A stretch of DNA of 43,243 nt, taken from contig CANKII010000012.1 in NCBI GenBank assembly GCA_947482115.1, positions 1 through 43,243 on the forward strand, written 5' to 3'. Below are positions 1-43,243 of this stretch, piece after piece (position 1 is the stretch's first letter; each line of letters opens with the position of its first letter). The stretch is from Fibrobacterota bacterium. GTDB taxonomy: Bacteria > Fibrobacterota > Fibrobacteria > UBA11236. The position numbers and the translations under genes are program-made. A model generated the notes under the pieces. The model had not been told where the DNA came from. It made no database searches and saw nothing but the letters and a program-made list of their open reading frames with translations.

Positions 1-122
1 TGGAACGGTTATCCCGTAAGAGGTTTTGGATAATGTGAGTCTCGGCGATGTGGGCATGGTTTCGGTGCTCCGAACACACCGAAAACCGTGAAGACTCCAT
101 CTCACACGAGGGACTCATTCGA
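1..122 (+). other. structured transcript tail, 5' end outside window
   Basis: No open reading frame is convincing here. The stretch folds well: TGTGAG at 34-39 pairs with CTCACA at 101-106, enclosing a strong hairpin of GGTTTCGGTG (58-67) with CACCGAAAACC (77-87). It runs directly into an intrinsic terminator. This fits the 3' end of a non-coding RNA, or a structured 3' untranslated region, transcribed rightwards. I could not match it to tmRNA, 6S RNA, SRP RNA or RNase P RNA by eye, so it is left unnamed. Confidence 0.35.
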
Positions 123-146
123 GGGAGGCGAAAGCCTCCCTTTTTT
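123..146 (+). terminator. intrinsic terminator of the upstream rightward transcript
   Basis: GGGAGGC (123-129), GAAA tetraloop, GCCTCCC (134-140), then six T (141-146). The T run is on the plus strand only, so it ends rightward transcription. The pyrC stop codon overlaps the end of the T run from the other side. Confidence 0.85.
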
Positions 147-1491
147 ATTTATGCGGAATTTTTTCCCAGGCCGGATCAAATTGAATTGGCTTACCCCAGC
201 CCGGTTCGTTGAATTTCCCGTCGCGATAAACAAACCTTCCGCGCACCAAAGTCATTATCGGCCAGCCTTTTAAAGTCCGGCCATCGTAGGGACTCCAGTT
301 TACCTTGGTTTGCAAATGCCCGTTTTGAACCTTGCGTTCCAGCTTCATGTCCACCAACACCAAGTCGGCATCATAGCCGACTTCGATTTTGCCTTTGCCC
401 ACCATGCCATACAGCCGTGCAGGACCTTCACACATCCATCGCACCAAATCGGAGAGGGAACACAGTCCCTGATTCACGCGGTTCAACATCACGGGTAAAA
501 GAGTCTCCACACCGGGCATGCCTGCGGGCGCTGATGGATAACCCTTTGCTTTTTCTTCGCGCGTATGCGGTGCGTGATCCGTAGCCGTGCATTCGATGAT
601 GCCGTCTTTCAATGCCTGCCACAGGGCTTTGCCATGTCGCGCTTCGCGAATGGGTGGATTCATTTGGGCATAGGTTCCCAAGCGTTCATAGTCTTCCGGA
701 AACTGAAGAAGAAAATGTTGCGGACACACTTCGGCAGAAATGAGACCCTGAACTTTTTCCTTTTCCAGGAAGCGAACTTCTTCTTCGGTGGTCAGATGAA
801 GGACATGCAGACGACGGTTGTTTTTCTTCGCCAGTTCCACTGCCAAAGTCGTAGCTTTCAGCGCTGCCTCAGGAGAACGGATGAAGGGGTGATCCATCAA
901 AGTTGCTTTGTCACCCATTGCCTCCCGGTTCGCCTTGATCATGTTGTCGTCTTCGGCATGTACGGCGATGAGCTTGTGTCCCTTGGCGAAAATCTTTTCA
1001 AGATCGGGACGCTGGCTCACCAATAGTGTTCCTGTGGAGGAACCCATGAAAATTTTGATGCCGCAAGCCTCCTTGGCAGCGAGCAGTTCTTCCAGATTAT
1101 CCGGTGTGGCGCCGACGAAGAATCCGAAATCCACATGGCATTTGGTTTTTGCCAGCGCGATTTTTTCCCGTAAGGCTTGCGCGGTGGTTGCCGGAGGATT
1201 GGTGTTCGGCATGTCAAGAAAGGCCGTGACACCACCGGCAGCAGCAGCACGCGATCCGGATTCCAGATCTTCCTTGTGCGTATTCCCCGGTTCGCGAAAG
1301 TGAACCTGCGGATCGATCACGCCGGGCATCAAAGTCAAGCCCTGTGCATTCACAATTTCATCCGCTTTGAACGAAGAAAGACTTCCGGGATTTTCGATCC
1401 GGGAAATCTTTTCATTCTCGATTAAAATGTCTTTGGGTTCCACTCCCGCTGGAGTGACGATTTCTGCGCCGAGGATCAGTAAGGATGCCAT
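145..1491 (-). CDS. pyrC: dihydroorotase, class I
   Basis: Amidohydrolase-fold enzyme of de novo pyrimidine synthesis, cyclising N-carbamoyl-aspartate to dihydroorotate in the cytoplasm. At 448 residues it has the usual class I length. Family landmarks are in order: the metal motif DPQVHFREPG near residue 60, HAED for substrate/metal binding, HVLHLTT, EVCPQHFLL and ATDHAPHTREEK near the C-terminus. The first metal His of the usual HxH is Gln here (QVH); I recall the same form from Bacteroidetes-type dihydroorotases, so it is probably a lineage trait, not inactivation. The ribosome site before the ATG is weak. It lies 26 bases after the small HTH gene on the same strand and may be co-transcribed. 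Allantoinase or hydantoinase is less likely given the REPG and ATDHAPH motifs. Confidence 0.93.
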   Translation of the reverse strand: MASLLILGAEIVTPAGVEPKDILIENEKISRIENPGSLSSFKADEIVNAQGLTLMPGVIDPQVHFREPGNTHKEDLESGSRAAAAGGVTAFLDMPNTNPPATTAQALREKIALAKTKCHVDFGFFVGATPDNLEELLAAKEACGIKIFMGSSTGTLLVSQRPDLEKIFAKGHKLIAVHAEDDNMIKANREAMGDKATLMDHPFIRSPEAALKATTLAVELAKKNNRRLHVLHLTTEEEVRFLEKEKVQGLISAEVCPQHFLLQFPEDYERLGTYAQMNPPIREARHGKALWQALKDGIIECTATDHAPHTREEKAKGYPSAPAGMPGVETLLPVMLNRVNQGLCSLSDLVRWMCEGPARLYGMVGKGKIEVGYDADLVLVDMKLERKVQNGHLQTKVNWSPYDGRTLKGWPIMTLVRGRFVYRDGKFNEPGWGKPIQFDPAWEKIPHK

Positions 1492-1517
1492 ATTGCAAAC
1501 TTACTGTTTTTAGGGAA

Positions 1518-1850
1518 TTATTTCGACAGTTCTTTTAAGGCCCGTTGCAAAACGGTGAGCTGGCGTTTAATGGCCTTCAAACCGGCTAGGGCGGTTTTGA
1601 CGCGGCGGAGTTTGCGGCCGTCCAGTCCGGCTTTGACTGCGCGGCTGCCACGGGGGATGCCGTTCACTCCGAGTTTCATCCAGCGACGCAGGGCGATGTA
1701 GGAAACTCCATATTTGCGACAGGCGGCCGTAATGCCTCCGCGTCCGATTTTGTCCGCGAAAGCCAAAATCTCCCTGCGCTCGGCAATGCTATAGCGCTTG
1801 CCGGTGTTTCCTTTTTTACGGCTGGATTTTTTGGAGGCAGATTTTTTCAA
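1518..1850 (-). CDS. small basic HTH DNA-binding protein
   Basis: A 110-residue, very Lys/Arg-rich protein. The first 17 residues are a basic tail. Residues 19-60 contain a helix-turn-helix of the transposase/homeodomain-like type (YSIAERREILAFADKIG, then AACRKYGVSYIALRRWM). The C-terminal third is helical and basic. The start is TTG at 1850, chosen because AAAGGA lies seven bases upstream and the nearby ATG runs into a stop at once. It resembles the DNA-binding half of IS3-type OrfA proteins, but there is no second transposase frame and no terminal inverted repeat, so it looks like a stand-alone regulator or nucleoid-type protein. Function unknown. Confidence 0.7.
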   Translation of the reverse strand: MKKSASKKSSRKKGNTGKRYSIAERREILAFADKIGRGGITAACRKYGVSYIALRRWMKLGVNGIPRGSRAVKAGLDGRKLRRVKTALAGLKAIKRQLTVLQRALKELSK

Positions 1851-1928
1851 GACGACATCCTTTCCGCGAACGTGACTGTTAATTTAACAAGACATTTTAA
1901 GATTTGGATGAATTGAAAGGTTTAACAC

Positions 1929-2441
1929 ATGTTGAAATCCTCCAAAATTCCGGAACATTTTGATGCAGAGAATACGCCTGCTTTGACTCTGAAAAAGAGA
2001 TCGGATACCAAATCTGTTTCTGATTTACAGAAAGCTGTTAGTGGAATGACCGGTTTTTCGGATGAAAGACGCATGGTGATTTTGGGTCTGTTGTTTCTTT
2101 GGCATGATCATTGGACGGAAGCGCATAAGGCAACGGACGACTATGAAGGAACACCGGATTCCGATTTACTGCATGCCATGGTGCACCGTCGCGAAGGCGA
2201 TTATGGGAACTCAGAATACTGGTTGCGCAGCGCGGGAAATCACCCCTTGTTTGAAATTCTGGGTTCGAGAGTCGAGCCTCTTTTATTGGATGATGAAAAT
2301 CTGAGAAGGAAAATCCTGCCCAATGGAAAGTGGGATGCCAAAGGATTCGTGCGTGCGATAAAGGAACAACCGAATCATTCCCTCCTGAAGGAAATTCAAG
2401 CCGAGGAGTTCCGTTGTTTTTACGAATATCTCGTCGGATAG
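1929..2441 (+). CDS. conserved hypothetical protein (HRREGDYGN motif)
   Basis: A 170-residue soluble protein without a signal peptide. The ATG is preceded by AAAGG at good spacing. The central part carries a recognisable conserved block, LLHAMVHRREGDYGNSEYWL followed by AGNHPLFE, typical of a family of unknown function seen in several environmental phyla; the His and Arg/Glu residues look like a conserved polar site. No catalytic role can be assigned. Its last 28 bases overlap the start of the secreted phosphoesterase gene, so the two are probably translationally coupled. Confidence 0.75.
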   Translation: MLKSSKIPEHFDAENTPALTLKKRSDTKSVSDLQKAVSGMTGFSDERRMVILGLLFLWHDHWTEAHKATDDYEGTPDSDLLHAMVHRREGDYGNSEYWLRSAGNHPLFEILGSRVEPLLLDDENLRRKILPNGKWDAKGFVRAIKEQPNHSLLKEIQAEEFRCFYEYLVG

Positions 2442-3367
2442 CCCTTAGCTTATTTCTGCTGGCTGTTTGCGGAAACGCCGGAGCCGCAGCTCCGCTGCGC
2501 ATTGCCACGTTCAATCTGGAATGGCTGGTGACGACTGCGAATGAAAACAACATGTCGCCGTGGAAAAATGAAGAAGATTTGGAAAAACACCGCCGGAATC
2601 TGGCGCAGATACTGGCGGAGAACGTTCATGCAGATATTGTTTGTGTATTGGAATCCACATCGAAAAGGGCTTTGGAAAAACTGGTGTCGGAACCTGCATT
2701 AAGTCCAATGCATTATCGCATCTATCATCTCGAATCGGAAGATTTTGCAACCGGACAGGATGTGGCTTTTTTGGCTCGTGTTCCCTTGGATCGGATTGCG
2801 GGAAGGGACATCAACGATTTTCGCGGACGCGGCAAAGATCCTCTCACTAAACGGGCGATTATTTATTTGACATCGGGAAAGCTTAAGCTCGGAATTTTGG
2901 GAATGCATTTGCTGGCTCATCCGGATGACGCACGGCGAACGCGCAGAAGAATTTCACAGGCGTCTGCGGCATCGCGGCTCGTGCGCGATGAAATTGTGGC
3001 GCGGGGTTATACGCCGATTGTATTGGGCGACTTGAATGATTTTGATTCAGACATTCAAGGTGGGGAAGGCTATTCCAAGCGGCGTAGGGTGATTCATATC
3101 CTGAAGGATTTTGACTGGAAAAAATCCGGGGATGAATTGTTCAATTCTGCGGAGCGCATTCAATCCTTGTCGGAACGCTACTCGGCCTATTGGGATTTGA
3201 ACAAGAATGGAATACGCGACAGAGATGAACCCCTATCACTTATGGATCATATTTTGATCGATAGATCCCTGTCTGCACGATTGATGAAGGCGGAAATCCT
3301 GCACGAACCGAAAGATGGCTCTGTGTCGGATCATTGGCCTGTGGTGGTTGAGTTGACGACCTTGTAG
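2414..3367 (+). CDS. secreted endonuclease/exonuclease/phosphatase family protein
   Basis: About 317 residues. The chosen start is TTG at 2414, because CGAGGAG lies five bases upstream and the protein then begins with a clean signal peptide (charged start, hydrophobic run ALSLFLLAVCG, cleavage near GAAA). The reading frame is open back to an ATG at 2330, but that would bury the signal peptide. Metal-dependent phosphoesterase motifs of the DNase I/EEP fold are present: FNLEWL, DIVCVLEST (metal Glu), GDLNDFDSD and the terminal SDHWPVVVEL. An acidic segment, DLNKNGIRDRDEP, looks like a Ca-binding or dockerin-like loop. Probably an exported nuclease or phosphodiesterase; the substrate cannot be told. 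Confidence 0.85.
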   Translation: MFLRISRRIALSLFLLAVCGNAGAAAPLRIATFNLEWLVTTANENNMSPWKNEEDLEKHRRNLAQILAENVHADIVCVLESTSKRALEKLVSEPALSPMHYRIYHLESEDFATGQDVAFLARVPLDRIAGRDINDFRGRGKDPLTKRAIIYLTSGKLKLGILGMHLLAHPDDARRTRRRISQASAASRLVRDEIVARGYTPIVLGDLNDFDSDIQGGEGYSKRRRVIHILKDFDWKKSGDELFNSAERIQSLSERYSAYWDLNKNGIRDRDEPLSLMDHILIDRSLSARLMKAEILHEPKDGSVSDHWPVVVELTTL

Positions 3368-3395
3368 GGGCAGGTTTTAAAGCTGCCCCTACAAG
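3361..3395. repeat. 13-bp perfect inverted repeat between convergent genes
   Basis: CTTGTAGGGGCAG (3361-3373), nine-base loop, CTGCCCCTACAAG (3383-3395). It includes the stop of the phosphoesterase gene and ends just before the uvrA stop. It can form a hairpin in both transcripts, but neither strand has an immediate T run, so it looks more like a mobile palindromic (REP-like) element than a classical terminator. It may still protect 3' ends. Confidence 0.7.
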
Positions 3396-3397
3396 GT

Positions 3398-6412
<3,015 letters not shown>

Positions 6413-6533
6413 AGGAAGCAAATATAGTGAAACTTTGAGCAGTAGTCCAGAGAATGGCGGTCTCCGAAACGAACCTTTAATTGCCTCCACTCTTAATGAG
6501 AAAGCGGGTACTTTCGGAAGGAACGGAGAAAAG

Positions 6534-7064
6534 ATGAAACTACGTCCCAGCTTTCAGCTTCTGATCGGAATGGTGTTTTTGTTGGCGGTGAACGCGCAGG
6601 AACAAGACTCTCAACGTCTCCCCGAAAAACGGTTCCTTGAAAAAGTGGTGGCGATTGACGGTCGGACCGTTGATGTCAAAGCGTTGGCGCAAAACAAGAC
6701 TTTGGTGGTTGTGACCTTAAAAGCAACCTGGTGTCCAGTATGCCAGAGTCAATTGATGCGCATCAAGGAGAGATTGTCGGAATCCGAGGCCTGCGGCATT
6801 TCTTATCTGGTACTTGCCCCTGGGCCGCGCGAAGAGCTTTTGGAAATCCAGAAAAAGATCAAGTTTCGTTTCCCGTTCATCGAAGATAAGGATTTGCAGA
6901 TCGCGAAGTCCCTGGGTTTACAGATGAGTGAGGAGGAAATCCTTCCGGCGATTTTCATTCTGACGAAGGATTTGAAAGTGGGCTGGATGCAGGCGGGGCG
7001 GAGCGACGCGCAATATGGAGACCCGGCGCTGTTTGAGGAAGTCCGGTGTGCGGGATGGATTTAG
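6534..7064 (+). CDS. exported thioredoxin-like (TlpA/AhpC-TSA type) protein
   Basis: 176 residues from the ATG at 6534, preceded by GGAG at five bases; the longer frame upstream is not supported. The N-terminus MKLRPSFQLLIGMVFLLAVNAQ is a signal peptide. The body has the thioredoxin-fold redox motif WCPVC near residue 62 after the VVVTLKATW strand, then a peroxiredoxin-like core and a cis-Pro region (ILPAIFIL). The likely role is a periplasmic thiol reductase or oxidase, or a peroxidase-like protein. There is no dedicated cytochrome-maturation or DsbD neighbour, so the partner is unknown. It reads towards ettA with 70 bases between. Confidence 0.8.
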   Translation: MKLRPSFQLLIGMVFLLAVNAQEQDSQRLPEKRFLEKVVAIDGRTVDVKALAQNKTLVVVTLKATWCPVCQSQLMRIKERLSESEACGISYLVLAPGPREELLEIQKKIKFRFPFIEDKDLQIAKSLGLQMSEEEILPAIFILTKDLKVGWMQAGRSDAQYGDPALFEEVRCAGWI

Positions 7065-7134
7065 CGATTGTGTTTACAGAGTAAAAACCTCATGTCCTTT
7101 TTTGCATCTTTAACCCTCTTTTCCGAGGTTTATC

Positions 7135-8817
7135 ATGGCTGAAAAATTCATCTACTACATGCACCGCATGTCCAAAATCTACCCGCCTGCCAAAAAGGTG
7201 CTGGACAATGTTTCCCTCTCGTTTTACTACGGCGCCAAGATCGGTATCATCGGCTACAACGGTGCCGGTAAATCGACTTTGATGAAAATCATGGCCGGGA
7301 TGGACAAGGAATTCGACGGCGAAGCGTGGATCGAATCGGGCCGCACCTGCGGTTATCTCTCGCAGGAACCGCAGCTCGATCCCACGCTCAATGTCAAGGG
7401 CAATGTCGAATTGGCGGTGAAGGCCACCAAAAAATTGATCGACGATTTCAATGACATCTCCAACAAGTTCGCGGAACCGATGGATGATGACATGATGAAC
7501 AAGCTGCTGGAAAAGCAAAGCAAGTTGCAGGATCAAATCGACGCCTGCGATGGCTGGGATCTGGATCGTCATTTGGAAATCGCGATGGATGCTTTGCGCC
7601 TGCCTCCCGGTGATGCCGAGATTACCCATTTGTCCGGCGGAGAAAAACGCCGCGTAGCTTTGTGTCGCTTGCTCCTCGAGAAACCTGATCTGCTTTTGCT
7701 CGACGAACCCACCAACCATCTCGACGCGGAATCCGTCGCATGGTTGGAAACGCATTTGAAGGAGTACAAAGGTTCCGTCATTCTCGTGACTCACGATCGC
7801 TACTTCCTCGACGGAGTTGTCGGCTGGATTCTGGAACTCGATCGCGGGCGCGGCATTCCCTACGAAGGCAATTACAGTTCCTGGCTGGAACAAAAATCGG
7901 CGCGTATGGCGCTGGAAGAGAAAGAAGAGAGCCGCCGCCAGAAGCAGCTCAAAGCCGAACTGGAATGGGTGCGCATGTCTCCCAAGGCCCGTCAATCCAA
8001 GGGCAAAGCGCGTCTCAGTTCGTATGAAGAATTGTTGCGTCAGAGTACGCCGGAAAAACTCAAAGGTGCGCAAATCTCCATTCCGCCCGGTCCGCGTCTC
8101 GGCGATCTCGTCATCGAAGCCAAGGGAATCAGCAAGGCTTATGGCGACAAGTTGTTGTTCGAAAATCTGGAGTTCAATCTCCCGCGCGCCGGAATTGTCG
8201 GCGTCATCGGTCCCAACGGTGCAGGTAAAACAACGTTGTTCCGTTTGATTACCGGACAGGAAAAACCGGATTCCGGAACGTTGCGTCTCGGCGATTCCGT
8301 GTTGTTGAGTTATGTCGATCAAAGTCGCGATACTTTGAACGGCGAAAATTCCGTTTTCGAGGAAATCGCAGGTGGTGACAAGGATTTAATCAAGCTCGGC
8401 GGTGTCGAAGTGAATGCCCGCATGTATGTGGGCAAGTTCAATTTCTCCGGCAGCGATCAGCAGAAAAAAGTGAAGGATCTCTCCGGCGGTGAACGCAATC
8501 GCGTGCATTTGGCCAAGCTGTTGCAAACCGGCGGTAACGTGCTGTTGCTCGACGAACCCACCAACGATTTGGACGTGGATACGTTGCAGGGATTGGAACA
8601 GGCGGTTTCCGAATTCTCGGGTTGCGTCGTGGTGATTTCCCATGATCGCTGGTTTCTCGATCGACTGGCGACGCACATTCTCGCTTTCGAAGGCGAATCG
8701 CAGGTGGTGTACTTCGAGGGAAACTATCAGGCCTACGAGGAAAACCGCCGCAAACGTCTGGGTCTTGATGCGGACACACCGCATCGTATTCATTACAAAC
8801 CACTGGTACGGCAATAA
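7135..8817 (+). CDS. ettA: energy-dependent translational throttle protein EttA (ABC-F)
   Basis: 560 residues with two ABC ATPase domains in one chain and no membrane segment. It binds the ribosomal E site and couples translation to ATP/ADP. Domain 1 has GYNGAGKST, LSGGEKRRVALCRLL and LLLLDEPTNHLD; the EttA-type arm and linker follow; domain 2 has GPNGAGKTT, LSGGERNRVHLAKLL and LLLDEPTNDLD. The N-terminus (KFIYYMHRMSKIYPPAKKVLDNVSLSFYYGAKIGI) is characteristic of EttA among ABC-F proteins. The ribosome site GAGG (7125-7128) can pair with an upstream AAACCTC (7085-7091), which could partly hide it. The gene ends at a strong bidirectional terminator. Confidence 0.95.
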   Translation: MAEKFIYYMHRMSKIYPPAKKVLDNVSLSFYYGAKIGIIGYNGAGKSTLMKIMAGMDKEFDGEAWIESGRTCGYLSQEPQLDPTLNVKGNVELAVKATKKLIDDFNDISNKFAEPMDDDMMNKLLEKQSKLQDQIDACDGWDLDRHLEIAMDALRLPPGDAEITHLSGGEKRRVALCRLLLEKPDLLLLDEPTNHLDAESVAWLETHLKEYKGSVILVTHDRYFLDGVVGWILELDRGRGIPYEGNYSSWLEQKSARMALEEKEESRRQKQLKAELEWVRMSPKARQSKGKARLSSYEELLRQSTPEKLKGAQISIPPGPRLGDLVIEAKGISKAYGDKLLFENLEFNLPRAGIVGVIGPNGAGKTTLFRLITGQEKPDSGTLRLGDSVLLSYVDQSRDTLNGENSVFEEIAGGDKDLIKLGGVEVNARMYVGKFNFSGSDQQKKVKDLSGGERNRVHLAKLLQTGGNVLLLDEPTNDLDVDTLQGLEQAVSEFSGCVVVISHDRWFLDRLATHILAFEGESQVVYFEGNYQAYEENRRKRLGLDADTPHRIHYKPLVRQ

Positions 8818-8822
8818 AAAAA

Positions 8823-8849
8823 CCCCCGGTGATTCACCGGGGGTTTTTT
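8823..8849 (+). terminator. ettA terminator, bidirectional
   Basis: CCCCCGGTG (8823-8831), three-base loop, CACCGGGGG (8835-8843) and six T. An A run precedes it, so it can also end leftward transcription coming from the rpmB side. Confidence 0.92.
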
Positions 8850-8887
8850 AAAACCGAATGTTGGAAGGTGTGGAAGCGGAGTCCGAT

Positions 8888-8906
8888 CCCTGAGCCTGTC
8901 GAAGGG
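8888..8906. repeat. REP-like palindrome, CCCTGAGCCTGTCGAAGGG type
   Basis: This 19-base sequence, with complementary ends CCCT/AGGG, belongs to a type of short intergenic repeat I recall from many environmental genomes (read on the other strand as CCCTTCGACAGGCTCAGGG). It lies between the ettA terminator and the end of rpmB. Only one copy is in this window. Confidence 0.55.
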
Positions 8907-8915
8907 CCGGCTGAG

Positions 8916-9155
8916 TTAAGCCTTTTCCATTTGCAATTGATGCATTTGCTTGAGAGCGGCATCAATGCCGTTCTTTGCGATGAAGCGGACGCCGGCACTG
9001 CTAACCTTCAACGTCACCCATTTTTTTTCAGCGGCCACCCAGAAGCGCTTCTTGTGCAAATTCACTTCGAAGAACTTGCGGGTATGGTTCATGGCATGAG
9101 AAACTTGGTTTCCCTTTTGCTTTTTCTTACCGGTCACTTCACAAATGCGGCTCAT
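8916..9155 (-). CDS. rpmB: 50S ribosomal protein L28
   Basis: 79 residues, usual for L28. The N-terminus MSRICEVTGKKKQKGNQVSHAMNHTRKFF is diagnostic, followed by the NLHKKRFWVAAEKKWVTLKVSS core. Only one Cys is near the N-terminus, so this is a zinc-free form. GAGG lies five bases before the ATG. It stands 88 bases downstream of ispH on the same strand, with no rpmG next to it. Confidence 0.96.
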   Translation of the reverse strand: MSRICEVTGKKKQKGNQVSHAMNHTRKFFEVNLHKKRFWVAAEKKWVTLKVSSAGVRFIAKNGIDAALKQMHQLQMEKA

Positions 9156-9243
9156 GGTTGCCTCGTTTTAAACGAAAATTGAGTGGGCTAAGTTAATAAA
9201 GGCGTTTCGGAAATCCCAGAGTAAATCCCAGCTATTCAACGAT

Positions 9244-10203
9244 TTAGGTGGTTGTCAGCACCTCGGGAAGCGAAAAACGCACGTTTTCTTCAAGGATGAC
9301 ATAGTCCTCAGCCGGGGTTCCGGGGAATTCCTTTTGGATCCACCGCACCACATCCTGCACCAAATCCTCGGGAGCGGAAGCCCCGGAAGAGATGCCCACG
9401 TTCTCTACCCCGCTGAACCATTCCCGCCGCAAGTCTTGTGGGCCATCTATTAAGTAGGACGGTTTGCCGATGCGTTCGCCCAATTCGCGCAGTCGGTTGG
9501 AATTGGAACTGTTGCGGGAGCCAATCACTAAAAGCAAGTCCACCAACTCGGCCATCTTTAACACGGCGCTTTGGCGATTGGTGGTGGCATAACACAAATC
9601 ACCTTTTTCCGGTCCCTTGATGGCGGGAAAGCGTTGGCGCAACGCCGCCATGATATCCTTGGTTTCATCGATCGACAAGGTGGTTTGCGTGGTATAAGCC
9701 AATTCATTTTCATCGGGAACCTGAAGCGTCGCTACATCCTCCACAGTTTCCACCAGAATCACTTCACCGGGATTCAACTGGCCCATGGTGCCTATGACTT
9801 CGGGATGGCCCTGATGTCCGATCAGAATGATGCGGCGGTTGCTTTGGTTGTGTCGCTTCACCGAGGTGTGCACTTTTTTCACCAGCGGACAGGTTGCGTC
9901 TAATGTCATCAAATGACGGGTCTCGGCTTCTTGATGCACGGCAACAGGAACGCCGTGGGCGCTGAAAACAGCCACGGCCTTTTCAGGAACTTCTTCCAGC
10001 TCCTCCACGAACACCGCGCCTTTTTCCTTGAGCCGTGAGACTACGGCCTGGTTGTGCACGATTTCATGCCGCACATAAACCGGCGCCCCGAATTTTTCCA
10101 GCGCTTTTTCCACGATGCTGATGGCGCGATCCACGCCGGCGCAGAAACCGCGAGGGGAAGCCAGGTAAATTTTCATGGTCATAAAGTAAGTCTTATCGCT
10201 CAT
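9244..10203 (-). CDS. ispH: 4-hydroxy-3-methylbut-2-enyl diphosphate reductase
   Basis: Iron-sulfur enzyme making IPP and DMAPP in the last step of the MEP isoprenoid pathway. Conserved Cys residues are in RGFCAGVDRAI, DATCPLVKKVH and GDLCYATTNRQ; the substrate-binding HEIVHN, SAHGVP, GHQGHPEV and SSNSNRL motifs are all present. Homologues start at the tenth residue here (MKIYLASPRGFCAG; ATG at 10176). I keep the ATG at 10203 because it overlaps the waaA stop region and has AGGG upstream, but 10176 is a real alternative. A palindromic repeat lies exactly on this start. Confidence 0.94.
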   Translation of the reverse strand: MSDKTYFMTMKIYLASPRGFCAGVDRAISIVEKALEKFGAPVYVRHEIVHNQAVVSRLKEKGAVFVEELEEVPEKAVAVFSAHGVPVAVHQEAETRHLMTLDATCPLVKKVHTSVKRHNQSNRRIILIGHQGHPEVIGTMGQLNPGEVILVETVEDVATLQVPDENELAYTTQTTLSIDETKDIMAALRQRFPAIKGPEKGDLCYATTNRQSAVLKMAELVDLLLVIGSRNSSNSNRLRELGERIGKPSYLIDGPQDLRREWFSGVENVGISSGASAPEDLVQDVVRWIQKEFPGTPAEDYVILEENVRFSLPEVLTTT

Positions 10204-11452
10204 CTCGATACGCCCTACGGGCTACTCGATGAGCGACACCCTGCAAAATTTGCTTTTCTCGTTCCATAAACTCCCGACAGGCATGACCCGGATCGGTTTC
10301 AGGTTTTTGCAGAATTTCTGCGTTCAGCGACTTATTTGAGATGCGCAGCAATCCGGCTTTCTCAAGTTTGTGTACCAGATAATTCTGATTCCAATGCTGG
10401 GGTCCAATAACCATGGAGGTTCCCGCTACCAGAGGTTCCCAGAGATTATGGCCGCCGTACGGCGAAAAACTTCCACCGATTACAGTTGTATGACACCGCT
10501 TCAAATATTCCGGGACATGACCGAAGGCGTCGACGAGAATTAATAAGGCATTGGGATTTTGAGAATGAAGGACAAAGCCGAGTGGAATCAAACGGTTTTT
10601 AAAACGGTCGAGTTCCTCCATCTTTCTTGGAAAAACAAACAACGGATTTTGTGGACATAAAATTTGAATGGCTGGGAGAACTGCCGCAAGTTCATCGGCG
10701 TGAAGGGAAAGAAAACAAATGCCTTTGCGATCATTCCAGTTCAAAGAGTTCATTCCCGTCTTTTCATATGTGTGTGAATGCAAATAATGCAGGCCACGAA
10801 GATCCGATCCGACCTCTACATTTTTGCATCCCAGTTTGCGCAGCACCGCCGCTTCTTTTTCACTTTGCGCTTGCACCCAATTCAACATTCCCAGTAAACT
10901 TCTTGTTGTCTCCGGGAATCTTCCATAACGCTTCCGGGCTTTGGGTGTCATGCGCGCCGAAACCCAAAAGACAGGCTTGTTCTGTTGGTGTAAGGTCAGA
11001 ATAAAGTGAGGCCATAGTTCGACTTCGAACAACAGCAGCGATTTGATTTGAAAGTGTTGAACAAATCGTTGGACTACGCTCGGGTGATCAAATGGAGCTA
11101 GAACAGCGCGCCATCGTTTTGGATCTTCTACGGCTTCGATTTGTCGTGATAAAAAATCCAGTCCAGTTGTTGTATTTGTGGTAAGGACAAAAGACACGGG
11201 TAAATCGCTCAGTGTTTGCGCCAATGCCCAAAGTCCCTTGCATTCTCCCAGCGACGCAGCATGCATCCAAATCGCAGGGCTATGAATTGCTTCCGGCCAA
11301 CGCCACCCAAGTCGATCTGCTATTCGCCAGCGTTTCGGACAAAGCCTAAAAGGAAGTATTGATTCCAAACCTGCGAGAATTTTTGCCAACCACAGAATTG
11401 GTTCCCAAGCGAGACGATAAATCCAAAGTCCGATGGAAGGCTTTACTTCCAC
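10193..11452 (-). CDS. waaA: 3-deoxy-D-manno-octulosonic acid (Kdo) transferase
   Basis: Inner-membrane-anchored glycosyltransferase adding Kdo to lipid IVA during LPS inner-core synthesis; its presence implies an outer membrane with lipid A. Roughly 419 residues, with an N-terminal hydrophobic anchor (LWIYRLAWEPILWLAKILAG), the acceptor-side motif HAASLGECKG (usually GE at this place), EVELWPHFI, VSARMTPKARKRYGRF, and the donor-site GGSFSPYGGHNLWEPL near residue 335. The start is uncertain: GTG at 11452 has GGGG upstream at plausible spacing, while TTG at 11467 has none. It overlaps the methyltransferase stop upstream and the ispH start downstream, as in a tightly packed operon. Confidence 0.9.
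   Translation of the reverse strand: MEVKPSIGLWIYRLAWEPILWLAKILAGLESILPFRLCPKRWRIADRLGWRWPEAIHSPAIWMHAASLGECKGLWALAQTLSDLPVSFVLTTNTTTGLDFLSRQIEAVEDPKRWRAVLAPFDHPSVVQRFVQHFQIKSLLLFEVELWPHFILTLHQQNKPVFWVSARMTPKARKRYGRFPETTRSLLGMLNWVQAQSEKEAAVLRKLGCKNVEVGSDLRGLHYLHSHTYEKTGMNSLNWNDRKGICFLSLHADELAAVLPAIQILCPQNPLFVFPRKMEELDRFKNRLIPLGFVLHSQNPNALLILVDAFGHVPEYLKRCHTTVIGGSFSPYGGHNLWEPLVAGTSMVIGPQHWNQNYLVHKLEKAGLLRISNKSLNAEILQKPETDPGHACREFMEREKQILQGVAHRVARRAYRDER
10199..10233. repeat. REP-like imperfect palindrome over the waaA/ispH junction
   Basis: CTCATCTCGATACGCCC (10199-10215) is followed by TAC and GGGCTACTCGATGAG (10219-10233), the near reverse complement. It supplies the last codons of waaA and the first codon of ispH. 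Elements reading CGATACGCCC...GGGCTACTCGA occur in other genomes as dispersed repeats, by recollection. Confidence 0.6.
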
Positions 11453-12024
11453 CGTGAAGCACCCCAAAGAACAAGTACTGAGAGAATCGTGTAAGCAAAA
11501 TTACGTCCCTGCCAAATCCATACTTTGTTCCATTGCGCTGGGTTTCGATAAGAGCTGGAAACACCGGAGTTTTTCCAACCAAACCAACGCGCAGTTGAAC
11601 GCATGTAATCAGCGTAATCCTTACCCCAATTTATCCGCAGATTATTTTCTTCCCATCGAATGAGAATGGAATGATGGATAATCAATAATGCGATCAAGAG
11701 AAGAGCGATCCACGATGGCAGACAATTTTCAAACAAGATCAATCCTGCGCCAATGAAGATGTTTGCAATGTAAAGCGGATTGCGCGAAAAACGGTAAGGA
11801 CCTTCACGAAGCAATATTGGGGATTCAGTGCGCATCGAATTTCCGTGCGGTCCCAAATAGGCGCCAGCCCAGAATCGAAGAGCGAGTCCTATGATTACGA
11901 GTCCCAGAAATTCCCAATGTAAGGATGCATCACTGTACATCCGCATGCGAACCAATAATCCGAGCAATGCAGCGAGAACATAGCCACGGCCCGCGAACCA
12001 GAGGATGGATAAACGCTGGTTCAC
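11443..12024 (-). CDS. isoprenylcysteine carboxyl methyltransferase / phospholipid methyltransferase family protein
   Basis: About 193 residues with four or five membrane segments. The C-terminal signature GPYRFSRNPLYIAN, followed by a helical hairpin and EENNLRINWGKDYADYM, is that of the ICMT/PEMT fold, which binds S-adenosylmethionine in the membrane and methylates lipids or lipid-linked groups. The start is GTG at 12024, which overlaps the TGA of the ABC transporter gene (GTGA). The longer frame to 12105 would lie wholly inside that gene. Bacterial members have few characterised substrates; given ispH, waaA and the exporter around it, an isoprenoid or envelope-lipid substrate is a reasonable guess only. 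Confidence 0.8.
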   Translation of the reverse strand: MNQRLSILWFAGRGYVLAALLGLLVRMRMYSDASLHWEFLGLVIIGLALRFWAGAYLGPHGNSMRTESPILLREGPYRFSRNPLYIANIFIGAGLILFENCLPSWIALLLIALLIIHHSILIRWEENNLRINWGKDYADYMRSTARWFGWKNSGVSSSYRNPAQWNKVWIWQGRNFAYTILSVLVLWGASRWK

Positions 12025-13634
12025 GTTTGCGGGACAGGATTTTGGGAATGTTTGGCTGCGGTTTCGCTCATTCCTTCGGCGTTCAATGCAAACATCGTGT
12101 CGCAAACTTTCCCTAGAAATGGTTCATGAGATACGACGATGGCGCCGCGCTCCCCCGTGCCCCCGATGGGGGTTAGGGGGTGGCGGCGCCACAGCTTCAA
12201 CACCCCCGCTAAAATCTGTTCCCGTTCATCTCCCGGTAATGCCGTGGTCGGTTCGTCCATCAAAAGAAAGGGTGCATCGGAGGATAGAACCCGCGCCAAC
12301 GCCATGCGTTGGCGTTCACCGCCCGACAATCCCTTTGGGTGTTCGCCCTTGGACAAGAGACGATTGATTTGGAGCAAAGAATCCAAATCGTTCCACCACA
12401 CAGGTTGATTGGATTTTAGGTTGTGAGCCCATTGGGGCCAATCCCATCCCAATGAAACGCGCTGCGGTAAATACGCAACGGCTCCATGATGTCGCGCGGC
12501 TCCGGGCCAGTACACTTGACCTTGTGTAGGGATTTCCACATTCGCAAGTAAACGGAGCAAGGTGGTTTTCCCTGCGCCGTTCGGCCCGGTGATTCCAGTT
12601 ATCATCCGTGCATCGAACTCTGCGGAAAAATTCCGCAATACTTTATGCTGCGGTTCATAACCAAAGTCGACTTGGTGTAATGCGAACTTTTCTCCGCGAG
12701 TATTTATTGCGGGCAGCATTCGCTGTGGTAACGCTTCCCATTCTTTCAGCAGCTTTCCACAATCGTCCAATGCTTGTGTGCCTTGCAAGCTTATGGGATA
12801 ATTCCGTGCGGCTTCGCGGATGGGACGATAGGCCAACAACAACAGGCCGGAGAAAAGAATCCAGCTTTCCCATGCGCCCAAACTCGATCCGCCGATTAAC
12901 ACCAATCCGGCCAAGGCGAAAAAGAATCCGGCTTCGAGCAAAGCGGGGTAACGTGCCTGCGCGGTCCGCCATTGCCATTCGGGTTCCTGGAATTTCCCCA
13001 GCACTTCGTTCAATACTTCGGTAGAGTTTGTTAAACCGATTCCTCCAGAAGTGCTTTCCAGATTTTCGCTGAAAGTTGTGAGCGTTTGTTGTCCTTCCAT
13101 GCGTCCGCGAACTTCTGCGCGTTCCAATGCGCGCAACGATCTGCTGCGCCAGCGCGTGGCCAGCCACGCAGGAATTACGAGAAGAAGAGACATCAACGCG
13201 AGTCGCCATGAAATGAAGAAGAGACAAGGAATTAGAATGAATCCCTGTAGTAACGCGGCTTGAACTCTGCTGCGGGCCAAAAATCCTTCGCCCACGCGCG
13301 GCGCGCTTTCGCCTAGTGCATGTGTGAGCTTTCTTTGCGATTCGGATCGATAAGCCGGAACAGCATGGGATCGCAAAGTGGTCAACAGCTTTTCCCGCAA
13401 ACCGGACACCACATCGCGCATGGATTTCACTTCCAATCCTGCGATTCGATCCTGAAGGAAAAATCGTAATGCAACGAGAACGGAAAGCCAGATTAAAACT
13501 GCGAGTCCACCGCCGCTTAATCCGTGTCGGGCCACGAAAATAAAAGCGGCTTCCGCAATCCCCTGCCCTACTGCCAAAATCAATAATTGGAGTCGGACGG
13601 TTTTGCGAGAGGGAATCAGATCGCGGTAATGCAC
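12021..13634 (-). CDS. ABC exporter-like protein, fused membrane and ATPase domains
   Basis: 537 residues. The N-terminal half has about five or six membrane segments like those of exporter half-transporters. The ATPase domain has Walker A TGPNGAGKTTLLRLL, signature LSGGERQRMALARVL, Walker B PFLLMDEPTTAL and the His-loop VVSHE. The Q-loop reads AYLPQRVSLG. Between the D-loop and His-loop strands there is an odd Pro/Gly-rich insert (roughly RRHPLTPIGGTGERG) encoded exactly by a 52-nt palindrome. The ATG has no clear ribosome site. It heads the leftward cluster ABC, ICMT-like, waaA, ispH, so envelope lipid export is possible, but the cargo is not shown. Confidence 0.83.
   Translation of the reverse strand: MHYRDLIPSRKTVRLQLLILAVGQGIAEAAFIFVARHGLSGGGLAVLIWLSVLVALRFFLQDRIAGLEVKSMRDVVSGLREKLLTTLRSHAVPAYRSESQRKLTHALGESAPRVGEGFLARSRVQAALLQGFILIPCLFFISWRLALMSLLLVIPAWLATRWRSRSLRALERAEVRGRMEGQQTLTTFSENLESTSGGIGLTNSTEVLNEVLGKFQEPEWQWRTAQARYPALLEAGFFFALAGLVLIGGSSLGAWESWILFSGLLLLAYRPIREAARNYPISLQGTQALDDCGKLLKEWEALPQRMLPAINTRGEKFALHQVDFGYEPQHKVLRNFSAEFDARMITGITGPNGAGKTTLLRLLANVEIPTQGQVYWPGAARHHGAVAYLPQRVSLGWDWPQWAHNLKSNQPVWWNDLDSLLQINRLLSKGEHPKGLSGGERQRMALARVLSSDAPFLLMDEPTTALPGDEREQILAGVLKLWRRHPLTPIGGTGERGAIVVSHEPFLGKVCDTMFALNAEGMSETAAKHSQNPVPQT
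12140..12191. repeat. 52-nt palindrome inside an ABC ATPase gene
   Basis: TGGCGCCGC (12140-12148) pairs with GCGGCGCCA (12183-12191). Inside, two CCCCC blocks (12152-12156, 12160-12164) pair with two GGGGG blocks (12168-12172, 12176-12180). The frame stays open through it. The arrangement resembles a REP/MITE-type element captured by the gene. Confidence 0.8.
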
Positions 13635-14100
13635 AGGCTAAAGGTATTTGAATCGCTCATCCAATTTTTTCATCCATCAATTCACGTTAAATCCCCGTTT
13701 AGCCCCCTTTGTGTCCATTTTAGTTAACGGGAAAACGGATGGATTGGAAGAGCGTAAAAATATATTTGGATTTCTTTTTCGCAATGCGATCGAGAGGCTT
13801 TTCTTCCTTAAATGGCAAGGCTTTAACCCGATCGACTTGGGAGTGTTTTTGTAGGCGGATTTTTCAAAAAAAGGGACCGGTGGATCTTCGTATTTTGGTC
13901 TTTAGTAATGACTTATCTCAGGCGGAAAACCGGTTTAAAAATTGCTTGCTTTTTTAAACCCTGAAATAACGGCATAAGCTAGATTCATCCTTTACCCGAA
14001 CTTCAAAACCGGGGTAAAAACCTTTCACATCATCGCGGTGTTGAATCAGGAGGATTTAAAAAGAGGTGAAACAGAAGATTATCACTTAAAGTTTTGGGTT
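13635..14100. other. non-coding AT-rich region
   Basis: No convincing gene. Short frames at 13648-13957 lack ribosome sites and family features. CGGTTTAAAAATTGCT at 13931-13946 keeps the GG and GC of a sigma-54 promoter at the correct 12-base distance with a perfect TTGCT, but its -24 half is poor. A good AGGAGG at 14049-14054 precedes a seven-codon frame (GTG at 14067, ending TAA) just before the tRNA-like element. Neither is called as a gene. Confidence 0.4.
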
Positions 14101-14204
14101 AGCCCTGTCATCTAATGGACAGGTACATCGTGAACAATACCTCGGATAGGTTTGCAAGCCCCGGGATACTCGGTGTGATGTAGGTTCGAATCCTGCCAGG
14201 GTGA
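14101..14204 (+). ncRNA. tRNA-like structured element with a long rod in place of the anticodon arm
   Basis: A canonical T arm is present: GTAGG (14180-14184), loop TTCGAAT, CCTGC (14192-14196). It is followed at once by CAGGG (14197-14201), which pairs with CCCTG (14103-14107), the acceptor-like stem; GGGT just before and ACCC just after extend it past a mismatch. A D-like arm follows the acceptor strand: ATCT (14110-14113), AATGGAC, AGGT (14121-14124). Between the D and T arms are 54 bases instead of about 22. They form a rod: CATC/GATG, ACA/TGT, CTCGG/CCGGG and a tip GGTTTGCAAGCC. No regular five-pair, seven-base anticodon arm can be drawn, no CCA is encoded, and a T run follows at 14214-14219. 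It may be an aberrant tRNA, a tRNA interrupted by an insertion, or a tRNA-like RNA. Confidence 0.5.
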
Positions 14205-14545
14205 CCCCACCCACTTTTTTGCATCGTAGTTGAATTGGTCTAGACCTCATCTTCTACTTATCAAGTAAGTAATGATATGATAAGTCATCCCACCCAAATT
14301 TTGGGTAAAGGAATCATCAAATTGTTCGTGCAAGAACGATTAATTTTTAATCGAATATCTTCATTCTGATAAAATTTCAACGATCTCCTTTCAAATCAAC
14401 TCCTTACTTGAAGTCGATCCCAGCGGCTTAAACCGTGTTCAGAATCTCATAATTTTCAATAATTCTTATTGAATAAAACTATTCCATTTTGTTTCGAAAC
14501 GAAACGCATCTCGTATTTCATCCCGAATACTCCCCATGTAAGTAC
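14205..14545. other. non-coding AT-rich region upstream of groES
   Basis: No gene is seen. Small hairpins include ACCCAA/TTGGGT (14292-14306), CGATTAA/TTAATCG near 14338-14354 and TTCAATAA/TTATTGAA (14455-14473). ACTTATC and GATAAGT form a looser pair around 14257-14286. They could belong to untranslated RNA or be AT-rich chance palindromes. Confidence 0.4.
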
Positions 14546-14574
14546 TTGACTTATCAATCCTTGCATGGTAATTT
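14546..14574 (+). promoter_or_regulatory. groESL promoter, sigma-70 type
   Basis: TTGACT (14546-14551), 17-base spacer, TAATTT (14569-14574). Transcription would start near 14581, just before the CIRCE operator, which is the classical arrangement for HrcA repression. Confidence 0.8.
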
Positions 14575-14585
14575 GACCCCACCTT

Positions 14586-14612
14586 TTAGCACTCCACGAC
14601 CCTAACTGCTAA
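14586..14612. promoter_or_regulatory. CIRCE operator (HrcA binding site)
   Basis: TTAGCACTC (14586-14594), nine-base spacer, AACTGCTAA (14604-14612). The consensus is TTAGCACTC-N9-GAGTGCTAA: the left arm is perfect and the right arm matches seven of nine. HrcA is encoded at 17665-18717, so an autochthonous repressor exists. No second copy is seen before hrcA or dnaK. Confidence 0.88.
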
Positions 14613-14664
14613 TGTACGGGTCTATACGGAGAGCCGAAAAATTCACACAAAAAGGAGAAAAAAC

Positions 14665-14949
14665 ATGAAGGTCAAACCGCTTGCTGACCGCGTTCTTGTC
14701 GAAGCCCTCGAGGCCGCCGAGAAAACCGCTGGCGGGATTTACATCCCGGACAACGCCAAAGAAAAACCCCAGAAGGGCAAAGTGATTGCCGCCGGACCGG
14801 GCAAAGCCTCGGACACGGGATCCATCGTGAAGATGGAAGTCAAAGTCGGCGATGTCATACTCTACGGAAAATATTCGGGCACCGAAGTTACCGTGGACGG
14901 AAAAGAATACCTGATCATGCGTGAGAGCGATATTCTCGCCATCATCTAA
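14665..14949 (+). CDS. groES: co-chaperonin GroES
   Basis: 94-residue lid of the GroEL folding chamber, with [45 protein letters not shown] covering the conserved barrel and the mobile loop (KTAGGIYIP). The ribosome site AAAGGAG is ideal. Transcribed from the CIRCE-controlled promoter about 85 bases upstream, and followed 58 bases later by groEL. Confidence 0.97.
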
Positions 14950-15007
14950 ACACAAAAGTTTTCACAAAAAAGTTTCACAGACAATTTTTTAACAGGAGTC
15001 AAACAAC

Positions 15008-16651
15008 ATGGCAAAGCAACTCATATTTGATGCCGCTGCTCGCGCGGCGCTCAAGCGCGGCGTGGACAAGCTCGCGAACGCCGTCAAAATCACCCTCGGC
15101 CCCAAGGGCCGCAACGTGGTCATTGCGAAGAGCTTCGGTTCCCCCTCCAGCACCAAGGACGGCGTGTCCGTGGCGAAGGAAATCGAACTCGAAGATCCGT
15201 TTGAAAACATGGGCGCACAGCTTGTGAAGGAAGTCGCTTCAAAGACTTCCGACATCGCGGGCGACGGCACCACGACTGCCACGGTATTGGCGCAGGCCAT
15301 CGTTACCGAAGGTTTGAAGAACGTCATCGCCGGAGCCTCCCCCATTGATCTCAAGCGCGGCATCGACATCGCGATTGAGGCCATGGTCAAGGAAATCGAC
15401 AAGATGTCCAAGCCCGTCAAAACGAGAGAAGACTGGGCGAAAGTCGCAGCCATTTCCGCCAACAACGAAATGGAAATCGGCGAGCTCATCGCCAGCGCCA
15501 TGGAAAAAGTCGGCAAGGACGGCGTGATTCAAGTCGAAGAGGCGAAATCCTCCGAGACCAATCTGCGCGTGACCGAAGGAATGCTTTTTGATCGCGGTTA
15601 CGTGTCGCCTTACTTCGTCACCAATCCAGATTCCATGGAAGCGATTTTGGAAAACGCCCTCATTCTGATCTACGACAAGAAGATCAGCAGCATGAAGGAT
15701 CTCCTTCCCATTCTCGAGAAGGTTGCCCAAAGCGGCAAGCCTTTGATCATCATCGCCGAAGACATCGACGGTGAAGCGCTCGCGACCTTGGTCGTGAACA
15801 AATTGCGCGGCACGCTCAAGGTTTGTGCCGTCAAGGCTCCTGGCTTCGGTGATCGCCGCAAGGCCATGCTCGAAGACATCGCCGTCCTCACCGGCGGTCG
15901 CGTGATCTCCGAGGAAACCGGTCTCAAGCTGGACAACACCACCATGGATGATCTCGGCAAGGCCAAGACCGTCAATGTGGACAAGGACAATACCACCATC
16001 ATCGACGGTGGTGGAAAGCCTTCCGACATCAAGGGCCGTGTCGCTCAAATCAAGCGTCAGATCGAAGAAACCACTTCGGACTATGACAAAGAAAAACTGC
16101 AAGAACGTCTGGCCAAACTGGCCGGCGGTGTTGCGGTGATCGAAGTCGGTGCGGTGACGGAAACGGCGATGAAGGAAAAGAAGGATCGCGTGGACGATGC
16201 CCTGCATGCAACTCGCGCTGCTGTTGAAAGCGGCGTGGTGGCAGGCGGCGGTGTGGCTTTGATCCGTGCGGTCAAGGCTCTCGACGGCCTCAACCTCGAA
16301 GGCGATCAGGCCATTGGCGTTGCCATTGTGCGTCGTGCCATCGAAGAACCCCTTCGCCAAATCGCCTTCAACGCAGGCGCCGAGCCTTCGGTGGTTGCGA
16401 ACAAGGTGAAAGAAGGTAAGGGCGATTACGGATACAATGCCCGCACCGGCGAGTATGTGAACTTGATCGCCGACGGCGTCATTGATCCCGCCAAGGTTAC
16501 GACTACGGCCCTTCGCAATGCCGCATCCATTGCCGGACTTTTACTCACCACGGATTGTCTCGTGGCCGAGAAGAAGGAAGACAAGGGCGGTAAAGGTGGC
16601 GGTGGTATGGGCGGAATGGGTGGCATGGGCGGTATGGACGACATGATGTAG
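15008..16651 (+). CDS. groL: chaperonin GroEL
   Basis: 547 residues, full family length. Contains the ATP-site motifs [11 protein letters not shown] and [14 protein letters not shown], the apical-domain region around residues 190-375, VEEGVVAGGG-like [15 protein letters not shown], and the flexible C-terminal GGM repeat tail ([18 protein letters not shown]). AGGAG lies upstream of the ATG. It forms an operon with groES and ends at an intrinsic terminator. Cytoplasmic folding chamber, induced on heat stress when HrcA is released from CIRCE. Confidence 0.98.
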
Positions 16652-16691
16652 TCCAGACCGTCTTCGGGCGGAATGGATTGCATTGAAGCTT

Positions 16692-16728
16692 AAAGTCCCT
16701 CAGTCGAAATTCGATTGGGGGACTTTTT
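16692..16728 (+). terminator. groESL terminator
   Basis: AAAGTCCC (16692-16699) pairs with GGGACTTT (16719-16726); the interior TCGA/TCGA lengthens the stem. The closing T run (16724-16728) follows on the plus strand. It separates groESL from orf302-hrcA. Confidence 0.85.
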
Positions 16729-16755
16729 GTTTGATGAAATCGATAGGAGAATGAA

Positions 16756-17664
16756 ATGCTGAAAGCTTTAATCACAATAATTATCTCCATCCCGTCAGCC
16801 GTCCTGATTACGATCGGCATATTCAAATTTTGGTTTCTCGAAAGAATCAAAAGAAGCGTTGAATTTGAGTACTCAAAAAAACTTCTCGATTATAAATCGA
16901 AACTTGACTTGGATGTGGAAAGATTGCTCCATGATTATAAATCGAAACTCGATTTAGAAGCTCAAAGGCAGCTTATAGAGACCAGAAATAACATCGAGAA
17001 AAACGCAATAATTCAAGGTGTCGGTAACAAGGCATTTGAAGAAATAAACAAGATTTCCATGGAAAAAAAGGTTGGCGCGGTTCATGTTGTCTGGCAGGCA
17101 GTAATAGCACTTCGAACAATTTTTCCACCAATCGCGACTCTAATCGACACCTTTCCTCGTGAACAGTTTGGTCTTTATACCGCAATTAAAAACAGCCCCA
17201 ATTTTGACCTGCTTAAAGGTGAGGTTGTAGGTGAGCAGTTCAAAAAAACTATGAGTGAAAAGGTGAATTTAGTTGAGGAACAAAGAATCTATCTGGGAGA
17301 GTACGTCTGGAATCTTTATCACGCACTTATGACGATCATGATGTCCTGTTATTTGGCCATACATTTTGAAACTGATGATGAAAAGGTCGTTACTTGGTAT
17401 GAAAACTCTCTAGTCAAAGGTCTCGTTGAAGTAATCTTCAGCTCTGAGGAGTTGAATCGCTATCAGTCTCGAAACGCTGGGAAGCAAACGATTATTAGAG
17501 ATGTTTTAGAACGAAAGATCTTAGAGGGGTTGACGCAAATTATTTCATCGGAGAAAGTTACGGAAGAAGCACTCAAGCAGGCCGAGAAAATCCAAGAGAT
17601 TGCCAAGAAAATGGACGCGCAGCAAGCGGCTCAACGAGCAAAGGTCCAAGTGGGTGTAACCTAA
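16756..17664 (+). CDS. membrane-anchored coiled-coil protein of unknown function
   Basis: 302 residues; AGGAG precedes the ATG. A single N-terminal membrane helix (ALITIIISIPSAVLITIGIFKFWFL) is followed by a charged helical region with a 15-residue tandem repeat (DYKSKLDLDVERLLH, then DYKSKLDLEAQRQL), then a globular part of about 180 residues with several Trp and Tyr, and a Gln/Lys-rich C-terminal helix. No family was recognised. Codon use is visibly more AT-rich than in groEL or dnaK. Its stop codon is followed directly, without a gap, by the hrcA ATG, so it is now part of the heat-shock operon. This looks like an acquired gene between groEL and hrcA. Confidence 0.8.
   Translation: MLKALITIIISIPSAVLITIGIFKFWFLERIKRSVEFEYSKKLLDYKSKLDLDVERLLHDYKSKLDLEAQRQLIETRNNIEKNAIIQGVGNKAFEEINKISMEKKVGAVHVVWQAVIALRTIFPPIATLIDTFPREQFGLYTAIKNSPNFDLLKGEVVGEQFKKTMSEKVNLVEEQRIYLGEYVWNLYHALMTIMMSCYLAIHFETDDEKVVTWYENSLVKGLVEVIFSSEELNRYQSRNAGKQTIIRDVLERKILEGLTQIISSEKVTEEALKQAEKIQEIAKKMDAQQAAQRAKVQVGVT
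16888..16968 (+). repeat. 45-nt tandem repeat in orf302
   Basis: GATTATAAATCGAAACT at 16888 recurs at 16933 with period 45, giving the 15-residue DYKSKLDL repeat. The first 17 bases are identical; the rest has drifted mainly at third positions, so the duplication is not recent. Confidence 0.75.
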
Positions 17665-18717
17665 ATGACTGATGGTTCATTAAATCCCCGACAGAAGCAG
17701 GTCCTTACTGCCATCGTCGATCATTATATCGTCAAAGCCGAACCTGTGTCTTCCAAAGTGCTGAGTCAAAGCGCCGTGTTGCGCGCCAGCAGTGCCACCA
17801 TTCGCAATACCATGGCCGAACTTGAAGATATCGGAATGGTGGAACAGCCGCATACTTCTTCCGGTCGTCTGCCTACGAATCTTGGTTATCGAACCTATGT
17901 CGATGAGTTGATGTACCCCGAACCGTTGCATGCCGAAGATCGACAGGCTTTGGATCAAGTCTCTGCCATGGATCAAAGCGACGAAGCTTTGATGGCGATG
18001 GCGGCAAAAACGTTGGCTGACATGACCCGGTTTTTGGGGTTGGTGATTCCTCCTGCCCGTGATCCCACCTTCCGAAAAATTTCTCTCATCCCGGTCGAGG
18101 AGGGGAAAATCGTCTTGGTGCTGACCAGTTCTGAAACCGAGGTCCGGTCTTTGCTTTTGGATTCCGGGTCGGAAATGTCGATTTTTAGGTTGGAAAGCAT
18201 TGCAAACCGTCTAAATCAGACGATGAACGGGAAACCCGTTTCATTATTGAACGATTATCTAGATTCTTCTCAGGAAACAGCCGGTTCGAGGGACGAAATT
18301 CAAGCATTGGACATTTTGAATCGTTCCATTCTGAAACTGACGAGAACAAAAAGCGGAGATGAGATTTTTGTTTACGGTGCCAAGAATCTTTTGAACCGCC
18401 AGGATTTCAACAAAATCGAGGATATCAGCCCGATTTTGGAGCTGATGGATTCGAAAATCACTCTGGTACACTTGTTGCGTCAACAGGCTGATATTGAAGG
18501 AGTTCACGTGACGGTGGGAGAAGAGCATCAGGAAGATGGCAGTCTTTTCCGCAGCCTTTCACTGGTGACCTCGGCCTTTACCTCGGGCGGCTCACAGGGA
18601 GTGGTCGGAGTGTTGGGTCCCAAAAGAATGCCTTATGCCCGGTTGGTTCCGGTGGTGGATTATGCCGCCAAGGTCTTGAGTCGAAAACATGAAAACGATG
18701 GAAAAGAAAACACATGA
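17665..18717 (+). CDS. hrcA: heat-inducible transcription repressor HrcA
   Basis: 350-residue repressor that binds CIRCE and needs GroEL to stay folded. The N-terminal winged helix (LNPRQKQVLTAIVDHYI, KAEPVSSKVLSQ, SATIRNTMAELEDIGMVEQPHTSSGRLPTNLGYRTYVDELM) is diagnostic. The GAF-like middle and the C-terminal VVGVLGPKRMPYARLVPVVDYAAKVLS are also typical. The ATG abuts the stop of orf302 and the TGA overlaps the grpE ATG. The probable target is the CIRCE element before groES, giving a feedback circuit inside the window. Confidence 0.96.
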   Translation: MTDGSLNPRQKQVLTAIVDHYIVKAEPVSSKVLSQSAVLRASSATIRNTMAELEDIGMVEQPHTSSGRLPTNLGYRTYVDELMYPEPLHAEDRQALDQVSAMDQSDEALMAMAAKTLADMTRFLGLVIPPARDPTFRKISLIPVEEGKIVLVLTSSETEVRSLLLDSGSEMSIFRLESIANRLNQTMNGKPVSLLNDYLDSSQETAGSRDEIQALDILNRSILKLTRTKSGDEIFVYGAKNLLNRQDFNKIEDISPILELMDSKITLVHLLRQQADIEGVHVTVGEEHQEDGSLFRSLSLVTSAFTSGGSQGVVGVLGPKRMPYARLVPVVDYAAKVLSRKHENDGKENT

Positions 18718-19262
18718 GCGAATCGTCTGAAGAACAAAAAGAACAGAGCGCGGAATCGATGGAAGAGGAGGCTCTCGTCGAGTCTTCAACGGACGCCTTG
18801 TTCGCGGAGAATCCCAAACCGGGGGCCGAATTGAAAGAACTTCAGGACAAACATGTGCGATTGTATGCGGAGTTTGAAAACTTCCGCCGCCGCACCGCGA
18901 AGGAAAGTTTTGAGCTGATGGCCACGGCGAACGCCCGGTTGATCGAAAAGCTCACGGAAGTGCTGGACAATTTTCAACGCGCCTTTGATCCGCAAAACAA
19001 AAGCGCTTCGGCAGAGGATTTTGAAAAAGGTGTTCGACTGATTTACGGCCGATTCAAGCAATTGCTTGAGGACGAGGGACTTGAGGAAATTGATCCCGTC
19101 GGCACAGAGTTTGATCCGAATGTGCATGATGCCCTGTTGCAACAGCCCAGCGATAAAGTGGCTGAAAACCACATCATCCAGACGGTGCAAAAGGGTTACA
19201 AGTTGAAATCGAAAATCCTGAAACACGCAAAGGTCATCGTGTCCAAGGGCAAGGAATCCTAA
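18714..19262 (+). CDS. grpE: nucleotide exchange factor GrpE
   Basis: 182 residues: an acidic N-terminal tail, a long helix with LYAEFENFRRRTAKES, then the beta domain with DPNVHDALLQQPSD (usually FDPNLHEAV) and the closing VQKGYKLKSKILKHAKVIVSK. It releases ADP from DnaK. It starts within an ATGA overlap with hrcA, so translation is coupled. The downstream partner dnaK is separated by two small accessory genes. Confidence 0.95.
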   Translation: MSESSEEQKEQSAESMEEEALVESSTDALFAENPKPGAELKELQDKHVRLYAEFENFRRRTAKESFELMATANARLIEKLTEVLDNFQRAFDPQNKSASAEDFEKGVRLIYGRFKQLLEDEGLEEIDPVGTEFDPNVHDALLQQPSDKVAENHIIQTVQKGYKLKSKILKHAKVIVSKGKES

Positions 19263-19304
19263 TTGGGATAAATATTAGGAAAGAACAAGACGAGAGGAAA
19301 ATCC

Positions 19305-19604
19305 ATGAACGTGAGCACAAGAGATCGAAACAATATGCTTGTCTTTATTTACACTCAGAATCGAGATTTGCTGATAGCCGATGGACGCGTAGATGCTGCA
19401 ATTGAGTTAGAACGTTTTGAAGTGACCGAATCCATGATAGGGGCCGCAAAAGGAACGATTGGAAATAAAGGTACTGTATTTGTTTATGCCGAAATTGGAA
19501 CGGAGGAAACTTCCGTTGAACAAGATCAGCTACTTCTAACGATCCGATCTGAGACGGAATTGGATAAATGGCTCTCTAGCAAGGGTCTTCACACAGGGTT
19601 TTAA
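19305..19604 (+). CDS. hypothetical protein (99 aa)
   Basis: GAGAGG precedes the ATG at good spacing. The sequence is mixed alpha/beta, without a signal peptide or membrane segment (core EVTESMIGAAKGTIGNKGTVFVYAEIGTEE). No family was recognised. It sits between grpE and dnaK, more AT-rich than either, and is followed 15 bases later by a YodC-like gene, so the pair may have entered the operon together. Two-gene units of this size invite a toxin-antitoxin guess, but nothing in the sequence supports it specifically. Confidence 0.7.
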   Translation: MNVSTRDRNNMLVFIYTQNRDLLIADGRVDAAIELERFEVTESMIGAAKGTIGNKGTVFVYAEIGTEETSVEQDQLLLTIRSETELDKWLSSKGLHTGF

Positions 19605-19619
19605 TAAGGAGGGTAACGA

Positions 19620-19799
19620 ATGAGTAAAAATACCATCAATCCTGGCGATGTAGTTCATCTTAAAAGTGGTGGCCCTCGAATGACGGTCGAATGGGCCGAA
19701 GATGGCAGAGCATTGTGTACATGGTTTGACAAGGCAGACGCAAAAGAAAAAGTGTTTGCTATTGAGCAATTGGAGCTGGTCAGCAATAGCGCTAGCTAG
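19620..19799 (+). CDS. YodC-like small protein (DUF2158 family)
   Basis: 59 residues starting at an ATG behind a perfect AAGGAGG. The sequence [20 protein letters not shown], then [20 protein letters not shown], matches the short SH3-like DUF2158 fold known from E. coli YodC: a GD-V-LKSGGP-MTV start, a C-x-WF motif and a terminal EL-L segment. Function of the family is unknown. It lies between orf99 and dnaK; about 95 bases follow before dnaK, containing a GCTGGCC...GGCCAGC pair. Confidence 0.85.
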
Positions 19800-19894
19800 G
19801 AAAATTTACCGCTGGCCAAGTAACCGCCTGCTCGATTGACTCGACGCGGCATATTGAGGCCAGCAAAGACGGACTAAAAAAAGGAGAAAACAAA

Positions 19895-21802
19895 ATGGGT
19901 AAGATCATCGGAATTGATTTGGGAACAACGAACAGTTGTGTCGCAGTGATGGAAGGTGGAAAACCGACTGTCATTCCGAACGCGGAAGGACACCGCACCA
20001 CACCGTCCATCGTGGCGTTCACCAAAACCGGCGAACGTTTGGTGGGACATGTGGCCAAACGTCAGGCTATTACCAACGCCGAGCGAACGGTTTATTCCAT
20101 CAAGCGTTTCATGGGCAAACAAGCCTCGGAAACCGAAGGTGAAAAGAAGCGCGTGCCGTACAAGATCGCCGGAAGCGGCAGCGAATCCGCCTCGGTGGAA
20201 ATCGACGGTAAGAAATACACACCGCCGGAAGTTTCAGCCATGATTCTTCAGGCCATGAAAAAAATTGCCGAAGATTATCTGGGCGAAACGGTCACGCAAG
20301 CCGTGGTTACCGTTCCTGCTTATTTCAATGACGCACAGCGTCAGGCCACTAAGGATGCAGGACGCATCGCGGGTCTTGAAGTATTGCGCATTGTGAACGA
20401 GCCTACTGCGGCGGCTTTGGCCTACGGGTTGGACAAAAAGACAAATGAAACCATCGCGGTCTATGACTTGGGCGGTGGCACGTTCGACGTTTCCATTCTG
20501 GAAATCGGCGATGGCGTGTTCGAAGTAAAGTCCACCAACGGCGATACGCATTTGGGTGGCGATGATTTCGATCAGGTGATCATGGATTGGATCGCCGACG
20601 AATTCAAAAAGGAAAACAGCATCGACCTCCGTCAGGACAAGATGGCTTTGCAGCGCCTCAAGGAAGCCGCAGAAAAAGCCAAGATCGATCTTTCCGGTTC
20701 GGCGCAAACGTCCATTAATCTTCCCTTTATCACGGCGGATGCTTCGGGGCCCAAACATCTTGAAATGACTTTGACTTTGGCGAAGTTCAATCAACTCACG
20801 GCCTCATTGGTCGACCGTTCTTTAGAACCCTGCCGTCAGGCGTTGAAAGACGCGGGCAAAACCGCCAAGGACATCGACGAAGTGATTTTGGTCGGAGGTT
20901 CGACTCGCATTCCCGCTGTGCAGGATGCAGTGCAAAAATTATTCGGCAAAGATCCGCACAAGGGTGTGAACCCGGATGAAGTGGTGGCCGTGGGTGCTGC
21001 GGTGCAAGCCGGTGTGCTCGCAGGTGACAGCGCTGTGAAGGACGTTCTTCTTCTCGACGTCACTCCGCTTTCACTCGGTATCGAAACGCTCGGTGGTGTG
21101 ATGACCAAACTCATCGACCGCAATACAACGATTCCGACTCGCAAGAGTCAAACCTTCAGCACAGCGGAAGACAATCAACCCGCTGTGAGCATTCATGTCT
21201 TGCAAGGCGAACGGGAATTGGCGCGACACAATCGCACCTTAGGCCGCTTTGAACTCACGGGAATTGCCGCCGCTCCGCGTGGAATGCCGCAGGTCGAAGT
21301 GACGTTTGACATCGATGCCAACGGCATTGTGCATGTGTCCGCGACGGACAAAGCCACGGGCAAGGAACAAAAGATTCGCATTGAAGCCAGCTCCGGTCTT
21401 TCGGATGCGGACATTCAACGCATGGTCAAAGAAGCCGAAGCCAACGCTGAAGCCGATCACAAGGAACGCGAAAAAATCGACGTTCACAATCAGGCCGAAC
21501 AAACTGCCTACGGTGTCGAGAAGACATTGAAGGAGCATGGCGACAAGGTTTCCGCCGAGGAGAAAGCCGAAGTTCAAACCGCATTGGACGATTTGAAGAA
21601 GGTGGAGAAATCGGAAAATCTGGATGAAGTGAAAGCTGCCATCCAAAAGTTGGAGCAGGTTTCGCAGAAGTTGGCACAAGCTGCCGCACAGGCGGATGCC
21701 GGTGCGCAAGGCGGCCCTCAACCGGGTGCCGCTCCGCATGCGGAGCAATCCGGAAATAAGGATGAAGGTCCGGTGGATGCAGACTTCAAAGTTGTCGATT
21801 AA
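19895..21802 (+). CDS. dnaK: molecular chaperone DnaK (Hsp70)
   Basis: 635 residues. N-terminal ATPase with [71 protein letters not shown], and [13 protein letters not shown]; linker [16 protein letters not shown]; substrate domain; helical lid; acidic terminal segment [11 protein letters not shown] (EEVD-like end of bacterial DnaK). AGGAG is well placed before the ATG. It works with GrpE and DnaJ encoded around it. No CIRCE copy directly precedes it. Confidence 0.98.
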
Positions 21803-21831
21803 CTCTCACACGGAATGAGGAGTGAGGGCTG

Positions 21832-22947
21832 ATGGCCGCAAAGCGTGATTATTACGAAGTGCTCGGAGTTTCCAAAGACTCCGACGTAGCGGCCATTAAA
21901 TCGGCCTATAAGAAACTTGCTGTCCAGTTTCATCCGGATAAAAATCCGGGGAATAAACAGGCCGAGGAAAAATTCAAGGAAGCCTCCGAGGCTTACAGCG
22001 TTCTTTCCGATGCGGAAAAGAAAGCGCAATACGATCGCTTCGGCCATGCCGGAATGAACGGTGGCGGCGCGGGGCCACAAGGCTTCAGTAACTTCGAAGA
22101 CATCTTCTCCGCGTTCGGCGATATTTTCGGAGGCGGTGGCGGCGGATTTGGCGGTGGTGGTCGCCGTGCGCGTTCCGGTCCTCCGCGTGGTCAGGATTTG
22201 CAAATCGCGCTGACCTTGACACTGAAAGAAATTTTTTCCGGCGTGAGCAAAAAGATCAAACTCAAGCGGTACAACAAATGCAAAACCTGCGAAGGCGCGG
22301 GCGGCACGGGCAAACAAACTTGCACCACTTGCGGCGGTGCGGGTCAGGTGCGTCAGGTGCAAAATTCCTTTTTCGGTCAGGTGGTCAATGTCACCGCCTG
22401 TCCCGAATGTGCGGGCATGGGCACGCAAATCAAATCGCGTTGCAAGGATTGTTCCGGCCACGGTCGTGTACAGGAAGAAGCCACGATCTCTGTCGATATC
22501 CCCGCTGGTGTGGAAGAAGGACAATATCTCACCTTGCGCGGTGAAGGCAATCGCGGCCCACAGGGTGGCGCAGCTGGGGATTTGATCGTCATCATCCATG
22601 AACAGAAGGATGAATTCTTTGAACGGCGCGGCGCCGATCTGCATTGCTCGGTGGAAGTTCCTTTCACCACGCTGACTTTGGGTGGAGACATTCGCGTGCC
22701 CACTCTGGAAGGCGAAGTGGAACTCAAGGTTCCCGCCGGAACGCAAAGCGAAAAGCAAATGCGACTGCGCAGCAAAGGATTGCCGGAGTTGAACAGCCAT
22801 GGCCAGGGACATTTGTATGTCAAACTCCATGCGCATACTCCGCAAACTTTGGGCGCCCGCGAAACGGAATTGTTGCGCGAACTGAAAACGATTTGGGAAC
22901 AACAGCCCAAGGGTTTCATGGACAAAGCGAAAGCCTTTTTCTCGTAA
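21832..22947 (+). CDS. dnaJ: co-chaperone DnaJ (Hsp40)
   Basis: 371 residues with the complete type I layout: J domain (RDYYEVLGVSKDSDVAAIKSAY, HPD in FHPDKNPGN), a Gly/Phe-rich linker with a run of Gly, four zinc-binding repeats (CKTCEGAG, CTTCGGAG, CPECAGMG, CKDCSGHG), and the C-terminal substrate domains. It stimulates DnaK ATPase and delivers clients. A GAGG-type site lies before the ATG. The stop is six bases before the next gene, an NtrC-like regulator, so they are probably co-transcribed. Confidence 0.97.
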   Translation: MAAKRDYYEVLGVSKDSDVAAIKSAYKKLAVQFHPDKNPGNKQAEEKFKEASEAYSVLSDAEKKAQYDRFGHAGMNGGGAGPQGFSNFEDIFSAFGDIFGGGGGGFGGGGRRARSGPPRGQDLQIALTLTLKEIFSGVSKKIKLKRYNKCKTCEGAGGTGKQTCTTCGGAGQVRQVQNSFFGQVVNVTACPECAGMGTQIKSRCKDCSGHGRVQEEATISVDIPAGVEEGQYLTLRGEGNRGPQGGAAGDLIVIIHEQKDEFFERRGADLHCSVEVPFTTLTLGGDIRVPTLEGEVELKVPAGTQSEKQMRLRSKGLPELNSHGQGHLYVKLHAHTPQTLGARETELLRELKTIWEQQPKGFMDKAKAFFS

Positions 22948-22953
22948 ACTGAT

Positions 22954-24372
22954 ATGGAAACTGCACCTGTAAAAGCCGTGGAAACGCCGACCTCCAAGGT
23001 CCTCATACTCGACAGTGATGCCGGGTTGAAGAAGGAGGTTTTCGATTCATGGTCTTTGCCGGACACGCATCTCATGGAAAGTTCCGGTGGTCAGAATGCA
23101 ATTCGCATTTTGAGTGAAGGCGACATCGCGGTGTTGTTTCTTTCCACTGATTTTTTGACGATTGAAAATCTCGACATTCTTACCTTGGCGCGGGAACGCA
23201 ATCCCGGCATTGAGATTTTCATTCTCGCCACCCTGCGCGATACGTCCAAAGCCGAGGCTGCGGTTCAGCATGGCGCACATTCTTTCTTGGTCAAACCGAT
23301 CAATGTCAAATTGCTCGAATCTTTGGCTCGCAAAGCGTTGTCGCGATCGGTGAATCGCCGCAGTGTGCGCGAACTTCGTGAACACGTACTGGAAGATCTG
23401 TTGGGCTCTTCCATTGCTATGAAAAAAATTCTCAAGACTTTGATCAAGGTCGCTCCCACCGACAGCACTTTGCTGATTTCAGGCGAAAGCGGTACCGGAA
23501 AAGAATTTGTAGCCAATATTATCCACAGCCTGTCGCAGCGAAATGAAGAACATTTTGTGGCGGTGAACTGCGGAGCCATTCCGGAGAATCTGGTCGAGGC
23601 CGAACTGTTCGGATCGAAAAAAGGATCTTACACGGGATCGGTGGCTGATAGAAAAGGCCTGTTTGAAATGGCCGACAAAGGCACGCTTTTCCTCGATGAA
23701 ATCGGTGAGCTTTCCCTGCAAACCCAGGTGAAGCTTTTGCGCTTTCTGCAGGAGAAAGAAATCCGTCGCGTCGGCGATACGGAAAATCGTTATGTGGATG
23801 TGCGTGTCATCGCAGCCACCAATCGCGATTTGCATCAGGACATTACTCAGGGACGATTCCGCGAAGATCTCTATTATCGTCTCAGCGTCTTTCATCTGAC
23901 GTTGCCGCCGTTGCGTGAGCGTCGAAATTCCGTTCCGGGTTTAATCCGCACTTTCGTCAAAAAGTATGCGGGTCAACAGAAGAAGGAAATTTTCGGCATC
24001 GCCAAAAACGCCGAAGCCGTGTTGATGAGTTATAACTATCCCGGGAACATCCGCCAGCTCGAAAATATCATCGAGCATGCGGTGACCCTTTGTGAAAGCG
24101 ACCATATTCTGCTCGAGGATCTTCCCGAATATCTTCTCGGGCCGGATGGCGCTCCGCCCATGTTAGCTTTACCCAAAACCGAGGAACCCATCATGGAAAA
24201 TCCAGAATCACTTATCCCGCTGTCCGAGTTGGAACGGAATTACATCCGAAAAGCTTTGGATATTTGCCAGCGTAATCATACCGAAGCGGCGCGTCGCCTC
24301 GGCATTTCGCGTTCCACCTTGTGGCGCAAGCTCAAGGAACTGGGAATGGCGGAAGCCGCACCGGCGCACTAG
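22954..24372 (+). CDS. NtrC-family sigma-54 activator-like regulator with degenerate receiver
   Basis: 472 residues: receiver-like domain (about 14-130), AAA+ domain (about 145-380), Fis-type HTH (C-terminal 35). The receiver keeps acidic D20/D22, the Thr of LATL and the Lys of FLVKPIN, but the phospho-acceptor place at the end of strand 3 reads LFLSTDF, with Ser where Asp is expected. The AAA+ domain has Walker A GESGTGKE, Walker B LFLDEIGEL and an arginine finger region FREDLYYRL, but the sigma-54 contact loop GAFTGA reads GSYTGS. Thr and both Gly remain, so contact may survive. Regulation by phosphorylation is unlikely. It follows dnaJ by six bases and stands just upstream of a candidate sigma-54 promoter. 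Confidence 0.9.
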   Translation: METAPVKAVETPTSKVLILDSDAGLKKEVFDSWSLPDTHLMESSGGQNAIRILSEGDIAVLFLSTDFLTIENLDILTLARERNPGIEIFILATLRDTSKAEAAVQHGAHSFLVKPINVKLLESLARKALSRSVNRRSVRELREHVLEDLLGSSIAMKKILKTLIKVAPTDSTLLISGESGTGKEFVANIIHSLSQRNEEHFVAVNCGAIPENLVEAELFGSKKGSYTGSVADRKGLFEMADKGTLFLDEIGELSLQTQVKLLRFLQEKEIRRVGDTENRYVDVRVIAATNRDLHQDITQGRFREDLYYRLSVFHLTLPPLRERRNSVPGLIRTFVKKYAGQQKKEIFGIAKNAEAVLMSYNYPGNIRQLENIIEHAVTLCESDHILLEDLPEYLLGPDGAPPMLALPKTEEPIMENPESLIPLSELERNYIRKALDICQRNHTEAARRLGISRSTLWRKLKELGMAEAAPAH

Positions 24373-24385
24373 TCGTTCCATTATC

Positions 24386-24414
24386 GGACGAATTCCTTAT
24401 TCGTCCATGTTTTT
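24386..24414 (+). terminator. probable terminator after the regulator gene
   Basis: GGACGAAT (24386-24393), TCCTT, ATTCGTCC (24399-24406), then ATG and five T (24410-24414). It follows the regulator stop by 13 bases. The two-base gap before the T run makes it somewhat weak. Confidence 0.65.
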
Positions 24415-24491
24415 ATCACGAAGTGTCCTCTTTATTGACACACTCCGTTTATCCCGTTCATTTAAAACAACATTTTTCAACATTTTTGTTG

Positions 24492-24507
24492 TGGCATACG
24501 TTTCGCT
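24492..24507 (+). promoter_or_regulatory. candidate sigma-54 promoter
   Basis: TGGCAT-N5-TCGCT: the invariant GG (24493-24494) and GC (24505-24506) are at the required 12-base distance, and 9 of the 11 consensus bases of TGGCAC-N5-TTGCW match. The expected start near 24518 leaves a short leader to the ATG at 24537. Upstream are paired sequences that could be activator sites: GTGTC/GACAC (about 24422-24440) and CAACA...TGTTG around 24469-24492. Confidence 0.65.
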
Positions 24508-24536
24508 GCTGTATGTTAATGAACAGGGGGTATCAA

Positions 24537-24719
24537 ATGACACCGAACTTCGAAGACAAACGCGCCGTGAAGCTGCAAAATGTCATGGCGAAGGATTTCA
24601 TTCCTCTTTTTTCCGGACGTCCCCAAAGGGATAAGGTGATCGGCAGAGAGGATTTGATGGATTTGGATATTCTTCTCCACACGGCCAATACGGTTGAGGA
24701 GTTTTTAGCCAAGGCCTGA
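24537..24719 (+). CDS. small hypothetical protein (60 aa) behind a sigma-54 promoter
   Basis: The ATG has AGGGGG six bases upstream; an in-frame ATG at 24519 is possible but poorly placed. 60 residues, charged, no signal peptide, with a helical C-terminus (LMDLDILLHTANTVEEFLAKA). No family was recognised. It lies alone between a probable terminator upstream and a strong one downstream, so it is a single-gene transcript. The neighbouring NtrC-like protein is the obvious candidate activator. Confidence 0.65.
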   Translation: MTPNFEDKRAVKLQNVMAKDFIPLFSGRPQRDKVIGREDLMDLDILLHTANTVEEFLAKA

Positions 24720-24742
24720 TGGATTAAACGGATATCTAAAGA

Positions 24743-24778
24743 AAAGGCCCGCTTCATTCGAAGCGGGCCTTTGTTTTT
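24743..24778 (+). terminator. strong intrinsic terminator
   Basis: AAAGGCCCGCTTC (24743-24755), ATTC loop, GAAGCGGGCCTTT (24760-24772), G, then five T. A perfect 13-bp stem closing the 60-residue gene transcript. Confidence 0.93.
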
Positions 24779-24805
24779 CGTAAAACCATCAACGCTTTCA
24801 GACCC

Positions 24806-24834
24806 TTGACACCCTTACCCGAATATTTTTAAGA
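24806..24834 (+). promoter_or_regulatory. possible sigma-70 promoter for the DinD-like gene
   Basis: TTGACA (24806-24811), 17 bases, TTAAGA (24829-24834). The -35 is perfect and the -10 is poor. If used, transcription would start within a few bases of the ATG at 24843, giving an almost leaderless mRNA. No LexA box was recognised. Confidence 0.4.
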
Positions 24835-24842
24835 GTAAGGCC

Positions 24843-25679
24843 ATGTCAAACAACTTCGCCCTCTTTGAAGGCCACGAAATCCGCCGCAGCTACGATGAGA
24901 AAACTGAAACATGGTGGTTTTCAGTCGTGGACATTGTCCAAGTCCTGACCCAGCAGGGAGACTTCCAGTCTGCCAGAAAATACTGGAATAAGCTCAAAGA
25001 ACGCTTGAGCAAGGAGGGCAGTCAGTTGGTGACAGATTGTCACCAACTGAAAATGACAGCAGCAGATGGTAAACGCTACCTAACAGATGTAGCCAATGCA
25101 GAAACCTTGCTCCGCCTCGTACAGAGTGTTCCCAGCCCCAAGGCCGAACCCATCAAGCTCTGGCTGGCCAAAGTCGGCTATGAACGGATGCAAGAGATGT
25201 CCGACCCCGCTCGCGCCCTAGACCGCGCCCGGGAAACCTGGAAGAAACATGGCCGCAGCAACAAGTGGATCGAGCAGCGCATGACCGGGCAGGAAACGCG
25301 CAACAAGCTCACCGATTACTGGGCGGAGCACAACATTAAAAAGGGCAACGAATATGCCACCCTCACAAACATCATCCATCAGGAGTGGGCCGAGGTAAGC
25401 GTCCAATCACACAAACAACTCAAGGGTTTAAAAACCCAAAACCTTCGCGATCACATGAGCGAAGCGGAATTGATTTTTACCGCGCTGGCTGAATTATCCA
25501 CCCGCCAAATTGCCGAGAGTGTGGAAGCCACGGGCATGCCGGAAAATCAAGCCGCCGCGAAAACTGGAGGTAGCATCGCTAAAAAAGCCCGCTTGGAACT
25601 GGAGGAAAAAACCGGGAGAAAAGTTATCTCCCGGGAAAATTATCTGTCTCCGCCCAAAGGCGCGAAAAAGATCACCTGA
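24843..25679 (+). CDS. DinD / BRO-N family protein
   Basis: 278 residues. The N-terminal BRO domain (FEGHEIRRSYDEKTETWWFSVVDIVQVLT, then ARKYWNKLKERL, LTDVANAETLLRLVQSVPSPKAEPIKLWLAKVGYERMQE) is the DNA-binding fold of phage antirepressors. The C-terminal part (DRARETWKKHGRSNKWIEQRMTGQETRN, LTNIIHQEW, DHMSEAELIFTALAELSTRQIAE) matches the DNA-damage-inducible protein D group. Such proteins are often accessory and sometimes linked to prophages; E. coli DinD is SOS-induced and affects RecA filaments. No other phage gene is nearby. It is convergent with the metF-like gene. Confidence 0.85.
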   Translation: MSNNFALFEGHEIRRSYDEKTETWWFSVVDIVQVLTQQGDFQSARKYWNKLKERLSKEGSQLVTDCHQLKMTAADGKRYLTDVANAETLLRLVQSVPSPKAEPIKLWLAKVGYERMQEMSDPARALDRARETWKKHGRSNKWIEQRMTGQETRNKLTDYWAEHNIKKGNEYATLTNIIHQEWAEVSVQSHKQLKGLKTQNLRDHMSEAELIFTALAELSTRQIAESVEATGMPENQAAAKTGGSIAKKARLELEEKTGRKVISRENYLSPPKGAKKIT

Positions 25680-25689
25680 TGTTTATCGA

Positions 25690-26673
25690 TCAATAACGAT
25701 AATGTTCCGGCCTGTAAGGACCCGTCGCGAGACTCGTGAACAGGTAGCAGGACGCATCTATTTCTTCGCGGCGGATGGAAATGCTTTCCACGTTCATGCC
25801 CGTGGGCACTCCGCACGATCGCGCGTGCGCGGTGATTTCCGAGCCGATCGTTTCACTGAGCGCCACGGAGCGACTCAGTATGTCGCGCGCGTTTCTCAGT
25901 TCCTCAATGATCCAGACTGGAAACCGGATTCCAAGCCATTGCATGAATTCCATGGTCTTAATCGAGCCGCAGGGTGCGAAGCTGAAAATCAACGGAGGCG
26001 GATCGATTTCGGCCTCTGTGAAAGTGCGCGCGTAGTCGGTGATCAGCGTGCACGCGGCCTTCGCGTCGTAGACTGTTTGCGTGACAAAGAATTTGCAACC
26101 ATCGCGGTATTTGGCGAGTAGTCGGAGATTCTCGTTTTTCTTGTCGGCGTGTCGCTCGGCAATGGCCACGCCGCCGAAGCACCCATCCGGGAAGTTATCG
26201 CGGGCGAAGTGAGACGCTGCCGCGAGCGTCAGACCTTCAGGGCGCGGAAAAGCGGGCTTCTGCGCAGAGGGCGAGCCCACCAGTACTGCAACATCATCGG
26301 AGTTGTTGTTTTGGAGACGTGTCAACCACTCCTTGAGGGCGTCCTCGGGAAGACCGGCCACGCGCTTGTAGATGATCTTCGGCGCGCGCACAGATGTGAG
26401 ATATTCGTGTACAAATCCCAATGGATTCAGAGTCGGTAGGAATGGAAAGGGGCGCACCATGCCGGTTCGTCCTGGTTCGTCCTGCAAGTCGTAAACGATG
26501 ACTCCGTCGAGATTCTCGCCGAGACCATTGAGGCGTTCGATCCATATATCTGCGATTTCGCGGTTGCGTTCCTTCCCGTTCGATGCCTTGGGTGGCGAGA
26601 TTCCGTAGAATCTGAGGACTCTCTTACGAGAACTTATTATCTCACGAAGCATGGCGAAATACGCACCTCTCAC
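25690..26673 (-). CDS. methylenetetrahydrofolate reductase-like (MetF family) protein with an AhcY-type C-terminal tail
   Basis: About 320-327 residues; the start is either GTG at 26673 or ATG at 26652. It belongs to the divergent MetF-like group: VLRFYGISPPK replaces the usual FEFFPPK, then VIVYDLQDEPGRTG, RPFPFLPTLNP, GGVAIAERH, CKFFVTQTVYD, PLIFSFAPCGS and GMNVESISIRREEID. Those fit a TIM-barrel flavoprotein binding folate and NAD(P)H. It is the third gene of metK-ahcY-metF-like, matching recycling of homocysteine to methionine. The last ten residues, GPYRPEHYRY, copy the end of AhcY ([10 protein letters not shown]), although the proteins are otherwise unrelated. The role of that tail is unknown. 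Confidence 0.82.
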   Translation of the reverse strand: MRGAYFAMLREIISSRKRVLRFYGISPPKASNGKERNREIADIWIERLNGLGENLDGVIVYDLQDEPGRTGMVRPFPFLPTLNPLGFVHEYLTSVRAPKIIYKRVAGLPEDALKEWLTRLQNNNSDDVAVLVGSPSAQKPAFPRPEGLTLAAASHFARDNFPDGCFGGVAIAERHADKKNENLRLLAKYRDGCKFFVTQTVYDAKAACTLITDYARTFTEAEIDPPPLIFSFAPCGSIKTMEFMQWLGIRFPVWIIEELRNARDILSRSVALSETIGSEITAHARSCGVPTGMNVESISIRREEIDASCYLFTSLATGPYRPEHYRY

Positions 26674-26705
26674 GTGGGAGAGGGAAGATATCTGTCTCGC
26701 CCTTT

Positions 26706-28115
26706 TTAATACCGGTAATGTTCCGGCTTGTAAGGGCCTTCGACAGGAACACCGATATAATCAGCTTGATCCTTTGAAAGCACGGTCAGTTTCGCGCCAA
26801 TCTTGCCGAGATGGAGATAGGCCACTTCCTCGTCCAGCTTCTTAGGCAAAACAGTAACTCCGATTTTGCGCGTGTCCTTGGTAGCCCACAGTTCCATTTG
26901 CGCCAATGTTTGGTTCGTGAAGGAGTTGGACATCACAAAGCTCGGGTGACCGGTGGCGCAACCGAGATTCACGAGGCGGCCTTCGGCCAGCATATAAAGA
27001 CAGTTGCCGGTTGCGAAGGTGTACTTGTCCACCTGCGGTTTGATATTCAATCTCTTGACACCGGGCAGGTTGTTCAGCTTGTCGACTTGGATTTCATTGT
27101 CGAAATGCCCAATGTTGCAGACGATGGCTTGATCTTTCATCTTCTGCATGTGCTCCACGCGAATGATGTCCTTGTTACCCGTTGTGGTAACATAGATGTC
27201 GCCAATGCCAAGCGTATCTTCGAGCGTGAGTACGCGATAGCCTTCCATCGAAGCTTGCAATGCGCAAATGGGATCGATTTCAGTGACGATGACTTGTGCA
27301 CCTTGGCCGCGAAGCGATTGGGCACAGCCTTTGCCGACATCACCATAACCGCAAACCACGGCGACCTTGCCGGAAATCATCACGTCCATAGCGCGATTAA
27401 GTCCGTCGATCAAGGAGTGACGGCAGCCATAAAGGTTGTCGAACTTCGATTTGGTGACGCTGTCGTTCACGTTGATGGCGGGGATCAGGAGCTTGCCGGC
27501 CTTGGCCATTTCATAAAGGCGATGCACGCCGGTGGTGGTTTCCTCGGAAACACCCTTCAACTCCTTGACGATTTCATGGAAGATGCCGGGTTGTTCCGCA
27601 CCGATTTTTTTCAATAAATCCTTGATGACTTTGACTTCATGGTTGTCCGACGGAGAGTCGATCCACTTGTCGCCATTTTCCATTTCATAACCCTTGTGAA
27701 TCAACAGGGTCACGTCGCCACCGTCGTCCACGATCAATTGCGGGCCTTTGTTGCCCGGGAAGATGATGGCCTTCCATGTGCACCACCAATATTCTTCGAG
27801 GCTCTCACCCTTCCATGCAAACACGGGAGTTCCCGTGACGGCGATAGCGGCTGCAGCATGATCTTGTGTTGAGAAAATATTGCAAGAGGCCCAACGCACA
27901 TCGGCGCCGAGAGCTTTCAAGGTTTCGATCAACACGCCAGTTTGAATGGTCATGTGCAAAGAGCCGGTAATGCGCACGCCTGCCAACGGTTTCTTGGGCC
28001 CGTACTTTTCACGGGTGGCCATGAGACCGGGCATTTCATGTTCGGCGATGTCCAATTCTTTGCGGCCAAAGTCGGCGAGTGATATGTCAGCAACTTTATA
28101 GTCTGTATTGCTCAT
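26706..28115 (-). CDS. ahcY: adenosylhomocysteinase
   Basis: 469 residues, usual for the bacterial long form. NAD-dependent enzyme splitting S-adenosylhomocysteine into homocysteine and adenosine. Landmarks: [74 protein letters not shown] (NAD fold), [32 protein letters not shown] and the terminal [10 protein letters not shown], whose Lys and Tyr reach the NAD site of the neighbouring subunit in known structures. AAGGA precedes the ATG. Between metK and metF-like it completes the activated-methyl cycle. No SAH riboswitch was recognised upstream. Confidence 0.98.
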
Positions 28116-28145
28116 TTTTAATCCTTCGTTTTCTTTTCTTTGTCG

Positions 28146-28170
28146 GGGCGTCCACCTTAGGCGGACGCCC
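28146..28170. repeat. REP-like palindrome upstream of ahcY
   Basis: GGGCGTCC (28146-28153) pairs with GGACGCCC (28163-28170) around CCTTAGG. It is in the metK-ahcY spacer, with no T run next to it. It is similar in style to the other GC-rich palindromes in this window. Confidence 0.55.
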
Positions 28171-28196
28171 TTACGCTCTTTGTTGTCTTTTTTACT

Positions 28197-28221
28197 CCCT
28201 CTCTCGCTTGGCGGGAGAGGG
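28197..28221. repeat. GC-rich hairpin between metK and ahcY
   Basis: CCCTCTCTCGC (28197-28207), TTG, GCGGGAGAGGG (28211-28221): 11 pairs including one wobble. It follows the metK stop on the minus strand, but an A run rather than a T run comes next, so it is not a canonical terminator. It could tune ahcY expression or stabilise metK mRNA. Confidence 0.6.
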
Positions 28222-28230
28222 CCGGGAGGG

Positions 28231-29436
28231 CTACGCCAGTGCGAGTTCGGGCAGTTTGACTCCAGCCTTCAGGATTTTTTCCGCAGCCTGGCGCAAGACC
28301 GCAGCTTTGTCGGTGCGTTCCCATGTAAAGGCTTCGCCTGTGCGTCCGAAGTGACCATGCACTGCCGTTTCCTTATAGCGCGGCTTTAGCAAGTCCAGCA
28401 TGCTCACAATGCCACCGGGAGTCAGGTCGAAATTGTCCTGCACCAAAGCTTCAAGAGCTTCGGAGTCGATTTTTCCGGTTCCAAAAGTGTCTACGAAGAT
28501 GGAAACCGGTTTTGGATAACCGATCGCGTAAGCCACCTGAACTTCACAGCGATCCGCGAGACCGGATGCCACTACGTTCTTGGCGACATAACGCGCTGCG
28601 TAAGCCGCACTGCGATCCACCTTGGAAGGATCTTTTCCGGAGAAAGCGCCGCCACCGTGACGACCCATGCCGCCATAAGTATCCACAATGATTTTACGAC
28701 CGGTAAGACCACAATCCCCCATCGGACCACCCACCACAAAACGACCGGTGGGATTGATGAGGTAGCGTGTTTTGTCGTCGAGCAATCGCGAAGGAATGAT
28801 TTGTTTCACGCACTTTTCAATCACTTCGCGGGTGATGGTGGCATGATCCACTTTCTCATCGTGTTGGGTCGAGATCACCACGGTGTCAATGCGTTGCGGT
28901 TTGCCATCCACGTATTCGACAGTGACTTGGCTCTTGCTGTCGGGGCGCAACCACGAGAGCGTACCATCCTGACGCAGATGCGCGAGTTTTTCCATCAAGC
29001 GGTGTGAAAGATGAATGGGCATGGGCATGAGCACGTCGGTTTCACGCACAGCGAATCCGAACATCATGCCTTGGTCACCCGCACCCTGTTCCTTGAACAA
29101 GCCTTCGCCTTCGCTGACACCTTGTGAAATATCCGGGCTTTGTTTGTCGAGGGCAATGGTCACGCCGCAGGTTTTATAATCGAAGCCTTTGTTGGCATCG
29201 TCGTAACCGGTGCGGCGAATGGCTTCGCGCACGGTGTGTTGAAAATCAATGTTGGCGTTGGTAGTGATTTCACCAGCCACGACCACCAAACCGGTGGTGA
29301 TGAGTGTTTCACAAGCTACGCGCGAGCGCGAGTCCTGCTCCAACATGGCATCCAGAATGGAATCGGAAATTTGATCGGCCATTTTGTCGGGGTGGCCCAT
29401 GGAAACGGATTCGGAAGTAAAAAGATGACGTGACAT
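28231..29436 (-). CDS. metK: S-adenosylmethionine synthase
   Basis: 401 residues from the ATG at 29436, which has AAGGAG upstream; the 35 codons further upstream are not supported. It makes SAM from methionine and ATP. Landmarks: [44 protein letters not shown] (ATP site), [26 protein letters not shown] and [22 protein letters not shown]. It heads the leftward methyl-cycle unit metK-ahcY-metF-like. In the leader, TACATCG (29485-29491) and CGATGTA (29500-29506) form a small dyad that could be an operator; no SAM riboswitch was recognised. Confidence 0.98.
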
Positions 29437-29484
29437 ATGTGTTTCTCCTTGAGAAGAGGTAATGTACAATCTTTCGAGAAACAG

Positions 29485-29506
29485 TACATCGTTGAATCGC
29501 GATGTA
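29485..29506. promoter_or_regulatory. dyad in the metK leader region
   Basis: TACATCG (29485-29491), eight bases, CGATGTA (29500-29506), about 50 bases before the metK start. Symmetry and position suit a repressor site, but the protein is unknown and chance is possible. Confidence 0.35.
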
Positions 29507-29530
29507 TTGATATTATCATTGTTTTCGCTT

Positions 29531-29564
29531 AAAAAACCCAAAAATCAATGTTTTTGGGTTTTTT
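29531..29564 (-). terminator. bidirectional terminator after the outer-membrane barrel gene
   Basis: AAAAAACCCAAAAA (29531-29544) and TTTTTGGGTTTTTT (29551-29564) form a perfect 14-bp stem around six bases. On the minus strand it follows the stop at 29587 and insulates metK from it. Confidence 0.9.
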
Positions 29565-29586
29565 GGATTGAATTTAAGAGGCGGGC

Positions 29587-31143
29587 TTAAATTTTAACTC
29601 CCAGTTTCATAGCCCAATACCATTGGCTGGGTGTTGTGTACATCTCCCAGTTGGTTTTTCCGAAACTAAACCAATCCCAAGAGCGGGAGTGATCGCTTGC
29701 CGCCTGAGCGGAAAGGGTCACACCCCGAACCAAAGTGCGCTCCGCATATATGGACCATTTCAGGTTGTCCTTATCCCAATCCGAGGGATAATATGGAAGT
29801 CCACTGAGGAATGGTACGGGAACACTGGTATAAGCCGGACTTCCGGGGGATTTATAAGCAGGTAACAGACGGGAACCATAATACTCCGCTTCCACCGAGA
29901 GCACGTCCAAGACCTTGAACGTGGGGACGTTAAAACCGAGCATCATCGGGATGCGCTGCCAAATGTCCTTGTAGTAAACAGGATAATTTTTTGTCCCCAG
30001 AATTGCAGCCTCACCATAAACAATCAGATCCTTGGGCCCGAAAAGATTGGATCCCATCAAAGGTTTCGGATCGAATGAGAAATACATGACGGGCTTGATC
30101 GCCTGACTCGTAATATCGTGCATTTTGGGCCGGCTCCCCGGGGACATGTTTTGCACGCTTTTTATGGCGGCAAGAGCCTGGGTTGCCTGTGCGAATTCAC
30201 CCGTGAGCCGGATGGAATCCGCTGTCGAAACAGGATGTTTCGAGCCTTGTGGCGCGCAATTGCACTGCGTGCTTAAACTCGTTGAATCGGAGGATGAAAG
30301 TCCAGTGGAGTTCAGCTTCTCAAAAATCCCCAGCTGAAGCTGAGTGTAATAATCATCGCCAACGAGTCCGCCGGTCTTGTCATCGAACGGATACCATTTT
30401 CCATTCAGTTCAAAATAGTGAACCGTCATTTCGGGAGGATCGTAGTTGGAAAGTGCGCGGGCCAATTGAACACCGCCTCCGACTTTAAGAATATTCCGAT
30501 AATTGAACTTGGCCATGTAGGTCAAATTCAAATCGTAAATCGGAGTCATTTCCGTTTCGAGCGAAGCGAGAAATTCATGGGAAAACATTCCCAAGGACTG
30601 GCTGATTTTAAGCCCGGTAACCGTGGCGCTGCTATTACCGACATACCCGAAAGCATTTCCCGTCTGTATGAAGCCGGGATACGCCCAGGTACGGAACATG
30701 TACTCGCCCAAGTTGCGGGCATTTTCGTTGTACTTGTAGTTGAAAATACCGACATCCACCCTGAAAAGTGGGTGGGTCAAATCTCCGTAGATGTAGCTTG
30801 CATCCAGACGGGGCATGCTCACGGATATGTTGCGAACGTAATTCTGGGGAAATGCATTGGGATTTGACGCAGAGAAATAAGTTGCCGCCACCATCACTTC
30901 GAGTCCGAGCCGCTCGTCTCTTTTCGCCTGGAAGTCGATGTTTCCACTGGTGGGAAGAACCCAAAGGTTATCAAGGCCGCCATCATGCTTTATGTAGACG
31001 CCACCCTTGACAATGTGGGTTCCTTCCTGTGACATGGACATGACCGGCCTGGAAAATTCGACGTTGTCCTTGTCTTCTGCAAACAATAAATGAGCTGAGA
31101 GGACGCTCAGCGCAAATAGCGGGGTATAAATCTTCTTTGACAT
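29587..31143 (-). CDS. predicted outer-membrane beta-barrel protein
   Basis: 518 residues with an N-terminal signal peptide (KKIYTPLFALSVLSAHLLFA, cleavage before EDKD). The mature part is rich in alternating aromatic/hydrophobic strands (LGLEVMVAATYFSAS, FRVDVGIFNYKYNEN, VYGEAAIL, SVEAEYYGSRLLPA, WYWAMKLGVKI), typical of an outer-membrane barrel, with a low-complexity Ser/Thr segment containing CNC near residue 290. Recurrent SxxxxxxAGxS blocks are absent. No functional family was recognised; a lineage-specific porin or surface protein is likely. It is followed by a terminator and preceded on the same strand, 94 bases away, by the DUF1080 gene. Confidence 0.75.
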   Translation of the reverse strand: MSKKIYTPLFALSVLSAHLLFAEDKDNVEFSRPVMSMSQEGTHIVKGGVYIKHDGGLDNLWVLPTSGNIDFQAKRDERLGLEVMVAATYFSASNPNAFPQNYVRNISVSMPRLDASYIYGDLTHPLFRVDVGIFNYKYNENARNLGEYMFRTWAYPGFIQTGNAFGYVGNSSATVTGLKISQSLGMFSHEFLASLETEMTPIYDLNLTYMAKFNYRNILKVGGGVQLARALSNYDPPEMTVHYFELNGKWYPFDDKTGGLVGDDYYTQLQLGIFEKLNSTGLSSSDSTSLSTQCNCAPQGSKHPVSTADSIRLTGEFAQATQALAAIKSVQNMSPGSRPKMHDITSQAIKPVMYFSFDPKPLMGSNLFGPKDLIVYGEAAILGTKNYPVYYKDIWQRIPMMLGFNVPTFKVLDVLSVEAEYYGSRLLPAYKSPGSPAYTSVPVPFLSGLPYYPSDWDKDNLKWSIYAERTLVRGVTLSAQAASDHSRSWDWFSFGKTNWEMYTTPSQWYWAMKLGVKI

Positions 31144-31237
31144 GCAGTTTCTCCCTTGCGTTAAATCTCAATCGCGAAGAATTTTTGCAAGCGGCTACAG
31201 TTCGACACCGCTAGCTTCCATGTACTGTTGGAGAAAA

Positions 31238-32503
31238 TCACTTCCCGGTTACGATGCTTTCCCGGATTTTTTTATCCCCATTCCAAATGGTGAGGATTCG
31301 GGGTGAATTAGAAAACTGTCCCGGCAGGAAGATTCTGTCCGCGTGATGCACCGAATGCTTGGAGAAACGAAAGCCGCGGACGTCCTCCACGGTAAGGGTG
31401 TAATCGCCCGGTTGTGAGAATTGGATGGAAAGCCCGTCCCTGTTTGCCACCACTTTTGTGGCGTATTTGGGAACAATGGTATTCGGTGAAACAGCCGTAG
31501 TGGTTGCGAATAAGTTGTCGTTGAAAGTCAGGTTGTCGACCAAAGCCGAATCTCCAATTGCAACAGAGTCCGGATTCAAATAAGGGGAACCCGCAGCCCA
31601 TGGATTCTGCGTCAATCTTTTGACGCGAATGTTCCGGAATTTCATCCATTTTTCCCCGTGATCCTGGATGTAAAAACTTCCCGAATGAATGGTGTTGTAT
31701 ACACCCAGACCTTTATACTTGCTGGCATTGTAAGCCGTGTTCCATTCCGGGGATAACATCCGGTATTCCAGCAGTCGCAGACCATTGCCGTAATGCGCCG
31801 TGCGGGCTCCATAGGAAATGATGCGGGACTGGTTCCAATGTCCTTCCGCCCGAACCCATGACGGGGAATCATCCGAATTTGCCCGGGAACGAAGCAAGGG
31901 GGTCATGAGATAATTGTTTCCCGCCGTCGTGTACTTATTGGTGCCGGAGATCCCGAGGGCGGTCTTCCATTCCGACGACCATTCCTGATTGCAAAGCTGG
32001 TATTCGGGAGCGGAGTAGTTGTTGTTGGTGTTTACGCTTATCTTGTAATGGGGCAACATCCCGCTGTTTCCCGACAAACCCACCACGGCTTGCCATTCCA
32101 TTTTCCAGTCGAAATTGAGGTAGGTGCTGTCGTTGGTAAAGATGCTGTTGCCGGCAGCAGCAACTTCCAGCATGTTGGAATCGGGATTTGTGCTTTTATG
32201 GGTGTCGTTGCTTTCCAAACCCTTTGTTGTAACGATGGCCCAATTGCTGCTAGGATTACTCGGATTGGTCGTGCTACTATTGGCTTTCCAACCGCTGCCA
32301 TCCATGTCTGTTCCAGTTCCAGTGAAATCCACTCCATTCCAAAGCAGTTTATAGCCGGCATCACGCTCTGCTTGCGTTAAGGCATTGTTACCGCCCGCAG
32401 GAACTGTTACCACGGAACCACCGTCCACAGTTTGTCCCAGCGCACATGCGGCAGTTGCAAGCGCGAAAGTCAAAATATTTCGTCCAAGAATGATTTTTCT
32501 CAT
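31238..32503 (-). CDS. exported DUF1080 (3-keto-disaccharide hydrolase-like) protein with T9SS-like C-terminal domain
   Basis: 421 residues from the ATG at 32503, chosen for GGGGAG seven bases upstream and the signal peptide MRKIILGRNILTFALATAACALGQT. Residues about 50-300 form a concanavalin-like fold typical of DUF1080: AGYKLLWNGVDFTG, SNWAIVTTKG, YLNFDWKMEW, GNSGMLPHYKI, PEYQLCNQEW and GSFYIQDHGEKWMKFRNIRVKRL. The last 75 residues (VVANRDGLSIQFSQPGDYTL, then a strand ending IWNGDKKIRESIVTGK) resemble a type A sorting domain of type IX secretion: a G-Y-x-V strand and a positively charged close. Probably a surface or secreted carbohydrate-active protein. Confidence 0.82.
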   Translation of the reverse strand: MRKIILGRNILTFALATAACALGQTVDGGSVVTVPAGGNNALTQAERDAGYKLLWNGVDFTGTGTDMDGSGWKANSSTTNPSNPSSNWAIVTTKGLESNDTHKSTNPDSNMLEVAAAGNSIFTNDSTYLNFDWKMEWQAVVGLSGNSGMLPHYKISVNTNNNYSAPEYQLCNQEWSSEWKTALGISGTNKYTTAGNNYLMTPLLRSRANSDDSPSWVRAEGHWNQSRIISYGARTAHYGNGLRLLEYRMLSPEWNTAYNASKYKGLGVYNTIHSGSFYIQDHGEKWMKFRNIRVKRLTQNPWAAGSPYLNPDSVAIGDSALVDNLTFNDNLFATTTAVSPNTIVPKYATKVVANRDGLSIQFSQPGDYTLTVEDVRGFRFSKHSVHHADRIFLPGQFSNSPRILTIWNGDKKIRESIVTGK

Positions 32504-32524
32504 GTGAAAGCTCCCCGAAAATTC

Positions 32525-32548
32525 AAAAACCCCTCCGGTTTTGGAGGG
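32525..32548 (-). terminator. terminator-like hairpin in the DUF1080 leader
   Basis: On the minus strand, CCCTCC (32548-32543), AAAACC, GGAGGG (32536-32531), G and five T (32529-32525). It ends the acyltransferase unit, but it is only 10 bases from the DUF1080 ribosome site. Any promoter for that gene would have to lie before it, so it may act as an attenuator. Confidence 0.75.
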
Positions 32549-32632
32549 CATAAACCATGTGACCCTTTAAAGTAAGCTGAACTTGAAAGACTCGGGCGCA
32601 GTTTTTCAGATTTGAGAGATAAACAAGCTTTT

Positions 32633-33694
32633 TTAAGAGGAAAATTTTGGTTTTCTCTTTAAAAAACGGGTTTCCATCAGGTAAGACCAGATCCAGCAGA
32701 TTAAAGCCACTATCGTCAACACTGTAATCCCTTGCCCTGATGTTTTAAGCGGCCTAAACCCATAGCTCACCACCAAAAGGGCGAGAAGCGAAAGGTGCAG
32801 GATATAGGCTCCCAAACTATGACGTCCCAACGCAAAAAGGAACTTTGCCAACCCCTCTTTCAAGCCGGATAAAGCCAGCGATGCAACTCCCAGGATTCCA
32901 ATGTGGATTCCAAGGCAAATGAGTGAAAACAAGGGTCGAAGATTATAGTAGCCCACGGTTTTTTCCGGACCGCCTAGAATTGCGGGAGCAAAAGTACGCG
33001 TGGCATCGCTCCGGCCTAAAGGCATGCTAAACAATGGTTCCCATCCATAATGAGCAATGGCGTATGTTGCGCCAAAAAGTGCCGGAAATGCCAGCCAGAA
33101 AATCGCACGCGGAAACCGGCGTAGAGTCAAACCCCAAAGAGCACCGGCGAGGGTGAAGAGGCACAGGGGAAAAAGTGGGCTGTTTCCCACAATCCATGGG
33201 AATGCACGAATGCCGGTTTGATCCAGCCAAACAAAAATGGAAGAGCCCACAAACAAAGTGAAAGCCAGAATCCATGCGGGGCGGGGAAGCAACAACAAGG
33301 CGCCCAAAAAAAGAATGGCATAGGCGATGGTGCAGAGGATTCCACTGGCGAGAAAAACATCCGGGAGGCGAACGCCTTCTTCAAGTGCGAAAAAGAGGGC
33401 TGAAATCAACCAGAGCTCCACCGCTCTGCGCAGTTGCCTTGAATACCAAATCCGTTTGTTTTCCGCCTTGGCAATGGAATGAGTCAGTGAAATTCCAACG
33501 AGGAAAAGAAACAATGAGGGAATAAGGGGTTCCAGCAACAACACCCAACGGGACCATTCGGTGCGGGTTTCAAAGGTGATGAGGCGACTGGTATGCGCAG
33601 CCATCATGCCAAGAATGGCAAGGGTGCGCAAGGCATCTATCGCAGGATTGCGATGCAAGTTCGGCATGGCCGCGCCATCCCGCTCTCGTAACAT
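32633..33694 (-). CDS. DUF1624/YeiB-like acyltransferase-type membrane protein
   Basis: 353 residues, about 10 membrane helices. The first region RNPAIDALRTLAILGMMAAHTSRL is that of the heparan-alpha-glucosaminide N-acetyltransferase/DUF1624/acyltransferase-3-like superfamily, with the conserved Asp and a His on helix 1. FLFLVGISLTHS and GRHSLGAYILHLSLLAL are also characteristic. It may transfer acyl groups to a cell-surface sugar; the substrate is unknown. The stop of the H1-like gene immediately precedes the first ATG (33694). Starting at the Met at residue 10 (33667) is possible, and neither start has a clear ribosome site. Confidence 0.78.
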   Translation of the reverse strand: MLRERDGAAMPNLHRNPAIDALRTLAILGMMAAHTSRLITFETRTEWSRWVLLLEPLIPSLFLFLVGISLTHSIAKAENKRIWYSRQLRRAVELWLISALFFALEEGVRLPDVFLASGILCTIAYAILFLGALLLLPRPAWILAFTLFVGSSIFVWLDQTGIRAFPWIVGNSPLFPLCLFTLAGALWGLTLRRFPRAIFWLAFPALFGATYAIAHYGWEPLFSMPLGRSDATRTFAPAILGGPEKTVGYYNLRPLFSLICLGIHIGILGVASLALSGLKEGLAKFLFALGRHSLGAYILHLSLLALLVVSYGFRPLKTSGQGITVLTIVALICWIWSYLMETRFLKRKPKFSS

Positions 33695-34486
33695 CTAGTC
33701 GATATCCGGAACGGCTTCCTCGTCGCTGTCACCGGCGGCAGCGGCAGCAGCCATTGCAGCGGCGGCGTCATCCGGAGGAGTGGTGTCACCCTCCTCTTTC
33801 TTCACCGTAAATTCCATGCGGCGCGCTTCCTTGGTGGCGCCCAAACGGAGGATGTCCGCACAACCGTCGCAATAACCCAGCTCCCGATCAATGGTAAAGC
33901 GCGGAGTCACAACGCTGATCCCGCACTTGGTGCACATCTGCGGTTTCATGGTGCTGCGTTTGAAGAAGGACTGGTGTTGCAGCTCCCTTTCAATACGCTC
34001 GCCCAATTCCTCCGGCGTTTCCTCGGCGGCCGTATCCTTGCGGCGCGCCTGAATATCCATGGGAGCGGGATTGTTCAATGATTTATCACCGCGCTTGATG
34101 ACCCGCTCGGCGCCGGGTTTGACTTCAATGAAAAAAAGTTTTGCGGGCCGCTTGATGGAAAGATCGGGAGCGGGAGCTTCTACTTTACCGGTTGCTGCTT
34201 TGGCTGCGGCCTTTGTCGTTTCTTTTTTTGCTGCGGGAAGCTTGGCAATGGGAGCTGCTTTTGCAGGCACGGCCGGTTTTGCCAAACCCTGATGTTTAGA
34301 TGGAACAGGTACTGCAACTTTTGCAGCGGCCTTTGCGGGAGCGGCAGCTTTTGCCGGGACTTTGGCTTTGGTTGGCTTCGTCGCAATGTTCTTGGCAACA
34401 GCTTTTGCAGGGGCGTGTTTCTTAACGACCTGTACGGTTTTTTTAGCCAATGGCTTTTTAGCGGGGACCTTTTTCAATTTTTCCAA
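33695..34486 (-). CDS. histone H1-like Lys/Ala-rich protein with a CxxC zinc finger
   Basis: 263 residues. The N-terminal 110 are Lys/Ala/Pro repeats (KKPLAKKTVQVVKKHAPAKAVAKN, PAKAAAPAKAAAKV) like bacterial H1-type DNA-binding tails. Then a link, and residues about 185-225 hold a finger with two CxxC pairs (CTKC...CDGC, spaced as in DksA/TraR C4 fingers) and the basic ILRLGATKEARRMEF. The C-terminus is Ala/Asp/Glu-rich. A nucleoid or RNA-polymerase-linked role is plausible by composition. The two parts together do not match a protein I know. No promoter is obvious; it lies just downstream of the cyclophilin gene. Confidence 0.7.
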   Translation of the reverse strand: MEKLKKVPAKKPLAKKTVQVVKKHAPAKAVAKNIATKPTKAKVPAKAAAPAKAAAKVAVPVPSKHQGLAKPAVPAKAAPIAKLPAAKKETTKAAAKAATGKVEAPAPDLSIKRPAKLFFIEVKPGAERVIKRGDKSLNNPAPMDIQARRKDTAAEETPEELGERIERELQHQSFFKRSTMKPQMCTKCGISVVTPRFTIDRELGYCDGCADILRLGATKEARRMEFTVKKEEGDTTPPDDAAAAMAAAAAAGDSDEEAVPDID

Positions 34487-34491
34487 CTTCC

Positions 34492-35043
34492 CTACGGTTT
34501 TTTGATCTCGCTGATCTTGACGTCCAGAATGGGGTCGCCCTTTTCAATTCGTGTCAGCACATCAAAACCGGAGGTCATGCGGCCAAAGATGGTATAGCGA
34601 CCCGCCAATTGGGGTTGCGGCATCTGGCAGACAAAAAATTGGGAACCTCCGGAATTAGGTCCGGCATTGGCCATGGCCAAGGTTCCGACTTCGGGCTTGA
34701 TGTCCCCGGTCATTTCATCGGGAATGGAATAACCCGGACCACCCGTGCCATCGCCTTTGGGGTCGCCGCCTTGAACCATGAAACCTTGAATCACGCGATG
34801 AAAGGAAAGTCCCTTGTAAAATCCGGAATCGGCCAAGTGCATAAAGTTGGCGACAGTATTGGGAGCCTTGTTAAAGAGCAGCTCAAACTTCATCACGCCT
34901 TCCGAAGTGGAAACTTCCGCCAGAACTTGCTGGGTGTGGGAATAATCCCGTTTGAAAACACGCTGATTTGCCTCTCCGAAGGACAAGGCGGGCAAAAGAA
35001 ATGCTGCTACAAAAAGCAGGCTGTTTAAGGAGAACTTTTTCAC
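34492..35043 (-). CDS. exported peptidyl-prolyl cis-trans isomerase, cyclophilin type
   Basis: About 183 residues. The start is taken as GTG at 35043, because GGGGA lies five bases upstream and MKKFSLNSLLFVAAFLLPALSFG is a standard signal peptide; ATG at 35055 is an alternative. The body has all cyclophilin motifs: FNKAPNTVANFMHLADSGFYKGLSFHRVIQGFMVQGGDPKGDGTGGPGY, LAMANAGPNSGGSQFFVCQ and GRMTSGFDVL. It catalyses proline isomerisation, probably in the periplasm. The -10 TATAAT lies at 35081-35086. Immediately downstream is the H1-like gene. Confidence 0.93.
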   Translation of the reverse strand: MKKFSLNSLLFVAAFLLPALSFGEANQRVFKRDYSHTQQVLAEVSTSEGVMKFELLFNKAPNTVANFMHLADSGFYKGLSFHRVIQGFMVQGGDPKGDGTGGPGYSIPDEMTGDIKPEVGTLAMANAGPNSGGSQFFVCQMPQPQLAGRYTIFGRMTSGFDVLTRIEKGDPILDVKISEIKKP

Positions 35044-35080
35044 AGGGATCCCCATGTTAAATGCTGAGATAGGACGGGTA

Positions 35081-35086
35081 ATTATA
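35081..35086 (-). promoter_or_regulatory. -10 element for the cyclophilin gene
   Basis: TATAAT on the minus strand. The matching -35 is poor (TATTTT at 17 bases). The predicted start near 35074 gives a leader of about 30 bases. Confidence 0.5.
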
Positions 35087-35174
35087 CAAAATCCGCGCCT
35101 GATAAAATACGCAATGACGGGCGTTTCTCGGATTAGGTACCTTTCACACCCCTTTGAGGGTTTTAGGGTTTTCA

Positions 35175-36980
35175 ATGCGACCGGATTCCAACCGTCTTCG
35201 AAATTTTTGCATTATCGCACACATCGACCATGGGAAATCCACCCTGGCCGACCGCATGCTTGAGATCACGTCCACCGTATCCAAATTGAACATGCAGAAT
35301 CAAGTCTTGGACGATATGGACTTGGAACGCGAACGGGGCATTACCATCAAGTCCCATGCCATTCGCATGCGCTATATGTATCAGGGGGAGGAGTATTTCC
35401 TGAACCTGATCGATACTCCTGGGCATGTGGATTTCACCTACGAGGTTTCGCGCAGTTTGGCGGCTTGTGAAGGGGCCATTTTGGTGGTGGATGCCACACA
35501 AGGCATCGAAGCCCAAACTCTGAGTAATCTCTATCTGGCGCTTGGGAGCAATCTGACTCTCATCCCCATCCTGAATAAAATCGATTTGCCTTCGGCCCAT
35601 CCCGACGATATCGCCCAGAATTTGGGCGAACTTTTGGGATACGATCCGGATCGTATTCTGCGCGTTTCCGCCAAGGAAGGCATCGGGGTAAAAGAATTGC
35701 TGGATCGGGTTGTCGAGGATATCCCCGCTCCTAAAGCCGATCGCGAAGCGCCGCCGCGCGCCTTGATTTTTGATTCCAAATTCGATTCTTATCGCGGTGC
35801 CATTGCTTTTGTGCGCGTCTTTGACGGTATTCTGGAGCAAAAGGCTCCCATCAAACTTTGGGCGACGGGCAAAGAGTTCGAAATCACTGAAATCGGAACA
35901 TTGACCATGAACCGCATGCCTACTGAATCGCTGGCTGCGGGAGAAGTGGGCTACGTGGTTGCCAACATCAAGAATGTGAAAGACACCAAAATCGGTGACA
36001 CCATTATTGATCGGCGCCGTCCCGCCTTGGAACCACTTCAGGGTTACAAGGAAATTCAACCCATGGTTTTCGCCGGCATTTATCCGGTGGAAGCGGATGA
36101 CTTTGAAGATCTTCGCGATGCGCTGGAGAAGCTGGCCTTGAATGATCCCGCCCTGTCCTGGCAGCCTGAAACATCGCAGGCCTTGGGTTTCGGTTATCGC
36201 GTGGGTTTTCTGGGCCTGCTGCATATGGAAGTGGTTCGCGAAAGACTGGATCGAGAATTCAACATGAATGTCATCTCCACCGTTCCCAACGTGGAGTATC
36301 ATGTGCAGCTCACCAACGGCGAGGAAATCTCCATCGAGAATCCCAGCAAGTTGCCGGATCCCGGGAAAACCGAAAGCCTTGAAGAGCCCTACGTCAAATC
36401 CCAGATCATTGTGCCCAAGGATTATGTGGGTAGCGTCATGAAACTTGCCGAGGAAAAACGCGGCTTGTATCTCCACATGGAATATCTCACACCTGATAAG
36501 GTCGACCTCACCTATGAGTTTCCCTTGGGTGAAATCATGTTCGATTTCTTCGACAAGTTGAAGTCTGTCAGCAAAGGCTACGCATCATTCGACTATGAAC
36601 CCATTGGCTACCGCAAAGGTGCTCTGGTCAAATTGGACGTTCTCCTGAATGGCGATCCCGTGGATGCTTTTTCCGTGATTATCCATCGCGACAAGGCTTA
36701 TAACTGGGGCAGTGCGCTGTGTTCCAAACTCAAGGATTTGATCCCACAACAAATGTTCGAGGTGGCGATTCAGGCTGCCATCGGTGGCCGCATCATTGCC
36801 CGCACCACGGTGAAAGCTTTGCGAAAGAATGTGACAGCCAAATGCTATGGCGGTGATATCACCCGTAAACGCAAGTTGCTGGAAAAACAAAAAGAAGGCA
36901 AGAAGCGCATGAAGGCTGTGGGGCATGTTGAAATCCCCCAAGAGGCCTTCCTGGCTGTGTTGTCGATGGACAAGGAATAA
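35175..36980 (+). CDS. lepA: elongation factor 4 (LepA), back-translocating GTPase
   Basis: 601 residues from the ATG at 35175, with GGG before it; the TTG further upstream is out of character. The G domain has [32 protein letters not shown] and VSAKEG. The C-terminal domain unique to LepA is present: [38 protein letters not shown] and the closing [21 protein letters not shown]. It remodels stalled ribosomes under stress. It is divergent from the cyclophilin gene and ends at a strong terminator. Confidence 0.97.
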
Positions 36981-36984
36981 AAAA

Positions 36985-37006
36985 GGCCGTCCCTTTCGGA
37001 ACGGCC
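36985..37006 (+). terminator. lepA terminator
   Basis: GGCCGT (36985-36990) pairs with ACGGCC (37001-37006) round CCCTTTCGGA; A before and T after make it work in both directions. It also ends the convergent leftward small-peptide gene. Confidence 0.85.
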
Positions 37007-37028
37007 TTTCCCTCATAATCCCCTCGAA

Positions 37029-37274
37029 TTACTTGGCAGCGGCCGAATCGGCCATGGCCTTCTTGTGCTTCTTGTGGTGCTTTTTCGGAGCAGCGGCGGT
37101 ATCGGCCGGAGCGGCAGCCGGAGCAGCCATCGCGGTGGAATCGGCCATCATTTTCTTGTGCTTGTGGTGCTTCTTCACGGGTGCGGTTGTGGCGGCATCA
37201 GCGGCCATGGGCGCATCAGCGGCAATAGCGGCACCAGCAAGCAGAGCGGTCAAAACGAAAGCGTATGTTTTCAT
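37029..37274 (-). CDS. small secreted Lys/His-rich protein, acid-shock (Asr) like
   Basis: 81 residues from the second Met (37274), which stands nine bases after AGGAG; the first Met abuts the site directly. A signal peptide (MKTYAFVLTALLAGAAIAA) is followed by two repeats of Ala/Pro/Thr plus KKHHKHKK: VKKHHKHKKMMADSTAMAAP, then PKKHHKKHKKAMADSAAAK. Composition and layout closely resemble the Asr acid-shock protein family, periplasmic and intrinsically disordered. Transcription is predicted from the sigma-54 promoter at 37329-37344. It belongs to the regulon of the adjacent two-component system by position. Confidence 0.8.
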   Translation of the reverse strand: MKTYAFVLTALLAGAAIAADAPMAADAATTAPVKKHHKHKKMMADSTAMAAPAAAPADTAAAPKKHHKKHKKAMADSAAAK

Positions 37275-37328
37275 GGTTTTCATCTCCTAATTCTTCCTTC
37301 CGACATGGAAGGTTCGAATGACAGTACA

Positions 37329-37344
37329 GGCAAGCTTTATGCCA
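37329..37344 (-). promoter_or_regulatory. sigma-54 promoter of the Asr-like gene
   Basis: Minus strand reads TGGCATAAAGCTTGCC: TGGCAT, N5, TTGCC. GG and GC are 12 bases apart; 9 of 11 consensus bases match, counting TGGCAC-N5-TTGCW. Predicted start near 37318, leader about 44 bases. An upstream repeat lies at 37404-37437, about 60 bases before it. Confidence 0.85.
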
Positions 37345-37403
37345 AACCCAAACCCTTAATTTTTTTGAAAAACAAAAGTTTTTTTGAATGTGAAAGTCCT
37401 GAT

Positions 37404-37437
37404 AACCCATTTGGGTTGTTCGAATAACCCGAATAAG
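37404..37437. promoter_or_regulatory. upstream activating sequence, copy 1
   Basis: AACCCATTTGGGTT (37404-37417, 6-bp arms, TT centre), then a block with TTCGAATAACCCGAAT. It repeats, with about six differences, at 37943-37976 before the second sigma-54 promoter. This position suits binding of the NtrC-type regulator encoded next door. Confidence 0.75.
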
Positions 37438-37446
37438 TCATCGTGT

Positions 37447-37815
37447 TCATTTCTTGGTCGGCCAAACCCGGATCAAAGAAGCGTTCAAGGTGTCGCCGTC
37501 TTTGTAGTATTTCACCGAAACCTTGGCCCCCGCTGAGATATCGGCAAGCGTAAGGGATTTTTTTCCGGATTGAATGAGAATCCTCGCATTGACAGGTACC
37601 GAGAAAATCCATTGGGGCTTTTTTTTGCCCTTTCCCTCAACTGTAATGGTATTTCCAACCATATCGACAGATAGGACGGTGCCTGCTGCAGTCATCGATT
37701 TAGAGGGTTTATTGATGGACATGGAAACGGATTTTTTTGCGCTTTTTGCAGAAACATCCACAGCAAAAATTCCACCTATGAGTAGTGCGCTGAGAACGCA
37801 AGCGTAAATTTTCAT
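37447..37815 (-). CDS. small secreted DUF5666-like beta-rich protein
   Basis: 122 residues from ATG at 37815, with GGAG six bases upstream; the TTG at 37827 is not needed. A signal peptide (MKIYACVLSALLIGGIFAVDVSA) is followed by Lys/Ser residues and a beta domain: AAGTVLSVDMVGNTITVEG, WIFSVPVNARILIQ, LTLADISAGAKVSVKYYKDGDTLNASLIRV. This pattern recalls the DUF5666 group (small exported beta proteins, unknown role). Expressed from the consensus sigma-54 promoter at 37868-37883. Family assignment is by pattern only. Confidence 0.72.
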   Translation of the reverse strand: MKIYACVLSALLIGGIFAVDVSAKSAKKSVSMSINKPSKSMTAAGTVLSVDMVGNTITVEGKGKKKPQWIFSVPVNARILIQSGKKSLTLADISAGAKVSVKYYKDGDTLNASLIRVWPTKK

Positions 37816-37867
37816 GGGGATCTCCAAACTTTATTTTCAACGTGAAAGGTTTTTATAGGAGACATGT

Positions 37868-37883
37868 GGCAAGGCTTGTGCCA
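37868..37883 (-). promoter_or_regulatory. sigma-54 promoter of the DUF5666-like gene
   Basis: Minus strand reads TGGCACAAGCCTTGCC: a perfect TGGCAC, five bases, TTGCC. The -24 GG and -12 GC are 12 bases apart. The predicted start lies about 40 bases before the ATG at 37815. Confidence 0.92.
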
Positions 37884-37942
37884 GAATAAAAAGCCAAATT
37901 CTATTCAAAAAGCCTTATTCGACGAAATTTAACAGGGGGGAC

Positions 37943-37976
37943 AACCCATTTGGGTTATTCAAATACTCCGAATGGG
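37943..37976. promoter_or_regulatory. upstream activating sequence, copy 2
   Basis: The same AACCCATTTGGGTT (37943-37956), then ATTCAAATACTCCGAATGGG. It lies about 60-90 bases before the sigma-54 promoter at 37868-37883 and ends directly at the stop codon of the regulator gene (37977). Confidence 0.78.
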
Positions 37977-39335
37977 CTATTGTCCTTTGAGACCAAATTT
38001 TACGGCGCGGTACTGAAAAGTTCTATAGGTCATTCCCAATAACTTTGCGGCGTCCACCATGATTCCCTGGCTGCGTTCCAATGCCTGGATCATCAAATCT
38101 CTTTCGACATCTTCAAAGATGATGCCCTCATCAGGTAAATCGAATCCGGAACCGATGGATTGTGTGGCTGTGGATTTGGGTTTTCCTTGCCTTAACTCGA
38201 CCGGTAAATCCTCAATTTGAATTTCCGAATTTCGCGTGAGGACGCTGATTCGTTCAAGCACGGCTTCCAGTTCTCTCACGTTTCCCGGCCAATCGTATCG
38301 AAGTAAAACCACAAGGGCTTCCGGAGCAATACTTTTGCGCCGCGACGGATGTGCAAGTAATTGGGACACCAAAGGAGGGATATCCTCTTTGCGTTCACGG
38401 AGCGGAGGAATGAAAATGGGGATGACATTGAGCCGGTAAAAGAGATCTTCCCGAAAGGAACCCTGACGTATGGCTTCCGGCAGGTTTCGATTCGTCGCCG
38501 CCAAAATACGGAGATCTACTGGAATCGAAGCGGTGCCTCCCACACGTCGGATTTCTCTTTCCTGCAGGACTCGAAGCAATTTGGCCTGCAGGCTTAAGGG
38601 CATATCCCCCACTTCGTCGAGAAAAAGCGTGCTGCCTTCGGCGGTTTCCAGCAGTCCAATTTTTCGGGATGTGGCTCCCGTGAACGCTCCTTTTTCGTAT
38701 CCGTACAATTCCGCTTCCAGCAAAGTTTCCGGAAAGGCGGAACAATTAATGCTCATCATCGGTTTGCCTTTTCGCGTGCTTCCGGAGTGAATGAGTTTGG
38801 CGACGCGTTCCTTCCCGGTTCCACTCTCTCCTTGAATGAGCACGGTGGAATCACTTTGGGACACAAGGCAGATGGTTTCCAAAATGGTTTTCATGATGGC
38901 GGATTCCGCCACGAGTCCCTGACCAATGTTGACTCGCGAAGCCTGTTGCCATCTTTGGGTGTCTCGACGCAGGCCGAATTTTTCCGACGCGCGTTGCACG
39001 AGCAGGACGAGTTCATCCCTGTCCAACGGTTTGTTCAGGTAATCATAGGCTCCAAGTCGCATGGCTTTTACCGCGGTGTCGACGCTGCCGAAAGCGGTCA
39101 CAACGACGACCTCCGGAGCGGGCGATAATTTCATGGCGGATTCCACCAGATGCAACCCACCCTGTCCCGGCATGCGCATGTCGGTCAGGACGACTTCACA
39201 TGCCCTTTGCTGCAAACGTTCCAGTGCCTCTTCCGCCGAACTCGCTTCAAGTACGTCATGGCCTTCACCTTTGAGAATACTGGCCATGATATGCCGTTGG
39301 GCGGAGTCATCATCCGCGATTAAAACTCTCGCCAT
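37977..39335 (-). CDS. sigma-54 dependent response regulator, NtrC/ZraR type
   Basis: 452 residues from ATG at 39335; the TGA of the kinase gene overlaps it as TGATG, with GGGAG seven bases upstream. Receiver: acidic residues at D8-D10, phospho-acceptor D52 in TDMRMPG, and Lys in LNKPLDRDEL. AAA+ domain: Walker A GESGTGKERVA, intact GAFTGA in YEKGAFTGAT, Walker B LFLDEVGDM. C-terminal Fis-like HTH ends in AAKLLGMTYRTFQYRAVKFGL. All functional residues are intact. It should activate the two sigma-54 promoters immediately downstream, and two copies of a shared upstream repeat are present. Confidence 0.95.
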   Translation of the reverse strand: MARVLIADDDSAQRHIMASILKGEGHDVLEASSAEEALERLQQRACEVVLTDMRMPGQGGLHLVESAMKLSPAPEVVVVTAFGSVDTAVKAMRLGAYDYLNKPLDRDELVLLVQRASEKFGLRRDTQRWQQASRVNIGQGLVAESAIMKTILETICLVSQSDSTVLIQGESGTGKERVAKLIHSGSTRKGKPMMSINCSAFPETLLEAELYGYEKGAFTGATSRKIGLLETAEGSTLFLDEVGDMPLSLQAKLLRVLQEREIRRVGGTASIPVDLRILAATNRNLPEAIRQGSFREDLFYRLNVIPIFIPPLRERKEDIPPLVSQLLAHPSRRKSIAPEALVVLLRYDWPGNVRELEAVLERISVLTRNSEIQIEDLPVELRQGKPKSTATQSIGSGFDLPDEGIIFEDVERDLMIQALERSQGIMVDAAKLLGMTYRTFQYRAVKFGLKGQ

Positions 39336-40807
39336 CAAACTTCTCCCGGAATCCGGATTTCAAAACAGGCGCCACCGTCCGGCCCGTTGGAAGCCAGCAC
39401 GCTTCCCCCGTGTTCTTCGGCAATGCGCTTTACCAATGCCAATCCCAAGCCAACCCCCGTATCTTTGCGGGTAAAATACGCGTCGAACACGCGCTCAACA
39501 TCATCGGGATGAATTCCGGTCCCATTGTCCCGCACGTAAAGATTCACCCATCCCTTGCCGCTTTTGTCCGTGTCGGAGCGGGCTTCAACCGCTATCCATC
39601 CCTTTTCCGGAACCGCCTCTACCGCGTTCAACAGAAGATTTAACAGGAGGAGCCGCATTTGTTCCTTGTCAGCGCGCAGTTGCAAGGCCTCCCCCACTTC
39701 ATTTCGGAGCTCGGCGTTCTTGAGGGAAAATTGGGGCCGTAAAAGCACGCGGGCTTCTTCGACCAACTCCCGCAAGGCAAACATTTCCTGATGCAATCTT
39801 CCAGGCCGGCTTGCCGAAAGAAAGTGATGGACCACTTGATTCAAATGACGGACTTCACCTTGCAGCGACTTCATCAGCTCTTCAAAGTGGGGCTGCTTTT
39901 CAGGATCTGCGGGGGTAAAGGATTCCTCGAGATGTCCTGCAGTAAGATTGATCAGGTTCAAAGGATTGCGAATTTCGTGCGCGAGACTTGCGGCCATTTC
40001 AGAAACAAGCGATTGGCGTTCGAGCTGCCGCAACCTGTCCTGCATGCTGCGCCGTTCCGCCAGACGCTCCACCATCGCGTTGAAAGCAATATTCAATTTG
40101 GCCATTTCATCGTTCCGCGGTAACTCGGGAAGACGAAGGGCGAGATCTCCCCCGGCCACTTTCGTTGCAGCGACGCTGAGTGTGCGCAAGGGTTTGTTCA
40201 GGCGGTGCAAGAGATAAGATGATGCGGCGAATGCCAGCAGCAGGGCCATCAGCGCGATCACGAGATTTTTGATCAAGGCTTCTCTCACAAGACCCCGGAA
40301 GTCGGGAAGGAGGACGGAAGTTTGCACCACGCCAATCACCTGCTGGTCGCGCAAAATCGGCACGCGGATGTCATAGTGCAGATTGCGTCCGGCCGTGTCG
40401 GGTGTGCCCAGTTCCTCGCGAATGACGATTTCTTTCCCTGTTAATTTTACCTTTCGTCCCAATTTACTTGGATTGCTGCTGGCCACGATTTCCTGATGAC
40501 TGCTGATGACATGGACTTCGCGCACGTTTTTTTGCGCGAGAGCTTCCTTCACAAAGCTCTCCAGTTTTTCCCGATCTGGTCCCTTGTCTGCGGATAATTT
40601 TTGGGTTGATAGGTGAACCGTATTGCCGATATCCTGTAAATCGTCGCCTATTTCGGTGAGAAGGCGCTGTGCGGTGCGGACATGGAAATAGGACATCAAT
40701 CCAGCCACCGCAAAAAGAAGCACGGTAAAAGCGAGAAGCAAACGGGTTTGAAGGCTCACGAGCCGAAGAATAGAAACCCTATTGGTAGATTGCCTATAAT
40801 CGCTCAA
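39335..40807 (-). CDS. membrane sensor histidine kinase of the sigma-54 two-component system
   Basis: 490 residues; start TTG at 40807, not well supported by a ribosome site. TM1 about 22-41, a periplasmic domain of about 135 residues (sensor/Cache-like, IREELGTPDTAGRNLHYDIRVP), TM2 about 181-200, HAMP, then the kinase core: H277 in SLAHEIRNPLN, N-box LLLNLLLNAVEAVPEKG, DNGTGI and VGLGLALVKRIAEEHGG. Its partner is the NtrC-type regulator, with overlapping stop and start. The promoter may use TATAAT at 40835-40840. The signal is unknown. Confidence 0.94.
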   Translation of the reverse strand: MSDYRQSTNRVSILRLVSLQTRLLLAFTVLLFAVAGLMSYFHVRTAQRLLTEIGDDLQDIGNTVHLSTQKLSADKGPDREKLESFVKEALAQKNVREVHVISSHQEIVASSNPSKLGRKVKLTGKEIVIREELGTPDTAGRNLHYDIRVPILRDQQVIGVVQTSVLLPDFRGLVREALIKNLVIALMALLLAFAASSYLLHRLNKPLRTLSVAATKVAGGDLALRLPELPRNDEMAKLNIAFNAMVERLAERRSMQDRLRQLERQSLVSEMAASLAHEIRNPLNLINLTAGHLEESFTPADPEKQPHFEELMKSLQGEVRHLNQVVHHFLSASRPGRLHQEMFALRELVEEARVLLRPQFSLKNAELRNEVGEALQLRADKEQMRLLLLNLLLNAVEAVPEKGWIAVEARSDTDKSGKGWVNLYVRDNGTGIHPDDVERVFDAYFTRKDTGVGLGLALVKRIAEEHGGSVLASNGPDGGACFEIRIPGEV

Positions 40808-40834
40808 TTTCGTAGAATGGTAAAAATATAATCA

Positions 40835-40840
40835 ATTATA
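40835..40840 (-). promoter_or_regulatory. -10 element for the kinase-regulator operon
   Basis: TATAAT on the minus strand; predicted start near 40828, leader about 20 bases. The -35 at 17 bases (ACAATT) is poor. Confidence 0.4.
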
Positions 40841-40878
40841 TCGTTTTTTAATCATTAAATTGTGGTTATTCCATAAAA

Positions 40879-40894
40879 TGTTTCACGTGAAACA
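40879..40894. promoter_or_regulatory. parS site 1 (ParB binding)
   Basis: TGTTTCACGTGAAACA, a perfect 16-bp palindrome and a perfect match to the bacterial chromosomal parS consensus. It lies 37 bp from the second copy and directly upstream of rsmG-parA-parB. Confidence 0.97.
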
Positions 40895-40915
40895 TTCCAA
40901 AAATTCATAAAATAA

Positions 40916-40931
40916 GGTTTCACGTGAAACA
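40916..40931. promoter_or_regulatory. parS site 2, overlapping the rsmG start
   Basis: GGTTTCACGTGAAACA; only the first base departs from the perfect palindrome. Its last A is the A of the rsmG ATG at 40931, so ParB bound here covers the start codon. This also places the AAGG (40914-40917) inside or next to the site. Confidence 0.93.
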
Positions 40932-41581
40932 TGTCGATAGTTCTTGAAACCAAAAACCTTTGTGGTAAATTTACCAGCCTTATGAATGGCTTGCTTTTAG
41001 ATCCACAGAAATTAGACGATAAAATCCAGAAAAAGCTGCATGCTCTGGAAACCATTTATCGTCGCTGGAACAAGAATTTGAACTTGGTCAGCAAACAGGA
41101 TGATGCAGCCATTTGGGAACGACATATACTGGATTCGCTTCAAATCATCCCTTTCTTTAACGATGTAAACAAGCTTGCAGACATGGGGGCTGGGGTCGGA
41201 TTGCCTTCCCTACCCTTGGCGATTGCCAGGCCAGATATTGATTTTTTTGCCATTGAGCCCATTCAAAAGAAATGCACTTTGATGCAGGAAATCATTCGTG
41301 AAATCCGAATTCCAAACTTCCACGTGCTTACAGAAAGAGTGGAAAAAGTCTATTTATCTCATATGGATGTGGTTTGTTGCCGGGCTTTTGGAGAGTTTTA
41401 CCGCGATGCGCGGCTGGCTTACAAGATGTTGAAGCCCCAAGGTCATTTTATCACCTTCAAAACCCAGCCGCATTCAGAGGTTCCTGAGGGCTATGAGAAA
41501 GTCGAAAGCCATGATTACGTTCTTCCGGGAATTCCGCGAAAATATTACGTGATCGTGGCGACCAAGGCGGGCGAAGCATGA
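40931..41581 (+). CDS. rsmG: 16S rRNA (guanine-527-N7) methyltransferase
   Basis: 216 residues; SAM-dependent enzyme modifying 16S rRNA (GidB). Landmarks: YRRWNKNLNLVSKQDDAAIWERHILDSLQ, LADMGAGVGLPSLPLAIARPDI (SAM site), FFAIEPIQKKCTLMQEI and VVCCRAFGEF. The start overlaps parS site 2. Its final ATGA is shared with parA. The rsmG-parA-parB order is a common chromosome-origin-side arrangement. Confidence 0.94.
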   Translation: MSIVLETKNLCGKFTSLMNGLLLDPQKLDDKIQKKLHALETIYRRWNKNLNLVSKQDDAAIWERHILDSLQIIPFFNDVNKLADMGAGVGLPSLPLAIARPDIDFFAIEPIQKKCTLMQEIIREIRIPNFHVLTERVEKVYLSHMDVVCCRAFGEFYRDARLAYKMLKPQGHFITFKTQPHSEVPEGYEKVESHDYVLPGIPRKYYVIVATKAGEA

Positions 41582-42354
41582 ATCGGGTCATAGCCGCCTG
41601 CAATCAAAAGGGCGGCGTTGGCAAAACGACAACATGTGTGAATCTATCGGCTGCTTTGGCGGCGATGGAAAAAAGAGTTCTTCTGGTCGACATGGATCCC
41701 CAGGCGAATTCGACCCAAGGCTTGGGATTTGATGTTCCTTTTGAAGAAGATATTTACGACGCGATGCTGCTTCCAGATGGGGAAATCAGCAAAGAGCGAG
41801 TCCAAAGATTTATTCAAAAAACAAGCATGGCTTATTTGGACATTTTTCCCTGTTCACGCTCACTGGCCGGGTTGGAAGTCCAGTTGCTTCAGGAAGAAAA
41901 ACGAGATCGCAAACTTGCCCGTCTTTTGGAGAAAATCAAGGAAGACTACGATTTTATCCTGATTGATTCTCCCCCGAGCTTGAACATTTTGACCTTGAAT
42001 GTATTGACTGCAGCGGACTCGGTTTTGATACCGATTCAATGCGAGTATTATGCCTTGCAGGGGCTGGCCGAACTTCTAAATACCATTCGTTTGGTTCAAC
42101 AAAGCACGAACCCAAAGTTGGCCATAGAAGGCGCGCTTTTGACCATGTATGACAGCCGGTTAAATCTTTCCAAACAAGTGGTGGAAGATGTGAAAACCAC
42201 ATTTTCGGAGAAGGTTTTTAAAACAGTTATTCCCCGCAGTGTGAAATTGAGCGAAGCGCCCTCCTTTGGAAAACCCATTATTCTGTACGATGTGGTTTCA
42301 GCCGGCGCCGTTCGATATATGGAATTGGCCAAGGAAGTCGTAGACAATGACTAG
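41578..42354 (+). CDS. parA: chromosome partitioning ATPase ParA
   Basis: 258 residues. Deviant Walker A KGGVGKTTTCVNLSAAL with the signature Lys, the Asp motif VDMDPQANSTQGLG and the switch LIDSPPSLNILTLN, all typical of Soj/ParA. It drives ParB-parS segregation by ATP-dependent DNA binding on the nucleoid. It overlaps rsmG by four bases (ATGA) and parB by eight, so the three are translated together. Confidence 0.96.
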   Translation: MNRVIAACNQKGGVGKTTTCVNLSAALAAMEKRVLLVDMDPQANSTQGLGFDVPFEEDIYDAMLLPDGEISKERVQRFIQKTSMAYLDIFPCSRSLAGLEVQLLQEEKRDRKLARLLEKIKEDYDFILIDSPPSLNILTLNVLTAADSVLIPIQCEYYALQGLAELLNTIRLVQQSTNPKLAIEGALLTMYDSRLNLSKQVVEDVKTTFSEKVFKTVIPRSVKLSEAPSFGKPIILYDVVSAGAVRYMELAKEVVDND

Positions 42355-43186
42355 GCGGGCTTTGGGAAAAGGTCTGGAGGCCATTTTCGCCAACCTTGGA
42401 AACGAGGTGGTAAATTCGCAAACTGGGACCTTGGTGCATGAAGTCGAACTGGACTTAATCCATCCCAATCCTTTTCAGCCACGCCATGAATTTGCAGATG
42501 AAGACTTAAAAGACCTTTCGGATTCCATTGCACAAAAAGGTTTGCTTCAGCCCATTCTGTTGCGAAAACACGAAAGTGGATATCAAATTGTAGCGGGGGA
42601 GCGCCGCTTTCGCGCATTCCAAAGATTGGAAAAAACCCATATCCCTGCCATGATTCGCGATCAAATTTCCGATCGCGACATGATGGAGCTGGCGCTGATT
42701 GAAAACGTTCAGCGCGTGCAGTTAAACCCGGTTGAAGAAGCCCGGGCTTATGAGCAGCTTGTCAACGCCTGTGGAATGACGCATGAGGAAATTTCGGAGC
42801 GGATGGGGAAGAGCCGGGCCGCTGTCACGAATACCCTTCGCCTGCTCAAACTGGACGAGATGGTACTGCAATGGTTGCGCGAAGGCAAGCTCACCGCAGG
42901 CCACGGCCGCGCGCTTTTACAGTATCAGGGTGAAGAGCAAATCAAACGGGCCCGCAGCATCCTCGATGCGGCGTTAAATGTGCGTCAGGCTGAGAAACGA
43001 ACCATTCCTCACATCCCTAAACCTTTGGATGCGAATACCAGGGCTTTCCTTGAGGAGTTGCGCTCCTTGGTGGGCCTGAAGGTTTCCTTGCGCGGCGGTT
43101 CCCGCAAGGGCGTGGTGGAAATACATTATACGAATCGTGACGAAGTAGATAACTTAATGCGCTTGTTGCGCCAGGGTCGCTCATAG
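42347..43186 (+). CDS. parB: chromosome partitioning CTPase/DNA-binding protein ParB
   Basis: 279 residues. Begins TRRALGKGLEAIF; the CTP-binding box GERRFRA, ENVQR, and the HTH EEISERMGKSRAAVTNTLRLLKL are intact. The C-terminal dimerisation segment follows LRGGSRKGVVEIHYTNRDEVDNLMRLL. It loads at the two parS sites 1.4 kb upstream, next to rsmG. The gene is complete; 57 unassigned bases follow before the window ends. Confidence 0.96.
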   Translation: MTRRALGKGLEAIFANLGNEVVNSQTGTLVHEVELDLIHPNPFQPRHEFADEDLKDLSDSIAQKGLLQPILLRKHESGYQIVAGERRFRAFQRLEKTHIPAMIRDQISDRDMMELALIENVQRVQLNPVEEARAYEQLVNACGMTHEEISERMGKSRAAVTNTLRLLKLDEMVLQWLREGKLTAGHGRALLQYQGEEQIKRARSILDAALNVRQAEKRTIPHIPKPLDANTRAFLEELRSLVGLKVSLRGGSRKGVVEIHYTNRDEVDNLMRLLRQGRS

Positions 43187-43243
43187 TAGGGGTTGTCGCG
43201 CGGTATGGGTGTTGGAAAGCACAACCCAACAAAGCCACCAAAA

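Follow-up and report, generated by a model that had tools for sequence, protein, structure and literature searches.

Two copies of a palindromic repeat in the window (the whole 43,243-nucleotide stretch of Fibrobacterota DNA that was analyzed) are very probably upstream activating sequences (UAS), i.e. bacterial enhancers, of the adjacent NtrC-type regulator, from which the promoters of two small secreted proteins would be driven. All elements lie on the minus strand, in the order kinase, regulator, operator B, promoter, target 1, operator A, promoter, target 2, and terminator. They are as follows.

39335 to 40807, minus strand: sensor histidine kinase of 490 aa (from the list of open reading frames and Pfam), its stop overlapping the regulator start.
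37977 to 39338, minus strand: NtrC-type response regulator of 453 aa (Pfam/NCBIfam; orthologues in 8 relatives).
37965 to 37978, minus strand: distal dyad of operator B, AGCCCATTCGGAGT, 22 bp from the proximal dyad; the position is occupied, but less conserved, in relatives.
37943 to 37956, minus strand: proximal dyad of operator B, AACCCAAATGGGTT, the putative UAS, kept in both genera.
37868 to 37883, minus strand: sigma-54 promoter element TGGCACAAGCCTTGCC, a consensus match 59 bp downstream of operator B.
37447 to 37815, minus strand: target 1, a small secreted protein of 122 aa, with a single-copy orthologue beside the regulator in 9 of 9 regulator-bearing genomes.
37426 to 37439, minus strand: distal dyad of operator A, GACTTATTCGGGTT, degenerate.
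37404 to 37417, minus strand: proximal dyad of operator A, AACCCAAATGGGTT.
37329 to 37344, minus strand: sigma-54 promoter element TGGCATAAAGCTTGCC, a consensus match 59 bp downstream of operator A.
37296 to 37312, minus strand: leader hairpin CCTTCC-ATGTC-GGAAGG (from folding), close to where the target 2 transcript is predicted to begin.
37029 to 37283, minus strand: target 2, a small secreted His/Lys-rich protein of 84 aa (from the list of open reading frames), with a homologue under a like operator in genome G002.
36979 to 37012, minus strand: intrinsic terminator behind target 2 (15-bp stem, T-run).

The regulator contains a receiver domain (PF00072), a sigma-54-activating AAA+ domain (PF00158), and a Fis-type helix-turn-helix domain (PF02954), all above the Pfam cut-offs, and its recognition helix reads TYRTFQYRA. 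The kinase has a periplasmic sCache_3_2 domain (weak match), together with HAMP, HisKA, and HATPase_c domains, and its orthologue adjoins the regulator in those relatives whose locus covers that position. Sigma-54 is represented in the genome of the window by one PF04552 match (rpoN, E value 5.1e-63), and all 11 genomes compared within the order have rpoN.

As the earlier note had claimed, identical copies of the 14-mer AACCCATTTGGGTT, which reads AACCCAAATGGGTT on the minus (coding) strand, are found at 37404-37417 and 37943-37956, each shortly downstream of a stop codon. When up to two mismatches are allowed, the window holds four strand-matches to the 14-mer, against 0.55 expected from 100 dinucleotide shuffles, and none of the 100 shuffled windows reached this number. 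The same note had described a 34-bp site in which the 14-mer is followed by a related block. The relatedness is confirmed, but the site is not a single unit, as the block is a degenerate second dyad 22 bp upstream. Each operator is 36 bp long and consists of tandem dyads (14 + 8 + 14 bp), with a repeat distance of 22 bp that corresponds to two helical turns. Although the distal dyads are degenerate (AGCCCATTCGGAGT in operator B and GACTTATTCGGGTT in operator A, minus strand), both retain the core ATTCGG; that of operator B shares 2 nt with the regulator stop codon. Inverted repeats are hence found upstream of a −24/−12 promoter, as expected of the UAS of a bEBP. The two copies had been placed at a similar distance, about 60-100 bases, from their promoters. 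Similar it is, but much less loose, because, edge to edge, exactly 59 bp separate proximal dyad and promoter at both window promoters. In the genus of the window this gap ranges from 58 to 61 bp, and in the other genus it measures 71, 79, 79, 80, 80, and 81 bp. These steps between genera come near one or two turns of the helix, which would fit an importance of the helix face at short loop length and is suggestive only.

Comparison with relatives carries most weight. Regulator orthologues were found in 8 related genomes, with 63-80% identity, as opposed to 45% or less for paralogues. At all 8 loci, a dyad and a sigma-54 promoter come after the regulator, and then a gene for a small secreted protein akin to target 1. 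The 150 nt behind the regulator stop contain the motif CCCANNTGGG in 8 of the 9 orthologous loci (window included), and the ninth locus, in G009, has a degenerate dyad, AACCCAAATGGTGC. Beside other regulators it was found neither in the 150 nt after the stop of 36 distant homologues nor at any of 17 paralogue loci. The dyad therefore accompanies the regulator from species to species and is missing beside its paralogues, the behavior expected of a bEBP UAS. The mean pairwise identity of the proximal dyad is 0.86-0.87, both within and between genera, whereas that of the spacer is 0.34-0.45, near the 0.30-0.35 of shuffled spacers. CCCA and ATGG in the proximal dyad do not vary among the 11 operators. 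When the second genus is aligned from regulator stop to target start, conservation between the coding sequences falls mainly on the dyad and the −24/−12 element. Conservation of the distal dyad is poor, with an identity of 0.48 from genus to genus, which makes its role doubtful. The regulator and the target 1 gene are jointly present or absent in all 11 genomes (present in 9, absent in 2), the two absences being weak evidence because the genomes concerned are only 87% and 79% complete. The named genome collection yielded only homologues of 39-47% identity, but records near the window may be omitted there.

This comparison also bears on what the identity of the two window copies can mean. From their order, distance, and partial divergence, selection had been claimed. 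Selection is supported, by conservation between species; identity within the window is insufficient proof by itself, because both promoters may descend from one by duplication. Considering that the signal peptides of the two targets are similar (MKTYAFVLTALLAGAAIA and MKIYACVLSALLIGGIFA) and that the two spacers are identical at 28 of 59 positions, duplication of the unit is plausible. However, that the copies are nothing but a recent promoter duplication, identical by common descent and not by selection on a binding site, is extremely unlikely, since the dyads agree at 14 of 14 positions though flanks and spacer have diverged, and since orthologues in the other genus keep the dyad while their spacer is near the shuffled level. 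Duplication alone is thus insufficient and was rejected; duplication combined with selection is compatible with the data.

The combination of dyad and promoter is confined to the regulator locus. The exact 14-mer has three copies in the 2.72-Mb genome, the third of which (C9:61299-61312 of G000; L001 1501-1514) lies within a methyltransferase reading frame. No sigma-54 element stands at the right distance from this copy, nor from the one-mismatch copies on C1 and C10, and the third copy is apparently coincidental. A combined pattern, in which CCCANNTGGG is followed after 57-87 bp by GGCAY-N5-TTGC, was searched with the reversed pattern as a control. It has two matches in the genome of the window and 10 across the 11 genomes of the order, all 10 at the regulator locus, and the reversed pattern has none in the same 11 genomes. 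The genome-wide search near sigma-54 promoters that the earlier note had proposed thus speaks against random scatter. A laxer half-dyad pattern gave 6 loci outside the regulator locus, compared with 7 control matches, i.e. chance level; after inspection the 6 loci count as leads only. In one case, the gene for another small secreted Lys-rich protein (L183; G004:C39:16123-16230) has a weak half-dyad, ACCCATTCGG, together with a sigma-54-like element in front of it, and is a possible extra target, though from a search at chance level.

The claim that the repeat is the operator of the regulator at 37977 is supported by this comparison, as site, regulator, recognition helix, and target are conserved together; binding is inferred. 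The recognition helix (T/S)YRTFQYRA is kept in all orthologues, with YRTFQYRA invariant. Could another DNA-binding protein, likewise active at both promoters, be what recognizes the dyad? The genome does encode other NtrC-type regulators, e.g. at C3:231126, and the pairing of this regulator with the dyad is itself deduced, but in every genome dyad and promoter occur only beside the present regulator and are missing where only paralogues occur, and the paralogues that were read have other recognition helices. We consider such a protein very unlikely. It is also highly improbable that the palindromes act as RNA hairpins, i.e. as terminators or as stems at the 3' ends of the genes upstream, instead of as DNA-binding sites. 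AACCC-AAAT-GGGTT could form a 5-bp stem (−5.1 kcal/mol), and both copies are located shortly downstream of a stop codon. However, there is no T-run behind the dyads, and a terminator scan calls neither. Both arms are conserved as sequence across genera, not through compensatory change, the sigma-54 element follows at a fixed distance of 59 bp, and in G001 the dyads are 60-100 nt away from the stop. The hairpin reading was rejected.

If the dyads are UAS of the regulator, activation would proceed by the steps reviewed for bEBPs, namely phosphorylation, oligomerization, contact with sigma-54 polymerase, and ATP-driven opening (PMC4987338). The membrane kinase would phosphorylate the regulator. 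Regulator dimers would then occupy the proximal dyad, a strong site, and with cooperativity also the weak distal one, two turns of the helix away. The assembled AAA+ ring would contact the sigma-54 RNA polymerase held at the −24/−12 element, 59 bp downstream, and its ATP hydrolysis would open the polymerase complex. Two separate short units, one encoding a CusF-fold protein and the other a His/Lys-rich peptide, would be turned on. Because dyad and promoter occur only at the regulator locus and are conserved with regulator and target, the two-component system would have a local regulon of one or two genes, the His/Lys-rich peptide being found in two species only. No dyad was found upstream of the kinase-regulator operon.

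Target 1 consists of a signal peptide, a linker, and a domain of ∼75 residues. Its AlphaFold model is a confident six-stranded barrel (pLDDT of the domain mostly 83-92), for which Foldseek returned CusF as the top PDB match (2qcp, E value 5.7e-5, TM score 0.77 by target length). According to the predicted model, the domain is a CusF-like OB fold. By sequence there is no significant match between target 1 and CusF, alignment-based searches of solved structures included, and neither target 1 nor target 2 has a Pfam/NCBIfam match above the cut-off. With the CusF/SilF family PF11604, only one of the nine target 1 members matches, at an E value of only 0.015, and all are below the cut-off. Target 1 thus resembles the periplasmic metallochaperones CusF and SilF in being secreted and having an OB fold. 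In CusF, the metal ligands are His36, Met47, and Met49 (PMC9436033), whereas the alignment of target 1 domains has no His or Met among its invariant columns; the domain shares the fold but fails the ligand test of the family.

The open reading frame of target 2 has two in-frame ATGs, at 37283 and 37274. Since the first directly abuts AGGAG, which bears on Shine-Dalgarno spacing, the predicted start is likelier at 37274, giving a protein of 81 aa. Among the loci read, a homologue was found only in G002. When its locus (L032) is set against window positions 37029-37956, the two targets prove to have changed places between these sister species, and each gene still stands behind an operator and a sigma-54 promoter. 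The leader of the His/Lys-rich gene has moved with the gene, and the operator behind the regulator stop has stayed. As the order is swapped and both operators are kept, this suggests, independently, that the two genes belong under the same control.

Literature searches found no paper on the present system. Its closest functional analogue is ZraSR-ZraP of E. coli and Salmonella, which likewise combines an NtrC-type two-component system, a tiny adjacent sigma-54 regulon, and a small periplasmic protein (PMC7657598, PMC4987338). The present system is not ZraSR, however. Both proteins fall short of the equivalog cut-offs, the regulator with 367 bits where ZraR requires 760 and the kinase with 163 where ZraS requires 479, and instead of ZraP the targets are a CusF-like OB-fold protein and a His/Lys-rich peptide. 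Moreover, ZraR controls its own operon, whereas here the kinase-regulator operon has no preceding dyad. In 39 Clostridiales groups, 65% of EBPs govern a single operon, and in most groups multiple UAS sites precede the target (PMC6615313). The present locus resembles these single-operon bEBP regulons in its few targets and its multiple UAS sites before a target, but it differs in its UAS-promoter distance, typically 100-250 bp in Clostridiales (PMC6615313) and 58-81 bp here, and in its distinctive dyad, ACCC-N4-GGGT. DAP-chip of NtrC-family regulators in D. vulgaris showed that sites are mostly inverted repeats of 4-6 bp, 3-8 bp apart, and that many targets are located next to their regulator (PMC3333781). 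AACCC-N4-GGGTT fits this format (PMC3333781). Considering that the site has a form typical of the NtrC family and that single-operon regulons with multiple UAS are common, the system belongs to a known kind.

The mechanism would be textbook sigma-54 activation, an ordinary kind of bacterial gene control. The economy is unusual, as an entire kinase-activator pair would serve one or two small secreted proteins, across two genera. From sequence alone, an otherwise anonymous two-component system is assigned both a DNA motif and a set of targets. Tentatively, the locus might be a lineage-specific switch for a metal-ligand-free CusF-fold protein, with the His/Lys-rich peptide in two species, and a previously undescribed envelope-stress module in which the secreted protein could feed back on the kinase, like ZraP on ZraS; we regard this as possible but doubtful.

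The target 2 leader itself contains the hairpin at 37296-37312 (p about 0.01 against shuffles). The orthologous leaders (L032-L039) have a short hairpin, located around +7 in one genus and around +16 to +19 in the other, and the sequence of the stem differs in most species. Their summed stem score is ∼3 SD above mononucleotide shuffles, while in the second genus single leaders do not reach significance. The leader hairpin is possibly an mRNA-stabilizing 5' stem.
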